Shown here in pieces: positions 1-64,000 of a DNA stretch of 64,000 bases. Under the pieces are notes generated by a model, which was given only the letters and a program-made list of their open reading frames with translations, had not been told where the DNA came from and made no database searches. Made by a program: the position numbers and the translations under genes. Every line of letters starts with the position of its first letter. The stretch's first letter is position 1. Origin of the DNA: Sphingopyxis sp. OAS728 (GTDB lineage: Bacteria; Pseudomonadota; Alphaproteobacteria; Sphingomonadales; Sphingomonadaceae); assembly GCF_014873485.1 (NCBI RefSeq), contig NZ_JADBDT010000001.1, positions 62,001-126,000 of the forward strand, given 5' to 3'.

Positions 1-1136
1 CTGTCGATGGACGTAAAGCCGTGGTGTCGATGGCGCTCGATGGATCGGGCGCCACGACGCCGATCTACTCGCATCCCGAAGTCGACGTCGACGAGGTGAT
101 CCGGGTCGGCCGGAATGGCAGGATCGTCGGCGTGTCCTATGTCACCGACGAGCGCACCGCAGTGATGACCGATCCGGCGCTTGCCAAGATGACGACGGCG
201 CTGTCGAAGGCGCTGGGTGGAAAACAGGTGGCAGTCGTCGATGCATCGGCTGACGAGAGCCGGTACCTGGTCCGGGCGACGTCGGATACCGATCCCGGCA
301 ACTATTATCTGTTTACGCCGAAGGCGGGCGAGCTGCGCCCCTTGCTAATGGCGCGGGCACCGTTGGCGGAAACGATGCTGTCGCCGGTCAGGTCGGTGCG
401 CTACCCGGCGGCCGACGGCACGATGGTCCCTGGCTATCTGACCCTGCCGCCAGGCCGCAGCGATGCGAAGGGGCTTCCCGCGATCGTGTTGCCGCACGGC
501 GGGCCATCGGCGCGCGACGAATGGGGGTTCGACTGGCTGGCGCAATATTTTGCGCAGTCGGGCTATGCGGTGCTCCAGCCGAATTATCGGGGTTCGGCGG
601 GCTATGGCGATCAATGGTTTCTGAACAACGGCTATCAGTCGTGGAAAACGGCGATCGGAGACATCGCTGACGGCGGCCGATGGCTGGTGTCGGGGCAGGG
701 GGTCGATCCGCGGAAGCTGTCGATCGTCGGTTGGTCTTACGGGGGCTATGCGGCGCTGCAATCCGCGGTCGTTACCCCCGATCTATTTCAGGCGGTCGTC
801 GCGATCGCGCCCGTAACCGATCTCGAGCAATCGAAGGACGAAGCAGAGGATAATGGCAACGGCCGGATTCGTACCCGGATGCTCGGGAGCGGCCCGCACC
901 TCAAGGAAGGGTCGCCGGCGCAGAATGCCGCCGCGATCAAGTCGCCGGTCCTGATGTTCCACGGCACCTTCGACCAGAATGTCGAGGTGACGCAGTCGAG
1001 AACGATGAAGCGATCTCTTGTCGCTGCCGGCAAGCGCGTCGAACTGGTCGAATATCCCGAACTGACGCACAGCCTGGAGGCGAGCGAGGCGCGTGCCGAC
1101 ATGCTGCGCAAGATTTCGGGGTTTCTTCCGCACTAA
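1..1136 (+). CDS. S9 (prolyl oligopeptidase) family peptidase, 5' end missing
   Basis: C-terminal part of a serine peptidase of the prolyl oligopeptidase/acylaminoacyl-peptidase family. The reading frame is open to base 1 or before, so the start lies outside the window; the GTG at 21 is internal, because upstream codons (VDGRKAVV) match the second copy downstream. The catalytic triad is visible: nucleophile Ser in GWSYGG, Asp in FHGTFDQNVE, and His near the C-terminus in YPELTHS. The alpha/beta hydrolase core begins around MVPGYLTLPPG. It is followed 30 bp later by a close paralogue in the same orientation, so this is a tandem duplication. The natural substrate cannot be read from sequence; periplasmic location is inferred from the paralogue's signal peptide. 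Confidence 0.93.
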   Translation, partial: VDGRKAVVSMALDGSGATTPIYSHPEVDVDEVIRVGRNGRIVGVSYVTDERTAVMTDPALAKMTTALSKALGGKQVAVVDASADESRYLVRATSDTDPGNYYLFTPKAGELRPLLMARAPLAETMLSPVRSVRYPAADGTMVPGYLTLPPGRSDAKGLPAIVLPHGGPSARDEWGFDWLAQYFAQSGYAVLQPNYRGSAGYGDQWFLNNGYQSWKTAIGDIADGGRWLVSGQGVDPRKLSIVGWSYGGYAALQSAVVTPDLFQAVVAIAPVTDLEQSKDEAEDNGNGRIRTRMLGSGPHLKEGSPAQNAAAIKSPVLMFHGTFDQNVEVTQSRTMKRSLVAAGKRVELVEYPELTHSLEASEARADMLRKISGFLPH

Positions 1137-1167
1137 GACATGAAGCGGAATGACAGGGGGGATAGGG

Positions 1168-3114
1168 ATGCGGGGTCGGTTTATATGGCTATTGGGTGCC
1201 GGACTGCTTGCGACGTCGGTGCAGGCGCAAGTCGACGAGGTGGCACGCCGCTTCGGCACACTCGACGGAATCACACAGGTCAGCCTGTCGCCCGACGGTC
1301 GGAAAATTGCGTTTCTTGCGCCGAACAAGGGTGAGGCGAATGATCTGTTCGTGGTCGATGTCGACGGCGATGCGTCGCCGCGCCGTATTCTTCGCGCCAG
1401 CGGCGATCCTGAAATCCTGCAATGGTGCCGCTGGGCGACCGACGCGCGCCTGATCTGCCAGATCGGTGGGCGGGAGAAGCTCGGCGATTTCATCTACGGC
1501 TTTTCGTCATTGCTTGGCGTCGATGCTGCGGGCGGCAATGTGAAGACACTGAGCACCCGGCGCGGCGACAATGCGGTGGGCATCGATTTTCGCGGCGGCA
1601 GTGTGATCGACTGGCAGCCGGGGACCCCAAACAACGTCCTCGTGATGCGCAGTCATGTGCCGGAAGCGACGCTGATTGCCAAAGAAGACGCGGGCATGGG
1701 GGTCGACCTGATGGACGTCTCGCAGGGCACGGTGAAGGTCATCGAAAAGCCGCGGCGCGATGCACGCGAATATATCACCGATGGCAAGGGCAGGGTCCGC
1801 ATCATGGGCACCCAGCCGATGGAGGGGCGCACGGGCAACTTGAGCGGCACATTGCGTTATTTCTTCAAACCCGCGGCCGGCGGCGACTGGCAGCCATTGT
1901 CGTCCTACGACGTGGTTTCGCGCGAGGGGTTCGATCCGTGGGCGGTCGATGCAGCGACCAATCGTGCCATCGGCTTTGGCCGGATCGACGGACGTCAGGC
2001 CGTCATGGCCGTGAACCTCGATGGAACCGGTAAGGGTGAGACGCTGTATCGACATCCCGAGGTCGATGTGAATGAGCTGGTGCAGGTCGGCCGCGACCGG
2101 CGCGTCGTCGGTGCAACTTACGCTACCGAACGTCGCCAGATGGTAACGACCGACCCCAATGTCGCGGCGATGGCGAAATCGCTTTCGCGCGCGCTGGGCG
2201 GGCGCGAGGTCTATTTCATTGATGCGTCGGCGGACGAGGCGCACTGGCTCCTGTGGTCGGGCTCCGATGTCGATCCAGGCCGTTACTATCGTTATACGCC
2301 CGCAGCAAAGCAACTCCGCCGGCTGCTCGAGAACCGACCCTTGTTGGCTGAACAGCCGTTGTCAGCGGTGAGGCCGATCAAATATCCGGCTGCAGACGGC
2401 ACGATGGTCCCCGGCTATCTGACGCTGCCGCCCGGGCGGGCGGATGCAAAAGGGTTGCCGGCGATCGTCATGCCGCACGGTGGGCCGTCGGCGCGCGACG
2501 AATGGGGTTTCGACTGGATGGCGCAATATTTCGCGCAGCGCGGCTTTGCGGTGGTGCAGCCCAATTTTCGGGGATCGTCGGGCTATGGCGACAGCTGGTA
2601 TCAAAACAATGGTTTCCAGTCGTGGAAGACGGCGGTCGGCGACGTTGCCGACGCCGGTCGGTGGGTCGTCGCCGAAGGTGCCGACCCGGCAAAGCTGTCG
2701 ATCGTCGGGTGGTCTTATGGCGGCTATGCCGCGCTGCAGTCGGGCGTGCTCGCGCCCGATCTGTTCAAGTCGATTGTCGCGATCGCACCAGTCACCGATC
2801 TTGGCAAAATGAAGGATCAAAGCATGCGCGTGACGAATGGTGCAATCACGCGTGATTTCATCGGGTCGGGGCCGCATGTTCGCGAAGGATCACCGGCGCA
2901 GAATGCCGGCGCGATCAAGGCGCAGGTGTTGATGTTCCATGGCACGCTCGATCAGCACGTCGATATCGACCAGGCCCGCATCATGCGCAGTGCGCTCACG
3001 TCGGCGGGGAAGAAGGTCGAACTGATCGAATATTCCGGCCTCGCGCACAATTTGTGGGACAGCGAGACCCGTATAGCGATGCTGGGCCGGATTTCGGCCT
3101 TCCTGCCGCACTGA
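1168..3114 (+). CDS. Secreted S9 family peptidase, tandem paralogue of the preceding gene
   Basis: Full-length prolyl oligopeptidase-family serine peptidase of about 648 residues. I chose ATG 1168 rather than the upstream in-frame ATG at 1150. It has an AGGGGGG ribosome-binding site 6 bp before it and begins a clean signal peptide (MRGRFIWLLGAGLLATSVQA). Residues about 30-380 should form the beta-propeller, and the hydrolase domain follows from MVPGYLTLPPG. Triad: Ser in GWSYGG, Asp in FHGTLDQHVD, His in YSGLAHN. The C-terminal half is nearly identical to the neighbouring partial gene. Probably periplasmic peptide degradation. A bidirectional terminator follows at once. Confidence 0.93.
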   Translation: MRGRFIWLLGAGLLATSVQAQVDEVARRFGTLDGITQVSLSPDGRKIAFLAPNKGEANDLFVVDVDGDASPRRILRASGDPEILQWCRWATDARLICQIGGREKLGDFIYGFSSLLGVDAAGGNVKTLSTRRGDNAVGIDFRGGSVIDWQPGTPNNVLVMRSHVPEATLIAKEDAGMGVDLMDVSQGTVKVIEKPRRDAREYITDGKGRVRIMGTQPMEGRTGNLSGTLRYFFKPAAGGDWQPLSSYDVVSREGFDPWAVDAATNRAIGFGRIDGRQAVMAVNLDGTGKGETLYRHPEVDVNELVQVGRDRRVVGATYATERRQMVTTDPNVAAMAKSLSRALGGREVYFIDASADEAHWLLWSGSDVDPGRYYRYTPAAKQLRRLLENRPLLAEQPLSAVRPIKYPAADGTMVPGYLTLPPGRADAKGLPAIVMPHGGPSARDEWGFDWMAQYFAQRGFAVVQPNFRGSSGYGDSWYQNNGFQSWKTAVGDVADAGRWVVAEGADPAKLSIVGWSYGGYAALQSGVLAPDLFKSIVAIAPVTDLGKMKDQSMRVTNGAITRDFIGSGPHVREGSPAQNAGAIKAQVLMFHGTLDQHVDIDQARIMRSALTSAGKKVELIEYSGLAHNLWDSETRIAMLGRISAFLPH

Positions 3115-3118
3115 AACG

Positions 3119-3153
3119 GAAAAGGGCGGCCCATTGCCGGACCGCCCCTTTTT
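3119..3153. terminator. Bidirectional terminator between S9 peptidase and rpsD
   Basis: A GC-rich inverted repeat, AAAGGGCGG...CCGCCCCTTTTT, sits between the convergent stop codons at 3114 and 3174. It has A/T runs on both sides, so it can serve both strands. Confidence 0.8.
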
Positions 3154-3173
3154 GAATTCGATAGCGAACTCGA

Positions 3174-3785
3174 TCAGCGCGAATAGAATTCGACGACCAG
3201 GTTCGGTTCCATCTTCACCGGATAGGGCACTTCGTCGAGCGTCGGGACGCGGACGTAGGTCGTCTTGGTGCCGTCGACCGCCAGATATTCGGGCAGGTCA
3301 CGCTCGGGCAGGCTCTGGGCTTCGGCGACCAGCGCCATTTCCTGCGCCTTTTTGCCGAGGGTGATTTCGTCGCCCGGCTTCACGAGGCGGCTTGCGACGT
3401 TGCACTTCACGCCGTTCACATAGACGTGACCGTGGCTGACGAGCTGGCGCGCCGAGAAGATCGTCGGGGTGAATTTCGAGCGATACACGACGGCGTCGAG
3501 GCGGCGCTCGAGCAGGCCGATCAGGTTCTGGCCGGTGTCGCCCTTCATGCGCGATGCTTCGAAATAGTTCTTCTTGAACTGCTTCTCGGTGATGTCGCCG
3601 TAATAGCCCTTCAGCTTCTGCTTCGCGCGGAGCTGGATGCCGAAGTCCGACATCTTGCCCTTGCGGCGCTGGCCGTGCTGGCCGGGGCCATATTCGCGGC
3701 GGTTGACCGGGCTCTTTGGGCGACCCCAGATGTTCTCGCCCATGCGGCGGTCGAGTTTATACTTGGCGCTCTGGCGCTTCGACAT
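3174..3785 (-). CDS. rpsD: 30S ribosomal protein S4
   Basis: Small-subunit ribosomal protein S4, 203 residues, the usual length for the alphaproteobacterial form. It binds 16S rRNA early in assembly and contributes to decoding accuracy. The N-terminal region carries [17 protein letters not shown]. The S4 RNA-binding domain begins near residue 93 ([12 protein letters not shown]) and contains SHGHVYVNG. It stands alone rather than in an alpha operon. A GGAG ribosome-binding site lies 7 bp before the ATG. Its 5' leader contains two perfect inverted repeats, so leader-mediated control is possible but not shown. Confidence 0.98.
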
Positions 3786-3808
3786 ATGTCTTCTCCAATA
3801 TGCTATGT

Positions 3809-3861
3809 GCCGAAGGATTTCGGCTTGTTCCCGGGTCGCACCATATGGAGATTTCCATATG
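3809..3861 (-). promoter_or_regulatory. Two inverted repeats in the rpsD 5' leader
   Basis: Two perfect hairpins lie 24-76 bp upstream of the rpsD start: GCCGAA-GGAT-TTCGGC at 3809-3824 and CATATGGA-GATT-TCCATATG at 3842-3861. The first, close to the start codon, could be an RNA hairpin. The second could be a DNA operator or an RNA stem. S4 is a known translational autoregulator in other bacteria, which makes a leader role plausible, but I do not recognise this exact structure. Confidence 0.5.
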
Positions 3862-3986
3862 CGACCGCCGCTTCACCGGGGTGCGGGGTCCATTGCGAAG
3901 GCGCGCGGTTAGACGGGCAGCGGTGTAAAGTCAAGCGTCGAGCCACCCGCTCGACAGCGGCGAAAAAGCCGCTAAAGGCAGCGCAC

Positions 3987-4301
3987 ATGACCTCCGCCAA
4001 ACTTCCCGAACAGTGCGAAACGATGATCGAAGTCCGCGCCGGCGTCGACGAGGTAGACCGCGCGCTCGTCGCGCTGCTCGTCCGCCGCTTCGGCTATATG
4101 GATGCGGCTGCCCGCATCAAGACCGATCGTGGCACCGTCCGCGACGAAGCGCGCAAGGCGCAAGTGATCGACAATGTCGCGCGCGAAGCCGAAGCCGCAG
4201 GGTTGGAGCCCGAGCGACTGCGTGCGGTGTGGAACGAACTCGTCGAACAATCGATCGCCTATGAGGCGATCCGGTGGGATCGCCTGCGCACGGATCGCTG
4301 A
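3987..4301 (+). CDS. Chorismate mutase family protein (AroQ fold)
   Basis: A 104-residue all-helical protein of the chorismate mutase type II family. The ATG at 3987 was chosen because the upstream frame is only antisense to rpsD. Family features: an N-terminal helix with EVRAGVDEVDRALVALLVRR, then AARIK, then DEARKAQVIDNV and a C-terminal helix ending EQSIAYE. Such proteins convert chorismate to prephenate for Phe/Tyr synthesis; some relatives (PchB) are isochorismate pyruvate lyases. A second, different AroQ-type protein is encoded at 21253-21540, so the two may have distinct roles. No pathway neighbours are present. Confidence 0.8.
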   Translation: MTSAKLPEQCETMIEVRAGVDEVDRALVALLVRRFGYMDAAARIKTDRGTVRDEARKAQVIDNVAREAEAAGLEPERLRAVWNELVEQSIAYEAIRWDRLRTDR

Positions 4302-4312
4302 CGGGAGCGGCC

Positions 4313-4558
4313 TTAGTTGGTGCTGCCGCTCGTGGGCGCCGCAGCGTCGGCACGCGGCGCTTCGGGGGCCGTTTTGATGGGTTCGGCGACGGTGCGGCAC
4401 ACGCGCTTGGGAACCGTGCTGCCGGTCATTTCGACCTTTTGGCAAACCTTCTTGGGCTTCGCGGGCTTTGCGGCCTGTTCGGCATGCGCCTGCGTCGCGG
4501 TTTCGGCCGTGTTCGCCGTAGCGGCCGCAAGGGCGAGCGAGAATATCAAAGTCATCAT
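4313..4558 (-). CDS. Small secreted protein with KPKK-Cys motif (paralogue 1)
   Basis: About 81 residues, starting at MMTLIFSLALAAATANTAETA, a signal peptide. A GGGGGT ribosome-binding site lies 8 bp upstream, so I prefer this start to the longer frame from 4597. The mature part contains KPAKPKKVCQKVEMTGSTVP followed by KRVCRTVAEP, giving two conserved cysteines separated by about 15 residues. The adjacent gene at 4659-4898 encodes a diverged copy with the same pattern. The function is unknown. Periplasmic, possibly disulfide-bonded (inference from the paired cysteines). Confidence 0.75.
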   Translation of the reverse strand: MMTLIFSLALAAATANTAETATQAHAEQAAKPAKPKKVCQKVEMTGSTVPKRVCRTVAEPIKTAPEAPRADAAAPTSGSTN

Positions 4559-4658
4559 ATAAAGACCCCCAAGGAATGAACCCATGGCAGTCAGCACGGA
4601 GCCGAATGCCCCGATGCCGCGCCCCCCGCGTCATTCCGATATCAGAGAATTTGGTCGA

Positions 4659-4898
4659 TCAGCGCGCGCCGGCGCCGCCGTTCATACGGACATCGCCGCC
4701 GACGTCCTGCGGCTGGGCGTCCCATTGTTCCTGCGTCTTGCAGGTACGGCCCTTCAGGCGCGAACCCGTGTTCACGTCGGTACGACAGATTTTCTTTGGC
4801 TTGGCCGGTTTGGCCGTGGCGGTGGTCGGCGCCGGTGCTTCGGTCGCCGCTTCGGGGGCGGCTGCAGAGAGCGCGAGGGAAAGAACGAGAGTCAGCAT
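4659..4898 (-). CDS. Small secreted protein with KPKK-Cys motif (paralogue 2)
   Basis: 79 residues, starting at the ATG of MLTLVLSLALSAAA with GGAG 8 bp upstream. A longer frame starts with TTG, but that codon overlaps the ribosome-binding site. After the signal peptide, an Ala/Pro/Thr-rich stretch leads to KPAKPKKICRTDVNTGSRLK then GRTCKTQEQW, the same two-cysteine layout as the neighbouring paralogue. It follows trmJ on the same strand, 28 bp away, and may be co-transcribed. The function is unknown. Confidence 0.75.
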   Translation of the reverse strand: MLTLVLSLALSAAAPEAATEAPAPTTATAKPAKPKKICRTDVNTGSRLKGRTCKTQEQWDAQPQDVGGDVRMNGGAGAR

Positions 4899-4925
4899 TA
4901 TGGTCTCCAAGGAAGATTCACCCCG

Positions 4926-5651
4926 TTATCGCGATCGGGGAGTTCTGCCAAGTGCCGTCACGATTCCGTGCATCATCCTGATATCATTGTGCGACCAGCA
5001 CGTTTTGGTCAGCGCGGTGCGCAAGGTGCGCAGCGTCGCCTCGGTTCGCTCGGGCGGGACGAAATAGCCGCTGGCATCGAGGTCGCGCGTCAAATGTTCG
5101 ATGAGCTGTTCCAGCTCGCCATGCGGCGCCGGCGGGTCGAGCGGCACTTCGGGCGGGCTCGCGAGTGCGACGCCCTTCGACCATTCATAGGCGAGCAGGA
5201 TGACCGCCTGCGCCAGGTTGAGCGAGGCGAATTCGGGATTGATCGGCACCGTGACGATCGCGTGCGCAAGCGCGACATCGTCGGTTTCGAGCCCCGAGCG
5301 TTCGGCGCCGAAGACATAGGCCGAGCGGCCCGCGCTTGCATGCACCTCGCGCGCTGCCGCTTCGGGGGTCAGCACGGGCTTCATCACGCCGCGCTTGCGT
5401 ACGGTGGTGGCATAGATGGTGGTGCAGTCGGCGACCGCATCGGCCAGGCTGTCGAAGACCTTTGCCTCGGCGAGCACGATGTCGGCGCCTGCCGATGCCG
5501 GGCCGGCGTCGGGATTGGGCCAGCCGTCGCGCGGGGTAACGAGCCGCAGCTCGGTCAGTCCGAAATTGAGCATTGCGCGAGCCGCCTTGCCGATATTCTC
5601 ACCAAGCTGCGGACGGACGAGGACGATGACTGGGGGCGGGGCCGCGCTCAA
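4926..5651 (-). CDS. trmJ: tRNA/rRNA 2'-O-methyltransferase of the TrmJ (SPOUT) family
   Basis: 241 residues of the SpoU/TrmH superfamily; the N-terminal placement of the domain and the motifs fit TrmJ, which 2'-O-methylates position 32 of tRNAs. Motif 1 is [19 protein letters not shown] (residues 13-31). Motif 2 is VFGAERSGL (about 118-126). Motif 3 is [13 protein letters not shown] (about 138-150); these build the SAM-binding knot. The start overlaps the nrdR stop by 4 bp (ATGA), so it is translationally coupled as the last gene of the rpiB-glyA-nrdR cluster. Target specificity is family-based, not proven. Confidence 0.9.
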
Positions 5652-6112
5652 TTTTTATGCGCTGCTTCGGTCACCGACGACGCGAATTCCTCGAAATCCT
5701 TGGCCTCGGTAAATTCGCGATAGACGCTAGCGAAGCGGATATAGGCGACGCTGTCGAAGCCTTTCAGCGCCTCCATCACCATGCCGCCGATCTGCTGCGC
5801 CTGCACTTCGCTCTCGCCCGACGTTTCGAGCTGGCGCTGGATACCCGACACCAGCCGTTCGATGCGCGCGCCGTCGATCGGGCGCTTGCGGCACGCGATC
5901 TGGATGCTGCGCATCAATTTTTCGCGGTCGAACGGCTCGCGGCGCCCGTCGGCCTTGGTGACCCCGACTTCGCGGAGCTGGATGCGTTCAAAGGTCGTGA
6001 AGCGCGCGCCGCAATCCTCGCACTGGCGGCGACGGCGAATCGCTGCGCCGTCCTCGGTCGGACGGCTGTCCTTCACCTGGCTGTCTTCATGTCCGCAATA
6101 GGGGCAGCGCAT
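5648..6112 (-). CDS. nrdR: Transcriptional regulator NrdR
   Basis: Repressor of ribonucleotide reductase genes, 154 residues, the standard length. The N-terminal zinc ribbon has CPYC (residues 3-6) and CEDC (31-34). Residues about 49-139 form an ATP-cone that senses ATP/dATP ([18 protein letters not shown]). It lies downstream of glyA in the usual alphaproteobacterial order and overlaps trmJ by 4 bp. NrdR binds NrdR boxes upstream of nrd genes; no nrd gene is in this window. Confidence 0.97.
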
Positions 6113-6115
6113 CGG

Positions 6116-6334
6116 TTAGCGTTTCACCCGCATCAGCAGCGCGATCAGCGCGCCGCCGAACAGGCCCACGGGCCAGCTGACAGCGTCGAGCAATGCACCC
6201 ACCGCCGCGCCGACCGCACCGCCGATCAGCACCGGACGCGTCGAGGGATGGGCCAAGCCTTGCTTGCCCATCGCCTTGACCTCTTCGATCGAGAGTTCGA
6301 CCAGCGTCGGTTCTTCGGGGTGCTGCCGCGCCAT
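6116..6334 (-). CDS. Small membrane protein between glyA and nrdR
   Basis: About 72 residues starting MARQHPEEPTLVELSIEEV; the longer frame runs back into glyA and is not needed. The N-terminal half is hydrophilic and acidic. The C-terminal half has two Gly/Ala-rich hydrophobic stretches (VLIGGAVGAAVGALLDA and VGLFGGALIALLM) ending in basic residues, so one or two transmembrane helices. It sits in the rpiB-glyA-nrdR-trmJ operon, 10 bp after glyA and 3 bp before nrdR. I do not recognise the family. Confidence 0.7.
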   Translation of the reverse strand: MARQHPEEPTLVELSIEEVKAMGKQGLAHPSTRPVLIGGAVGAAVGALLDAVSWPVGLFGGALIALLMRVKR

Positions 6335-6344
6335 GGCTTTATCC

Positions 6345-7646
6345 TTAGTAGATCGGGAAGCGTTCGCACAGCGCGCGGACGCGACCCCGGACATTCGCCT
6401 CTACATCGGCATCGCCATGCTCACCCTTGTCGCGCAGCGCCTCGAGCACGTCGGCGACCATATCGCCGATTTCCTCAAACTCGGCGATGCCGAAGCCGCG
6501 CGTCGTGCCCGCCGGCGAGCCGACACGGATGCCGCTGGTTTTGATCGGCGGCAGCGGGTCGAAGGGAATGCCGTTCTTGTTGCAGGTGATCGCGCTACGC
6601 TCGAGCGCCTCGTCGGCGTCGCGGCCGGTGACGCCGAGCGGGCGGAGGTCGATCAGCGCGAGGTGCGTGTCGGTGCCGCCCGCGACGACATCGGCGCCGC
6701 GTGCCTTCAGCCGGTTTGCCAGCGCCTGCGCATTGGCGATGGTCGCCTTGGCGTAATCCTTGAACTCGGGACGCAGTGCTTCGCCGAACGCCACGGCCTT
6801 CGCAGCAATGACATGCATCAGCGGACCGCCCTGCAGGCCTGGGAAGACCGCCGAGTTGATGCGCTTCGCGATTGCTTCGTCATTGGTCAGGATCATGCCG
6901 CCGCGCGGACCGCGCAGCGTCTTGTGCGTTGTCGTGGTGACGACATGCGCATGTTCCATCGGCGAGGGGTGCGCGCCGCCGGCGACGAGGCCCGCGAAAT
7001 GGGCCATGTCGACCATCAGCAGTGCGCCGACATCATCGGCAATCGCGCGGAAGCGCGCGAAATCGAGCGTGCGCGGATAGGCCGAACCGCCCGCGATGAT
7101 CAGCGTCGGACGATGTTCTTTCGCCAGCGCCTCGACCTGGTCGAAGTCGACCAGATGATCGTCGGCGCGCACGCCATATTGCACGGCATTATACCATTTG
7201 CCCGACATGGCGGGCGCCGCACCGTGGGTCAGGTGACCACCGGCGTCGAGGCTCATGCCCATGATCGTCGCACCGGGCTTGGTCAGCGCCAGCATCACCG
7301 CGCCATTCGCCTGTGCGCCCGAATGCGGCTGGACGTTGGCATAGCCGCAATCGAACAGCTGCTTGGCGCGGTCGATCGCGAGCGTTTCGACCTCGTCCGA
7401 CGGGGCGCAGCCCTGATAATAGCGGCGGCCCGGATAGCCTTCGGCATATTTGTTGGTGAACACGCTGCCTTGCGCTTCGAGCACCGCCTTCGAGACGATA
7501 TTCTCGCTCGCGATCAGTTCGATCTGATAGCGTTCGCGTTCGAGTTCATGCTTCATCGCCGCCGCGACCGCGGGATCGACCTTGTCGACGCCGTCGGTGA
7601 AATAGCCGGCCGATTTGATGGGCTTGGCGAGCGTGTCTGTGGTCAT
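6345..7646 (-). CDS. glyA: Serine hydroxymethyltransferase
   Basis: PLP enzyme interconverting serine plus tetrahydrofolate with glycine plus 5,10-methylene-THF; cytosolic, one-carbon metabolism. It has 433 residues with start [10 protein letters not shown]; the ATG overlaps the rpiB stop by 4 bp, which decides the start. The PLP lysine is K242 in [23 protein letters not shown] (43-49) and [11 protein letters not shown] (68-77) are hallmark motifs. The surrounding rpiB-glyA-nrdR order is typical of Alphaproteobacteria. Confidence 0.98.
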
Positions 7647-8095
7647 CGGCTGGTCTCCAGTTGCGGCGGGTTCGAAAGCTTGTCGACGCGGCGCGCGTGG
7701 CGGTCGCCGGCGAATTCGGTGGTCAGGAAGGCGTCGAGGCACGCCTTGGCCATGTCGATGCCGGTCAGTCGCGCGCCCATCGCGACAACGTTCGCGTCAT
7801 TATGTTCGCGCGCCAGTTTCGCCGACAGCGGCTCGGACACGAGTGCGCAGCGCGCGGCGGGGTTGCGGTTGACCGAAATCGAAATGCCGATACCCGACCC
7901 GCAGAGCGCGACGCCGCGTTCGGCACGGCCGTCGGCGATTGCTTCGCCGAGCTTGTAGCCATAATCGGGATAATCGACGCTCTCGGGGCCGTTGGTGCCG
8001 AGGTCTTCGACCTCATGCCCCTTTTCGCGCAGCCAGTCGGCAAGCACGGCTTTCAGCTCGTAAGCGGCGTGGTCGGAGGCGATGGCGATGCGCAT
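7643..8095 (-). CDS. rpiB: Ribose 5-phosphate isomerase B
   Basis: 150-residue RpiB/LacAB-type isomerase converting ribose 5-phosphate and ribulose 5-phosphate. SDHA at residues 7-10 and the catalytic-cysteine loop CGSGIGISI starting at C65 are present, as is REHNDANVV. It is the first gene of the minus-strand cluster and overlaps glyA by 4 bp. Some family members act on allose 6-phosphate instead, but no sugar-uptake genes are nearby to suggest that. Confidence 0.95.
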
Positions 8096-8207
8096 GGTGC
8101 GGCTCCCGCGGAGTCTAAGGGAATCGATGTCGGCCCTTTAGGCGAAGCCGCGCGGATTGGCCATAAGCGAGGTGGCAAATTTGTGACGGCGCCGATAAAG
8201 GCCGGCT

Positions 8208-8372
8208 ATGTCCGACACGATCATCTCCATCCTGATGCTGACCGGCGTCCTTTTGACCGGCGGTGCCGTCTATGTCTTTCGCAAGGGCGACCGTCGCCGC
8301 GCGCTGCTGATGCTCGTCGCGGCGCTGGTGATGTTCGCCAATGTGACGATCTGGCTGGTGCCGGTAAAATAA
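8208..8372 (+). CDS. Tiny two-helix membrane protein (54 aa)
   Basis: A short frame reading MSDTIISILMLTGVLLTGGA then VYVFRKGDRRRALLML and a second hydrophobic segment ending VTIWLVPVK. Two predicted transmembrane helices flank a basic loop (FRKGDRRRA). It lies divergently from rpiB and is followed within 2 bp by a strong hairpin, which supports a real transcription unit. No function is recognised. Confidence rests on the coherent hydrophobicity pattern and the terminator. Confidence 0.6.
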   Translation: MSDTIISILMLTGVLLTGGAVYVFRKGDRRRALLMLVAALVMFANVTIWLVPVK

Positions 8373-8404
8373 TCCTCCCCGTCGCGTCGCGACAGGGAGG
8401 ATCG
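8372..8404. terminator. Hairpin between the 54-aa gene and the hydrolase
   Basis: ATCCTCCC and GGGAGGAT flank an inner GTCGC-GTC-GCGAC stem, all between two convergent stop codons at 8372 and 8410. There is no strong T-run, but the position suggests a bidirectional terminator. Confidence 0.6.
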
Positions 8405-8409
8405 TCTCG

Positions 8410-9066
8410 TCAGCGGATCGGCGAATCGGGCGCGAGCCGCATATCCAGATAGTTGTCGAGCGACTTCATCAACTGGTCGAGCTCATGCTCGAAGAAGTGG
8501 TTCGCGCGCGGGATCTCGTCGTGATGGATGGTGATGCCTTTTTGGGTGCGCAGCTTGTCGACCAGCTTCTGCACCGCGCTCGGCGGCACGATCTCGTCCT
8601 GCCCGCCCGCGACGATGATGCCCGACGAGGGGCAGGGCGCGAGGAAGCTGAAGTCGTACATGTTCGCCGGCGGCGCGACCGACAGGAAGCCGCGGATTTC
8701 GGGGCGGCGCATCAACAGCTGCATGCCGATCCACGCGCCGAAGCTGAAGCCTGCGATCCACGTCGTCTGCGCTTCGGGGTGGATCGACTGCACCCAATCG
8801 AGCGCCGAGGCGGCGTCGGAGAGTTCGCCGATGCCGTTGTCGAATGTGCCCTGGCTGCGGCCGACGCCGCGGAAGTTGAAGCGCAGCACCGCGAAACCTC
8901 GGGCGACAAAGCTTTTATACATCGCCTGCGTGATGCGGTCGTTCATCGTGCCGCCGCCCTGCGGATGCGGATGCAGGATCAGCGCAACCGGCGCACGCGG
9001 GCGCGGCGGGGGCGAGAAACGGCCTTCGATGCGGCCCTCGGGGCCGGGAAAAATAACGTCGGGCAT
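8410..9066 (-). CDS. Alpha/beta hydrolase (COG2945-like)
   Basis: 218-residue single-domain alpha/beta hydrolase. The start MPDVIFPGPEGRIEG was chosen over the longer frame, whose extra residues look non-coding. Features: oxyanion region LHPHPQGGGTMND, nucleophile Ser in GFSFGAW, acid in GGQDEIVP, and His in ANHFFEHELD. It resembles the small dienelactone-hydrolase-like enzymes common in Proteobacteria. The substrate is unknown. It diverges from the cysteine desulfurase gene across a 140-bp gap. Confidence 0.85.
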   Translation of the reverse strand: MPDVIFPGPEGRIEGRFSPPPRPRAPVALILHPHPQGGGTMNDRITQAMYKSFVARGFAVLRFNFRGVGRSQGTFDNGIGELSDAASALDWVQSIHPEAQTTWIAGFSFGAWIGMQLLMRRPEIRGFLSVAPPANMYDFSFLAPCPSSGIIVAGGQDEIVPPSAVQKLVDKLRTQKGITIHHDEIPRANHFFEHELDQLMKSLDNYLDMRLAPDSPIR

Positions 9067-9206
9067 GGGCGCACCTTCTATGTTTCGTGGGCTTGCCAGT
9101 GATTCGCCGAGGGGCGGGGTGGCGGAGCGAAGATGGCGCCTATATAGAAAATAGGTATCAACATGCAACTTTTGCGAATCGTTCGCAATAAGGACTCTCT
9201 CGGCGG

Positions 9207-10298
9207 ATGATTTACCTCGACTATCAAGCCACTACGCCGCTCGCTCCCGAGGCGCGCGAGGCGATGCTGCGCTGGCTGGAAGGGGCCGGGGAAGGCGACG
9301 GCTTTGCGAATCCGTCGAGCACGCACAAGGCGGGGCGCGCGGCGGCAGCCGCGGTCGAAGTCGCGCGCGACCAGGTCGCGGCGCTGCTGCCCAAGGGCGG
9401 GCGGGTCTTCTTCACCTCCGGCGCGACCGAGGCGCTCAACTGGGCGCTCTTTCGCGGCGCCGAGGTCATGCCGGGCGGTGTTGCCGGGCTGAGCATCGAG
9501 CACGCCGCTTCGCTGCAATGTCTCGAACGATTGAATGCCAGCATTCTGCCCGTCGATGGCGCGGGGCTCGCGCTGCCGCCCGACGACGGGATGATTCCCG
9601 AGGGCGGCATCGTCGCCACCATGCTCGTCAATAACGAGGTCGGCACGATCCAGCCGGTCGCCGAGTTCGCCGCCGCCGCGCATGCGAAGAACAGCCTGCT
9701 GCTCTGCGACGCGGTGCAGGGCTATGGCCGCGTCGCGATCCCCGACGGCGCCGACCTCATCGCGCTTTCGGCGCACAAGATCCACGGGCCGAAGGGGATC
9801 GGCGCGCTGTGGATCAAGGACGGCGTCGACTTGCCGCCGCTGATGTTCGGCGGTGCGCAGGAGCAGGGGATGCGTTCGGGCACCGTCTCGCCGGCACTCT
9901 GCGCCGGTTTCGGCGCCGCCGCGGCGCTCGCTGCCGAACGGTTCGACGAAGATGCCGCGCACGTCGAACGCCTCTGGTCGCTTGCGCTCGATATGCTCCC
10001 CGAATGGACGATCAACGGCGATGCGACCCGCCGCTATCACGGCAATCTCAACGTCCGGCGCGAGGGCGTGAACGGCCTCCGCCTGATGTCCGATGCGCGC
10101 GATGTCGCTTTCTCGCTCGGTAGCGCGTGCGGCAGCGGGTCGGGCAAGGTCAGCCATGTCCTGCGCGCGATGGGTGTCAGCGAAGCCGATGCCCGCGCCT
10201 CGATCCGCCTCGGATGGGGGCGTTACACGAGCGAGCAGCAATTGCGCGACGGCCTCACCGCGATCAGGGATGCCGCACGATTGCAGGGCGTGAACTAA
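9207..10298 (+). CDS. Cysteine desulfurase (NifS/IscS family)
   Basis: PLP enzyme taking sulfur from cysteine for Fe-S cluster or thio-cofactor assembly, 363 residues. The PLP lysine is K191 in LSAHKIHGPKG and the persulfide cysteine is C308 in SLGSACGSGSGK. YLDYQATTPL at the N-terminus is typical. It overlaps by 1 bp (TAATG) a [2Fe-2S] ferredoxin of the ISC type, so the two probably work together in cluster assembly. No scaffold gene (iscU/sufB) is in the window. Confidence 0.93.
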   Translation: MIYLDYQATTPLAPEAREAMLRWLEGAGEGDGFANPSSTHKAGRAAAAAVEVARDQVAALLPKGGRVFFTSGATEALNWALFRGAEVMPGGVAGLSIEHAASLQCLERLNASILPVDGAGLALPPDDGMIPEGGIVATMLVNNEVGTIQPVAEFAAAAHAKNSLLLCDAVQGYGRVAIPDGADLIALSAHKIHGPKGIGALWIKDGVDLPPLMFGGAQEQGMRSGTVSPALCAGFGAAAALAAERFDEDAAHVERLWSLALDMLPEWTINGDATRRYHGNLNVRREGVNGLRLMSDARDVAFSLGSACGSGSGKVSHVLRAMGVSEADARASIRLGWGRYTSEQQLRDGLTAIRDAARLQGVN

Positions 10299-10633
10299 TG
10301 CGCGTGACCTTCATCCACGCCGATGGCAAGGGCCGGACCGAGGCCGAGGCCGAACCCGGCTCGATCCTGCTCGACGTCGCGCAGGCGCATCTGATGCCAC
10401 TCGAAGGGACGTGCGAGGGCCAGATGGCCTGCTCGACCTGCCACGTCATCGTCGCGAAAGAGGATTTCGACCGCCTGCCGCCCGCGAGCGAGATGGAGGA
10501 GGATATGCTCGATCTTGCCGCGGGGGTAAGGCGGACGAGCCGCTTGTCGTGTCAGATATTGCTGACCGAGGCTCTGGATGGCCTGACGGTGCACATCCCC
10601 GCCGAAAGCCGCAACATGCAGGGGCCGCGCTGA
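10298..10633 (+). CDS. [2Fe-2S] ferredoxin, adrenodoxin/ISC type
   Basis: 111-residue plant/adrenodoxin-fold ferredoxin. The cluster ligands are C39, C45, C48 (CEGQMACSTC) and C85 (RLSCQ), the spacing of vertebrate/ISC-type ferredoxins. Start ATG 10298 overlaps the cysteine desulfurase stop by one base. It likely supplies electrons for Fe-S cluster assembly or a P450/monooxygenase; the neighbouring desulfurase favours the first (inference). Confidence 0.93.
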   Translation: MRVTFIHADGKGRTEAEAEPGSILLDVAQAHLMPLEGTCEGQMACSTCHVIVAKEDFDRLPPASEMEEDMLDLAAGVRRTSRLSCQILLTEALDGLTVHIPAESRNMQGPR

Positions 10634-10711
10634 CCGGAGGCGACCGGGTTGCTGACGTAGAGATGTCGTGCGATCCTCTATGCATATCGCTTGATACGTT
10701 GGGGGGGGATA

Positions 10712-11260
10712 ATGGTGATTGGACGCCGTGAACTGCTGTGGATGGGCGCGGCTGGGGCGACACTGTTCGCATCTCCAGCGACGCAAGCTTGCACAATCAT
10801 TCCCCCGGAGAAGGCGAAGCCATTCCGACGTGGTGAATGTGAGCGACAAATTCATGATCTCATTGCGTTCATGAACGAGGCTCCGAGCCTATCTTCCGAC
10901 GCTGTTTCGGAATGGGTGGACGCCCGGGATGTCGACGTTGAGTTTGAATATCCGGTCTCAGAAAATGTGGGCGGTGGACTCTACAACTATCTCTTCTTTC
11001 GAGAATATCGAATTTCCGGAGGAAAGCTTGATCCGGATCCGATTAAAATCAAGGAAATTAACCTGATCAGGAATGTGAAGAATCATGCCTCCTTTCAATT
11101 CACATTGACTCGAAATCAATTTTTCCCCGCAGACGATGAGGGATGCAACGGCCTCTTCACCCACGGCGAATATTTTAAAAAGACTGACACTGCATTCATT
11201 GCTCGCTTCTTTAACAACCGTCTGAAAAGTTTCCGCGATTTTCCAGAGTGGTTTGCCTAA
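10712..11260 (+). CDS. Orphan hypothetical protein with Tat-like signal peptide
   Basis: About 182 residues. Start MVIGRRELLWMGAAGATLFA follows a run of eight G at 10701-10708. The N-terminus has a twin-arginine pattern (GRRELLWMG) and ends ATQACTII, so export by Tat, possibly with lipidation at the Cys, is plausible. The mature part is rich in Phe, Asn, Glu and Lys (YNYLFFREYRI, FFNNRLKSFRDFPEW) and lacks motifs I know; the fold might be NTF2-like. Base composition is clearly more AT-rich than the neighbours, a sign of transfer. Confidence 0.7.
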   Translation: MVIGRRELLWMGAAGATLFASPATQACTIIPPEKAKPFRRGECERQIHDLIAFMNEAPSLSSDAVSEWVDARDVDVEFEYPVSENVGGGLYNYLFFREYRISGGKLDPDPIKIKEINLIRNVKNHASFQFTLTRNQFFPADDEGCNGLFTHGEYFKKTDTAFIARFFNNRLKSFRDFPEWFA

Positions 11261-11345
11261 CCGCTGACCATTTTAAGTGCGTCAACATCTGTACGACGTC
11301 CGCTTCCCCCCTAAGTCGCCATAATCTTGATCGACAGCGCCACGC

Positions 11346-11374
11346 TTGCATTTCGCCTGATCCGCCGCCATATG
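11346..11374 (+). promoter_or_regulatory. Candidate promoter of the 4.5S RNA
   Basis: TTGCAT at 11346-11351 and CATATG at 11369-11374 with a 17-bp spacer. Transcription would start near 11381, exactly the first base of the predicted 4.5S RNA stem. Confidence 0.5.
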
Positions 11375-11380
11375 CGCCGC

Positions 11381-11470
11381 GGGAGTCGGGCGGACGCAGT
11401 CTTCGCCAACCCGGTCAGGTCCGGAAGGAAGCAGCCGCAACGAATTCGCTGCGGGTCGTTCCGGCTCCCA
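11381..11470 (+). ncRNA. ffs: 4.5S signal recognition particle RNA
   Basis: The SRP RNA core is present: GGTCAGGTCCGGAAGGAAGC with GGAA apical loop and asymmetric internal loop for Ffh binding, at about 11413-11435. The ends pair as GGGAGTCGG (11381 on) with CCGGCTCCC (ending 11469), giving a single long hairpin of about 90 nt. It lies just upstream of dnaX, a common alphaproteobacterial arrangement. It guides membrane proteins to FtsY and the translocon. Confidence 0.93.
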
Positions 11471-11518
11471 CCCATTTCCCCCTTCGACAAGATCGCGGCG
11501 CGCCCCTAAGACGGGGCC

Positions 11519-13237
11519 ATGAGCGATTCCGCCGACGACGAAACCCCGATGCTGGGAATGGACCTGCCCGAGACGACGCCACAGCCGTCGAGCGGTCCGT
11601 ACCGCGTCCTTGCCCGCAAATATCGCCCGCAAACCTTCGCCGAGCTGATCGGGCAGGATGCGATGGTGCGCACATTGGGCAACGCGATTGCGCGCGACCG
11701 GCTGGCGCATGCGTTTCTGATGACCGGGGTGCGCGGGGTCGGCAAGACCTCGACCGCGCGCCTGATCGCCAAGGCACTCAACTGCATCGGTCCCGACGGG
11801 CAGGGCGGGCCGACGATCGATCCGTGCGGTGTGTGCGAACCGTGCCGCGCGATCACCGAAGGGCGCCACATCGACGTCATCGAAATGGACGCCGCGTCGA
11901 ACACCGGCGTCGACGATGTGCGCGAGATTATCGAGGCGGTGCGCTATGCCGCCGTGTCGGCGCGCTACAAGATCTACATCATCGACGAAGTGCATATGTT
12001 GTCGCGTAACGCCTTCAACGCGCTCCTGAAAACGCTCGAAGAACCGCCGCCGCACGTCAAATTCCTGTTCGCGACGACCGAAGTGAACAAGGTGCCGGTG
12101 ACGGTGCTGTCGCGCTGCCAGCGCTTCGATCTTCGCCGCATCACCCCCGACATGCTGTTCGCGCATTTCAGCGCGATCTTGCAGAAGGAAGGCGTCGAGG
12201 CCGAGGCACCCGCGATCTGGCTGATCGCCAACGCCGCCGAAGGATCGGTGCGCGACGGCCTGTCGATCCTCGACCAGGCGATCGCGCATGCGGATCTCGA
12301 TGGCGGCGGGATGATCGGCGCGGCGCAGGTCCGCGTGATGCTCGGCCTCTCGGACCGCTCGTCGATCGCGCAGCTAATGGCGACGATCCTCGAAGGCGAT
12401 GCGGGCGGGGCCATCGATCTCGCGCGTGCGCAATATGCGCTGGGGATCGAACCCGTCGCGATGGTGCGCGGGCTGATGGACCTGACGCACGCCATCACGC
12501 TCGCTAAAGTGTCGCGCCACGATGACCCCGCGCTCGCCGAGGCGGACCGTGAACGCATCGGCGAATGGGCGCAAAAGCTGGGTTTCGCGCCGCTCAACCG
12601 GTTATGGCAATTGCTGCTGAAGGGGCATGACGAGGTGCTGCGCGCGAACAATCCGCTCGAGCATCTCGAAATGCTGCTGCTTCGCGTCATCTACGCCGCG
12701 TCGATGCCCGACCCCGGCGAGCTTGCGAAGCTGCTCGAAAAGGGGGGCGTGCCGACGATGCCGCTCGCTGCGCCGGCGGCACCTGCCGCACAGGAGAATA
12801 TGGCTGCCGAGCCCGTCGCGGCGGCGGAAGCGTCCGCGACGACAAGCCCGGAGGTGCCGGCATCCGCCCTCACTGTCGCCCAAATTCATCAGCTTCTCGA
12901 AACCACAGGAAATCATCGGCTTGCGGTCGATCTCTATGATCATCTGCGAATCATCGAACTCGAACCGGGCAGCATCGTTTTCGCGCCTGTCCCGGCGCTC
13001 GGCGGGGCGTTCGCCCGCGATCTCGGCGACGCGCTGCTCGCGCAGACCGGAAGCCGCTGGCACGTGCGGGAGGGCGAGGGTGAGGGGCGGCCGAGCCTTG
13101 GCGCGATCCGTGCTGCTAAGCTCGCCGATAATGACGCCCGAATCCGCGAATTGCCGGTCGTGAAGGCCGCTTTGGCCGCTTTTCCCGACGCGAGACTTGT
13201 CGAGGGCGACGACAATCGCCATAGGTCGAACCCATGA
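11519..13237 (+). CDS. dnaX: DNA polymerase III subunits gamma/tau
   Basis: 572-residue clamp-loader ATPase. Walker A GVRGVGKTS (70-78), zinc-binding cysteines C89, C103, C106, C109, and Walker B/DEVH at 156-159 are visible; LSRCQRFDLRRI is the SRC motif region. The C-terminal third (from about 415) is Ala/Pro-rich then forms the tau-like domain. A 28-residue N-terminal extension precedes the conserved YRVLARKYRPQTF. It overlaps ybaB by 4 bp. I saw no need for a gamma-producing frameshift. Confidence 0.97.
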   Translation: MSDSADDETPMLGMDLPETTPQPSSGPYRVLARKYRPQTFAELIGQDAMVRTLGNAIARDRLAHAFLMTGVRGVGKTSTARLIAKALNCIGPDGQGGPTIDPCGVCEPCRAITEGRHIDVIEMDAASNTGVDDVREIIEAVRYAAVSARYKIYIIDEVHMLSRNAFNALLKTLEEPPPHVKFLFATTEVNKVPVTVLSRCQRFDLRRITPDMLFAHFSAILQKEGVEAEAPAIWLIANAAEGSVRDGLSILDQAIAHADLDGGGMIGAAQVRVMLGLSDRSSIAQLMATILEGDAGGAIDLARAQYALGIEPVAMVRGLMDLTHAITLAKVSRHDDPALAEADRERIGEWAQKLGFAPLNRLWQLLLKGHDEVLRANNPLEHLEMLLLRVIYAASMPDPGELAKLLEKGGVPTMPLAAPAAPAAQENMAAEPVAAAEASATTSPEVPASALTVAQIHQLLETTGNHRLAVDLYDHLRIIELEPGSIVFAPVPALGGAFARDLGDALLAQTGSRWHVREGEGEGRPSLGAIRAAKLADNDARIRELPVVKAALAAFPDARLVEGDDNRHRSNP

Positions 13238-13569
13238 AATCGATCGAAGAAATGATGAAGGCGGCGCAAGAAGCCGCCGCCACCGTGCAGGCGCAGATGC
13301 AGGAGGCGCAGGCCAAGCTCGACAGTGTCGAGGTCGAGGGCGTGTCGGGCGGCGGTCTGGTCAAGATCACCGCGACCGCGAAGGGCCGGATCAAGGCGAT
13401 CCACATCGACGACAGCCTGATGGTTCCGTCGGACAAGCAGATGCTCGAAGACCTGCTCGCGGCCGCGTTCAACGACGCGCGCGAAAAGGCCGATACCGCG
13501 AGCAACGAAGAAATGGGCAAGATGACGAGCGGCCTGCCGCTCCCCCCGGGTTTCAAGCTGCCGTTCTGA
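13234..13569 (+). CDS. YbaB/EbfC family nucleoid-associated protein
   Basis: 111-residue DNA-binding protein. An N-terminal coiled-coil helix (MMKAAQEAAATVQAQMQEA) is followed by VEVEGVSGGGLVKITATAKG and a C-terminal helix region ending LPPGFKLPF. It is the partner commonly encoded after dnaX; the start overlaps dnaX by 4 bp. In many bacteria recR follows, but here lon follows instead. Confidence 0.93.
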   Translation: MKSIEEMMKAAQEAAATVQAQMQEAQAKLDSVEVEGVSGGGLVKITATAKGRIKAIHIDDSLMVPSDKQMLEDLLAAAFNDAREKADTASNEEMGKMTSGLPLPPGFKLPF

Positions 13570-13613
13570 GCCGGCCTCCAAATCCCTATGGGCCGCGCCG
13601 TTCAGCGCAGCGA

Positions 13614-13642
13614 CATTGAATGCGTGCGAAATTACGCCATAT
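13614..13642 (+). promoter_or_regulatory. Heat-shock (sigma-32 type) promoter of lon
   Basis: CATTGAA at 13614-13620, 14 bp, then CGCCATAT at 13635-13642. This closely follows the RpoH consensus (CTTGAA, N13-14, CCCCATnT), 63 bp upstream of the lon ATG. Lon is a classic sigma-32 target. Confidence 0.65.
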
Positions 13643-13705
13643 TAGCGAAGAACCACCTATAAGAAGGGCGGTGCGCCCGGTCGCGGGGCCCGTCCAGGAG
13701 CCGTA

Positions 13706-16102
13706 ATGACGCAATCTTATCCCCTTCTTCCGCTACGTGACATCGTCGTTTTCCCGCACATGATCGTGCCGCTGTTCGTCGGCCGCGACCGTTCGGTCGC
13801 CGCGCTCGAAACCGCGATGGAAAGCGACAAGGAAATCTTCCTCGTCGCGCAGCTCGATCCGGGCGAGGACGATCCGCAGCGCGACGATCTGTACGACGTC
13901 GGCGTGATCGCCACCGTTCTCCAGCTTTTGAAGCTGCCCGACGGCACGGTCCGCGTGCTTGTCGAGGGCAAGGAGCGCGCGAAGTTGCTCGGCCTGACCA
14001 CCGAAGACAAGGCCGTGATGGCGAGCGTGAAGCCCGTCGGCGACACCGTCGACGACAGCGTCGATACCGCCGCGCTGATGCGTTCGGTTGTCGACCAGTT
14101 CGAAAATTACGCCAAGCTCAACAAGAAAATGCCCGCCGAAACCGCGGTGCAGCTGTCGCAGATCGAGGACGCCTCGCGCCTCGCCGACTCGGTTGCGGGC
14201 AATCTCAACATCAAGGTGTCCGACAAGCAGGCATTGCTCGTCGAAGATGCGCCGTCGAAGCGGCTCGAAATGGTCTTCGCTTTCATGGAAGGCGAGCTCG
14301 GCGTGCTGCAGGTCGAAAAGAAGATCCGCGGCCGCGTGAAGCGCCAGATGGAAAAGAGCCAGCGCGAATATTATCTCAACGAACAGTTGAAGGCGATCCA
14401 GCGCGAGCTCGGCAACGACAATGGCGAGGGCGGCGACGACCTTGCCGAGCTGCAGCTCAAGATCGACGGCCTGAAAATGTCGAAGGAGGCCAAGGCCAAG
14501 GCGAACGCCGAGCTCAAGAAGCTCCGCGCGATGGCGCCGATGTCGGCCGAGGCCACCGTCGTTCGCAACTATCTCGACACGCTGATCGGCCTGCCGTGGG
14601 GCAAGAAGTCGAAGCTCAAGAAGGATATCGCCAAGGCGCAGGCCGTCCTCGACGACGACCATTATGCGCTCGAAAAGGTCAAGGACCGCATCGTCGAATA
14701 TCTCGCGGTGCAGGCGCGTACCAACAAGCTGAAGGGGCCGATCCTCTGCCTCGTCGGCCCTCCGGGCGTCGGCAAGACCTCGCTCGGCCGTTCGATCGCG
14801 AAAGCCACGGGCCGCGAATTCGTGCGTCAGTCGCTGGGCGGCGTGCGTGACGAGGCCGAAATCCGCGGCCATCGCCGCACCTACATCGGCTCGCTGCCGG
14901 GCAAGATCGTGACCAACCTCAAAAAGGCCGGCACGATGAACCCGCTGTTCCTGCTCGACGAGATCGACAAGCTCGGCCAGGATTTCCGCGGCGATCCGGC
15001 GTCGGCGCTGCTTGAGGTGCTCGACCCCGAACAGAATGGCAAGTTCCAGGACCATTATCTGGAGGTCGACGTCGACCTGTCGGACGTCATGTTCGTGACC
15101 ACCGCGAACTCGCTGAACCTGCCGCAGCCCTTGCTCGACCGCATGGAGATCATCCGGCTCGAGGGCTATACCGAGGACGAGAAGGTCGAGATCGCCAAGC
15201 TGCACCTGATCGCGAAGCAGGTCGAGGCGCATGGGCTGAAGGCCGGCGAATTCGAGCTGACCGAAGAGGGGCTGCGCGACCTCATCCGCTATTACACCCG
15301 CGAAGCCGGCGTTCGCACGCTTGAGCGCGAGATTGCGCGTCTTGCGCGCAAGGCGCTGCGCCGCATTCTTGAAGGGAAGGCCGAAACCGTCACCGTGACG
15401 CCCGATAATCTTTCGGAATTCGCGGGCGTGCGGAAATTCCGCCACGGCATGGGCGATCTGGAGGACCAGGTCGGTGCGGTCACCGGGCTTGCCTGGACCG
15501 AGGTTGGCGGCGAATTGCTGACGATCGAAGCCGTCACCGCGTCGGGCAAGGGGCAAGTGCGCACCACCGGCAAGCTTGGCGAAGTGATGACCGAATCGGT
15601 GCAGGCTGCGCTGTCCTTCGTGAAGGCGCGCGCGCCGGCTTACGGCATCAAGCCCAGCCTGTTCGCGCGCAAGGACATCCATATCCACTTGCCCGAAGGT
15701 GCGGTTCCGAAGGACGGCCCGTCGGCGGGTGTCGGCATGGTCACCGCGATGATTTCGACGCTGACCGGGATCGCGGTACGCCGCGATGTCGCGATGACGG
15801 GCGAAGTCACGCTGCGCGGCCGCGTGCTCGCGATCGGCGGCCTCAAGGAAAAGCTGCTTGCGGCGCTGCGCGGCGGCATCAAGACCGTGCTGATCCCGGA
15901 AGAAAACGAGAAAGACCTTGTTGAAATTCCGGCGAATATCACGAGCGGATTGAAGATCATTCCGGTCAGCCATGTCGATCAGGTGCTCGCCGAAGCGCTC
16001 GTATCGCCGGTGGTTCCGATCGAATGGACCGAGGCCGACGAGCTTGCCGCGTCGCCCCCGGTTCCGGCCGGAACCGACCCCGAAACGACGATTCGGCACT
16101 GA
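13706..16102 (+). CDS. lon: ATP-dependent protease Lon
   Basis: 798-residue cytosolic AAA+ protease that degrades misfolded and regulatory proteins. The N-terminal substrate-binding domain starts [20 protein letters not shown]. The ATPase has Walker [10 protein letters not shown] near residue 350 and Walker [10 protein letters not shown]. The C-terminal protease carries the Ser in [10 protein letters not shown] (about residue 673) and the Lys in [11 protein letters not shown] sigma-32 type promoter lies upstream, a strong terminator downstream, and HU (a known Lon substrate in other bacteria) is next. Confidence 0.98.
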
Positions 16103-16125
16103 GTCGGACCCGCTTCGCGGCATTT

Positions 16126-16180
16126 CGCCCCAAATTCGTCGCAAAATCGACGTTTTGGGGCGTTTTTCCCCCTTTTTTGC
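16126..16180 (+). terminator. Rho-independent terminator of lon
   Basis: CGCCCCAAA and TTTTGGGGCG with an inner CGTCG/CGACG stem, followed by TTTTTCCCCCTTTTTT. Strong intrinsic terminator 24 bp after the lon stop. Confidence 0.9.
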
Positions 16181-16181
16181 T

Positions 16182-16210
16182 TTGACAAGCCGGGGTCAAA
16201 CATCGTTAGT
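16182..16210 (+). promoter_or_regulatory. Promoter of the HU gene
   Basis: A perfect TTGACA -35 at 16182-16187, a 17-bp spacer, and GTTAGT at 16205-16210 as a weak -10, 65 bp before the HU start codon. Confidence 0.55.
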
Positions 16211-16274
16211 GACGCGCCATGGCTTCGGGCCATGAGAATCATCTAACCAACCATAATGCAGGGGTTCCTTAGGC

Positions 16275-16547
16275 ATGAACAAACAAGACCTGATCGCCGC
16301 CGTCGCTGACTCGAGCGGCCTGACCAAGGGTGACGCGAGCAAGGCCGTCGAGGCCGTGTTCGACGCAATCACCGGTTCGCTGAAGAAGGGCGGCGAAGTC
16401 CGTCTCGTCGGCTTCGGCACCTTCGCGGTCAGCAAGCGCAAGGCATCGACCGGTCGCAACCCGCGCACCGGCGAAACGATGACCATCGCGGCGTCGAACC
16501 AGCCGAAGTTCAAGGCCGGCAAGGCCCTCAAGGACGCCGTCAACTAA
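16275..16547 (+). CDS. hupB: DNA-binding protein HU
   Basis: 90-residue histone-like HU protein. MNKQDLIAAVADSSGLTKGD is the canonical N-terminus; GFGTFAVSKRKASTGRNPRTG is the DNA-embracing arm with the conserved RNPRTG, and FKAGKALKDAVN ends the protein. It bends and compacts DNA. It has its own promoter and terminator, consistent with high monocistronic expression. The position after lon is conserved across many Proteobacteria. Confidence 0.97.
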   Translation: MNKQDLIAAVADSSGLTKGDASKAVEAVFDAITGSLKKGGEVRLVGFGTFAVSKRKASTGRNPRTGETMTIAASNQPKFKAGKALKDAVN

Positions 16548-16575
16548 GTTGACAGGCACCTTCTGGTGAAACATC

Positions 16576-16608
16576 TCGGGCCGTGGCGCAAGCTGCGGCC
16601 CGATTTGT
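16576..16608 (+). terminator. Terminator of HU
   Basis: TCGGGCCG...CGGCCCGA hairpin with ATTTGTAT after it, 29 bp past the HU stop. Confidence 0.7.
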
Positions 16609-16729
16609 ATCTGCCGATAGGATCGATGTGGTTTGTGCGTGAAGATTGAGCAAATCCCCGTTGCAATCACCGTCGCAGCGGCTATGGACGTCCAGCTTTC
16701 GGACGCCGGACCTTCGGTCCGTCCCGATC

Positions 16730-16804
16730 GGGCGCGTAGCTCAGCGGTAGAGCACACCCTTCACACGGGTGGGGTCACAGGTTCAATCCCTGTCGCGCCC
16801 ACCA
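16730..16804 (+). tRNA. tRNA-Val (anticodon CAC)
   Basis: 75 nt with encoded CCA. The acceptor stem is GGGCGCG/CGCGCCC, the D arm GCTC..GAGC, the anticodon stem CACCC/GGGTG with loop TTCACAC, so anticodon CAC reading GTG (Val). The T arm is ACAGG-TTCAATC-CCTGT, and the discriminator is A. A GC-rich hairpin (16701-16724) stands 5 bp before it. Confidence 0.96.
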
Positions 16805-16892
16805 TGGCCATTGGGGTCATGGCTGGAAACGAAACCGGGGCTGACCGGTCCATTCATCACCTATTCAATGCCTTTGCATTAGAGAAACGGCC

Positions 16893-17201
16893 ATGATCCG
16901 CACGCTGACCTTTTCTCTCGTCTCCGCGCTGCTACTGTCGGCAGCGGGGCCAGCGGCCGCGCGCGGCGACCGCGACCAGGACAATCTGCGGCAGGCCGCG
17001 GCGCAAGGGCAGGTGATCCCGCTCAACAAGTTGATCGCCGACGTCCGCTCGCGCCCGCCGTATAGCGAGATGACGTATCTCGGCGGTCCGCAATTCGACG
17101 CGGGCCGGATGATCTATGCGCTAAAATTCATGGACGGCAGCCAAGTCGTCGTTGTCTATGTCGATGCCCGCACCGGCCGGATCGTGGGACGCAAACCCTG
17201 A
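16893..17201 (+). CDS. Secreted PepSY-like protein
   Basis: 102 residues with a signal peptide (MIRTLTFSLVSALLLSAAGP, cleavage after AAA). The mature part NLRQAAAQGQVIPLNKLIADV ... VVVYVDARTGRIVG is the pattern of small PepSY-domain proteins. These are periplasmic and often encoded beside PhoPQ-like two-component systems, which is the case here (response regulator at 17316). The role is unknown; a modulator of the sensor kinase is an inference from context. Confidence 0.8.
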   Translation: MIRTLTFSLVSALLLSAAGPAAARGDRDQDNLRQAAAQGQVIPLNKLIADVRSRPPYSEMTYLGGPQFDAGRMIYALKFMDGSQVVVVYVDARTGRIVGRKP

Positions 17202-17315
17202 TATTTCCCTAGTCGCTCGGTTCGTCGCAACGAGATTTTGCGATGATCGTTCGGACTTGATACACAGTCGAAACATGCGGCCGGGCTGCCCGGTGCGCAA
17301 CGGAAAGGCGCCTGA

Positions 17316-17981
17316 ATGCGGATTTTGATTGTCGAAGACGAACCCATGCTGGGCCCGCAGCTCAAGGCGACGCTTGAAGGCGCCGGATATGCCGTGGATC
17401 TCGCGACCGATGGCGAGGACGGCCATTTCCTCGGCTCGACCGAAAATTACGATGCGGCGATCCTCGATCTCGGGCTCCCCGAAATCGACGGGCTGACCGT
17501 GCTCGACCGCTGGCGCCGCGAAAAGCGCAACTTCCCCGTGCTCGTCCTCACCGCGCGCGATAGCTGGTCCGACAAGGTTGCGGGGCTCGATGCCGGCGCC
17601 GACGACTATCTCGCCAAGCCGTTCCAGACCGAAGAGCTCATCGCGCGTCTGCGCGCGCTCATCCGCCGTGCCGCGGGCAATGCGTCGAGCGAGCTGATTG
17701 CTGGGCCGGTGCGGCTCGACACGCGTTCGGGCCGTGTCACGCTCGATGGCGCGCCCGTGAAGCTGACCGCGCAGGAATATAAATTGCTGTCGTACCTGCT
17801 CCACCACAAGGGCAAGGTCGTGTCGCGCACCGAGCTGATCGAGCATATCTACGATCAGGATTTCGACCGCGATTCGAACACGATCGAGGTCTTCGTGACG
17901 CGTATCCGCAAAAAGCTTGGCGCCGATATCATCACGACGATCCGCGGGCTCGGCTACCAGCTCGACGATCCGCAGGGCTGA
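17316..17981 (+). CDS. OmpR/PhoP-family response regulator
   Basis: 221 residues. The receiver domain has acidic E7-D8 (VEDEP), the phosphoacceptor D51 (ILDLGLPEIDG) and K101 (LAKPF). The C-terminal winged helix (about 128-218) includes LTAQEYKLLSYLLHHKGKVV and TIEVFVTRIRKKLG. It is co-transcribed with the kinase 3 bp downstream. The closest layout is PhoP/PhoQ with a PepSY protein upstream, so envelope stress or cation sensing is likely but unproven. Confidence 0.93.
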   Translation: MRILIVEDEPMLGPQLKATLEGAGYAVDLATDGEDGHFLGSTENYDAAILDLGLPEIDGLTVLDRWRREKRNFPVLVLTARDSWSDKVAGLDAGADDYLAKPFQTEELIARLRALIRRAAGNASSELIAGPVRLDTRSGRVTLDGAPVKLTAQEYKLLSYLLHHKGKVVSRTELIEHIYDQDFDRDSNTIEVFVTRIRKKLGADIITTIRGLGYQLDDPQG

Positions 17982-17984
17982 TCC

Positions 17985-19385
17985 GTGGCGGAGGCCGACG
18001 CCCCGGCCGTCGTCGCGGATACCGACGCGGACAAGCCGCAGGCGCTGACCAGTCGCATCACCGGCTCGCTTGCGCGGCGCATGATCGCGATCGCGGCGCT
18101 GTGGATCTCGGTGCTGCTGATCGGCGGCGGTTTTGCGCTCGACCGGGTGCTGACCGGGGCCATCACGCGCAACTTCGATTCGAGCCTCGAATATGTGCTG
18201 ATCGCGATGATCCGCTCGTCGGAGATCGGCCCCGACGGCGAAGTGCGGCTGGTCGAACCGCTCGGCGACCAGCGTTTCCTCGAACCCTATAGCGGCCTTT
18301 ACTGGCAGATCAGCGGCGGCAATCAGGAACCCTATCGCTCGCGCTCGCTGTGGGAGCGCACGCTGAAGGCGCCCGCTCCGCACGTCGACAACCAGATCCA
18401 TACCTATGACAGCAACCAGTTCCCCGAAGAGGAACTGCGTGTGCTCGAACGCAACGTCATCCTTCCGGGCAGCAAGACCAACTGGCGGTTCCAGATCGCG
18501 CAATCGCGCGAGGCGCTCGACACCCAAAACCGCGCGGTGCGCGCCACGCTGATCCCCAGCCTTGGGTTGCTCGGTCTCGGGCTCATCATCCTTGCGGCGC
18601 TCCAAACCTTTTACGGCCTGTGGCCGCTGCGTCACATTCGCCGGGCGATCGCGGCGATGCGCGGTGGGCAGAATCGCCGCGTCGACGCCCCGTTGCCGCT
18701 GGAAGTGCAGCCGATGGTCGACGAACTCAACGCGCTGCTCGCGCACAACGAAAAGCAGGCCGAGGAGGCGCGGCTCCACGCCGGCAATCTCGCGCATGCG
18801 CTCAAGACCCCGCTCACCGTCCTCGTCAACAGCGCGACGAGTTCGACGTCGGAGCTCGCCGAAACCGTGCGGCGCGAGGCGGCGACGATGCAGCGGCAGG
18901 TCGACCACCATCTCGCGCGCGCCCGCGCCGTCGGACGGCGGGGCGCGGCGCAGGCGCGGGCGGTCGTCTGGGACAGCGTAAACAGCGTGTCGCGTGCGGT
19001 CGCGGCGCTTTATCCCGATGCCCGCCTCGACGCGGCTGGCGACAAGAGCGTCGTGGTGCGGGTCGAGCGGCAGGATCTCGACGAACTCGTCGGAAACCTG
19101 CTCGAAAATGCGGCCAAATATGGCGGCGGCAGCGTGTTCGTCACGGTCGGACGCGAAGACGGGATGGCCGAAATCCTGATCGAGGACGATGGCCCCGGCA
19201 TCTCACCCGCCGACCGCGAACGCATCTTCGACCGCGGCGTCCGGCTCGACAGCGGCAAGCCGGGAACGGGATTGGGCCTCGCAATTGTCCGCGACGTCGC
19301 CGAAATCTATGGCGGCAGTATCACGCTCGAAGAGAGCGAGGATTTGGGTGGGTTGATGGTTCGGCTGCGGTTGCCGGCAGCATAG
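17985..19385 (+). CDS. Sensor histidine kinase (PhoQ-like)
   Basis: 466 residues, GTG start 3 bp after the response regulator stop. A transmembrane helix at about 33-53, a periplasmic sensor region of about 130 residues, a second helix at about 188-210, then HAMP. The phosphoacceptor is H271 in NLAHALKTPL. The N box is DELVGNLLENAAKYGG and the G boxes are EDDGPGIS and GTGLGLAIV. It pairs with the upstream OmpR-type regulator. The ligand cannot be inferred. Confidence 0.93.
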   Translation: MAEADAPAVVADTDADKPQALTSRITGSLARRMIAIAALWISVLLIGGGFALDRVLTGAITRNFDSSLEYVLIAMIRSSEIGPDGEVRLVEPLGDQRFLEPYSGLYWQISGGNQEPYRSRSLWERTLKAPAPHVDNQIHTYDSNQFPEEELRVLERNVILPGSKTNWRFQIAQSREALDTQNRAVRATLIPSLGLLGLGLIILAALQTFYGLWPLRHIRRAIAAMRGGQNRRVDAPLPLEVQPMVDELNALLAHNEKQAEEARLHAGNLAHALKTPLTVLVNSATSSTSELAETVRREAATMQRQVDHHLARARAVGRRGAAQARAVVWDSVNSVSRAVAALYPDARLDAAGDKSVVVRVERQDLDELVGNLLENAAKYGGGSVFVTVGREDGMAEILIEDDGPGISPADRERIFDRGVRLDSGKPGTGLGLAIVRDVAEIYGGSITLEESEDLGGLMVRLRLPAA

Positions 19386-19601
19386 CGGTTCGAGCGCTTA
19401 TCGGCTGCCAATTTGGCCCGAGTTGCATTTTTCGCCGCCGAGAATCGAAAAAAATTCCGCTTGTGCGACATTGGCTTATCGACGCGCCGTGCGACCTGCG
19501 CGCCAGCTTGCGCAACTTTCGCCGCTGCCGCGAGTATTCTTGTGCCAGAAAGGGCCACAAGAGGTTTTTGGGCCCTGCTAATCCAACTGAAGGAGTAGGG
19601 T

Positions 19602-20480
19602 ATGGGTGCATTTACCAAGGGTTCGGGGGCGCTGTTGGCGCTGGCTATGCTGGCCGGGACGGCGACGGTCGGTGTCGCTGCGCAGCAGCAGGACAATGAT
19701 GGCGGCGAAGTCATGGCGACCGTAGTCGGTACGCTGCCTTCGCCCGACCAGATGACCAAGGGACCCAAGGTCGAAGGCATCATCGCCGCGCGCACCGACG
19801 GCCGCATCAAGGTTGCGACCGCCGACGGCAACAGCACGACCATCGCAATCGCCGATTATACGAAAATCAAGAGCAGCGGCGGCTTCCTAGGCCTTAACCG
19901 CGACAAGCTTGGCGCGGACCAGCTGCTCAACGGCCTGCCCGTCAGCATCGACACGTTGCAGTGGGACGGCGGTCTGGTCGCGAGCCAGGTCGATCTGAAG
20001 AGCAAGGACCTGCGCACTGCATCGATGATCCGCACCGGCACCGACCAGCGCTTCGCCGAACAGACTGCGGCGACCGAAGCACTGCGCAGCCGCGTCGGCG
20101 ACATCGACCAGTATAATGTCAAGGGCACGACGAACGTGAACTTCGCCACCGGCAAGGCAGTGCTGACCGAGCAGGCGAAGGCCGACCTCTGCACCGCGGC
20201 AACGCAGGCCGAGGGCATGGACAACGCGCTGCTGCTCGTCGTCGGCTACACCGATTCGACCGGAAGCCAGGAGCTCAACCAGGAGCTCAGCGAAAAGCGC
20301 GCGAGCCGCGTCGTCAATCACCTTCAGCAGGCATGCGGTTGGAAGCCCTATCGCATGCTGACCCCCACCGGGATGGCCGAAGCCGACCCGGCGGCAGACA
20401 ATACGACGCCCGAAGGCAAGGCCCAGAACCGCCGCGTTGCGGTGAACATTCTGGTCAGCAAGGGCCTCGACGGTATGTAA
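19602..20480 (+). CDS. OmpA-family protein
   Basis: 292 residues: signal peptide to about AAQQQ, a middle region of about 130 residues carrying two repeats of a small beta-rich pattern (GRIKVATADG, KIKSSGGFLG), and a C-terminal OmpA/MotB peptidoglycan-binding domain (VNFATGKAVLT ... GYTDSTGSQELNQELSEKRA ... NRRVAVNI). It has no classical N-terminal barrel, so it is probably periplasmic or peptidoglycan-associated. GAAGGAG precedes the ATG. It is monocistronic with a terminator. Confidence 0.88.
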   Translation: MGAFTKGSGALLALAMLAGTATVGVAAQQQDNDGGEVMATVVGTLPSPDQMTKGPKVEGIIAARTDGRIKVATADGNSTTIAIADYTKIKSSGGFLGLNRDKLGADQLLNGLPVSIDTLQWDGGLVASQVDLKSKDLRTASMIRTGTDQRFAEQTAATEALRSRVGDIDQYNVKGTTNVNFATGKAVLTEQAKADLCTAATQAEGMDNALLLVVGYTDSTGSQELNQELSEKRASRVVNHLQQACGWKPYRMLTPTGMAEADPAADNTTPEGKAQNRRVAVNILVSKGLDGM

Positions 20481-20520
20481 GATGCGCGGGGTGGGCCTTG
20501 CCCATCCCGGCATTTCCCGG

Positions 20521-20547
20521 CGGAGCGCGCATTTTTGGCGCGCTCCG
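20521..20547. terminator. Terminator between ompA-like and GST genes
   Basis: Perfect CGGAGCGCGC / GCGCGCTCCG stem, loop ATTTTTG, between convergent genes. Confidence 0.75.
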
Positions 20548-20560
20548 TTCGCGGTGCTTT

Positions 20561-21256
20561 TCAGGCCGCGGTAACTTCCAGCCCGCGCTGCACCGCCGGC
20601 CGCGCAAGCCCGGCCTCAAGCCAGCGTTGGACATGCGTGAAACGATCGAAGCCGACGATTTCGCGCGCTTCGTAAAAGCCGATCAGATTGCGGACCCAGC
20701 CGAGCAGCGAGATGTCGGCGATACTGTAATCGGCGCCCATCACCCATTCGCGCGTCGCCAGCCGCGCATCGAGCACGCCAAGCAAGCGGCTTGATTCGGC
20801 GGCGTAGCGGTCGCGCGGGCGCTTGTCCTCATATTCGCGGCCGGCGAATTTGTGGAAAAAGCCGAGCTGGCCGAACATCGGGCCGACGCCGCCCATCTGC
20901 CACATCACCCACTGGATCGTCTCGTACCGCATATTCGGATCGGCCGAGATGAACTGGCCGCTCTTGTCGGCGAGATAGAGCAGGATCGCACCCGATTCGA
21001 ACAGCGCCAGCGGCTTGCCGCTCGGCCCCGCAGGGTCGTAGATCGCCGGGATCTTGCCATTGGGATTGAGCGCGAGGAACGCCGGATCATGGCTTTCGTT
21101 CGCCATGATGTCGATCCGGTGCGGTTCATAGGCGAGGCCGGTTTCCTCGAGCATGATCCCGGCCTTCACCCCATTCGGCGTCGGCGCGGAGAAAAGCTGG
21201 ATCCGGTCGGGGTGCTGCGCGGGCCAGCGCGCGAAGATCGGGTGGTCGATGCTCAT
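20561..21256 (-). CDS. Glutathione S-transferase, Nu-class-like
   Basis: 231 residues: thioredoxin-fold N-terminal domain with TPNGVKAGIMLEE, the cis-Pro loop NPNGKIPAIYD and ESGAILLYLAD, then the all-helical C-terminal domain with ADYSIADISLLGWV. This resembles the YfcG/YghU group (disulfide reductase activity in E. coli). It overlaps the chorismate mutase stop by 4 bp and so is the second gene of a two-gene unit. The physiological substrate is unknown. Confidence 0.92.
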   Translation of the reverse strand: MSIDHPIFARWPAQHPDRIQLFSAPTPNGVKAGIMLEETGLAYEPHRIDIMANESHDPAFLALNPNGKIPAIYDPAGPSGKPLALFESGAILLYLADKSGQFISADPNMRYETIQWVMWQMGGVGPMFGQLGFFHKFAGREYEDKRPRDRYAAESSRLLGVLDARLATREWVMGADYSIADISLLGWVRNLIGFYEAREIVGFDRFTHVQRWLEAGLARPAVQRGLEVTAA

Positions 21257-21540
21257 GCGCTTTGCTCCCGCTTGGCTTGCTGATGATGGCGGATCACTTC
21301 ATCGATGATGAAGCGCAGGAATTTCTCGGTGAAATCGGGGTCGAGGTCGGCGTCGCGCGCCAATTCGCGCAGCCGTCCGATCTGCCGCTCCTCGCGGCCG
21401 GGGTCGGCGGGGGGCAGGCCTTCGCGCGCCTTCAGTTCGCCGACCGCCTTGGTCACCTTGAACCGCTCGGCGAGCATATAGACGAGCGCCGCGTCGATAT
21501 TGTCGATGCTCTGGCGGTAGCGGCTCAGTTGGTCGTCCAT
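21253..21540 (-). CDS. Chorismate mutase (AroQ type)
   Basis: 95-residue monofunctional chorismate mutase: SRYRQSIDNIDAALVYMLAERF, VTKAVGELKAREGLPPADPG, REERQIGRL, the classic motif set with Arg, Lys (VGELK) and Asp (ADPGREE). It converts chorismate to prephenate. Start ATG 21540 was chosen; the long upstream frame is antisense to the polyprenyl synthase. It diverges from that gene. This is the better chorismate mutase candidate of the two in the window. Confidence 0.92.
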   Translation of the reverse strand: MDDQLSRYRQSIDNIDAALVYMLAERFKVTKAVGELKAREGLPPADPGREERQIGRLRELARDADLDPDFTEKFLRFIIDEVIRHHQQAKREQSA

Positions 21541-21648
21541 GGGTGCGCGATTCCTCTCTTCCTCGGCACGCTTGGCACCGGGCGGGACTTCAAAGCAAGC
21601 CGAAAGTCGTTGCAAAATCGTGACCGCGGCGCCAAGGCTCGCCGCGTT

Positions 21649-22662
21649 ATGACTGCCGAGATACACCTCCTCCACGGCGATCGTCCGCCTTCGCTCGACC
21701 CGATGATGGCGCTTGTTGCCGCCGACATGAACGAGGTGAATTCGGTCATTCTCGACCGTATGCAGTCCGAAGTGCCGCTGATCCCCGAACTTGCGGGTCA
21801 CCTGATCGCGGGCGGCGGCAAGCGGATGCGCCCGATGTTGACGCTCGCGTGCGGCAAGCTGCTCGACTATCCGGGCCGCCGCCACTGCAAATTGGCTGCG
21901 GCCGTCGAATTCATCCACACCGCGACCCTCCTCCACGACGATGTCGTCGACAAATCGGACCTGCGCCGCGGACGCAAGACCGCGAACCTGATCTGGGGCA
22001 ACAGCGCCTCGGTGCTCGTCGGCGATTTCCTGTTCAGCCGGGCGTTCGAGGTGATGGTCGAGGACGGCTCGCTGAAAGTGCTCAAGATCCTGTCGCGCGC
22101 CTCGGCGGTGATTGCGGAGGGCGAGGTCAACCAGCTTTCCGCGCAGCGCCGGATCGAGACGAGCGAGGACCAGTATCTCGCGATCATCAACGCCAAGACC
22201 GCCGAGCTGTTCGCCGCCGCGTGCAAGATCGCCGCGGTGGTCGCCGAACGCGACGACGCGACCGAGGCGGCGCTCGACGCTTATGGCCGCAACCTCGGTA
22301 TTGCCTTCCAGCTTGTCGACGATGCGATCGACTATGTCTCGGACGCCGAAACGATGGGCAAGGGGGTCGGCGACGATTTCCGCGACGGCAAGGTCACCTT
22401 GCCCGTCATCCTCGCTTATGCACGCGGCGATGCGGCGGAGCGCGAATTCTGGCAGCTCGCTATTACCGGCCACCGCACGTCCGATGAGGATCTGGCCCAT
22501 GCGACCAGCCTGCTGCACAAACATGATGCGATCGCCGACACGCTTGCCCGCGCGCGTCACTACGGCCAGCGCGCGGTCGATGCCATTGGCGGCTTCCGCG
22601 CGAGCCAGGCCAAGGCAGCGCTGACCGAAGCAGTCGCCTTCGCTGTCGCGCGCGCCTATTGA
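21649..22662 (+). CDS. ispB: Polyprenyl diphosphate synthase (quinone side chain)
   Basis: 337-residue trans-prenyltransferase making the long isoprenoid tail of ubiquinone. The first Asp-rich motif is LLHDDVVDKSD and the second LVDDAIDY; GGGKRMRP and GNSASVLVGDFLFSRAF are also typical of the octaprenyl/decaprenyl group. The ATG at 21649 was chosen since the longer frame runs antisense through the chorismate mutase. Chain length (C40 or C50) cannot be read safely. Confidence 0.92.
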   Translation: MTAEIHLLHGDRPPSLDPMMALVAADMNEVNSVILDRMQSEVPLIPELAGHLIAGGGKRMRPMLTLACGKLLDYPGRRHCKLAAAVEFIHTATLLHDDVVDKSDLRRGRKTANLIWGNSASVLVGDFLFSRAFEVMVEDGSLKVLKILSRASAVIAEGEVNQLSAQRRIETSEDQYLAIINAKTAELFAAACKIAAVVAERDDATEAALDAYGRNLGIAFQLVDDAIDYVSDAETMGKGVGDDFRDGKVTLPVILAYARGDAAEREFWQLAITGHRTSDEDLAHATSLLHKHDAIADTLARARHYGQRAVDAIGGFRASQAKAALTEAVAFAVARAY

Positions 22663-22672
22663 GCCGCGCCCG

Positions 22673-23062
22673 ATGGCGATGGGAATGGGCCCTGTAGCGG
22701 ACAATCCCGACGCCTATATCGCCGCGCTGTCGGGCTGGCAGCACGCGCGCGCCGAAATGATGCGCGCGGCGATCATGCGCGCCGCTCCCTTCGATGAAAC
22801 GATCAAATGGACGAACCTCGTCTTCATGGCGAACGGTCCGTGCATATTGATCCGCGCCGAGGCGCATCGCGTGCTGCTCGGCTTCTGGCGCGGCAAGCGG
22901 CTCCGCGAACTGGAACCGCGGATCAAGGCCAGCGGCAAATATGAGCTCGGCAATCTGGTGATGACCGAAGCGACCGAGGTGGCGCCCGAGACGGTCGAGC
23001 GCCTCGCCGCCGAAGCCTTTCGCCTGAACGCCGAACTGGGCAATCCAGCGGCGCGCGCCTGA
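22673..23062 (+). CDS. DUF1801-domain protein
   Basis: 129 residues. The DUF1801 core is visible: MRAAIMRAAPFDETIKWTN, then a beta-rich region (CILIRAEAHRVLLGFWRGKR) and the C-terminal ELGNLVMTEATEV. The function of the family is not established. It follows the polyprenyl synthase by 10 bp and its stop overlaps the hrpB start, so it is within an operon. Confidence 0.85.
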   Translation: MAMGMGPVADNPDAYIAALSGWQHARAEMMRAAIMRAAPFDETIKWTNLVFMANGPCILIRAEAHRVLLGFWRGKRLRELEPRIKASGKYELGNLVMTEATEVAPETVERLAAEAFRLNAELGNPAARA

Positions 23063-25524
23063 TGCAGCCGCTGCCGATCGACGCCGTGCTGCCCGATATC
23101 ATGGCGGCGCTGGTGCTGAAGCCCAACGCCGTCGTCGTCGCGCCGCCCGGGGCGGGCAAGACGACGCGCGTCGCGCCTGCGCTGCTCGACCAGCCGTGGT
23201 GCAAGGGCAATGTCTGGCTACTCTCGCCGCGGCGGCTTGCCGCCCGCGCGGCGGCCGAACGGATCGCCGAGGAGATGGGCGAAGCTGTCGGCGGCATCGT
23301 CGGCTATGCGACGCGGCTCGACAGCAAGCAGTCGGCAGCGACGCGTCTGCTTGTGATGACACCGGGGCTATTCCGCAATCGCATCCTCGCCGACCCCGAA
23401 CTTTCGGGTGTTTCGGCGGTGCTCTTCGACGAAGTGCACGAACGCAGCCTCGACGGCGATTTCGCGCTCGCGCTCGCGATCGATGCGCAGCAGGGGTTGC
23501 GCGACGATATTCGCCTCGTGGCGATGTCGGCGACGCTCGACGGCGCGCGCTTTGGCGCGCTGCTCGGCAATGCGCCGGTGGTCAAGAGCGAGGGCAAGAT
23601 CTTTCCGCTCGAGCTGCGGCATATCGGTCGCCGCGTCGAGGACCGGCTCGAGGCGTCGGTGCTCGCGGCGGTGCGGCAGGCGCTGGCCGACGAGGTGGAG
23701 GGAGACATGCTCGCCTTCTTGCCCGGCGCAGCCGATATCGAACGCGCTGCAACCGCGGTCGAAGAGGCGCGCCTGCCGCTCGTCGTCCACCGCTTGCACG
23801 GCCAGATCGATCCGGCGCTGCAGCGCAAGGCGCTTGTTCGCGATCCCGCCGGGGGGCGGAAACTGATCCTCGCGACAAGCATCGCCGAGACCAGCTTGAC
23901 GATCGACGGCGTGCGGATCGTGATCGACGCCGGACTGTCGCGGCGCCCGCGTTTCGACAAGGCAGCGGGCATTGCGCGGCTCGTCACCGAACGCGCGAGC
24001 CAGGCGTCGGCGACGCAGCGCGCTGGCCGCGCCGCGCGGCAGGGGGCGGGCGTCGCCTACCGCCTGTGGGAAGCCGCGGCGACCGCGGGCATGCCGCCCT
24101 TCGATCCGCCCGAAATCCACGAGAATGACCTGATGCCCGTCGTGCTCGATTGCGCGAGCTGGGGCATCATCGATCCGCGGCAACTGGGTTGGCTCGACCC
24201 GCCGTCGCCCGCGGCGGTGTCCGAAGCGAAGACGCGATTGCAGGCGATCGGCGCGCTGGCCGACGACGGCCGCATCACGGCGCACGGCAAGGCGCTGGCG
24301 GCGATCCCGTTGCCGGTGCCGCTCGCGCATATGCTGCTCGACGCCGCGCGCGCGGGCGAGGGCGAAATGGCGGGCAGGCTGGCTGTGCTGCTGACCGAAC
24401 CGGGGCTTGGCGGGCGCGGCGTCGATGTCGAAGCGCGGCTCGGGCGCTGGCGCGGGCAGCGCAACGAGCGCAGCGAAGGCGCGTGGCGGCTGGCACGGCG
24501 GCTGGCGACGATCGCGGAGAAGCTGGCGGTGGAAGCCGGCGATGTCGAACCGCGTTCGATCGGCGGCTGGATCGCGACCGCCTGGCCCGACCGTGTCGCG
24601 CGTCAGCGCTCGGGCCAGCGCGGCGAATATCTGAGCGTCGGCGGCCGCGCCTATCGCATCGATCCGGTCGATCCGCTCGCGGGCAGCGAATGGCTCGCGA
24701 TCGCCGACGCGCAGGGTCATGCCGCGGGGGTGCGCATCCTTGCCGCGGCGCCGATCGATCAGGCCGAGGTCGAGGCGATCTTTGCCGACCGCATCGTCCA
24801 GCATTCGGCAAGCAGTTACGATGCGGCAAGCGACCGCGTCGACCATCGCCGCGAACGGCGGCTCGGCGCGATTGCGCTGACCAGCGGGCAGGCGGGGCGC
24901 AGCGAAAATGCCGAGGACGATATCGCGGTGCGCATGGCGGCGGTGCGCGGCAAAGGGCTGGGGCTGATCGGCTGGGGGCCTGCATCGCAGGCGCTGCGCC
25001 AGCGTGCCTCCTATGCGGGGATCGACGCGCTATCGACCGGCGCGCTGGCCGACAGCCTCGAACTCTGGCTGGAGCCCCTGCTTGCGGGTTGCCGCGGCCT
25101 TCGCGACATCGGCGACCGCAAGCTGACCGACGCGCTGATGGGGCTGCTCGACTGGCCCGCGCGGCAATTGCTCGAGAAACATGCGCCCGCCGATTATGCG
25201 ACGCCCGTCGGAAGCCGGCATCCGATCGACTATGGCGCCGATGGCGGCCCGACGGTCAGCCTCCGCGTGCAGGAATTGTTCGGGCTCGCGCGCCATCCGA
25301 CGATCGGCGATCCGCCGGTGCCGCTCGTGCTTGCGCTGACCTCGCCCGCGCACCGGCCGATCCAGACGACGCGCGACCTCATGTCCTTCTGGAGCGGGAG
25401 CTGGCACGATGTGGCGCGCGAGATGCGCGGACGCTATCCCAAGCATAATTGGCCCGACGATCCGGCGAACGCGCGGCCGAGCCTGATGACCAAAGCGGCG
25501 CAGGCACGGCGCGATGCGCAATAG
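23062..25524 (+). CDS. hrpB: ATP-dependent helicase HrpB
   Basis: 820-residue DEAH-type helicase. Walker A is in APPGAGKTTRV, the DEVH box in LFDEVHERSLDGD, motif III is MSATLDG, and motif VI is TQRAGRAARQGAG. Helicase core in the first 350 residues, then the HrpB-specific C-terminal domains ending with SPAHRPIQTTRDLMSFWSGS and RYPKHNWPDDP, both family signatures. The function of HrpB is poorly known; an RNA role is suggested by relatives. The start overlaps the upstream stop. Confidence 0.96.
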   Translation: MQPLPIDAVLPDIMAALVLKPNAVVVAPPGAGKTTRVAPALLDQPWCKGNVWLLSPRRLAARAAAERIAEEMGEAVGGIVGYATRLDSKQSAATRLLVMTPGLFRNRILADPELSGVSAVLFDEVHERSLDGDFALALAIDAQQGLRDDIRLVAMSATLDGARFGALLGNAPVVKSEGKIFPLELRHIGRRVEDRLEASVLAAVRQALADEVEGDMLAFLPGAADIERAATAVEEARLPLVVHRLHGQIDPALQRKALVRDPAGGRKLILATSIAETSLTIDGVRIVIDAGLSRRPRFDKAAGIARLVTERASQASATQRAGRAARQGAGVAYRLWEAAATAGMPPFDPPEIHENDLMPVVLDCASWGIIDPRQLGWLDPPSPAAVSEAKTRLQAIGALADDGRITAHGKALAAIPLPVPLAHMLLDAARAGEGEMAGRLAVLLTEPGLGGRGVDVEARLGRWRGQRNERSEGAWRLARRLATIAEKLAVEAGDVEPRSIGGWIATAWPDRVARQRSGQRGEYLSVGGRAYRIDPVDPLAGSEWLAIADAQGHAAGVRILAAAPIDQAEVEAIFADRIVQHSASSYDAASDRVDHRRERRLGAIALTSGQAGRSENAEDDIAVRMAAVRGKGLGLIGWGPASQALRQRASYAGIDALSTGALADSLELWLEPLLAGCRGLRDIGDRKLTDALMGLLDWPARQLLEKHAPADYATPVGSRHPIDYGADGGPTVSLRVQELFGLARHPTIGDPPVPLVLALTSPAHRPIQTTRDLMSFWSGSWHDVAREMRGRYPKHNWPDDPANARPSLMTKAAQARRDAQ

Positions 25525-25591
25525 GCCTCTTTTCGCGGGCGCTGCTTGGCGCTAAGGCGGCGGCTCAGGCCCCAGTTACAGGACGACCCCG

Positions 25592-25870
25592 ATGAAAGCG
25601 CGTATTTTCCAGAAGCCCAAGAATGCCATGCAGTCGGGGCGCGCCGGGACGCAGCGCTGGATGCTGGAATTTGCCCCCGCCGAAGCGCGCACGGCCGATC
25701 CGTTGATGGGTTGGGCGGGCAGTGGCGATACGCAGCGCCAGCTGCGACTGGGCTTTGCGAGCCAGGAAGAGGCCGTGGCCTATGCGGAGAAGAATGGCAT
25801 CGAGGTCGAAGTCACCGCGACCCCCGTCCGGACGCTGAAGATCCAGGCTTACGCCGACAATTTCCGTTGA
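25592..25870 (+). CDS. NDUFS4-like complex I accessory subunit
   Basis: 92 residues matching the ETC complex I conserved region: ARIFQKPKNAMQSG, WMLEFAP, PLMGWAGSGDTQRQLRLGF, then SQEEAVAYAEKNGIEVEV. Homologous to the 18-kDa mitochondrial subunit NDUFS4; alphaproteobacterial complex I carries this accessory protein. It is encoded away from nuo genes. GGAC-type ribosome-binding site 8 bp upstream. Peripheral arm, cytoplasmic side. Confidence 0.9.
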   Translation: MKARIFQKPKNAMQSGRAGTQRWMLEFAPAEARTADPLMGWAGSGDTQRQLRLGFASQEEAVAYAEKNGIEVEVTATPVRTLKIQAYADNFR

Positions 25871-25878
25871 CAAAAGAA

Positions 25879-25894
25879 CGGCCCCGAAGGGCCG
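25879..25894. terminator. Short terminator hairpin
   Basis: CGGCCC-CGAA-GGGCCG between the convergent NDUFS4-like and DUF4170 genes. Confidence 0.6.
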
Positions 25895-25900
25895 CTCAAA

Positions 25901-26119
25901 TCAGCCGTCCGCGTCGGGCTGCAGCAATTTGTGCAGGTGGACGACGACATATTTCATTTCGGCATCGTCGACGGTGCGCTGCGCCGCGCTGCGCCATGCC
26001 TTTTCGGCCGACTTATAGTCAGGGTAGAGGCCGACGACGTCGAGATTGTGAAGGTCGGTAAAGTCGAGGCCCTGCGGGTCGCTGACGCGTCCGCCGAAAA
26101 CCAGGTGCAGCTTGCTCAT
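25901..26119 (-). CDS. DUF4170-domain protein
   Basis: 72 residues: MSKLHLVFGGRVSDPQGLDF, then DVVGLYPDYKSAEKAWRSAAQ and DDAEMKYVVVHLHKLL. A highly conserved small alphaproteobacterial family of unknown function, cytosolic. It stands alone on the minus strand. Confidence 0.85.
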   Translation of the reverse strand: MSKLHLVFGGRVSDPQGLDFTDLHNLDVVGLYPDYKSAEKAWRSAAQRTVDDAEMKYVVVHLHKLLQPDADG

Positions 26120-26205
26120 CTTCGGATTCCTGCCGGTAAAAGTCTTGGGGAGGGGAAGCGCAGCCCCCTATTCCGCAACGGGCGAATAAGCAAGTAAGCT
26201 GTCTT

Positions 26206-26571
26206 TCAGCTGTCGGCGTCGTCCTTGCGGCCCTTGGGGAGCAGCGAGCCGAGCAGCGCGCCGATCGCGACCGCACCGGCGACCAAAGTCAGCGGCTGCT
26301 TTTCGGCGACGTCTTTCAGCTTGCTGTTTGCGCGCTTCGCCTGCGCCTTGCCCTTTTCGAGCGCCTCGCCGGCGGCTTCGCGGGCTACGCCGGCTTGCTC
26401 GCTCGCCTTGGCTGCAAAGTCTTCGGTGGCTGCGCGCGCGCGGCCGTAACCGTCCTGGATGCGCGCCTTCGCCCCCTCGGCGGTCAGGCGCGCATTTTCG
26501 GCGGTTTTCTCCGCAAGTTCACTCGCTTTCGCACGCGTCTCGCGGGCGGTTTCACCGAACGGCTTCATCAT
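26206..26571 (-). CDS. YqjD/DUF883-like membrane-anchored helical protein
   Basis: About 121 residues from MMKPFGETARETRAKASELA. A long Ala/Lys/Glu-rich helix, likely coiled coil, leads to QPLTLVAGAVAIGALLGSLL, a single C-terminal transmembrane segment with small-residue spacing, then a charged tail. Same plan as E. coli ElaB/YqjD, which tether ribosomes to the membrane in stationary phase. Last gene of a four-gene minus-strand unit; its start overlaps the preceding gene by 20 bp. Confidence 0.65.
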   Translation of the reverse strand: MMKPFGETARETRAKASELAEKTAENARLTAEGAKARIQDGYGRARAATEDFAAKASEQAGVAREAAGEALEKGKAQAKRANSKLKDVAEKQPLTLVAGAVAIGALLGSLLPKGRKDDADS

Positions 26572-26941
26572 CTTCCTCCAATGGTTCGATTTCATCCTCG
26601 TCCGCCGGTTCGTCGGCGGAACGGAAATGATCGGCGACGTCGGTCGCCAGGTCCTGAATCCTCTGCACCAGACGCGGTGCATGCTCCTTGATCGGTTCGC
26701 GCAGCAGCCATGCGACGCCGGCAGCCGCCGCGATCGCGATCGGCAGGCGGTTGCTCCGAAATTGCTCCTGCACCGCTTGCGCCGTATCGTCGACGGCCGC
26801 GCCGATCCGGTATTTGCCGCGATCGACCAGCGCCGAGGGCCTAAGCGCCGCGCGCGCGACGTCGAGCCGGCGGTGCAGTTCGGCGCGCTGGAGCATCGAA
26901 CGGCGCGCCGCAGCGATCAGCCGGTTACGCGTCCGCGGCAT
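26552..26941 (-). CDS. Membrane-anchored hypothetical protein, YqjK-like position
   Basis: 129 residues: basic N-terminus (MPRTRNRLIAAARRSMLQRA), a helix, one transmembrane segment (LPIAIAAAAGVAWLL), then a helical tail ending in an acidic stretch (EPADEDEIEPLEEDDE). It sits third in the unit, where YqjK occurs in E. coli, and its 5' end overlaps the preceding gene by 17 bp. The assignment rests on position and membrane topology, not on clear motifs. Confidence 0.6.
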   Translation of the reverse strand: MPRTRNRLIAAARRSMLQRAELHRRLDVARAALRPSALVDRGKYRIGAAVDDTAQAVQEQFRSNRLPIAIAAAAGVAWLLREPIKEHAPRLVQRIQDLATDVADHFRSADEPADEDEIEPLEEDDEAVR

Positions 26942-27389
26942 CGTCGATCCCTTCGTTCGTCAGGTCACGCCGCAGCGCGGTACGAATGTCGCCATAGCTG
27001 CGCTGCGCACGCCAGCCGGCAAAAGCGGCAATCGCCAGCAGCACGGCGACGACGATCAGCGTCGCGACGAAGGGCCCGACGTGCGGCGAGAGCGCGAGGA
27101 TCGCGCCGAACGCGAGCGCGAGCATCGCGATACCCAAAGCCGAAGCGGCAACTGCGCCCCAGCCGGCTGTCCAGGATGCACCATGCAGCGCCAGCTCGGT
27201 GCGCGCTTCGAGCAGGGCAAGCTCCGCCTTCGCCGTCGCCGACAGATTGTCGACGACGTCGCCGACAATCTTTTCGAGCGGAACGGGGGGCGGTGCAAGC
27301 GGACGCCCGTCGGGCGCGTAGCCGTGACTTATGCCGTCAAAGCTGCGCGCCTCGGACGTCGGCGGGGTCTTCGGATCGGAAGGTGGCAA
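26925..27389 (-). CDS. YqjE-like / phage-holin superfamily III (DUF1469) protein
   Basis: About 154 residues with two transmembrane helices (WGAVAASALGIAMLALAFGAI and PFVATLIVVAVLLAIAAFAGW) after an amphipathic region DVVDNLSATAKAELALLEAR. This is the ACT_holin/YqjE pattern. No ATG exists near the 5' end: I take TTG 27389, 8 bp after the upstream stop, as start; TTG 27431 is also possible. Despite the holin name there is no phage context; it belongs with the YqjD-like neighbour. Confidence 0.7.
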   Translation of the reverse strand: MPPSDPKTPPTSEARSFDGISHGYAPDGRPLAPPPVPLEKIVGDVVDNLSATAKAELALLEARTELALHGASWTAGWGAVAASALGIAMLALAFGAILALSPHVGPFVATLIVVAVLLAIAAFAGWRAQRSYGDIRTALRRDLTNEGIDDAADA

Positions 27390-27396
27390 GGGCCTG

Positions 27397-27951
27397 TCAA
27401 TCGTTCGAGTTGCCCTTGAGCATCCGTGCAAGGACGAAGCCGATCACCGTGGCCGCGCCAACGGCAATGGCCGGATTCTTCTTGACCATGTCGCGCGTCG
27501 AGGCGGCGAGCTCGTCGAGATCCTTCTTATCGAGCGTCGTGGCGAGGCCGGCGACGGTCGTCGCTGCCGAACGGGCATAGTCGCCGTACTGCTTGCCGAA
27601 CTTGCTGTCGACGGTGCCGGCGCTGTCCTCGAGCAGCTTGGCGAGGCTGCCGACGGCTTCGGCTGCCTTGTCCTTGCCCTTGGTCGCGGCGTCGCGCGCC
27701 TTGGTCGAGGCCTGTTTCTTCAGTGCCGCGGCTTCGTCCTTCAGCGAGGCTGCTTTCTTCGATGCTTCGGATTTGATGGTGTCGCGCGTCGCGGCGATCT
27801 GGTCGCGGATCGGGTGATCCTTGGCGGCCGCCTTTTTCACGGTTGCGGGCTTGCGGGCAGGCGCGGCCTTGGTGGCAGCGGCCTTCGCGGGGGCCTTGGG
27901 ACGGGGCGCTGCGGCTTTCTTCGTCGCGGGAGTAGCGGCTTTGGCCATCAT
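27397..27951 (-). CDS. Lys/Ala-rich YqjD-like membrane protein with histone-like N-terminus
   Basis: 184 residues starting MMAKAATPATKKAAAP. The first 60 residues are Lys/Ala/Pro-rich, like histone H1-type tails; residues 60-140 form a helical region with TKARDAATKGKDKAAEAV; the C-terminus MVKKNPAIAVGAATVIGFVL is a single membrane anchor typical of DUF883/YqjD. It might bind nucleic acid or ribosomes and hold them at the membrane (inference). A much longer frame continues upstream antisense to eno and is not coding. Confidence 0.72.
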   Translation of the reverse strand: MMAKAATPATKKAAAPRPKAPAKAAATKAAPARKPATVKKAAAKDHPIRDQIAATRDTIKSEASKKAASLKDEAAALKKQASTKARDAATKGKDKAAEAVGSLAKLLEDSAGTVDSKFGKQYGDYARSAATTVAGLATTLDKKDLDELAASTRDMVKKNPAIAVGAATVIGFVLARMLKGNSND

Positions 27952-28080
27952 TAAGTCCTCTTCTGTCGTGTCGGGCGCCGCGCAAGCGGGCAACCTTCTC
28001 TTGGTCCTGCAAGAATATATAGCAAGGCGCGCCGAATGGTTCCATCCCTCCGCAAAATTCCTATGCAGCGGTTGCACTAA

Positions 28081-29427
<1,347 letters not shown>

Positions 29428-29628
29428 CATAGATCAAGTCGGCGCCGAATTGATTAGGTCGATCGGTGGGAAGCTGCTAGCCTGTCTTCGACGGTTGCGG
29501 TTTTTCCACCAGATCGGCTCTTCGTGGTACCGGCTCAATGTCCGCAGTCCCTCCGTTTCGTACGGATAGCCGATCGAAATATGCCGAGGTCCGGGTCGCA
29601 CCGGCTCCCGTCATCGAAGGTATTCGAC

Positions 29629-29826
29629 ATGCGGTCCTTTCATATCCTGCTCGAGGATAATTCCTCGGGCGAGCCGATACGCATTGATTTTCAGGCTGAA
29701 ACCCCGGACTTTGCGTTGCAGATTGCGCAGGGGCAGGCGGCGGGTCGCAGCATCGAACTGTGGGAAGGCGGAATGCGGCTGGGCACCTTCTGCAAGACGG
29801 CGCCGCATCTCTGGCGGCTTTCCTGA
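29629..29826 (+). CDS. Small conserved-looking protein (65 aa) between eno and ftsB
   Basis: 65 residues, MRSFHILLEDNSSGEPIRID then TPDFALQIAQGQAAGRSIEL and LGTFCKTAPHLWRLS. It reads like a compact beta-alpha domain with no signal or membrane segment. The ATG at 29629 is preferred because the upstream frame starts in non-coding sequence. No family is recognised. Confidence 0.55.
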   Translation: MRSFHILLEDNSSGEPIRIDFQAETPDFALQIAQGQAAGRSIELWEGGMRLGTFCKTAPHLWRLS

Positions 29827-29896
29827 TGCGATGAACGGTTGAAAACCGGCGATTGGCGCCTTGACGCCACGAATCAACTCTGATTCAAGGGCCGGA

Positions 29897-30223
29897 ATGA
29901 CGCAGCGCCACAAATTCCGCAAATCGATGAACCGGGCCGCCGGACCCGCCATCGCGGTAATGGTGGTGCTGGCGATGATCGGCTACATCATCTTCGGTCC
30001 GACCGGGCTTTACGCCTGGGGCGATTATGGCCAGTCGGTCGAGAAACAGCGCGTCATCCTGAGCGAGCTGACCAAGAAGCAGAACGAACTGCAGAATCGC
30101 GTCAACTTGCTCGACCGCCGCAGCGTCGACCCCGACTTGGCTGAAGAATATGTGCGCGAGAAACTCGGCGCATATCATCAGGACGAGTATATCATTCCGA
30201 TGGACAAGACAGCAAAGCCCTGA
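29897..30223 (+). CDS. ftsB: Septum formation initiator, FtsB/DivIC family
   Basis: 108 residues. A short cytoplasmic N-terminus, one transmembrane helix (GPAIAVMVVLAMIGYIIFG), then a periplasmic coiled coil (VEKQRVILSELTKKQNELQN) and EEYVREKLGAYHQDEYII. This is the FtsB/DivIC layout; the protein joins FtsL and FtsQ in the divisome. Start ATG 29897 (AAGGG upstream) is favoured over TTG 29861. The eno-ftsB-pdh order is conserved. Confidence 0.88.
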   Translation: MTQRHKFRKSMNRAAGPAIAVMVVLAMIGYIIFGPTGLYAWGDYGQSVEKQRVILSELTKKQNELQNRVNLLDRRSVDPDLAEEYVREKLGAYHQDEYIIPMDKTAKP

Positions 30224-30363
30224 GCTTTTGGGGCAGCGTTGCTGCACCCCTATGCTGCATACGTAAGTTGGCGCCGACCCCTCCCATGGTGGGCGTTGCC
30301 AAGTGCGGCGCGGCTCTCCTATATGGCGGCTTGCCGTAACGGCTAAATGCAAAGGAACCCGTC

Positions 30364-31434
30364 TTGGCCAAAGCACCTGCGCGAACCTCCCCCGCGCCCA
30401 AAAAGACTGCATCCACTCCGGCCGCCGCGAGCAATCGCGAGCAACCGCGCGAACCCGTCCCCTATGACGCGACGCCCGAAGAGCTGGAAAAATTCTATCG
30501 CGAGATGCTGCTCATCCGCCGCTTCGAGGAAAAGGCGGGGCAGCTTTACGGCCTCGGCCTGATCGGCGGTTTCTGCCACCTCTATATCGGTCAGGAAGCC
30601 GTCGCGGTCGGCCTGCAGTCGGCGCTTGACGGCGACAAGGACAGCGTGATCACCGGCTACCGCGACCACGGCCATATGCTCGCCTATGGCATCGACCCCA
30701 AGGTCATCATGGCCGAACTGACGGGACGCCAGGCCGGCATCTCGAAGGGCAAGGGCGGCTCGATGCACATGTTCAGCGTCGAGCATAAATTCTATGGCGG
30801 TCACGGCATCGTCGGCGCGCAGGTGTCGCTCGGCACCGGGCTGGCCTTCGCGCACAAATATCGCGGCGACGGCGGCGTAGCGATGGCCTATTTTGGCGAC
30901 GGCGCCGCGAACCAGGGCCAAGTCTATGAGAGCTTCAACATGGCTGAGCTGTGGAAGCTGCCGATCATCTTCGTGATCGAGAACAACCAATATGCGATGG
31001 GCACGTCGGTCAACCGCGCGTCGGCCGAGGACCAGCTCTATCGCCGCGGCGAAAGCTTCCGCATTCCGGGCATGCAGGTCGACGGCATGGACGTGCTCGC
31101 GGTGCGCGGCGCGGCCGAAGCGGCGCTCGAATGGGTGCGCGCGGGCAAGGGCCCGGTGCTGATGGAGCTCAAGACCTATCGTTATCGCGGCCACTCGATG
31201 TCCGACCCCGCCAAATATCGCAGCCGCGAGGAAGTGCAGGCGGTGCGCGACAAGAGCGACGCGATCGAACATCTGAAAAAGCTGATGACCGATGCCGGCA
31301 TCGGCGAGGACAAGTTCAAGGATATCGACAAGGAAATCCGTCAGATCGTTGCGGACTCGGCCGACTTCGCGGAAAGCGCGCCCGAACCCGAACTTCATGA
31401 ACTTTATACCGACGTGCTGGTGGAGCAATATTGA
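30364..31434 (+). CDS. pdhA: Pyruvate dehydrogenase E1 component, alpha subunit
   Basis: 356 residues, TTG start with AAGGA 8 bp upstream. A Lys/Pro/Ala-rich N-terminal extension precedes [20 protein letters not shown]. The thiamine diphosphate motif begins [10 protein letters not shown] and ends [10 protein letters not shown]; the regulated loop [14 protein letters not shown] is present. It forms the E1 heterotetramer with pdhB, which starts 2 bp after this stop. Decarboxylates pyruvate. Confidence 0.97.
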
Positions 31435-31435
31435 G

Positions 31436-32821
31436 ATGGCCATCGAATTGAAAATGCCGGCGCTGTCGCCGACGATGGAAGAGGGCACGCTCGCCAAGTG
31501 GCTCGTCAAGGAAGGCGATGCGGTGAAATCGGGCGATATTCTCGCCGAGATCGAAACCGACAAGGCGACGATGGAATTCGAAGCGATCGACGAGGGTACG
31601 ATCGGCCAGATCCTCGTTGCCGAGGGCACCGACAATGTGAAGGTCGGCACCGTGATCGCAACGATCACGGGCGACGGCGAGGAAACCGCCGCTCCGGCTG
31701 CTGCGCCTGCGCCCGCCGCTGCTCCCGAGCCCAAGGCGGAAACTCCGGCTCCCGCTCCGGCACCTGCCGCAGCCCCGGCCGCTGCTCCCGCCGCAGCCGA
31801 ACGCGCATCGGACCCCGCGATCCCCGAAGGCACCGCCATGGCGCGCCTGACCGTCCGCGAAGCGCTCCGCGACGCGATGGCCGAGGAAATGCGCAAGGAC
31901 GACCGCGTCTTCGTGATGGGCGAGGAAGTCGCCGAATATCAGGGCGCGTACAAGGTCACGCAGGGCCTGCTCCAGGAGTTCGGCCCGCAGCGCGTCGTCG
32001 ATACGCCGATCACCGAATATGGCTTTGCCGGTCTCGGCGCGGGCGCGGCGATGGGCGGTCTCCGCCCGGTCATCGAGTTCATGACCTTCAACTTCGCGAT
32101 GCAGGCGATCGACCACATCATCAACTCGGCGGCAAAGACCAACTATATGTCGGGCGGCCAGATGCGCTGTCCGATCGTGTTCCGCGGTCCGAACGGCGCC
32201 GCAGCGCGCGTCGGCGCGCAGCACAGCCAGAATTACGCGCCCTGGTATGCGAGCGTCCCCGGCCTGATCGTGATCGCGCCCTATGACGCCGCCGATGCCA
32301 AGGGGCTGCTGAAGGCCGCGATCCGCACCGAAGACCCCGTCGTCTTCCTCGAGAACGAGCTGCTCTATGGCCGCAGCTTCGACGTTCCCGAAGTCGACGA
32401 TTTCGTCCTGCCGATCGGCAAGGCGCGGATCATGCGTCAGGGCAGCGACGTCACCATCGTCAGCTATTCGATCGGCGTCGGGCTCGCGCTCGAAGCGGCC
32501 GACCAGCTGGCGGGCGAGGGCATCGACGCCGAGGTCATCGACCTTCGCACGATCCGCCCGCTCGACACCGCGACGGTGCTCGCCAGCCTCAAGAAGACGA
32601 ACCATCTCGTCATCGTCGAAGAGGGCTGGCCGACCTGCTCGATCGCCAGCGAACTCGCGATGGTCGCGATGGAGCATGGCTTCGACGATCTCGATGCGCC
32701 CGTGATGCGGGTGTGCAACGAGGATGTGCCGCTGCCCTATGCGCACAATCTCGAAAAGGCCGCGCTGATCGACACCCCGCGCGTCGTGGCAGCCGTGAAG
32801 GCGGTCCGCAATCGCGCCTGA
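31436..32821 (+). CDS. pdhB: Pyruvate dehydrogenase E1 beta subunit with N-terminal lipoyl domain
   Basis: 461 residues. Residues 1-80 are a lipoyl domain with the lipoylation Lys K43 in [11 protein letters not shown]; an Ala/Pro linker (about 85-125) follows; the rest is the E1-beta transketolase domain ([37 protein letters not shown]). E1-beta with its own lipoyl domain is characteristic of Alphaproteobacteria such as rhizobia and Zymomonas. Works with pdhA; E2 and E3 are not in the window. Confidence 0.97.
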
Positions 32822-32849
32822 CGACCAAGAGACGGCCTTCTATCCCGAT

Positions 32850-33449
32850 ATGCGCGATCCGCGCGTGCTGGTCTCCGTACCGCACGCGCGGCGCGCCGCG
32901 ATGTCGGCGCTATGGGGATTGGCTGCGCGGCTGACCAAGCTGCTGCTCGACGCGCGCGAGCCGCTGATCGGGCAGATCAAGCTCGCCTGGTGGCGCGACA
33001 TGGCGGCGCTGGTGGCGAGCGATCCCGCGGCGCTGCCGAAGGGCGAGCCACTGCTTGCCGAACTTCAGGCGACATGGGCGGGGCAGGGCGGTCTCGACGC
33101 GCTTGTCGATGCCGCCGAGGCGATGCTGCTGGCCGAGACGGACGAAGAACGACGGGCGGCGTCCGAGAGCTTCGGCGGGGAGCTTTTCAAGCTGTCCGGC
33201 GGTGAGGAAGCTGGCGGAACACGGTGGGGCCTGTTGTGGGGCGCCGGGGTCGAAGAAAGCGAGCGCGAGGCGCGCGATCTGCTCGGCCATGCCAAAATAC
33301 TTCCCGCGCCGCCGCGCCGGGTCTTCGCCGGAAACCGGTCGCTTTTGATGCTCGACCGCTGGGCCGCGAAGATCGCGAGCCATGACGGCGAACGGAACCT
33401 GCGCAGGGAGGGCCTGCTCCTCCTGCGCATCGGCCTTTTCGGGCGCTGA
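32850..33449 (+). CDS. Squalene/phytoene synthase-like protein (NDUFAF6-like)
   Basis: 199 residues. QIKLAWWRDM matches the phytoene synthase family sequence around the second Asp motif, but the normal DxxxD catalytic set is not apparent and the protein is shorter than a true synthase. Mitochondrial NDUFAF6, a complex I assembly factor, is a catalytically dead member of this family, so a similar role is possible (inference). Open codons continue upstream of the ATG to 32799 without a conventional start. Confidence 0.65.
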   Translation: MRDPRVLVSVPHARRAAMSALWGLAARLTKLLLDAREPLIGQIKLAWWRDMAALVASDPAALPKGEPLLAELQATWAGQGGLDALVDAAEAMLLAETDEERRAASESFGGELFKLSGGEEAGGTRWGLLWGAGVEESEREARDLLGHAKILPAPPRRVFAGNRSLLMLDRWAAKIASHDGERNLRREGLLLLRIGLFGR

Positions 33450-33533
33450 CGACTAAAAGCGCATCGGGGGTGGAAATAGCGCCTCCAAACAACTATCTTG
33501 GCCAGAACAAACGGGGTCGCAGGGGACAATGCG

Positions 33534-34247
33534 ATGTTCAACGGGCTGGTCGCCTATCTCGATTCGATCAAGGCGCGCGACCCTGCGCCGCGGTCGCGCT
33601 GGGAAATTCTACTCTATCCGGGTTTGGTTGCGGTGGGTTTGCACCGTGTCGCGCATTGGCTGTTCGAGGCGCGGCTGTTCTTCCTCGCGCGCTTCGTCAA
33701 TCATTTGTCGCGCTTCCTGACCGCGGTCGATATCCATCCGGGTGCGACGATCGGACGCCACCTGTTCATCGACCATGGTTTCGGCGTCGTGATCGGCGAG
33801 ACCGCCGAGATCGGCGACAATGTTTCCATCTATCAGGGCGTGACGCTCGGCGGCACCGACCCGGCGAACGGCATTGGCGGCAAGCGCCATCCGACCCTCG
33901 CCAATGACGTTATCGTCGGATCGGGCGCCCAGATCCTCGGTCCCGTCACCGTCAACGCGCGCGCGCGCGTCGGTGCGAACGCCGTGGTGACCAAGGATGT
34001 GCCCGAGGGCGCGGTGATGGTCGGCATCCCGGCGCGCTCGACCTTGCTCGATGCAACCGAATATGCGCGCGAGTTCGTGCCCTATGGCACGCCGTGCAGC
34101 GAAACCTTCGACCCCGCGACGCAGAAGATCGAGCTGCTGCAATGCCAGCTCGATATGATGCAAAAACAGCTGAAGGCCTTGCTCGACGAACGCGAAGTCG
34201 CTGAGGACCAGGCGCCGCGGCGCAAAGGGAGCCGGACCGGGGCCTGA
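33534..34247 (+). CDS. cysE: Serine O-acetyltransferase
   Basis: 237 residues; ATG 33534 with GGGGA 7 bp upstream chosen over a longer frame. The left-handed beta-helix of hexapeptide repeats is clear: DIHPGATIGRHLFIDHGFGV, VIGETAEIGDNVSIYQGVTLG, HPTLANDVIVGSGAQILGPV. It makes O-acetylserine from serine and acetyl-CoA, the first step of cysteine synthesis. The shorter form resembles EpsC-type SATs. The C-terminal coiled-coil tail is an extension. Confidence 0.95.
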   Translation: MFNGLVAYLDSIKARDPAPRSRWEILLYPGLVAVGLHRVAHWLFEARLFFLARFVNHLSRFLTAVDIHPGATIGRHLFIDHGFGVVIGETAEIGDNVSIYQGVTLGGTDPANGIGGKRHPTLANDVIVGSGAQILGPVTVNARARVGANAVVTKDVPEGAVMVGIPARSTLLDATEYAREFVPYGTPCSETFDPATQKIELLQCQLDMMQKQLKALLDEREVAEDQAPRRKGSRTGA

Positions 34248-34597
34248 TGGGAACGGTGACGCCCTTGCCGTTCGGAAATAACCGGGCGGTCCCGCAGCAG
34301 ACCGGTTTCGAGCGTCCCGAGCTCATGCGTATCCTTGATCTCTACGGCCGGATGGTCGCCGCCGGGCACTGGCGCGACTATGCGATGGATTTCCACCGCG
34401 ACGCGGCGATCTTCTCGGCCTTTCGCCGCGCTGCCGAGCGCCCCGAATATCGCATAGAAAAGCGCCCCGCCTTGCGGAGCCGGCAGGGCATGTGGGCCCT
34501 TGTCTCCGAAGCCGGGGCGATCCTGAAACGCGGGGACGAGCTTTCCAATGTGCTCGCCCCCGTCGAACGCAAGCTTATGAAGCTGGTTGGAGACTGA
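34247..34597 (+). CDS. DUF2794-domain protein
   Basis: 116 residues: FGNNRAVPQQTGFERPELMR, ILDLYGRMVAAGHWRDYAMD and AAIFSAFRRAAERPEYRIEK are recognisable family segments. The start overlaps the cysE stop by one base. A small alphaproteobacterial family of unknown function, cytosolic. Its 3' end overlaps the convergent membrane-protein gene by 23 bp. Confidence 0.85.
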   Translation: MGTVTPLPFGNNRAVPQQTGFERPELMRILDLYGRMVAAGHWRDYAMDFHRDAAIFSAFRRAAERPEYRIEKRPALRSRQGMWALVSEAGAILKRGDELSNVLAPVERKLMKLVGD

Positions 34598-35648
34598 CCG
34601 TACGGGTCGTCGCGGGCAGCTGATTCGCGAGATTGTCGGGCAGGAAGCCCACGACCACCGCCCGCGCATTCTGCCAGAAGGCCGAGAGCAGCAGCAACGC
34701 CGAGCCGATCACGAACGCCGTCAGCGCGACATTGAGCTCGACCGCGCCAAAGGTGTTGAACAGCTGCGTCATCGCGAACAGCACATAGGCGAGCGCCGAG
34801 ACGAGCAGGGCGCGGCGGTCGATCGCGAGCGCGAGCAGCCCAAACAGGATATAGACGCCGATCACCATCACCGCAGCAGCGCTGCCGATGTCGTCGCCGC
34901 GCGTGACGCCGAGCAAGTGGAAGATCGGGTGCGCGATCATCGGTGCGGCGAGCAGGTGGAGCCAGAAGGCGACGTCGCTGCGGCGCGTCTGGCGCACCCG
35001 GTCGCTGCGATCCCACCACATGGCAAGCGCGAAGACGCCGAGGCCGGCAATCAGCACCAGCGCCATTGGCAGCGTGCCGTCGGGGCTGGGCATGCCGGTG
35101 ATCGCGAGCACGAGCGCGACCGCGGTCGCAGCGAGCGCGGCGGTTCCGGCGGCGACGGTGATCGGCACCATGAAGCGCTTCCAGTGGAGCCAGGTCGCCG
35201 CCGCGGTGACCAGCGCCATCGATCCGATCAGGATCGCACCGGTCGTTTCGCCGACATCATTGCCGAAAATGGACTCGCCATGCTTGACGAGGATGCCGAC
35301 CATCGTCGCGAACACACCGCCCGAAAAGGCGAGGACGAGGACGATGCTGGGCAGCGCCATGCGGCGCTTGCGGGTGAAATATTCGGCGAGGAACCACGCC
35401 GAGCCGGCGACGAACGCGCCGCCGAGCGCGGGGTGGATCGAGGCGCCGATCCAGCCGACCGCGACGAGCAGGATCACCGCCGCGATGCTGACAAAAATAT
35501 CGTTGAAGCCGGTGATAAGGCGGAATGATTCCTCATCCGCTCCGGGAGCGGCGCGCACCGATGCGATATGCGACCGGAAAGCCAATGCGGCCTCCGGCGT
35601 CAGTACCTTTGCATCGACCGCAGCTTGCAGGTCGCTTTCACTATACAT
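34575..35648 (-). CDS. Multi-pass membrane protein (DUF2157-like)
   Basis: 357 residues. An N-terminal cytoplasmic segment MYSESDLQAAVDAKVLTPEA (a binding-helix pattern) is followed by about nine or ten transmembrane helices. This is the layout of DUF2157 membrane proteins. No transport motif is recognised. Its 3' end overlaps the DUF2794 gene on the other strand. Confidence 0.7.
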   Translation of the reverse strand: MYSESDLQAAVDAKVLTPEAALAFRSHIASVRAAPGADEESFRLITGFNDIFVSIAAVILLVAVGWIGASIHPALGGAFVAGSAWFLAEYFTRKRRMALPSIVLVLAFSGGVFATMVGILVKHGESIFGNDVGETTGAILIGSMALVTAAATWLHWKRFMVPITVAAGTAALAATAVALVLAITGMPSPDGTLPMALVLIAGLGVFALAMWWDRSDRVRQTRRSDVAFWLHLLAAPMIAHPIFHLLGVTRGDDIGSAAAVMVIGVYILFGLLALAIDRRALLVSALAYVLFAMTQLFNTFGAVELNVALTAFVIGSALLLLSAFWQNARAVVVGFLPDNLANQLPATTRTVSLQPAS

Positions 35649-35725
35649 CGGGGTCGTCCTTCTGTCCGATCCCCTTGCCCCGCATCGCTTTTAGCAGAAC
35701 TGTATTAGTGATGCAATACGATAAG

Positions 35726-36376
35726 TCAGGCAAAAATATGCGCGGGCGACAGCCGGTCGCGCTGCGCCTCGGTGACGCGCTCGACAAGGCGCATGCCGAC
35801 GACGAACAGGACGAGGCTGAGCACCGACGAAATGGCGCCCAGATAGAGTGAGGTGCTGACCATTTCGGTGCTGGTCGCGCGAAAGCTCATCTGGATCGAA
35901 ATATTGGCGCTGATGTTGGAGGCGAGCCAGACCGTCCACCACAGGGTCAGGATCGGGTCGCCGCGATCTATGTCGCTGCCGCCCGCGTGGCTCGCGTTCC
36001 AGATTTGCCGCATCGCGCGGAAAGGTTGGACGAGATTGGCGAAGGGCACGAAATACCAGCCGACGGCCCAGCCGGGGGTGAAGTCGAAACCCGCGATGCC
36101 GGCCGCGACAACATTGGCGGCGGCGCGATATATCCACATCGCGAAGAAGACGATCGTGACCAACGATACGAGCGTGTTGACCAGCAGCACGGCAAGATAG
36201 AGCTGTTCCATCGGTGTGGGATCGGGATTGGCGAGGATGATGTCGCCGTTGATTTCGCCGATCTCGCCCGCGAGCAGCGCGACCGTCACGGCAAATCCGA
36301 CGATCAGCAAGGTTTTGACGATCTTCGCCCGCCGCTGAAGCAGCTCGATACCGTCGCCCAGGTTCATTTCCGCCAT
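35726..36376 (-). CDS. DUF4328-domain membrane protein
   Basis: 216 residues from MAEMNLGDGIELLQRRAKIV; GGGGGG 5 bp upstream supports this start rather than GTG 36391. Family pattern: FAMWIYRAAANV, FTPGWAVGWYFVPFANLVQP and PFRAMRQIWNAS, then two further helices (ILTLWWTVWLASNISANIS). Four or five membrane segments. Function unknown. Confidence 0.8.
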   Translation of the reverse strand: MAEMNLGDGIELLQRRAKIVKTLLIVGFAVTVALLAGEIGEINGDIILANPDPTPMEQLYLAVLLVNTLVSLVTIVFFAMWIYRAAANVVAAGIAGFDFTPGWAVGWYFVPFANLVQPFRAMRQIWNASHAGGSDIDRGDPILTLWWTVWLASNISANISIQMSFRATSTEMVSTSLYLGAISSVLSLVLFVVGMRLVERVTEAQRDRLSPAHIFA

Positions 36377-36435
36377 GTCATCCCCCCGCACAGGAACGCC
36401 GCCCCGGCGCCCCTATGCGGAAAGATGTAACAGGA

Positions 36436-37338
36436 TCAGCCCAGCGCCATCAACGCCTTCATGACGTTCATCGACTGCTCGCTGCCCGATTGCGGGACGA
36501 TTTCGCCATTGCGGTCGATGATCTTTTCCCACGCCGCGGCGACACCCTCGGGCGTGCGCTCGCCTTCGGGAAGCGCGACGCCGGGGGTCATGGTGACATA
36601 GGCGGCGTGGAACGCACCTGCGCCCGCGCCGACGATCATGTTCGTGGGCGCGTCCTCGCTGACCAGATAGAGCGCGGCGGGGACGACATTCTCGGGCGTG
36701 AACTTCTCGAACAGCTCGGCGGGGAAGATATCCTCGGTCATGCGCGTGCCCGCGACGGGCGCGATCGTGTTGCAGCGAATATTATATTTCGCGCCTTCGA
36801 GGTGGAGCGTCTTGGTGAGCCCTGCGAGGCCCAGCTTTGCCGCGCCATAATTGGCCTGCCCGAAATTCCCGTAGAGGCCGGTCGACGAGGCGGTCATCAG
36901 GATGCGGCCATAGGCCTGTTCGCGCATCAGGTCCCAGCATGCCTTGGTGACGTTGGCGCTGCCGCTGACATGCACCTTCAGCACCAGGTCGAAATCGGAG
37001 GGCTCCATCTTGGCGAAGCTCTTGTCGCGCAGGATGCCGGCATTGTTGATCAGGACGTGGACGCCGCCCCATTCTTCCTTCGCCTTGGCTACCATTTCGA
37101 CCATCTGGTCATATTCGGTGACGCTGCCGCCGTTCGAGATTGCGGTGCCGCCCGCGGCACGGATTTCCTCGACGACCTGCAGTGCGGCGTCCGAATGGCC
37201 GGTGCCGTCGCGCGATCCGCCGAGGTCGTTGACGACCACCTTTGCCCCGCGCCGCGCGAGTTCGAGCGCATAGGCGCGGCCAAGGCCGCCGCCGGCGCCG
37301 GTAACAATAGCCACGCGGCCGTCAAATTTGATCGTCAT
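36436..37338 (-). CDS. Short-chain dehydrogenase/reductase (3-hydroxyacyl-CoA type)
   Basis: 300 residues. The Rossmann motif TGAGGGLGRAYALELARRGA, VVNDLGGSRDGTGHSDAA, NNAGIL, and the catalytic Ser/Tyr-x-x-x-Lys (TASSTGLYGNFGQANYGAAK) are intact. The VNDLGG..GTGHSDAA insertion is characteristic of the (3R)-hydroxyacyl-CoA dehydrogenase domain of peroxisomal MFE-2 and its bacterial relatives, so a fatty-acyl-CoA substrate is likely. The extra C-terminal 60 residues fit that group. Start at 37338 chosen; the upstream frame is antisense. Confidence 0.9.
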   Translation of the reverse strand: MTIKFDGRVAIVTGAGGGLGRAYALELARRGAKVVVNDLGGSRDGTGHSDAALQVVEEIRAAGGTAISNGGSVTEYDQMVEMVAKAKEEWGGVHVLINNAGILRDKSFAKMEPSDFDLVLKVHVSGSANVTKACWDLMREQAYGRILMTASSTGLYGNFGQANYGAAKLGLAGLTKTLHLEGAKYNIRCNTIAPVAGTRMTEDIFPAELFEKFTPENVVPAALYLVSEDAPTNMIVGAGAGAFHAAYVTMTPGVALPEGERTPEGVAAAWEKIIDRNGEIVPQSGSEQSMNVMKALMALG

Positions 37339-37452
37339 GATGGTCTCCCGGAAAGGGCGTGCCTCAAGAAAGGTTGCCCGAAAAAACTGGAACGTCCTTA
37401 GCCGTTCGCGCTTGGCAGGCAAGGGGGTGAAAAAATGACGGCTGAAACAAAA

Positions 37453-37492
37453 ATGTCACGCAAATGACGTGCATATGTCATGCAAGCGTCAT
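37453..37492 (+). promoter_or_regulatory. PhoB box array upstream of the porin gene
   Basis: Four heptamers at 11-bp steps: ATGTCAC (37453), ATGACGT (37464), ATGTCAT (37475) and GCGTCAT (37486). The last two form ATGTCATGCAAGCGTCAT, a good 7-4-7 Pho box, ending 47 bp before the porin ATG. Confidence 0.7.
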
Positions 37493-37538
37493 AGCAGCGC
37501 CTCGAGCTTGTCACCTTTCGCAACGGAGCAAATCCCTC

Positions 37539-38906
37539 ATGCGTCATGCCCTCACCGCCGCGTTGCTGGCGACGTCGATGTTCAGCCTGCCGACCGCAGC
37601 GCACGCGCAGGCAATGACCGCTGAAGAGGCTGCGCAGCTTCGTGCCGAACTCGCGGCGCTGAAGGCGCAGGTCCGGACACTCGAAACGCGGCTCGACGCC
37701 GCGACCGCGCAGCCGACCCCTGCGCCGGCTCCGGTCCCGACACCGTCGCCGTCACCGTCGGTGACCGCCAAGCCCGCGACCGAGATTAGCTGGAAGGGGG
37801 CGCCCGAGATCAAGACCGCCGACGGCTGGAGCTTCAAGCCGCGCGGGCGGATGCAGTTCGACGTCGCGGGCATCGATGCGCCCGCAGGCGTTCTGGGAAC
37901 GCGTGGCGGTTTGACGACCGAAATACGCCGGGTGTTCCTGGGATTCGACGGCAAGATTCCGGGAGGCTTTTCATACCGCGCCGAAGCCGATTTCGCTGGC
38001 GGCTCGGCCGAACTGACCGACGTCTATCTTACCTATGGCTCGGGGCCGCTATCCGTCACGGTCGGGCACGTCCGACACTTTACGTCGCTCGAAGATGTGA
38101 CGAGCGACTTGTTCACGAGCTTTACCGAGCGTGCAGCCTTTGTGCCGGCCTTCGGTTTCGAACGCCGCGTCGGCATCGGGGGCCAATATAAGGGAAAGCA
38201 GCTTCTCGCGCAGGCGGGCGTCTTTGGTGACGATGCCAACAGTCTTTTGGACGACAAGAACAACAGCATGAGCGTCGACGGGCGGGTGATTTGGATGCCC
38301 AAATTCGGCAGAACCCAGCTGCATCTCGGCGGATCCGTCCATTTTCGCGATTTCAATGACCTGTCGACGACCGCGCGCTATCGCGCTCGACCCTTTATCC
38401 ACACGACCGACGTGCGTCTGGTCGATACCGGTGACATCAGCGCCACCGGCGAGCACGGTTTTGGGCTGGAGGGGGCGTTGATGTCGGGGCCGTTCCATGC
38501 ATCGGGCGAAGCCTTCTGGCAGAGGATGAAGCGCCCCGGCCTGGCCGACCCGACCTTCTTCGGCGGCTATGCGGAAGTCGGCATGTTGCTGACCCCCGGG
38601 GATAGTCGCAGTTACAGGGATGGTGCGTTCGACCGGCTAAGGCCGTCGAAACCGATCACCGACGGTGGGATCGGGGCGGTAGAGATCAACGCGCGCTACG
38701 ACCATCTCGATCTCAACGACGCCGGAATCGTTGGCGGTAAGCAAAAGACGGCGCTGATCGGTCTCGTCTGGGCGCCGATCGATTATATCCGTATCATCGC
38801 CAATTACGGCAAGTTGTGGATCGACGATGCGCGCATCCCGACCCTCACGGGCGACCGCAGCTATACGGCCGATACCTTCGGGCTTCGGACGCAGATGGAT
38901 TTCTGA
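37539..38906 (+). CDS. Phosphate/polyphosphate-selective porin (OprO/OprP family)
   Basis: 455 residues: signal peptide MRHALTAALLATSMFSLPTA; an N-terminal coiled coil (EEAAQLRAELAALKAQVRTL); a Pro-rich linker; then a 16-stranded porin barrel (GWSFKPRGRMQFDVAG, RAEADFAG, YVLT-type DVYLTYG strands) ending in Phe, as in outer membrane proteins. Phosphate uptake across the outer membrane is inferred from the family, the PhoB box and the adjacent phoB-pst genes. Start chosen for the signal peptide and CGGAG site. Confidence 0.9.
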   Translation: MRHALTAALLATSMFSLPTAAHAQAMTAEEAAQLRAELAALKAQVRTLETRLDAATAQPTPAPAPVPTPSPSPSVTAKPATEISWKGAPEIKTADGWSFKPRGRMQFDVAGIDAPAGVLGTRGGLTTEIRRVFLGFDGKIPGGFSYRAEADFAGGSAELTDVYLTYGSGPLSVTVGHVRHFTSLEDVTSDLFTSFTERAAFVPAFGFERRVGIGGQYKGKQLLAQAGVFGDDANSLLDDKNNSMSVDGRVIWMPKFGRTQLHLGGSVHFRDFNDLSTTARYRARPFIHTTDVRLVDTGDISATGEHGFGLEGALMSGPFHASGEAFWQRMKRPGLADPTFFGGYAEVGMLLTPGDSRSYRDGAFDRLRPSKPITDGGIGAVEINARYDHLDLNDAGIVGGKQKTALIGLVWAPIDYIRIIANYGKLWIDDARIPTLTGDRSYTADTFGLRTQMDF

Positions 38907-38963
38907 TTTATCGGAACCCCCGCATTGGGGTGGGAAGCGGTCGTTTGAGTAGTGCTCGAATGT

Positions 38964-39078
38964 CCCCTCCCGCCTGCGGGAGGGGCAGCGAGGCTTGCCA
39001 GCTTGCTGGCTAGCCGCAGCGGGGTGGGCCATCGCTACGTTGCTGCCCACCCCCGACCCGCCCGCAAGCGGGAGGGGA
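38964..39078. repeat. GC-rich palindrome cluster (REP-like)
   Basis: CCCCTCCCGC/GCGGGAGGGG at 38964-38985, GGGGTGGGC/GCCCACCCC at 39021-39053 and CCCGC/GCGGG to 39078, between the convergent porin and phoB genes. Similar CCCTCCC/GGGAGGG palindromes recur at 47554-47650. Probably a repeated intergenic element that also ends transcription. Confidence 0.6.
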
Positions 39079-39115
39079 GATTACGGCAGCTTACGCTCGC
39101 TGGCCGACTTCTAAA

Positions 39116-39814
39116 TCAGACGCTCTTGCCCGCGTCCAGCGCATAACCCGCCGACCGCACGGTGCGGATGATATCGCTCGTCCCCGGCAGGTTGATCGCC
39201 TTGCGCAGGCGCCGGATATGGACGTCGACCGTGCGCAGTTCGATGTCGCTGTCCTGGCCCCACACGCTGTCGAGCAATTGCCCGCGCGAGAAGACGCGGC
39301 CCGGATGCTCCATGAAGTGGCGGAGCAGGCGGAACTCGGTCGGACCCATTGCGACGATCTGGCTGTTGCGCACGACCTTGTGCGCGACCGAATCCAGCTC
39401 GATGTCGGCATAGGTCAGCATTTCGCCCGCAAGCGCGGGGCGCAGACGGCGGAGCACCGCCGACACGCGCGCGACCAGCTCGCGCGGGCTGAACGGCTTG
39501 GTGACATAGTCGTCGGCGCCGGTCTCGAGCCCGCGGATGCGATCCTCTTCCTCGCCGCGCGCGGTGAGCATGATGATCGGGACATTGGCCGATTTGGGGT
39601 TGCGGCGCAGGCGCCGGCACACTTCGATGCCGGGCAGGCTCTCGATCATCCAGTCGAGCAGGACGATGTCGGGCACGCGTTCCTCGACGAGGACGAGCGC
39701 TTGCTCGCCATCGGGGGTCTGGCGGACCGAAAAGCCCTCGCGCGCGAAGTGCCAGACGATGAGCTCGGCGATCGCCTCGTCATCTTCGATCAGCAACAGG
39801 TCGGGCTGCGGCAT
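39116..39814 (-). CDS. phoB: Phosphate regulon response regulator PhoB
   Basis: 232 residues. Receiver with E10-D11-D12 (LIEDDEA), phosphoacceptor D54 (VLLDWMIE) and the Lys of VTKPFSP; C-terminal winged helix with GPTEFRLLRHFMEHPGRVFS and RTVDVHIRRLRKAI, the PhoB recognition helix type. It activates the Pho regulon when phosphate is low. It is the last gene of the pstSCAB-phoU-phoB order; the sensor PhoR is not in the window. Confidence 0.96.
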   Translation of the reverse strand: MPQPDLLLIEDDEAIAELIVWHFAREGFSVRQTPDGEQALVLVEERVPDIVLLDWMIESLPGIEVCRRLRRNPKSANVPIIMLTARGEEEDRIRGLETGADDYVTKPFSPRELVARVSAVLRRLRPALAGEMLTYADIELDSVAHKVVRNSQIVAMGPTEFRLLRHFMEHPGRVFSRGQLLDSVWGQDSDIELRTVDVHIRRLRKAINLPGTSDIIRTVRSAGYALDAGKSV

Positions 39815-40533
39815 CAGCCTTGCTCCTGTTCCGCGGCGCCGTCTTCGGGCTGTTCGCCGCGTTCGCGTTCCTCCATCCGTTCACCGGTCACGACATAATA
39901 GACCATCTCGGCGATGTTGGTTGCGTGGTCGCCCATGCGTTCGAGGTTCTTGGCGACGAACAGCAGGTGCGCGCTCTCGGTGATATGCTTCGGATTTTCC
40001 ATCATGAAGGTCACGAGGGTGCGGAAGATGCTGTTGTAGAAATCGTCGACATTCTTGTCGCGCACCGTGACGCGGACCGCGAGGTCGGCGTCGCGTGCGG
40101 CAAAGCTGTCGAGCGCGTCGTGGATCAGTTCCGCGACCGCCGAGGACATCGACATCAACACCGGGATCGCCTCGATCTGGCGCGTCTGGTCCATCAGCGC
40201 GACGCGCTTGGCGATATTCTTCGCATAGTCGCCGATGCGTTCGACGACCGAAACGATTTTCAGCGCCGCGATCATCTCGCGAAGGTCGTCGGCCATCGGT
40301 GCCCTGAGAGCAATCGTCTGCACCGCGAGCTGTTCGACTTCGGCCTCGAGCGCGTCGATCTTCTTGTCGTCGCGCACGACTTGCGCCGCGAGGTCGAGGT
40401 CGCCGCTGTTGAGCGCGCTCATCGCCTGGAGCAGCGCCTGTTCGGCACGGCCGCCCATCTCGCTGATCAGGCCGCGGAGGCGGTTCAGATCCTCGTCGAA
40501 AGCCTTGACCGTATGATCGTTCGTAACTGCCAT
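39814..40533 (-). CDS. phoU: Phosphate signaling protein PhoU
   Basis: 239 residues, start MAVTNDHTVKAFDEDL. Two PhoU three-helix repeats with the E/DxxxD metal sites (ERIGDYAKNIAKR and ERMGDHATNIAEM). It links PstB to PhoR and restrains the Pho regulon in high phosphate. The stop overlaps the phoB start by one base. The C-terminal tail is acidic (ERERGEQPEDGAAEQEQ). Confidence 0.95.
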   Translation of the reverse strand: MAVTNDHTVKAFDEDLNRLRGLISEMGGRAEQALLQAMSALNSGDLDLAAQVVRDDKKIDALEAEVEQLAVQTIALRAPMADDLREMIAALKIVSVVERIGDYAKNIAKRVALMDQTRQIEAIPVLMSMSSAVAELIHDALDSFAARDADLAVRVTVRDKNVDDFYNSIFRTLVTFMMENPKHITESAHLLFVAKNLERMGDHATNIAEMVYYVVTGERMEERERGEQPEDGAAEQEQG

Positions 40534-40558
40534 TGCTTCGTCCTTCTTCGGCCGGGGC

Positions 40559-41341
40559 TTAACCGTAACGGCCGGTGATATAATCCTTGGTCCGTTCCTG
40601 CTTCGGGTTGGTGAAGATGTCGGTCGTCTTCCCATATTCGACCAACGTCCCGAGGTGGAAAAAGGCGGTGCGCTGCGACACGCGGGCCGCCTGCTGCATA
40701 TTGTGCGTGACGATCACGATCGCATATTTGCCGCGCAGTTCGTGGATCAGTTCCTCGATCTTCGCGGTCGCGATCGGGTCGAGCGCCGAGCAGGGCTCGT
40801 CCATCAGGATGACTTCGGGATCGACCGCGATCGCGCGCGCGATACACAGCCGCTGTTGCTGGCCGCCCGACAGCGCGGTGCCGCTTTCGCCGAGGCGATC
40901 CTTGACCTCGTCCCACAGGCCAGCGCGCACCAGCGCGCGTTCGACGATGACGTCGAGGTCGGCCTTCGACGGCGCGAGGCCGTGGATGCGCGGGCCATAG
41001 CCGACATTGTCATAGATCGACTTGGGGAAGGGGTTCGGTTTCTGGAACACCATCCCGACGCGCGCGCGGAGCTGCACGACGTCCATCGACGGCGCATAGA
41101 TATCCTCGCCATCGAGCTCGATCTTGCCGGTGACACGCGCGCTGGCGACCGTGTCGTTCATGCGGTTCAGCGAGCGCAGGAAGGTCGACTTGCCGCAGCC
41201 CGACGGGCCGATGAAGGCGGTCACGAGGTCGGTGCCGACGTCGATCGACACGTCGTTGATCGCCTGTTTCTCGCCATAGAAGACGTTGACGCCATGCGCC
41301 TTCATCTTGGGGTCGATAATGGTCAAATCGTCTTGGGTCAT
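40559..41341 (-). CDS. pstB: Phosphate ABC transporter ATP-binding protein
   Basis: 260 residues. Walker [10 protein letters not shown] (45-53), ABC signature [10 protein letters not shown], Walker [15 protein letters not shown] and the His switch [13 protein letters not shown] 41341 is 2 bp after the pstA stop. It powers phosphate import with PstSCA. The sequence KNDTV-like [17 protein letters not shown] is the usual PstB pattern. Confidence 0.97.
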
Positions 41342-41343
41342 GA

Positions 41344-42600
41344 TCACCAGCGTTTTTCGAATTTGTTGCGAAGATAGATCGCAAAGGCGTTCATCGACAG
41401 CAGCACGATAAGCAGCACGATGATCGCGGCGGAGGTTTTCTCGACAAAGCCCCGGTCGACTTCGTCCGACCAGAGGAAGATCTGCATCGGCAGCACCGTC
41501 GAGGGCGAGCAGATGCCCCCCGGCACGTCGCCGATGAAGGCGCGCATGCCGACGAGGAGCAGCGGCGCGGTCTCGCCCAGCGCGCGCGCCATGCCGATGA
41601 TCGTGCCGGTCAGGATGCCGGGCAGGGCGAGCGGCAGGACGTGATGGAACACCACCTGCACCGGGCTCGCGCCCACACCCAAAGCGGCATCGCGGATCGA
41701 CGGCGGCACCGACTTGATCGCGTTGCGGCTGGCGATCACGATCACCGGCATCGTCATCAGCGCCAGCGTCAGCCCGCCGACGAGCGGGCTAGCCTGGCAC
41801 AGGCCGAACCAGTTGATGAACACGGCGAGCGCGAGCAGGCCGAAGATGATCGACGGCACCGCGGCCAGATTGTTGATCGACACTTCGATCAGGTCGGTCC
41901 AGCGGTTCTTCGGCGCATATTCCTCGAGATAGAGCGCCGCGAGCACACCGGTGGGGAAGGCGATGAGGAAGGCGATGAAGATCGTCAGCACCGATCCCTT
42001 GAGCGCGCCCCAGATGCCCGCGACCGCCGGATCGGTGGCGTCGGCATTCTTGAAGAAGGGCCAATGGATGCCTGTCGACAGCTTGCCCTGCTTCTCCAGC
42101 GCATCGACCTTTGCGCCGAGCGCGCCCTTCGCGCCTTCCTTGGCGGCAATGTCGACTTCGGACGAGGCGGGCAGTTCGAACACCGTCTTGGCCGTAAGCA
42201 ATTCGGGGTCGGCCTTGATCGCGCTGCGCACTTCCTTCCACGCATTTTCGGAAATCAGCTTCGATCCGTCTGTCCCCAGCGCCTCGTCGGCGGCAAAGGC
42301 GACGATGTCGGAGAGGCCGGCGTTCGCGATCACCTGATCGGCGTCGGCATCGGCGAGGCGCGCCTTGTCGATCGTCAGCGGCATCGCCTTGAAATCGACC
42401 GGCACCGCGACATGCGTATACATGAAGCCGCGCGCGCCGTTGCCGACCATCACGAAGAGCAGGAAAGCGAGGAACGCTCCCGAGAGCAGCACCGCGCCCA
42501 GCCCGAGCAGCTTGAAGCGGCGCTCGGCGGCGTAGCGGCCCGCGATGCGCTTCTGCATCACGGCGCCTTTCCAGTCGGTGGGGGCGGTTTCCCTATTCAT
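41344..42600 (-). CDS. pstA: Phosphate ABC transporter permease PstA
   Basis: About 418 residues from [20 protein letters not shown]. The first 200 residues (one membrane helix plus a periplasmic region) are the DUF3333-type extension of alphaproteobacterial PstA. The permease domain follows with six helices and the EAA-like loop [20 protein letters not shown]. Start ATG overlaps the pstC stop by 8 bp; GTG 42609 is an alternative. Pairs with PstC. Confidence 0.95.
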
Positions 42601-43969
42601 AAGCTTCACGATACTTTTTGACGATGCGCAGCGCGACGATGTTGAGCAGCAGCGTAACGATGAAGAGGACGAGGCCGAGCGCGAAGGCGGCGAGCGTTTT
42701 CGCGCTGTCGAACTCCTGGTCGCCGGTGAGCAATTTCACGATCTGCGCCGTCACCGTGGTGACGCTGGCGAAGGGGTTGGCGGTCATGTTCGCCGACAGG
42801 CCCGCCGCCATCACCACGATCATGGTTTCCCCGATCGCGCGGCTGACCGCGAGCAAGATGCCGCCCATCACGCCCGGAAGCGCGGCGGGGATCAGCACCT
42901 GGCGGATCGTCTCGTTCGGCGTCGCGCCCAATGCCAGCGATCCGTCGCGCATCGCCTGCGGCACCGCGTTGATGCTGTCGTCGGCCATCGAGGAGACGAA
43001 GGGGATGATCATCACGCCCATCACGATACCCGCGGCGAGCGCGCTTTCGGTCGAGGCATTTGGAATGCCGAGCATCACCGCGAACTCGCGCAAAGCGGGC
43101 GCAACGGTCAGCGCGGCGAAATAGCCGTAGACGACCGTTGGCACGCCCGCGAGGATCTCGAGCAAAGGCTTCACCCATTTGCGCACCGTCGGCGCGGCAT
43201 ATTGGGTGAGATAGACTGCGGTCATCATCCCGATCGGGATCGCGACGATCATCGCGATGATCGCACCGATCAAAATCGTGCCCCAGAAGAGCGGAATGCC
43301 GCCGAAGGTGTCGGGCTGCGGCGCGCCGCTCGTCGGCGCCCATTCGGTGCCGAACAAGAGTTCGGTCGGCGAGACGAGCCGGAAGAAGCGGATCGATTCA
43401 AAGAGCAGCGAGAGCACGATGCCAAAGGTCGTGAGGATCGCGACGAGCGACGCGAGCAGCAGGAACAGCATCACGATCTTTTCGACGCGGCTCCGCGCCC
43501 GGAAATCGGGCTTGATCCGCGTGAAGGCATAGAGCCCGCCCGCGAGCGCCAGCGCGAGCATCGCGGCGATGCCGATCCACGCATATTTCTGGCTCGCGTC
43601 GGCATAGGGCTTCACCAGCGGCGCTGCGGCGGGCAGGCGGACCGCGGCTTGGCTTCCCTGTGCGACCGCGCGCGCGTCGGACAGGATCGCGCCGCGCTCG
43701 AAACCGAAGGAGGGGAGGTTTTGCGCGGCCTCGGTCGTAAGCACCTGGTTGGTGATCAGCGCGGGCGAGACCGAAGACCAGACGGCAAGGAACAGCGCGG
43801 CGGGGGCGAACAGCCACAGCGCGACGTACCAGCCATGATATTGCGGGCGCGAATGCAGCTTTTCGCCCGCACGGCCGGCCAGCAGGTTCGACCGCGCGCG
43901 GCCGGCCAGCCAGCCGATCAGGGCTAACCCTGCGATCAAAAGCAAAAGGGCGGCGGCGTTGAAGGTCAC
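42593..43969 (-). CDS. pstC: Phosphate ABC transporter permease PstC
   Basis: 458 residues, GTG start. An unusually long N-terminal part with additional membrane helices and a periplasmic segment precedes the binding-protein-dependent permease domain (GTILIGAIIAMIVAIPIGMM ... VPQAMRDGSLALGATPNETI). Long PstC forms of this kind are common in Alphaproteobacteria. A REP palindrome separates it from pstS upstream. Confidence 0.95.
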   Translation of the reverse strand: MTFNAAALLLLIAGLALIGWLAGRARSNLLAGRAGEKLHSRPQYHGWYVALWLFAPAALFLAVWSSVSPALITNQVLTTEAAQNLPSFGFERGAILSDARAVAQGSQAAVRLPAAAPLVKPYADASQKYAWIGIAAMLALALAGGLYAFTRIKPDFRARSRVEKIVMLFLLLASLVAILTTFGIVLSLLFESIRFFRLVSPTELLFGTEWAPTSGAPQPDTFGGIPLFWGTILIGAIIAMIVAIPIGMMTAVYLTQYAAPTVRKWVKPLLEILAGVPTVVYGYFAALTVAPALREFAVMLGIPNASTESALAAGIVMGVMIIPFVSSMADDSINAVPQAMRDGSLALGATPNETIRQVLIPAALPGVMGGILLAVSRAIGETMIVVMAAGLSANMTANPFASVTTVTAQIVKLLTGDQEFDSAKTLAAFALGLVLFIVTLLLNIVALRIVKKYREAYE

Positions 43970-43995
43970 TTGCTTCTCTTAACCGGCCCCCAATT

Positions 43996-44076
43996 CCGTT
44001 CGCCCTGAGCTTGTCGAAGGGCCGTTCTGTCCTGAGGAAAGAAGGACGGTGCTTCGACAAGCTCAGCACGAACGGG
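43996..44076. repeat. REP palindrome between pstS and pstC
   Basis: CCGTTCG..CTGAGCTTGTCGAAG and CTTCGACAAGCTCAG..CGAACGG pair as a long imperfect hairpin. This sequence type is a widespread repetitive extragenic palindrome in sphingomonads and other GC-rich Proteobacteria. It lies in the pstS-pstC gap of a presumed operon. Confidence 0.85.
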
Positions 44077-44141
44077 GGAGGGGGAGTAAAAAGACGGTGG
44101 CCGGATCGGGCGAACCCGCCCGGCCACCAGCGGGAGGAAAC

Positions 44142-45191
44142 TTATTTGAGCTCGGCGCCGTTCAGCGCGGTCATCGCCTTGCCGTTCGAAGCCGCGAGAT
44201 CGGCGATCGCCTTCGGCGACACGATCAGGCCCTTGGCGCCCAGATAACCGCCTTCGCCCGCGCCCTTCAGGAACTCGGCGACATATTCGGCGAGGCCGGG
44301 GACGACGCCGACATGCGCCTTCTTCACATAGATGAACAGCGGACGCGAACCGGGGTAGCTGCCGTCGGCGATCGCGGCATAGGTCGGGGCGACGCCCTGC
44401 ACCGGAACCGCCTTGATCTTGTCCTTATTGGCATCGAGATAGCTGAAGCCGAAGATGCCGAGGCTGGTCGGGTTCTTGTCGAGCTTCGAGATGATGAGGT
44501 TATCATTCTCGCCCTGCTCGACATAATAGGGCGCGCCGCGCAGCGTGGTGCAGGTCGCCTCATGCTTTTCCTTGTCGCTGTCCTTCAGCGCCTTCATCTC
44601 CGCATTGGCGTCGCAGCCCTTGCCGAGGATCAGCTCCTTGAACGCGTCGTAAGTGCCGCTGGTCGACGGCGGACCAAAGACCGAGATCGCGACCGCGGGG
44701 AGGGCAGGGTTCACATCCTTCCACGTCTTTGCGGTGTTCGGCTTGCCATAGGGGTTGGCCGCGAGCGCCTTGTAGACATCTTCTTCCGACAGCTTGAAGC
44801 CCGGGCCGCGCGCCGCTTCGCCCAGCGCGATGCCGTCGATGCCGACCTGGATTTCGACGATCTCCTTCACGCCGTTCGCGGCGCAGGTGTCATATTCCTT
44901 CTTCTTGATTCGGCGCGATGCGTTCGCGATGTCGGGTGTGTCGCCGCCGACGCCGGCGCAGAAGCGCTCGAAGCCGCCGCCGGTACCCGTGCTGTCGATC
45001 TTCGGCGTCTTGTTGCCCGTCGCTTCGGCGAACTTCTCGCCGACCGCGGTGGCAAAGGGATAGACGGTCGAGGAACCGACCGCGCTGATATAATCGCGCG
45101 CGCCGCCGCCCGAAGACGCCTGATCCTGGCACGCGGAAAGCGCCAGCGCGCACGTCGCCGCACCAGCGATAAGGGCAAATTTCTGGAACAT
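44142..45191 (-). CDS. pstS: Phosphate-binding lipoprotein PstS
   Basis: 349 residues. A lipoprotein signal peptide with lipobox LSAC (Cys21) is present. Phosphate-binding residues fall in ISAVGSSTVYP, TGTGGGFERFC, IANASRRI and GPPSTSGTYD. First gene of the pst operon with Pho boxes 83-121 bp upstream. It delivers phosphate to PstCA. The Cys anchors it to the inner membrane. Confidence 0.97.
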   Translation of the reverse strand: MFQKFALIAGAATCALALSACQDQASSGGGARDYISAVGSSTVYPFATAVGEKFAEATGNKTPKIDSTGTGGGFERFCAGVGGDTPDIANASRRIKKKEYDTCAANGVKEIVEIQVGIDGIALGEAARGPGFKLSEEDVYKALAANPYGKPNTAKTWKDVNPALPAVAISVFGPPSTSGTYDAFKELILGKGCDANAEMKALKDSDKEKHEATCTTLRGAPYYVEQGENDNLIISKLDKNPTSLGIFGFSYLDANKDKIKAVPVQGVAPTYAAIADGSYPGSRPLFIYVKKAHVGVVPGLAEYVAEFLKGAGEGGYLGAKGLIVSPKAIADLAASNGKAMTALNGAELK

Positions 45192-45273
45192 CCGGGTAAT
45201 CCTGTCGGGGGTCGTTACCGAACCAAGCCGCCACCCCCGCGGCGACTCGCTGAGCCGCCAATGGGGGAGTTGT

Positions 45274-45291
45274 GTGACGTGTATGTGACAG
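45274..45291 (-). promoter_or_regulatory. PhoB box, minus orientation, for pstS
   Basis: Reads CTGTCACATACACGTCAC on the minus strand: two heptamers with a 4-bp spacer, close to the CTGTCAT-N4-CTGTCAT consensus, 83 bp upstream of the pstS start. Confidence 0.8.
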
Positions 45292-45294
45292 AGG

Positions 45295-45312
45295 GTGTCA
45301 TATAAGTGTCAC
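45295..45312 (+). promoter_or_regulatory. PhoB box, plus orientation, facing the retron
   Basis: Reads GTGTCATATAAGTGTCAC on the plus strand, another 7-4-7 Pho box. It lies 3 bp from the minus box and 61 bp before the retron RNA. About 12 bp downstream is GGCTATC (45325-45331), a possible -10. It could serve the retron, or add a PhoB site to the pstS promoter. Confidence 0.65.
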
Positions 45313-45372
45313 GGGATGGGTGGCGGCTATCAAGAGCTTGACAAACAAGATCAGATTGTCACGAAGGAGAAA

Positions 45373-45520
45373 GGGCCTGTGAGCAGAACCTTCTGCTGAA
45401 GTTTCGCGGCAGTTGAATAGTATGCGAGGATTTCTTGCTACTGGATAAATCGACAATGATGATCCGAATAGGACAATTAATGCGGATTCACCGGAATCGC
45501 ATGAGAGTGCTCACAGGCCC
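45373..45520 (+). ncRNA. Retron msr-msd RNA
   Basis: The ends form a perfect 13-bp inverted repeat, GGGCCTGTGAGCA (45373-45385, a1) and TGCTCACAGGCCC (45508-45520, a2), the defining retron arrangement. Between them: a hairpin 45387-45404 (AACCTTC-TGCT-GAAGTTT, one mismatch), a hairpin 45419-45442 (AGTA..GCGAG-GATTT-CTTGC-TACT), and a 9-bp hairpin with one bulged G at 45480-45502 (ATGCGGATTC-ACCG-GAATCGCAT), the likely msd stem. The priming guanosine is probably in GAGC at the 3' end of a1. The a2 repeat touches the reverse transcriptase ATG at 45521. The msr/msd boundary is not certain. Confidence 0.82.
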
Positions 45521-46855
45521 ATGCTAATCGATCTAAAGGCTTGCAAGGATAAGCGTGACCTCGCTCATCTCTTAGGATTTCAGCTCAAAACGATAACTTA
45601 CCAGATTAACATCGCTCCCGACGCTGAAAAATATAAAAAAATATGCATAAGTAAAAAGAATGGTAATTCAAGAACGGTTTTTTCACCAAATCCTATTCTA
45701 AAATCTATACAAAATAGCCTTCTTGAGATCATAACTTCTTGTTATGATCAAATTCATGGTGGAATGAATTATCCGGTAAGCTTCGGTTTTATTCCTAATC
45801 TAAACATTTATGACAATGCGAAGCGCCATATAGGAAAACGCTGGGTATTCAATGTCGATATAAAAGACTATTTTGACTCAATAAATTATGGTCGCGTTTG
45901 GAGGTATCTGCAAAAGAACAAGAATTTTCTTTTGAATGCTGAAATCGCAACAATGATTTCGCAGATTGTTTGCTTTGACGGTCGCCTTCCACAGGGCGCT
46001 CCTACTTCTCCGATGATGGCAAATTTAGTGTCAGGGTCATTGGATTACCGATTGCGATCATTGGCCTCTGAGCACAAGTGCACCTATTCTCGATACGCTG
46101 ATGATATCACGTTTTCGACAAATTTGCGGGATTTTCCTGAGGAGGTGGCTCGATATGATGAACCTTCCGGGAGTTGGCTGCCGGGTAAGGGTCTCTTGTC
46201 CTGCGTAAGTAGAGCTTGGTTTTCACTAAATGATGGTAAGACAAGGATGTCCTATCGTCGCAGTAAGCAAGTGGTGACCGGGCTAATTGTAAATAAAAAG
46301 GTGAATGTCGATAGGGAGTATTTCAAACTTGTCCGCGCCAATATACATCATCTCTTAACAGGTCGCCCGGTCATTCTGCAGGAGTTCTGCGATCCGTATG
46401 GTGAAAATTGCGATGGCAAGGAAGTCAAGAATAAAAATGGAATGAGTCTTATTGAAGGAAGGATAAATTTTTGCTTTGAGATAAATGATCAAGGCGATGA
46501 AAGAACGGATAATGCAAAATTTTTCAAGCCAAGCTCAGTTAGAAAAACGTACAGGGATTTTTTGATTTATAAATATTTTATACACGGAGATAGGCCGATA
46601 CTAATCACTGAAGGTGAAAGTGATATTGTATATATGGCTGCCTATCTGAAAGCGAGATCTTTGCCATTGGCTAATTTAGTAGATGTATCTCCGCCGGATA
46701 ATCGCAAAATTTTGATCGATTTCTATCAGTTTCCTAAGAGACCCTCGAAAATTATCGGCATGACAGGCGGTACTTCTGGCGTGGCATTCGCGCTTAAATG
46801 GGTTGGGGAGATTTTACCGCGCTTGGGCAAAAATGTTTCACGCCGCAAATTCTAA
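45521..46855 (+). CDS. Retron reverse transcriptase fused to N-terminal half of a TOPRIM domain
   Basis: 444 codons to a TAA. Reverse transcriptase features: retron-specific NAKRH (NAxxH, residues 99-103), DIKDYFDSI (113-121), LPQGAPTSP (156-164), catalytic YADD (192-195) and the retron VTG (252-254). After the RT, RPILITEGESDIVYM supplies the TOPRIM glutamate (E364). The DxD half of TOPRIM follows in another frame (next entry). RT-TOPRIM fusion is the Ec67 (Eco2) plan, an anti-phage retron class. AT-rich codon use against a GC-rich background marks transfer. The start codon directly follows a2; there is no clear Shine-Dalgarno. Confidence 0.92.
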   Translation: MLIDLKACKDKRDLAHLLGFQLKTITYQINIAPDAEKYKKICISKKNGNSRTVFSPNPILKSIQNSLLEIITSCYDQIHGGMNYPVSFGFIPNLNIYDNAKRHIGKRWVFNVDIKDYFDSINYGRVWRYLQKNKNFLLNAEIATMISQIVCFDGRLPQGAPTSPMMANLVSGSLDYRLRSLASEHKCTYSRYADDITFSTNLRDFPEEVARYDEPSGSWLPGKGLLSCVSRAWFSLNDGKTRMSYRRSKQVVTGLIVNKKVNVDREYFKLVRANIHHLLTGRPVILQEFCDPYGENCDGKEVKNKNGMSLIEGRINFCFEINDQGDERTDNAKFFKPSSVRKTYRDFLIYKYFIHGDRPILITEGESDIVYMAAYLKARSLPLANLVDVSPPDNRKILIDFYQFPKRPSKIIGMTGGTSGVAFALKWVGEILPRLGKNVSRRKF

Positions 46856-47211
46856 TTCTCTTGGATAACGATGAAGGCCTGAAGCCCGTAACAGAAATGT
46901 GCAAAACGGTCTTCTCCAAAGAGTTGTCATTAGACAACAACGCGGACTACGTGGAAATCGATAAGTTCATTAAAATTGTAAAAACTCCTCATATCGGAGG
47001 GAAGAAGAAAACTTGCATAGAAGATTTTCTCCCTGATGCGCCTAAGAAGGATTCTGTAAGCGGAAAAACGTATAGTTCTAAGCCGGATTTCGACGCTACA
47101 AAGCACTTTGGTAAGATTGTCCTTTCACACCGGATCTATGACCAAAGAGATTCATTGGACTTTTCTAAATTTGACAAAGTGGCAGACAGAATGTCGAAAG
47201 CTCTAAGCTAG
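46798..47211 (+). pseudogene. C-terminal half of the TOPRIM domain, shifted to the -1 frame
   Basis: This frame continues the upstream protein: PQILILLDNDEGLKPVTEMC carries the TOPRIM DxD (DND), then a helical tail and ends DKVADRMSKALS. It overlaps the RT frame by 58 bp. One extra base in the A5 run at 46829-46833 would fuse both into a single protein of about 563 residues, near the size of Ec67 RT. An ATG at 46798 has no ribosome-binding site. So this is either a frameshifted (inactive) effector, a recoded one, or a sequencing error. Confidence 0.75.
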
Positions 47212-47239
47212 AGGCAAATTTGCTTTGCGTGGAAATGTC

Positions 47240-47548
47240 ATGATCCTCATCACCGGCCACGTCATCCTCACCCCCGAGCATCGCGAGCGCATGATCGCGC
47301 TCGGTGCCGAGCATAGCGCGCGGTCGCGGTCCGAGCCGGGGTGTCTGGCGCATAATTGCCATATCGATGTCGAAAACCCCGACCGGCTGATGTTCGTCGA
47401 GGAGTGGGAGAGCGTCGACGCGGTCCGTGCCCATTTCGCGCTGCCCGCCTCGCGCGCCTTCGTCGCCGACATGCGCGCGCGCTCGCCCGAGCCGCCCGCG
47501 ATCCGGATTTATGCCGCCGAGGATATCACCGCGACGCTGATGGGCTGA
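47240..47548 (+). CDS. Antibiotic biosynthesis monooxygenase (ABM/YgiN-like) protein
   Basis: 102 residues from MILITGHVILTPEHRERM. A dimeric ferredoxin-like ABM fold is indicated by ARSRSEPGCLAHNCHIDVEN, LMFVEEWESVDAVRAHF and SRAFVADMRA. Family members act as quinol monooxygenases or oxygenases without cofactor, or bind heme; the function here is unknown. It starts 28 bp after the retron remnant and returns to GC-rich composition. Confidence 0.85.
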   Translation: MILITGHVILTPEHRERMIALGAEHSARSRSEPGCLAHNCHIDVENPDRLMFVEEWESVDAVRAHFALPASRAFVADMRARSPEPPAIRIYAAEDITATLMG

Positions 47549-47553
47549 CCTGA

Positions 47554-47650
47554 CTCCCCTCCCTTCGGGGAGGAGTTGGGGGAGGGCATGTTTCGCGAGC
47601 CTCGCGTGGCTGGCCCGCAGACCCTCCCCAAACCCCTCGCGCAGGTGGGA
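47554..47650. repeat. GC-rich palindrome cluster (REP-like), second copy
   Basis: CTCCCCTCCCTTCGGGGAGGAG followed by GGGGGAGGG..CCCTCCCC and a CCCTC/GTGGGAGGGG end. Same style as 38964-39078. The whole gap 47549-47920 holds this element, a long inverted repeat at 47751-47807, and no gene that I can support. Confidence 0.55.
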
Positions 47651-47750
47651 GGGGCTTCGCAAAACCGCTGTCCTACATTATCGCACCATGTCACCGTCGC
47701 ACCGGCTCTTTGATGTCGTCGATCGTTCGCGCCTCCGCTGCCGCCCGGGC

Positions 47751-47807
47751 TTAAGGCGACAAAGGAGGCAGTTTCGTGCGCTGCGTCCGTATCCTTTGTC
47801 GCTTTAA
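47751..47807. repeat. 16-bp inverted repeat with 25-nt loop
   Basis: TTAAGGCGACAAAGGA at 47751-47766 and TCCTTTGTCGCTTTAA at 47792-47807, 15 of 16 positions complementary. It could be a terminator-like hairpin, a small mobile end or a structured RNA. No coding frame explains it. Confidence 0.6.
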
Positions 47808-47920
47808 CGGGGACGCCGCCCGCCATCGGCCGGATCGATAAGCCTTTGTATTTCGTGCCGCCCGCTTGCCCGCCGCGCCGCATTTTGCCACAGCGCCGAC
47901 GGGGCATATCCGGGGGGACT

Positions 47921-48472
47921 ATGAGCGGGCTTGAATTCATCATGTCGCTGTTCGGGCTGATCCTCGGCCTCGCGCTGGCCGAGGGGCTGGGCGGGCTGGC
48001 GAAGGCGTTGAAGGCCAGCCACCGCGTCCGCATCGGCTGGCCGACGACCTTGCTCGGCCTGTTCGTCTCGTGCGACGTTGTCACCTTCTGGATGTATGGC
48101 TGGACGCTCCGCGACGCGCTGCCGCTGAACTGGGCGGTGATGTTCGGCGGCTTTGTCGTCACCGCCATCTATTATGTCGCCGCCAGCCTCGTCTTCCCCG
48201 ACGATATCGAGGCGTGGGACGATCTCGACGCCCATTTCGACAAGCACCGGCGCAAGGTGATCGGCGGCATCTTCCTGTGCAATGTCGCGCTGATCGCCGC
48301 GACCTTCGCGCTGCTCGGCACCGGCTGGACCGGCGGGCTGCGCGCGGCCGTGGTGACGTGGAGCTTCTTTCCGGTCGCGGCGCTGGCGATCTGGGCCAAG
48401 GACCGGCGCATCGTCTGCGCCTGCCTGATCTGGCTGCTCGCGACCTATCCGCTCTCGGCGGTGTGGGCCTGA
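47921..48472 (+). CDS. Multi-pass membrane protein of unknown function
   Basis: 183 residues from MSGLEFIMSLFGLILGLALA, start chosen for GGGGGG 4 bp upstream. Five or six hydrophobic helices; a short conserved-looking cytoplasmic loop DIEAWDDLDAHFDKHRRKVI lies in the middle. No known family recognised. Convergent with the next gene. Confidence 0.7.
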   Translation: MSGLEFIMSLFGLILGLALAEGLGGLAKALKASHRVRIGWPTTLLGLFVSCDVVTFWMYGWTLRDALPLNWAVMFGGFVVTAIYYVAASLVFPDDIEAWDDLDAHFDKHRRKVIGGIFLCNVALIAATFALLGTGWTGGLRAAVVTWSFFPVAALAIWAKDRRIVCACLIWLLATYPLSAVWA

Positions 48473-48473
48473 C

Positions 48474-48902
48474 TCACTGTACCGCGGTGGTCTTGGCGAC
48501 GACGCGCCACCCGGCATCGGTGCGATAGAGCAGCAGCTGGTCGACGTAGCGGTCGCCGCCGAAATGCAGTTCATAGGTGACCGCGCTCATCGCCGGCGTC
48601 GCGTCGCGGCGGTCGAGGACGCGCCCGCTCGCCGCGGGATCGGGCCGCGCCGCCCAGTCGCCGAGCACCTCGGCAAAGCGCTTGCAGCCGATCGGCGTCG
48701 CGCCCTTGTCGGCAAGCGTGCAAAATTGCCCGTCGGGCAGGAACAGCGCCCGAAGTGTTTCGACCCGCCCGCTGCGCAGCCCCTCGACATAGGCTTCGAG
48801 CGCGGTTTCGGGCGAGGACGGGGTGGGAGCCGCCATCGCGGGTCCCGCCGCGAGCAGGGCCGCAGCGCAGGGAAGGGCAAGGCGTACCGGACCGAGGGGC
48901 AT
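48474..48902 (-). CDS. Secreted NTF2-like protein
   Basis: 142 residues: signal peptide (LALPCAAALLAAGPAMAA), then an NTF2-like/lumazine-binding fold pattern: SSPETALEAYVEGLRSGRVETL, LFLPDGQFC, and a C-terminal beta sheet (VTYELHFGGDRYVDQLLLYR, GWRVVAKTTAVQ). Possibly a periplasmic scavenger or unknown enzyme. The long upstream frame is not coding. Confidence 0.72.
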   Translation of the reverse strand: MPLGPVRLALPCAAALLAAGPAMAAPTPSSPETALEAYVEGLRSGRVETLRALFLPDGQFCTLADKGATPIGCKRFAEVLGDWAARPDPAASGRVLDRRDATPAMSAVTYELHFGGDRYVDQLLLYRTDAGWRVVAKTTAVQ

Positions 48903-48990
48903 CGCATGAAACTCCCGCCGCAAATCAGCCCTGCTTTTTAGCCCGTCCCGCGCGGATTCTCCAGCCTCTGCGGATCGCGCCCCGGACGGC

Positions 48991-49020
48991 AAAAGGGCCC
49001 CGAACCGCGTCCGGGGCCCC
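48991..49020 (-). terminator. Terminator of the Ala-rich secreted protein gene
   Basis: GGGCCCCG/CGGGGCCC stem, followed on the minus strand by TTTT. Confidence 0.8.
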
Positions 49021-49054
49021 CTGTCGATCGGCCTGTCCGATTTGGCCGGTCGGG

Positions 49055-49825
49055 TCAGCCGCCCGTGGGCGTCGTCGCTGCGGGCTCGGCCGCCGGCGCG
49101 GCTTCGGTTGCCGGCGCGGCAGCTGCAGCCGGAGCCGCCACGGCCGCAGGCGTGATCACCGCAACGCCCGCTGCGGGCGCGAGCTGCGCGGTCGGGACGA
49201 TCACCGCGCCCGCCGGGATCGAATAGGCCAGCGGCTCGTTCGTCCGCGCCATCAGATGCTGGCCGTTCGGGATGATCGCCGACTTGCCGGTGACGAAAGC
49301 GCCGAACACGCCGACCGCGATTGCTGCGCCGACCGCGGCGCCGGTGTTGCCCTGACCCTCCTGACGGTGCATGCCCGCCAGCGGCAGGCGGTGGCCGTTG
49401 GGCAGCGTCAGTTCGTTGAAGGTGATCTCCATCTTCGCCGACTTGCCGAACGCGCCCTTGCCGGTGCGCCACGTCACCGTGCCCATGCCGCGCGTGCCCT
49501 TCGGGATCACGACGACGCCATTGTGCATCACGTCGAACACCGTGTGCATCGGGATCGTGTGTCCCTCGCGCAATTTCTTGCTGTTCGCCTCGGCATCAGG
49601 CGTCAGGATCACTTCGGTATAGGACGGCAGCGTCAGGCCGGGTGCCGGCGCCGCGATGGCAACGGCGGGCGCGGCGACGACCGCCGGGACCGCAGCGGGT
49701 GCAGCGGCGGTTTCGGCCGCGGGTTCGGCGGCAGCGGCGGGCGCCGCGGCTTCCTGCGCCTGAACCGAGATTGAAAGCATAGCAAAAGAGACCGCAAAAG
49801 CGGACGCGCCCCTCAGGTAATTCAT
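49055..49825 (-). CDS. Ala/Pro-rich secreted protein of unknown function
   Basis: 256 residues. Signal peptide MNYLRGASAFAVSFAMLSIS with GGGGGAAA upstream. Ala/Pro-rich linkers flank a folded core (PSYTEVILTPDAEANSKKLR, GMGTVTWRTGKGAFGKSAKM, LPNGHRLPLAGMHRQEGQGN) and a glycine-rich hydrophobic stretch. The C-terminal Ala-rich tail is low complexity. Likely periplasmic or outer-membrane associated. No family is recognised. Confidence 0.72.
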   Translation of the reverse strand: MNYLRGASAFAVSFAMLSISVQAQEAAAPAAAAEPAAETAAAPAAVPAVVAAPAVAIAAPAPGLTLPSYTEVILTPDAEANSKKLREGHTIPMHTVFDVMHNGVVVIPKGTRGMGTVTWRTGKGAFGKSAKMEITFNELTLPNGHRLPLAGMHRQEGQGNTGAAVGAAIAVGVFGAFVTGKSAIIPNGQHLMARTNEPLAYSIPAGAVIVPTAQLAPAAGVAVITPAAVAAPAAAAAPATEAAPAAEPAATTPTGG

Positions 49826-49917
49826 CCATTTTCCCCCAAGCCGCAGAGTGCGGCCAAGGGTTATCTGCAAGGGTGTAAGTGACTTGTCAATCGGGTCCGC
49901 AAGACAAGGCTGTGCCG

Positions 49918-52809
49918 TTATTTGAGCAGCGGCGCCAGATACTGCCCGGTGAAGCTGCGCTTTTCTTTGACGACCTGTTCCGGCGTCCCCGCCGCGACGA
50001 TTTCGCCGCCCTTCACGCCGCCTTCGGGGCCGAGATCGAGGATGTAGTCGGCGGTCTTGATGACGTCGAGATTATGCTCGATCACTACGACGCTGTTACC
50101 CTGATCGACGAGCGCCTGCAGCACTTCGAGCAGTTTGCGGACATCCTCGAAATGCAGGCCGGTGGTCGGCTCGTCGAGGATGTAGAGCGTCTGGCCGGTC
50201 GAACGGCGCGACAATTCCTTGGCGAGCTTGACGCGCTGCGCCTCGCCCCCCGACAGCGTCGTCGCCTGCTGCCCGACCTTGATATAGCCGAGTCCGACGC
50301 GGACGAGCATCGCCATCTTCTCGCGGATCGACGGCACCGCCTTGAAGAACTCCGCCGCATCCTCGACGGTCATGTCGAGCACGTCGGCGATGCTGTGCCC
50401 CTTGAACTTCACCTCGAGCGTTTCGCGATTGTAGCGTTTGCCGTGGCACGTCTCGCACGTCACATAGACGTCGGGCAGGAAGTGCATCTCGATCTTGATC
50501 AGCCCGTCGCCGGTGCAGGTCTCGCAGCGCCCGCCCTTGACGTTGAAGCTGAAGCGCCCGGGCTTGTACCCGCGCGCCTGGCTTTCGGGCAGCCCCGCAA
50601 ACCAGTCGCGGATGATCGTGAAGGCGCCCGTGTATGTCGCGGGGTTCGAGCGCGGGGTGCGGCCGATCGGCGACTGGTCGATGTCGATCACCTTGTCGCA
50701 ATGCTCGAGCCCTTTGAGGCTGTCGTGCGGCCCCGCGATCATGCGCGCGCCATTGAGCACGCGCGCCGCGCTGGCATAGAGTGTGTCGATGATCAGGCTC
50801 GACTTGCCGCTGCCCGACAGGCCGGTGACGCAGGTGAAAGTGCCGAGCGGGATCTTCGCGGTGACATTGTTGAGGTTGTTCGCGCGCGCGCCCTTGAGCA
50901 CGAGGTCGAAGCCATTGCCCTTGCGGCGATGCTTCGGCACCTCGATCTTCTTCGCACCTGTGAGGTAGGCCGCAGTCAGGCTCTTCGTGTTCGCGAGCAC
51001 CTCGTCGAGCGTGCCCTCGGCGACGATCTCGCCGCCGTGGAGGCCCGCGCCGGGGCCCATGTCGACGACATAATCGGCGTGGCGGATCGCATCCTCGTCA
51101 TGCTCGACGACGATCACCGTGTTGCCGAGGTCGCGGAGGCGCTTCAGCGTCGCGAGCAGCCGGTCGTTGTCGCGCTGGTGGAGGCCGATGCTCGGTTCGT
51201 CGAGGACGTAGAGCACGCCCGACAGGCCGCTGCCGATCTGCGAGGCGAGACGGATGCGCTGGCTCTCGCCGCCCGAGAGCGTGCCCGAGGTGCGGTTGAG
51301 GTTGAGATAATCGAGCCCGACATTGTTGAGGAAGCCGAGGCGCTCGTTGATTTCTTTGAGGATCGCCTTGGCGATCTGGCGCTGCGTGTCGTTGAGCTTC
51401 TCGTCGAGCGTGCTGAACCAGCCCAGCGCGTCGGCGACCGAGCGCTGCGCCGACATGCTGATGTCCTCGCCCGCGATCTTCACTGCGAGCGGCTCGGGGC
51501 GCAGACGCGCGCCGTGGCACGTCTCGCACGGATGCGGCGCCTGATATTTGCTCAGCTCCTCGCGCATCCACGCGCTTTCGGTCTGGAGCAGGCGGCGGTT
51601 GAGGTTGCCGATGACGCCCTCGAACGCCTTGTGCGTCGTATAGCTGCGCTTGCCGTCCTTGAAGGTCAGCTCGACCGGCTTGCCGCCGCTGCCGTAGAGG
51701 ATGATCAGCTGCACCTCGCCCGGCAGGTCCTGCCAGGGCGTCGTGAGGTCGAAACCATAGGCTTTGCCGAGGCTTTCAAGTACCTGCATATAATAGGGCG
51801 AGGGCGGGTTCGATTTCGCCCAGGGCACGATCGCGCCCTTTTTCAGCGACAGCGCATGGTTGGGGACGACGAGGTCGGGGTCGAACTCCTGCCGCTCGCC
51901 GAGCCCGTCGCATGCGGGGCAGGCGCCCTGCGGTGCGTTGAAGCTGAACAGGCGCGGCTCGATCTCGGCGATCGTGAAGCCCGAGACGGGGCAGGCGAAT
52001 TTCTCCGAGAAGATCAGCCGGTTCGCGGGAATGCCCGCGCCCTTCATCGCGCCGCCGGTGTCTTCTTCCTCGCGCCCTGGTACGGGGCCGTCGGCGAGGT
52101 CGACATAGGCGAGACCTTCGGCGAGCTTCAGCGCGGTCTCGAAACTGTCGGCGAGGCGGGTGCCGAGGCCTTCGCGCACCGCGATGCGGTCGATGACGAC
52201 TTCGATGTCATGCTTATACTTTTTGTCGAGCGCCGGCGCGTCGCCGATCTCGTAGAATTCACCGTCGATGCGGACGCGCGTGAAGCCGTCCTTCTGCCAC
52301 TGCGCGAGTTCCTTCTTATACTCGCCCTTGCGGCCGCGCACGACGGGGGCGAGCAGATAGGCGCGCGTACCCTCGGGCAGCGCCATCACGCGGTCGACCA
52401 TGTCGGTGACCGTCTGCGCGCTGATCGGCTCGCCGGTCGCCGGCGAATAGGGAATGCCGACGCGCGCCCACAGCAGGCGCATATAGTCGTAGATCTCGGT
52501 CACCGTCGCGACGGTCGAACGCGGATTGCGGCTCGTCGTCTTCTGCTCGATGCTGATCGCCGGCGACAGGCCGTCGATATGCTCGACATCGGGCTTTTGC
52601 ATCATTTCGAGGAACTGGCGCGCGTAAGCCGACAGGCTCTCGACATAGCGCCGCTGCCCCTCGGCATAGATGGTGTCGAAGGCGAGCGACGATTTGCCGC
52701 TGCCCGACAGGCCGGTGATGACGATCAGCGCATCGCGCGGCAGGTCGACGTCGACGCCCTTGAGATTATGCTCGCGCGCACCGCGCACTTTGATGTGGGT
52801 GAGACTCAT
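49918..52809 (-). CDS. uvrA: Excinuclease ABC subunit A
   Basis: 963 residues, start [23 protein letters not shown] damage recognition ATPase of nucleotide excision repair. Walker [10 protein letters not shown] (33-41, repeated near residue 650); zinc fingers with [15 protein letters not shown] and CETCTGDG; two ABC signature motifs [12 protein letters not shown] and [12 protein letters not shown]. Works with UvrB and UvrC. No regulatory box (e.g. LexA) was seen upstream. Confidence 0.98.
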
Positions 52810-52925
52810 GGGAGAGGTATGTTCCAGATTTGTTCTTTGCGCGCAAGAGGGCGCTGCGACCCCGGAGATGGGATGCAGTCGCCCCTGTTGCAATAGCGTC
52901 TGCCGGCGCTCGATGCCCCGCGCTG

Positions 52926-55535
52926 CTAATCTTTCCGGCCGAGTGTCACGCCGGCAAAGGTCGAATTGTCGACGGATTGCCCCGTGTTACTGTCGAGGTT
53001 CAATACGAAGGTCGCGCCATATTCCGCCGCATTGGGTCCGAAGAAATAGCCGTTCAGGAAACCGCTCCCGCCCGATCCGGGGGAGAGGGAGAGCGAAATC
53101 TGGTTAGGGCAGGCTCCGGGGCAGGGCGGCGCTCCCGACGAGGCATAGGTGAAATTGCCAAGGTTGGACGTGACGGTTCCCGCCTGGTTGCTGGCGATCA
53201 GCGACATGACGAGGCTGCTCACGCCGGTCGCGAAGTTGATGTTGAACTTGCTGGTTCCGGTTAGCTGGGCATCGGCGATGATATTTCCGTGCCGGCCCGC
53301 GCCATAGACAATTCCCGAATAGGAGGCGTTGCCCGTCGTCGGAACCTGGAAGCTGGGCGTGCGGCCCCCGAAGAGAGCGAAATGGCGAGCCGTGGTCGCC
53401 TGGCCGACCTGGTCTACACCCGTCTCGCTCAGGTCGGCGAAACTGGCGTAGGAAAGCGCGATCTCCGGATTGCCCGCGCCGGGTTTGTAAATGCGCCCGC
53501 GATAATCGGAACCCTGATAGACGTCGAAGCGGTCGTCGCTGGCGGCGGCGATGCGGTCGGCCTTCTGAACCACAATAGACAGGGGAATCCCAGCCATGTT
53601 TCCGGTCGATTTCGTCTGGAAAATATAGGAGCCTGCAACTGGGTCATAAGTGACTTCGATATTGCTGTCGGTTCCTGACGCGTCGCTTGGCGACACGTTC
53701 GGGCGAATATAATATTGCCCGCTCATACCGTTGAGGACCGTCGTTGTTGTCAGGTCGAGGAGCTTTGTCTGCGACGCGCTGACGTCCGCGCCGCGCGCGC
53801 CGTAAAGCGCGCCGACGAGAATCGAGCCGTCGCTGGCGGTCGTATTCACGGCGGCGCCGACTTCCTCGGCTGCAGGGCCGAAGAACTTCCCGGCGAGCGT
53901 CCCGGAATAGTCCTTGGTCCCGTCCATCGTGAAAGTGCCTGAAAACGCGTTTGCCGCGGCGGCGATGGTCGCCGTTCCGGTCCAGCTTCCGGCGTCGATC
54001 TGGCTTCCCAGCGGGTCGCCGAATTCGCGGAGCGGGAGGGCCGATGACACGGTATAATTGCCGAGCGTGGTCAAGGCCCCGGTCGCAAAATTGGCCGAGA
54101 GAGAACCAAGTCCGGAAACGCTGTTCAGCGCCGATCCCGCCGTACCGACACCGCCCAGAAGCGACACGTTGTACGAAGCCGATCCGGTACGGGGGACCCC
54201 GGCTGCGGCGGTGTCGAATCCATAGGCGAACGCGTCGAAGAACATGTCATTGCCTTCGGTTTGGCGTTGAAGTCCGACACGAAGATATTGGGAGTTGGTG
54301 AAAAATTCGCCGCGAAGCGAGGATGTCGGAAGCCGGCCATCGGCCGAATAATATATCGTGCCGCCGCTGTTCTCGCGTTTCAGGACGCTGACGAACGACG
54401 CTCCGGAGGCGACAGAGGTCAACACCCCGCCATTCAGCGCCCCACGAAGCGATGCCGATACCGGGCGGAAGAAGATGTCCTTTTGCGGTGAGTTGAGATT
54501 GTCGGCCTGATTGACGGCATAGGTGCCGCGAGCGCCGAAGATCGTACCTGCGAGTGCCATCGCAAAATACGGGTTGAGGTGATTCGGGTTGAGGTGAAAT
54601 GTACCGCCCACCTCTTCCGCCGCCGGGCCATAGAAGGCGCCGCGCAGATCGCCGCTACCGTAATTGTCGAAATTAATCTTTCCCGCGAAGCTGTTGCTGC
54701 CCGACGCGATCAGTGCGACGGCGCCCCACCCGCGATTGGTCCCGATCACCTGTCCGGTCTGGGCGACGGTTTCGTCATAAATGCCGGTCCCGAAGATCGC
54801 TCCGCTTTGCAGGTCCGCGCTGAGCCGGCCGGTCCCGGAAAGCGAATAGACCTCGTTGCTGAACGACCGCGCGCCCAGCAAGCGCACGTCAAAACTCGCG
54901 ACGCCTGTTCGCGGCAAGGCGACGTCGGGTGTCTGGGCGCCGTAAGTGAAGGAGAGGAAGCGGCCGTCGATCGCGGTCGAGCCGTTGACCTGACGCTGCC
55001 AGAAACCCGCGCCGACGTAACGGGTTTTTCCCGCCGCGGTCCCGTTGGTCGTGAGCGACAGGAAATCGGTCGTGTTGCCCGATACGACTTTATAGGTGGT
55101 CAAATCGCCGTTCGTCTGAGTGGGGTCGATATTCGCCTGCCCGAAGGTCTGGCTCCTGGTCCCGTCGGATACGGTGTAGGACTGCGTCGACGCATTATAG
55201 ACGAACGTAAGCGTCGAGGGTCCGGCGGTTGCGGTGACGTTGTCACCGTTCGTCGGGACGCTCAGCGTGCCAACCGACGCGAGGTTGCGAAATGTCTCGC
55301 TTTCCAACGGGGCGATCAGGTCGCTGTTTGCGCCCGTAGGCGTCGGAGTAGGGGTGGGAGTTGGCGTCGGCGTCGGCGTCGGAGTGGGCGTCGGCGTTGG
55401 CGTTGGCGTTGGTGTCGGAGTAGGCGTGGGTGGCGGGGGCGTGCTGTTGACGCCGCCGCCACCGCCGCCGCCACATGCGGACACCGCAAAAGCCAGAACC
55501 AGCGACGACGATGCGACCGCGAAGCGATTTTTCAT
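52926..55535 (-). CDS. TbpB-like surface lipoprotein, probable Slam substrate
   Basis: 869 residues. Lipoprotein signal peptide with lipobox VSAC (Cys21), a Gly run, then a long Pro-Thr repeat linker (about 18 PT units), then repeated beta-barrel domains. Each barrel ends in the transferrin-binding-protein-B like motif: [30 protein letters not shown] and [19 protein letters not shown]-style name: transferrin-binding protein-like solute-binding protein. The Slam-type translocator is encoded just upstream, implying surface display. Ligand unknown. Confidence 0.85.
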
Positions 55536-55581
55536 TTGATTAGGCCCCCACCTCTGTTCTCATTTTTTCGGCATATCCGCT

Positions 55582-56907
55582 TTAAAAAGCGGAGGTTATG
55601 CCGAATTCTGCACTGATACGTGAATAGTCCCAAATCTCAACGGTCGATTTATTCTTTTCCCAGCCCACTTTGACGGTTGGTGCAAAGCTGCCGAGCTTGA
55701 GAAAGCGAAAGTGGCCGCCGATCGATGCCTGCAGCCGGTCGTCGATGCGGCGGTGCGGATAGAGGAAGAGTCGCCGATCGGCCTCGAGCCGGCTGTAGCC
55801 CGCGCTCGCGGTCAACGTCGTCTGCCCGATCTCGCGGAAGAGATAGGCGGTCAGGCCGCCCGATGTGGTCGAATATCCGGGATCGCGGGCGGCCTCGCGG
55901 TTGCCGCTGAGCTGGAGGCCCCCTCCGAACTTTGCCGAAAAGGCCCGGTCATAGGATGCGGCGAGCAAGACGTTGGTCGCATCCTGCAGTCGATTGCGCT
56001 GGTTGTTGACGTCGGCGATCCGGCCGTCGAGGCGCAGCTGTGCCTTTTGGCCCATCGGATGCTGCCAGGTCGCCCCGGCGCCGGCGGAGAAGCTGTACGG
56101 ATCGAGGCCGTACCAGCGCCACGTCGCTTCGCCCGATATATTGATCCGGTCCTTGCCCGATACATATTCGGGGCCCGCCTGGATCGAGAAGGCGATGTCG
56201 TCGAACTGTTCGGCGCGGTAGAGGTTGGCATAGGTCGACGCGCGGACGAGCAACTGCGAGCGCTTGTCGATGCCGGTGCGGAAATAGGCCTGTCCGCGCA
56301 GCGCGATGCCCAGCCCCGACCGGGCTTTTGCGTCCTCATCGAGCGTGAAGTCGCCGATGATCGTGCCGAGCGTGTCCGACCGGGTCGCGCGGTTGATATT
56401 GCTGTCGGGGGCGAAGGCGATCGAGACCGACCCGCCAAAGGGCTTTTGCGCGCTGAGCGCCGCCGCATAGAAACGGATCTGCTGCTCGACCTCGGGCGGC
56501 AAGCCGGCCGCCTGCGCCGAGCGCAATTCGCGCTCCGCCGCGCCGAGATTGCCAAGCATCGCCTGCATGCGCGCAAGTTCGATGCGGACGCGCCCGGCGC
56601 CCGGCTTTTCGTCGAGAATCTCGCGAAAGAGGACCGCGGCTTCGCGGTGCTTGCCCAGATTGTCGGCGAGCATCAACGCGAGCCGGAACCGCGCCTCGGT
56701 GCGAAGTTCGATATCGGGATTGGTGGCCAGGGCGCGATAGGCGGTTTCGGCCGCCGCAAAATCGCGCGCTGCCTGGGCCTCCGCGGCGAATGTAAACAGC
56801 TGTTCGGCCGATAACTGGACCTGGCCGGGCGTTTCAACGCGATCCGATGATTCCTGTGCCCCTGCAGCGGGCGTCCAACATGCTGCGACAGCCCCTGCCG
56901 CCAACAA
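55582..56907 (-). CDS. Slam-like outer-membrane translocator (TPR + DUF560 barrel)
   Basis: At least 441 residues. N-terminal TPR region (TFAAEAQAARDFAAAETAYR, FRLALMLADNLGKHREAAV) and a C-terminal DUF560 beta-barrel ending in Phe (YSRISAEFGITSAF). This is the surface lipoprotein assembly modulator layout that moves TbpB-type lipoproteins across the outer membrane. First conventional start is TTG 56907, but the signal peptide reads better from ATC 56922 (IIKPFLLAAG), which has GGGGGA just before it. Runs before its substrate gene. Confidence 0.85.
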   Translation of the reverse strand: MLAAGAVAACWTPAAGAQESSDRVETPGQVQLSAEQLFTFAAEAQAARDFAAAETAYRALATNPDIELRTEARFRLALMLADNLGKHREAAVLFREILDEKPGAGRVRIELARMQAMLGNLGAAERELRSAQAAGLPPEVEQQIRFYAAALSAQKPFGGSVSIAFAPDSNINRATRSDTLGTIIGDFTLDEDAKARSGLGIALRGQAYFRTGIDKRSQLLVRASTYANLYRAEQFDDIAFSIQAGPEYVSGKDRINISGEATWRWYGLDPYSFSAGAGATWQHPMGQKAQLRLDGRIADVNNQRNRLQDATNVLLAASYDRAFSAKFGGGLQLSGNREAARDPGYSTTSGGLTAYLFREIGQTTLTASAGYSRLEADRRLFLYPHRRIDDRLQASIGGHFRFLKLGSFAPTVKVGWEKNKSTVEIWDYSRISAEFGITSAF

Positions 56908-57146
56908 AAACGGCTTGATGATTTTTCCCCCAATGCGGCCAGCGCCGCCCGGCGTTTCATTACGATATATATGTGGCTCGTCAACATCTTCGGAAAGAAG
57001 CGAGGGGCTGTTCCAACTAATCTACCAACGCGGGTTTTCGGTCGACCAATGCACCGCAGCCAGGTTGACCGCCCGACCGGCGGGGAGGACAACATGGCTA
57101 TGTTCGCCGGAGTTTCGGGCCGGCGCGGGGACCAAGGAGACGGGGA

Positions 57147-59219
57147 ATGAAGATGGGATTCACGGGAGCGGCCTCGCTGGCCATCGCTGCGGCGTTGGCG
57201 ACGCCGGTACTGGCGCAGACTGCACCGGCGGTGTCGCTGGCCGCGGCTGCCGACGAAGTGGCGGGTGACGCCGAAGCGGGTTCGCTGAAAGCGCTGTCCT
57301 TCGGCAAATGGGGCGTCGATCTGGACGCGCGCGATCCGTCGGTGAAGCCGGGTGACGATTTCGACAAATATGCGAATGGCGGCTGGTTCGCGCGCACCGA
57401 AATTCCGTCGGATCAGGCGTCCGCGGGGGTCGATTATGACGTCTATAACCTGACCCAGCGTCAGCTGCGCGCGGTGGTCGCGGGCGCGCCCGCGGCAAGT
57501 CAGGTGGGCGGGCTCTATCAAAGCTTCATGGACGAGGCGCGCGTCGAGGCGCTCGCCGCCAAACCGCTTATGGCCGATATCGCTGCGGTCGCCGCGATCA
57601 AGGACAAGAGCGAAATGGCGCGCTTCATGGGCGGCACGCAGGGCACCTTCGGTTCGACGATCGTCAGCGGTGGGCCCTATGCCGACACCGCCGATCCGAC
57701 GGTCAACGTGCTGTGGCTGGGGCAGGCGGGGATCGGCCTGCCCGAGCGCGAATATTATCTGAGCGACAGCTTCAAGCCGCAGCGCGACGCGTACCGCGCC
57801 TATATCGCGCGCACGATGAAGATGGCGGGCAATGCCGACCCCGAAAAGGCGGCCGATGCGATCATGGCGTTCGAAACCGAGATCGCAAAGGTCAGCTGGG
57901 CGATCGCGGATCGGCGCGACATCGGCAAGATCAACAATCCGATGTCGTCGGACGAACTCGCCGCCTATGCGCCGGGGCTCGACTGGAAAGCCTGGTTCGC
58001 AGGGTCGGGCATCGCCCCGCAAAAGCGCATCATCGTCAACGAGAAGGCCGCGGTGCGCGACATAGCCGCGCTCTACGCCAAGACCCCGCTCGACACGATC
58101 AAGCTGTGGCAGCAGTTCCACGTCGCCGATAATGCCGCGCCCTATCTGTCGAAGGCGTTTGTCGACAGCCGCTTTGAATATACCAAGGCGCTGAGTGGCG
58201 TGGGCGAGCTGCGTCCGCGCTGGAAGCGCGGGCTGACCTTGGTCGACGGCAGCCTCGGCGAGTTGGTCGGCGAAACTTATTCGAAGCAATATTTCCCCGC
58301 GAGCGCCAAGGCGAAGATGGAGGTGCTGGTCACCAACCTGAAACTCGCGATGGGGGATCGTATCCGCAACAACAGCTGGATGGCCCCGGCGACGAAGGAC
58401 GCCGCGCTGGCGAAGCTTGCGAAGATGGACGTCATGGTCGGCTATCCCGACAAATGGCGCGACTATTCGGGGCTGAAGATCGACCCGGCAGACCTTTACG
58501 GCAATGTGAAGCGCAGCGCGGCGTTCGAATATGCCTATGCGCTGTCGGACCTCAACAAGCCGGTCGATCGCAAGAAATGGTCGATGAACCCACAGGAAGT
58601 GAATGCGTATAACGGCGGGCTCGAGAACAAGATCGTGTTCCCGGCGGGCATATTGCAGGCGCCCTATTTCAGCGAGAGCGTCGACGATGCGGTCAATTAT
58701 GGCGCGATCGGCGCCGTGATCGGCCACGAGATCACCCACGGCTTCGACGACCAAGGCCGCAAGATCGACGCCGAGGGCGCGGTGCGCGACTGGTGGACGC
58801 CCGAGGATGCGGCGCGCTTCGACGCGCAGGCGAAGGCGTTCGGCGCGCAATATGCGACCTATGAGGCCGCCCCTGGGTCGTTCATCAATCCCGACTTGAC
58901 GATGGGCGAGAATATCGCCGACCTCGCCGGCTTGGAGGTCGCCTATGACGCCTATCGTCGCTCGCTCGGCGGCAAGCCCGCGCCGGTGATCGACGGGCTG
59001 ACCGGCGACCAGCGCTTCTTTCTGGCCTTCGCGCAGGCCTGGCGGACGAAGCAGCGCGAGGATGCGATCAAGCAGCAGGTCGCGAGCGACCCGCACAGCC
59101 CCGCGCGCTGGCGCATTATCGGACCTGTGCGCAACGTCGATGCGTGGTACAAGGCGTTCAGCGTCGCCGCGGGCGCCAGATATTATCTGAAGCCCGAGGA
59201 ACGCACCCGGATATGGTAG
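57147..59219 (+). CDS. M13 family metallopeptidase (neprilysin-like)
   Basis: 690 residues. Signal peptide MKMGFTGAASLAIAAALATP with AAGGAGA upstream. Zinc motif HEITH (about residue 527) with the third ligand in ENIADLAGL (about 587), substrate-binding NAYN (MNPQEVNAYN) and the C-terminal RTRIW end typical of M13 (PxxRxRVW). Degrades short peptides in the periplasm. Adjacent to the Slam pair only by divergent promoters. Confidence 0.95.
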   Translation: MKMGFTGAASLAIAAALATPVLAQTAPAVSLAAAADEVAGDAEAGSLKALSFGKWGVDLDARDPSVKPGDDFDKYANGGWFARTEIPSDQASAGVDYDVYNLTQRQLRAVVAGAPAASQVGGLYQSFMDEARVEALAAKPLMADIAAVAAIKDKSEMARFMGGTQGTFGSTIVSGGPYADTADPTVNVLWLGQAGIGLPEREYYLSDSFKPQRDAYRAYIARTMKMAGNADPEKAADAIMAFETEIAKVSWAIADRRDIGKINNPMSSDELAAYAPGLDWKAWFAGSGIAPQKRIIVNEKAAVRDIAALYAKTPLDTIKLWQQFHVADNAAPYLSKAFVDSRFEYTKALSGVGELRPRWKRGLTLVDGSLGELVGETYSKQYFPASAKAKMEVLVTNLKLAMGDRIRNNSWMAPATKDAALAKLAKMDVMVGYPDKWRDYSGLKIDPADLYGNVKRSAAFEYAYALSDLNKPVDRKKWSMNPQEVNAYNGGLENKIVFPAGILQAPYFSESVDDAVNYGAIGAVIGHEITHGFDDQGRKIDAEGAVRDWWTPEDAARFDAQAKAFGAQYATYEAAPGSFINPDLTMGENIADLAGLEVAYDAYRRSLGGKPAPVIDGLTGDQRFFLAFAQAWRTKQREDAIKQQVASDPHSPARWRIIGPVRNVDAWYKAFSVAAGARYYLKPEERTRIW

Positions 59220-59241
59220 TCCTGAGGCCCCTTTCTCAGGA
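59220..59241. terminator. Terminator between M13 peptidase and BCCT gene
   Basis: TCCTGAG-GCCCCTTT-CTCAGGA hairpin immediately after the M13 stop, overlapping the stop of the convergent BCCT gene. Confidence 0.6.
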
Positions 59242-60768
59242 TTGGGCGGGGGCGGCCTCGTGCCGTCCCCGTACCGCCATGACTGCGAGCGACAGTGCGG
59301 CCCCGACGATGACGAACAGCGCGGGAAAGCCACCGAGCACCGACATCATGCGGATGCCGTCGATGCCGCCGCCGGCGACGAGCACGATTGCGACGAGACC
59401 GACGGTGATGCCCCACACCGCCTGAACCCAGAGCGGCGCTTCGGGCGCGTCGGGCGAGATGCCGCGCGTCGACAGCGCGCTCATCGCCGAGACATTGGCG
59501 TCGGCGCCAGCGACATAAGAGAGGAAGATCGCGAACAGCACGATCCCGGCGACAACCGGGCCGCCGCCGAGCGCGCTGAACAACCGGAACAATACCGGAT
59601 CGGGGCCTTGCGCGGTGAGCACGGCGTAGAGGCTGGCGCCGCTCTGCTGATCGAAGGCGATGGTCGCGCCGGCGATGGCGGTCATCCACACCGCGCCGAA
59701 CAGCGACGGCAGGATGAGGTTGTATAGGATGAAGGCGCGGACGCTGTATCCGACGGCGAGGCGGCCGAGGAACAGCGCGGTCACCGGCGCCCACGCGAAC
59801 CAGTTGGCCCAGTTGAAGATCGTCCATTGCCGGTGCCAGCCGGTGTCGACGTCGAGCCCGAGGTTGCGGGGGATGAAGGTCTGGAAATAGTCGGCGGTGC
59901 CGCGCAGCGACAGGCCGAGCATTTCGGCGGTCGGTCCCGCAACCAGGACGAAGGCGATGATCGCGAAGAAGAGCCAGGTGTTGAGCACGGACAGGCCCGC
60001 GATGCCTTTTTGCAGGCCGGTCGCCGCCGAAATCAGGAAGCTGGCGACGATCGCCGCCGCGATTCCCCAGCGCAGCGCCGTGCCGCCGTCGAAACCGCCG
60101 ATGCCCTCGACGCCGCCCGCAAGCGCGAGCAGGCCGGCGCCGAGCGACGCCGCCATGCCTGCGACAAGCGCGTAGAGGCAGATGATGTCGATCCCTGTCC
60201 CTACGGGGCCGTGCGCGCGCTGGCCGATCAACGGGACGAACAGCGACGACAGGCTGAACGGTTCGCGGCGATTATAATAGACGAGCGCAAAGGCCAGGCC
60301 GGCCACTGTGTAGATGGCATAGGGCGTCAACGTCCAATGCAGGAACATCGTCGACATCGCGAAGGTAGCCGCCGCATCGCTGCCCGGTTCCAGTCCCAGC
60401 ATCGCGGGCGGGTCGTTGAGGTGGAAGAGCGGTTCGGCGGCGCCCCAAAAGAGGATGCCGGTGGCGATCGTCGTACAGAGCGTGACCGCGAACCAGCGCC
60501 AGCGGGTCAGTATCGGCTTCGCGTCCGGCCCACCGATGATCCGCCCACCGAGCGGAGAAACCGCAATACCCGCCAGAAGCGCCAGGAAGCCGATCCCAGC
60601 CCAGGCAAAGAGCGGCGAAAAATTGCGCAATATCCAGTCGTTGATCGCGGTTTCGGCGGCGACGACGGCGGCGCCCTGCCACAGGCTGAGGATGACGGCG
60701 GCGAGCAGCACCGCGAGCGGCGTCAAGAATACCGGGCGATTGAGCGGGTGCTTCGGTGATGCTGGCAA
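59236..60768 (-). CDS. BCCT family transporter
   Basis: 510 residues, 12 hydrophobic helices. BCCT motifs: FLHWTLTPYAIYTVAGLAFA and FNWANWFAWAPVTALFLGRL. Family members import betaine, choline, carnitine or DMSP using sodium or proton gradients. Start codon TTG 60768; no good ribosome-binding site seen, so the exact start is uncertain. The substrate is not predictable from sequence alone. Confidence 0.9.
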   Translation of the reverse strand: MPASPKHPLNRPVFLTPLAVLLAAVILSLWQGAAVVAAETAINDWILRNFSPLFAWAGIGFLALLAGIAVSPLGGRIIGGPDAKPILTRWRWFAVTLCTTIATGILFWGAAEPLFHLNDPPAMLGLEPGSDAAATFAMSTMFLHWTLTPYAIYTVAGLAFALVYYNRREPFSLSSLFVPLIGQRAHGPVGTGIDIICLYALVAGMAASLGAGLLALAGGVEGIGGFDGGTALRWGIAAAIVASFLISAATGLQKGIAGLSVLNTWLFFAIIAFVLVAGPTAEMLGLSLRGTADYFQTFIPRNLGLDVDTGWHRQWTIFNWANWFAWAPVTALFLGRLAVGYSVRAFILYNLILPSLFGAVWMTAIAGATIAFDQQSGASLYAVLTAQGPDPVLFRLFSALGGGPVVAGIVLFAIFLSYVAGADANVSAMSALSTRGISPDAPEAPLWVQAVWGITVGLVAIVLVAGGGIDGIRMMSVLGGFPALFVIVGAALSLAVMAVRGRHEAAPAQS

Positions 60769-60901
60769 ATGATCGGCCGATCAGACATGAAGAGGGCGTC
60801 CAGCATGGCGCTTGCGTTTGGAGAGGTCAATTCGCCGCCGGGAACGCGCTACCGGGCAAAGCGTTGGACCGGCAGACCAGATGATTGAAGGAGACGCTTC
60901 G

Positions 60902-61300
60902 ATGACCAGGAATATCATGGCGGCGACCGCCGCGCTTGCGCTGCTCGCCTCGGGCCAGGCCGCAGCCTTCCAGACGCCCGATGATGCGACGACGGCGGTG
61001 AAACCTGCCAAGGATGGCACCACCCCCGAAGAGCGCGCGAACACGGCGCGGCTCAATGCCGAACAGGCGTCGCGCGCCAAGGTCGACAACACGGTCTATG
61101 CGCAGGAAGTGTCCGCTGCGCAGCAACAGGTTGCGCATGACCAGACCGTGTTCGCCGAGGAAACCGCGGCCTATGAGGCGGAGAAGGCGCGCGTCGCCGC
61201 GATGTCGGCCGAAGAACGGATGACGTGGGAGGCCAATGCCGCCGCGTGTAAGGCCGGCGATACGACCCGCTGCGCCGCTCCCACCAAGCCGCCGCACTAA
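60902..61300 (+). CDS. Small secreted helical protein
   Basis: 132 residues from MTRNIMAATAALALLASGQA, AAGGAGA site 7 bp upstream. The mature part is Ala/Glu/Gln-rich and helical (VYAQEVSAAQQQVAHDQTVF, AYEAEKARVAAMSAEERMTW) and ends with two cysteines (CKAGDTTRC) that may pair. No family is recognised. Confidence 0.72.
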   Translation: MTRNIMAATAALALLASGQAAAFQTPDDATTAVKPAKDGTTPEERANTARLNAEQASRAKVDNTVYAQEVSAAQQQVAHDQTVFAEETAAYEAEKARVAAMSAEERMTWEANAAACKAGDTTRCAAPTKPPH

Positions 61301-61304
61301 GTCG

Positions 61305-61790
61305 TCAAAATTCGGCGGGGACGGGAGGCGTCATGTCGAGGGCCGGGGATTCGTCGGCCGGCCCGTTGGTGTGTGGATCCTCGCTCGTCGCAGCGGCGTG
61401 CGGCTCCGGGTCGGGAAAGCGCCCGCCGTAGCGATAATCGTCGTGGGCATCTGCCTGGATGGGCGGATCGACGTTGACGGCCCCGAGTTCGCGGAATTCA
61501 TCGCTCATCCTGACGTCGCGCTCTGCACGAAGCCGCAGTGCAACGCCGTAGCCGTCCGCGCAGCCCGGGCAAGGAAGGATTCCGCCGTCGCCCTGCGAAA
61601 CGAGCGCGTCAGGGTTGGCGCTAAGGTCGGAATAGGACGCTCGCCCGCCGGTTTCGCTGCCGAGGCGCGTCCCGGCCGCCATCTCGCCCAGCATTGCCCC
61701 GGCGGTCACACCGGCGAGCGCCAGCACCGACCAGCGGAAGAGTCGCACCCCTTTGTGCCGACTCACAGCGAAAGATAATTTCTTTCCCAT
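61305..61790 (-). CDS. Membrane-anchored hypothetical protein
   Basis: 161 residues: basic N-terminus, one transmembrane helix (WSVLALAGVTAGAMLGEMAA), then an exported region with CPGC and a Pro/Asp-rich tail (DPEPHAAATSEDPHTNGPAD). CPGC could be a redox or metal pair. Convergent with the preceding gene. No family is recognised. Confidence 0.6.
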   Translation of the reverse strand: MGKKLSFAVSRHKGVRLFRWSVLALAGVTAGAMLGEMAAGTRLGSETGGRASYSDLSANPDALVSQGDGGILPCPGCADGYGVALRLRAERDVRMSDEFRELGAVNVDPPIQADAHDDYRYGGRFPDPEPHAAATSEDPHTNGPADESPALDMTPPVPAEF

Positions 61791-62033
61791 TGGTCAATTT
61801 GGCCATGACCGTTCTTCCGATGCAAGCCTCGCGTCATGATCTTGTCCGCCGGTTGGCCATTCGTCGACGGATCGACGCCCTTCGTCTGTCAATCGAGCGG
61901 CTCTCCGCCCCGATCGATCCAAAGGCGATTCTGATGACGTCCAGAGGGTATCACCAACTTGCGGGATATCGGAAGACGGTCTCCCCGGTCCGCCAGCCGG
62001 TATCCCGCATCCTTTTGAAGAGAGGACTCCCCC

Positions 62034-62390
62034 ATGGCGAAATTTTCATTCCTGCTAGCTGTGCCGGTGGCGCTGGCCGGCTTTTCGGTTCCGGCTCTGG
62101 CCTCGGCCGAAGACGATGGTGAGCGGCATACCACCGTCGTGCGATATGACGACTTGGACCTGTCGAGCGTCGACGGTCGCGAGCGGTTGAACGCGCGCGT
62201 CAAATATGCCGTCCAGAAAGTGTGCGGTACCCGGGTGAACTACCGGCAGGCCCTTCGTGAGCGCGCCGCGGCCACACGCTGCGAGGACAGTGCGATGGCC
62301 GACGCCGATGTGAAGCTGGCCGGCCTGTTCAACGGCGAAAGTGCCCGTCTTGCCGATCGCGGCCGGATCGTCGTCGCTGCCGCTCCCTGA
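62034..62390 (+). CDS. UrcA family protein
   Basis: 118 residues with signal peptide (FSFLLAVPVALAGFSVPALA). TTVVRYDDLDLSSVDGRERL and NARVKYAVQKVCG are the UrcA family segments, with two cysteines (KVCG, TRCED). A small exported family of Sphingomonadales/Caulobacterales; function unknown. CGAGGACT-type site is weak; ATG 62034 fits the signal peptide. Confidence 0.85.
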   Translation: MAKFSFLLAVPVALAGFSVPALASAEDDGERHTTVVRYDDLDLSSVDGRERLNARVKYAVQKVCGTRVNYRQALRERAAATRCEDSAMADADVKLAGLFNGESARLADRGRIVVAAAP

Positions 62391-62417
62391 TCAACCCCGC
62401 CGTATGTTGATCCCAAT

Positions 62418-62452
62418 AAGGCGGTCATGCCCGGTGGCATGGCCGCCTTTTC
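62418..62452. terminator. Terminator between urcA-like and LytTR genes
   Basis: AAGGCGGTCATGCC-CGGT-GGCATGGCCGCCTT with TTTT after it: a 14-bp stem with one G-U pair between convergent genes. Confidence 0.88.
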
Positions 62453-62454
62453 GT

Positions 62455-63186
62455 TCAGGCGTGCATGATCGCCTTTACATCGTGGAGATAGGTGCGGCCG
62501 ATGCGGTGCACGCCGCCTTCGCCGAGGTCGACGCTCCATGCGCCGTCGCCATGATGCTTCAACCCGACGATGCCCTCGCGGCGGATCATCTTCGACCGGT
62601 GGATACGCATGAACTGGTCGGGGTTCATGCGGGCTTCCAACGATTTGATCGTCTGGTGGATCAGCCAGCTGCGGCCGCCGACATGGAGGCGCATATAGTC
62701 GCGTTCGGCCTCGATCAGATCGACCTGGCCCGCATCGATGCGCAGCATCTCGCCGCGGTTCTGCACCCAGAATTCGGTGATCCACTTGCTCTTTTGCGTC
62801 GGCGCGCGCTCGGTCGCGCGCCATTCGCGCACGCGCGACAGCGCGCGTGCGAGGCGGTCGGGTGATACCGGCTTGAGCAGATAGTCGACCGCCGCGACAT
62901 CGAATGCCGCGACGGCATAGCGGTCGAAGGCGGTGACGAAAACCACCGCGGGCGGATTGTCCAATCCCTCGATTGCGGCTGCAACCTCCAGACCGTTGAG
63001 GTCGGGCATCGCGATGTCGCAAAGCACGAGGTCGGGCGCGAGCGCGTCGACCATGCGCAGCGCCGAAGCGCCGTCGCTGGCGGTACCGACGAGCGATACG
63101 CCGTCCTGCTGGCCGGTCAGAATCTGCAATCGTTCAATGGCGAGCGGTTCGTCGTCGACGATGAGTGTGCGGAGCGTCTGGATCAT
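62455..63186 (-). CDS. LytTR-family response regulator
   Basis: 243 residues. Receiver domain with D11-D12 (IVDDEP), phosphoacceptor D57 (LVLCDIAMPDLNG) and KPVSPDRL; the C-terminal LytTR DNA-binding domain (about 140-243) includes DLIEAERDYMRLHV and HRSKMIRREGIVGLK. ATG at 63186 overlaps the kinase stop by one base. Partner of the LytS-type kinase just upstream. Target genes unknown. Confidence 0.93.
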   Translation of the reverse strand: MIQTLRTLIVDDEPLAIERLQILTGQQDGVSLVGTASDGASALRMVDALAPDLVLCDIAMPDLNGLEVAAAIEGLDNPPAVVFVTAFDRYAVAAFDVAAVDYLLKPVSPDRLARALSRVREWRATERAPTQKSKWITEFWVQNRGEMLRIDAGQVDLIEAERDYMRLHVGGRSWLIHQTIKSLEARMNPDQFMRIHRSKMIRREGIVGLKHHGDGAWSVDLGEGGVHRIGRTYLHDVKAIMHA

Positions 63187-64000
63187 TAGCAAGCCTCCCG
63201 TGCCAGCGGCAGCCAAAGCGATACGACAAAGCCGCCGCTGTCCGAAGGCCCCCATTCGCACCCGGCGGTCGGACCATAGCGGGTCAACAGGCGTTCGCGG
63301 ACATTGCCGAGGCCGAGGCCGGTCCCCGGCGCAGGCGCGGGCGCCTTCGGATCGATATCATTCTCGATGCGCAATATCAGCAGCCCATATTCGGCGCTGG
63401 CGGTCAGGCGGACCGCGATCTTTCCCTTGCTCGGCGCGACGCCATATTTGATCGCATTTTCGATGATCGGTTGCAGGATCAGCACGGGAACGCAGGCGTT
63501 CTCCAGCTCTTTCGGCATCGAGACCTCGACCTGCAGTCGGTCAGGGAAACGCGTCTGTTCGATGTCGAGATAGAGCCGTTGGAGCGCGATCTCCTCGTCG
63601 AGGCTGACGAGCTGTTCGGGATCGACCGCGAGGCTCGAACGGAGGAAAGACGACAGGTTCATGATCATCGTCTCGGCCTCGCTCTTCGATCCCCTGAGCA
63701 CGAGGGTCGACAGCGAATTGAGCGTGTTGAACAGGAAGTGCGGGTTGACCTGGTAATGGAGCGCACGGAGCTGCGCGGTCTGCGCCTCAATGCGGAAATG
63801 ATTGGCGCGGCGTTCGACCGCGCGCATTTCGTTGGCATAGCCGAAGGCGACATAGAGCGCGGCCCAGACGGCAAAGAAGAAATACCAGCGGATCGAGCTG
63901 TCGAGGATCAGCATCATCTCCCATGCGCCAGGATATTTGCCCTGCATCTCCTCGATCAGCTTGGCGCTGTCGGCGACGGGAAACCAGTAATAGAAGACGA
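63186..64000 (-). CDS. LytS-type sensor histidine kinase, 5' end beyond the window
   Basis: At least 271 residues; the frame stays open to the window end (VFYYWFPVADSAKLIEE precedes the first ATG), so the N-terminus is missing. One membrane segment (IRWYFFFAVWAALYVAFGYA) and then the His_kinase domain: H box HYQVNPHFLFNTLNSLSTL and ATPase N/G boxes IIENAIKYGVAPSKG, GTGLGLGNVRERL. Coupled to the LytTR regulator. The signal sensed is unknown. Confidence 0.92.
   Translation of the reverse strand, partial: VFYYWFPVADSAKLIEEMQGKYPGAWEMMLILDSSIRWYFFFAVWAALYVAFGYANEMRAVERRANHFRIEAQTAQLRALHYQVNPHFLFNTLNSLSTLVLRGSKSEAETMIMNLSSFLRSSLAVDPEQLVSLDEEIALQRLYLDIEQTRFPDRLQVEVSMPKELENACVPVLILQPIIENAIKYGVAPSKGKIAVRLTASAEYGLLILRIENDIDPKAPAPAPGTGLGLGNVRERLLTRYGPTAGCEWGPSDSGGFVVSLWLPLAREAC

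Follow-up and report, generated by a model that had tools for sequence, protein, structure and literature searches.

A type I-C retron between pstS and an ABM-domain gene in Sphingopyxis sp. OAS728, with a TOPRIM domain probably broken by a recent frameshift

The window analysed here, which is the whole 64,000-nucleotide stretch from positions 62,001 to 126,000 of Sphingopyxis sp. OAS728 contig NZ_JADBDT010000001.1, carries a short AT-rich module composed of a retron RNA, a reverse transcriptase (RT), and a TOPRIM domain that is divided between two reading frames. On one flank, genes on the - strand encode PBP_like_2, DUF3708, BPD_transp_1, ABC_tran and PhoU domains, and the gene on the other flank encodes an ABM domain. 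We infer the name pst from this set of phosphate-transporter and PhoU domains together with a preliminary description of the locus, whose placement of the retron beside a pst operon agrees with the genes that adjoin it. The features of the module are as follows.

45315 to 47235, no strand assigned: inserted module, GC 0.413; similarity to same-genus relatives ends near 45311-45315 and returns near 47225-47240.
45373 to 45385, + strand: a1 repeat, 13 nt, perfect complement of a2, in a stem that 15 other loci preserve through compensatory changes.
45373 to 45520, + strand: retron ncRNA (msr-msd), 148 nt, matched over 45374-45519 by covariance model R1 (62.7 bits, E 2e-13).
45386, + strand: predicted branching G for 2'-5' priming, directly after a1 in an invariant AGA, by analogy to rG15 of Eco2 msDNA (PMC12405507).
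45393 to 45412, + strand: msr stem-loop CTGCTG...CGGCAG, predicted in the window fold; the consensus structure has a stem there.
45425 to 45506, - strand: approximate predicted msDNA template, first templated base A45506, placed from the GAGT before a2 and from Eco2 anatomy; 45425 is a guess.
45508 to 45520, + strand: a2 repeat, perfect complement of a1; the RT start codon adjoins at 45521.
45521 to 46855, + strand: RT and first TOPRIM part, 444 aa, with a premature TAA; recognised by PADLOC RT-Toprim_I-C (450.6 bits), NF038237 (444.1) and Ec67 structures.
46607 to 46624, + strand: TEGESD, in frame with the RT, is the first TOPRIM motif (ExxxD); it aligns with TEGKTD of Eco2 and is read as E374/D378 of PMC12405507.
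46844 to 46861, + strand: estimated stretch of frame loss, through which the intact relatives P0002 and P0003 read; the two frames are open together only over 46798-46852.
46849 to 47211, + strand: remaining TOPRIM (LDND, IEDF, KHFGK) in another frame; RT-Toprim_I-C 71.3 bits over profile positions 431-548, with 79.5% identity to each of P0002 and P0003.

The RNA is bounded at 45373-45385 by the a1 repeat GGGCCTGTGAGCA and at 45508-45520 by the complementary a2, a perfect 13-bp pairing that spans 148 nt from end to end, as had been described, with arms extendable to 18 nt at 89%. These are the only two sites in the window that match the 13-mer at up to one mismatch, with 0.03 matches expected. 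The ncRNA strand has a predicted folding energy of -59.7 kcal/mol, which beats 200 of 200 shuffles (z -4.53) and bears out the description of a structured RNA, and the predicted msd region as DNA gave no unusually stable fold (z -0.77). The a2 repeat runs into the RT start codon ATG at 45521 with no gap, and by eye no clear Shine-Dalgarno sequence is found over 45508-45523. Given this arrangement, pairing of a1 with a2 could mask the ribosome-binding region.

Comparison with other loci places this RNA in a known family. In an 11-row alignment of the window and ten RT-Toprim loci, the AGA after a1 and the GAGT before a2 are invariant, and both motifs are again invariant in a 15-row alignment that leaves out the window. 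In the same 15 loci, 17 of the 21 predicted pairs show at least one sequence in which both sides have changed with pairing kept; the a1/a2 repeat is thus retained in homologous loci with compensatory changes. Covariance model R1 was built from the upstream regions of these 15 other RT-Toprim loci, including the Ec67-family Escherichia coli plasmid locus L076 and excluding the window, and it found the window RNA over all 138 model positions (62.7 bits, E 2e-13). Across the 4.92-Mb genome, the window RNA was the sole match at E <= 0.001 among the 150 of 459 first-look candidates that were scored. Such a covariance search had been proposed in the preliminary description, which also raised the possibility of a new ncRNA variant. 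That suggestion falls, since a model made from other type I-C RNAs matches the window RNA; the ncRNA and its family are thereby demonstrated, and the RNA is a standard type I-C (Ec67/Eco2) RNA.

The reach of R1 was also assessed on 80 further loci, hand-picked as RT-Toprim (30 and 45 from two lists of 80, plus five others), one of which, L131, duplicates the model member L049. The model found 77 of the 80 at E up to 0.1, with scores from 24.6 to 95.2 bits, and 54 of the 77 outscore the window RNA. Of the three misses, L231 and L245 are explained by a lack of upstream DNA, their matches starting at base 22 and base 10, respectively; the third is L126. A new ncRNA class can therefore be set aside, both from the match in the window and from the recovery of these other type I-C loci. 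An ncRNA search of 27 other sources matched three, L052, L051 and L008, the last being the window itself, and a DNA search of plasmids with the window ncRNA gave no match. Rfam 15, whether searched at the gathering threshold or with E relaxed to 10, reported no retron family here, which reflects a limit of the library and is uninformative on the RNA.

The RT carries the motifs attributed to it in the preliminary description, with NAKRH at 45815-45829, YADD within RYADD at 46091-46105, and VTGL at 46274-46285. PADLOC, from which the subtype label I-C is taken, scored the 444-aa ORF at 450.6 bits for RT-Toprim_I-C, the next kind being RT-TIR_XII at 318 bits. The best solved relatives of the RT are structures of the Retron Ec67 protein, PDB 9lm3 and 9i2f. 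By profile score, the nearest family is neither group II intron nor DRT/Abi: TIGR04416 gave 59.5 bits where 300 are needed, Drt2 31.3 (390), and Drt3a 30.3 (200), so that a group II intron or DRT identity was rejected. The ORF scores 444.1 bits with NF038237 and so stops short of the cut-off of 450 bits, which is exceeded by P0002 (530.9), P0003 (539.6), and even the short protein P0017 (477.2).

An RT phylogeny, also suggested earlier, leads to the same family. The tree was built with FastTree from 86 retron-like RT domains and rooted on one DRT8 protein, no group II RT being recognised in the set. The window RT pairs with P0002 (support 0.948), then with P0003 (1.0), and lies inside a clade of 28 tips (support 0.993) that holds all 27 sequences entered as RT-Toprim, the window included, together with L172, which ends at a contig edge with its effector beyond the sequence seen. 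Two proteins whose matches reach into the TOPRIM part, L155 and L168, fall outside this clade. The RT and its family are thus demonstrated by profile and tree. With an RT of the RT-Toprim_I-C family and the family ncRNA, with paired a1 and a2, directly upstream, the locus is by these two components a type I-C retron of the Ec67/Eco2 family, and the earlier assignment to RT-TOPRIM retrons of the Ec67/Eco2 kind is upheld by profile scores, solved-structure matches and tree.

The TOPRIM part departs from this pattern. The preliminary description gave an RT with a C-terminal TOPRIM running to 47211; the RT and the ExxxD part are indeed in one frame, and the single gene ending at 47211 is not there, owing to a frameshift near 46850. 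The first ORF ends in LGKNVSRRKF at the stop codon 46853-46855, and the TOPRIM continuation, ILILLDNDEGLKP..., lies in another frame that is open over 46798-47211, with LDND at 46861-46872 outside the RT frame. Profile positions 4-409 are covered by the first ORF and positions 431-548 by the other frame, on two models of one family. Because the RT frame stops at 46853-46855 with the rest in another frame, 45521-47211 represents two frames and not one gene, and this break is demonstrated in the present sequence. Both P0002 and P0003 cross the break point in one frame.

The consequences of the break can be gauged from Eco2. According to PMC12405507, alanine changes at E374, D378, D460, D462, S513, E515 and K562 of Eco2 abolished defence, the Toprim domain acts as a toxic RNase when free, and the phage protein DenB is proposed as the trigger. 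When the window was mapped onto the Eco2 chain using the residues named there, a mapping that covers E374, D378, D460, D462, S513 and E515, the counterparts of E374 and D378 fell in the RT frame and those of D460, D462 and E515 fell out of it. The residue that corresponds to S513 is a cysteine both in the window and in P0003. The product encoded in the RT frame thus holds ExxxD without DxD and the later motifs, and since the counterparts of DxD and E515 that are needed in Eco2 are out of frame, it should be inactive as an effector. The claim of a complete retron locus does not hold for this reason. As TOPRIM and RT are not joined in a single frame as sequenced, the locus is filed as a disarmed copy, probably an ordinary member of a known anti-phage family that is not to be counted as a working system.

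The sequence on either side of the break is well conserved. Compared with P0002, the RT is 78.2% identical, the initial portion of the TOPRIM 74.3%, and the sequence past the break 79.5%; the corresponding values for P0003 are 74.2%, 74.3% and 79.5%. This absence of decay after the break implies that the lesion is either recent or not real, that is, a sequencing error; the undecayed stretch also fits a frame that is still in use. The reading that we consider probable is that a type I-C retron entered the site between pstS and the ABM gene as one module, and that its toxin domain has lately been broken by a frameshift.

The principal alternative is that the frameshift is an error of sequencing or assembly, and that the organism has an ordinary intact type I-C retron. 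The lesion is single, it lies within an AT-rich insert of a GC-rich region, and the pieces share 74-80% identity with two intact relatives and contain no additional stop, all of which speak for an error. Against this, the genome is one contig with completeness 100 and contamination 0.21, and we regard an error as possible though unlikely. Comparison of the window with three syntenic relatives raised 15 frameshift-like flags among the 268 ORFs that could be matched (5 of 81, 8 of 107 and 2 of 80), which by eye are mostly antisense or end-of-ORF noise. Near position 3848, the frame of the window differs from that of the relatives G451 and G406, by a frameshift or an alignment effect.

The frequency of such breaks was surveyed in 95 RT-Toprim loci, with starts unchecked and L102 left out. 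Two of the loci lie at contig edges, and 83 of the 93 that are assessable are intact in one frame (8 of the 83 being near-duplicates). A stop or frame change is present in seven of the 93, namely the window, L050, L052, L079, L214, L151 and L161, and three streptococcal loci (L160, L152 and L195) are in one frame with no stop but give split or short alignments. Since the loci were picked as good matches, broken copies are under-counted.

For two of the relatives, the position of the break recalls that of the window. The protein P0017 (461 aa; five sequences, two contigs), which is 45-46% identical to the window, ends at a near-identical alignment column, and L050 loses its frame in the same TOPRIM part; a further stop inside the RT part of L050 indicates a decayed gene. 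These near-coincidences are suggestive only. It is very unlikely, in our estimation, that the type I-C TOPRIM has a favoured break point just before the DxD strand at which frameshifts, by mutation or recoding, would switch the toxin off and leave the RT and msDNA on, with the window, P0017 and L050 as three independent cases. Clustering of break points was not demonstrated in the RT-Toprim set because the protein matches were ranked by score, P0017 was seen as a protein alone, and P0034, P0035, P0038, P0064 and P0116 are short for unsettled reasons. No report of a retron frameshift or pseudogene was found in the literature search, judged by its listings.

The same observations touch on the idea of recoding or switching at the break, where an occasional ribosomal shift or back-and-forth mutation would keep the output of TOPRIM toxin low. 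The second frame is open and conserved, and the end of P0017 and the frame loss in L050 would suit such a site; yet by eye there is no classical slippery heptamer at the break, the nearest relatives have the fusion in a single frame, and L050 is a decayed gene with its extra stop in the RT part, leaving recoding highly improbable. It is scarcely credible that a functional TOPRIM is reassembled from two pieces translated apart: an ATG does open the second frame at 46798, but by eye no ribosome-binding site precedes it, ExxxD and DxD would be on different pieces, and among the 93 loci just L050, itself decayed, is split in the same part.

The module's GC content of 0.413 against 0.639 for the whole window agrees with the AT-rich insert described earlier, and the view of an acquired element is sustained by the corresponding site, where no such retron was found in any of the 27 same-genus genomes examined. 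These 27 (20 plus 7 more) were hand-picked from matches to the ABM gene and are not a random sample; 70 of 80 genomes gave a match to that gene, the source of the window being one of the 70. The slot between the two flanking genes is shorter than 100 nt in three of the 27 (80 nt in L302, 57 in L303, and 66 in L047). In the other 24 it measures 290 to 3147 nt and holds varied genes, with a GC content of 0.42 to 0.60 against 0.64 for the window. Some slot genes recur by eye, in L294 and L042 and in L305 and G406. Transposase-like ORFs were seen by eye in the inserts of L294 and L305. Given varied inserts in 24 of 27 genomes, the retron is one of many modules at the pstS-ABM site, as counted from this site alone.

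Twenty of the 24 inserts were scanned with PADLOC on at least one ORF, leaving out L036, L038, L042 and L046; L043 and L044 are the same genomes as L289 and L290. Strong matches (E below 1e-20) to established or candidate defence families were obtained for five of the 20: AbiLi in L289, PDC-M29A in L290, NsnB in L296, Drt8 in L300, and AbiLi with AbiLii in L308, whose insert also has an RloB-domain partner. The exact names are uncertain for L289, L290, L296 and one of the two in L308, as these are ATPases that match many families at once. The assignment is clear for L300, where positions 12522-14102 encode a Drt8 RT (420.4 bits). Drt8 in L300 and the retron of the window are two different kinds of RT defence at one site. 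Weak matches alone were found in four of the 20 (L291, L295, L301 and L306), and the scanned ORFs of eleven gave no PADLOC match (L292, L293, L294, L297, L298, L299, L304, L305, L307, G406 and G450). Among these eleven are large single ORFs, one of 642 aa in L298 and, in L299, one of 663 aa that has a HATPase match below the cut-off. All eleven may hold defence genes yet to be described. In other bacteria and in phages, defence hotspots are already known (PMC10250203, PMC9122126); the literature searched on retrons and defence hotspots in Sphingomonadales, partly by listings, gave no report of this retron locus or of the pstS-ABM slot.

By analogy to Eco2, the ncRNA would fold through a1 and a2, and the RT would prime from the G after a1 (45386) and copy the msd into msDNA. 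In an intact relative, a complex of RT-TOPRIM and msDNA would keep the TOPRIM nuclease inactive, and phage damage to the msDNA would free the TOPRIM, with RNA then degraded. For the window copy, the main product would end before DxD, and for that reason msDNA should remain possible and killing or defence should not.

What had been claimed as a complete defence retron with a new RNA is thus better viewed as a type I-C retron of the standard kind, probably disarmed. A covariance alignment of the I-C RNA is now available for use, and a toxin-less retron that keeps its RT and ncRNA may serve as a natural test of the use of msDNA in its own right. The pstS-ABM slot, with 11 of 20 scanned inserts lacking a PADLOC match, would offer a compact place in which to find new defence genes in the genus.

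Of 397 genomes drawn from the bacterial family, with an unspecified share in the genus, six matched at E up to 1e-40, the window's own being the sole one of the six in the genus. A contig search with the single window protein found no relative, and an alignment query was used afterwards. Among named systems, Retron Ec67/Eco2 (type I-C; PDB 9lm3, 9i2f) is the best solved-structure match and shares the RT profile family, and differs in that the TOPRIM of the window copy is split by a frameshift. The ncRNA of L076, a locus on an E. coli plasmid annotated as Ec67 family, can be aligned on the family motifs; the L076 protein shows 37.2% identity to the window ORF over 94% of its length. The closest proteins, P0002 and P0003, are RT-TOPRIM proteins of 563 aa that match the window ORF along its full length at 77% and 74% identity; in contrast to the window copy, they have one intact frame and exceed the NF038237 cut-off. 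The plasmid retron of Sphingomonas sp. AP4-R1 (NZ_CP053347.1) has a similar ncRNA core and an RT-TOPRIM 38.4% identical over 95%, but its gene is intact, at 571 aa, and is carried on a 22-kb plasmid. Finally, the Drt8 gene of L300 is like the retron in being an RT defence gene between the same two flanking genes, and unlike it in belonging to the Drt8 family (420.4 bits) and not to the retrons.
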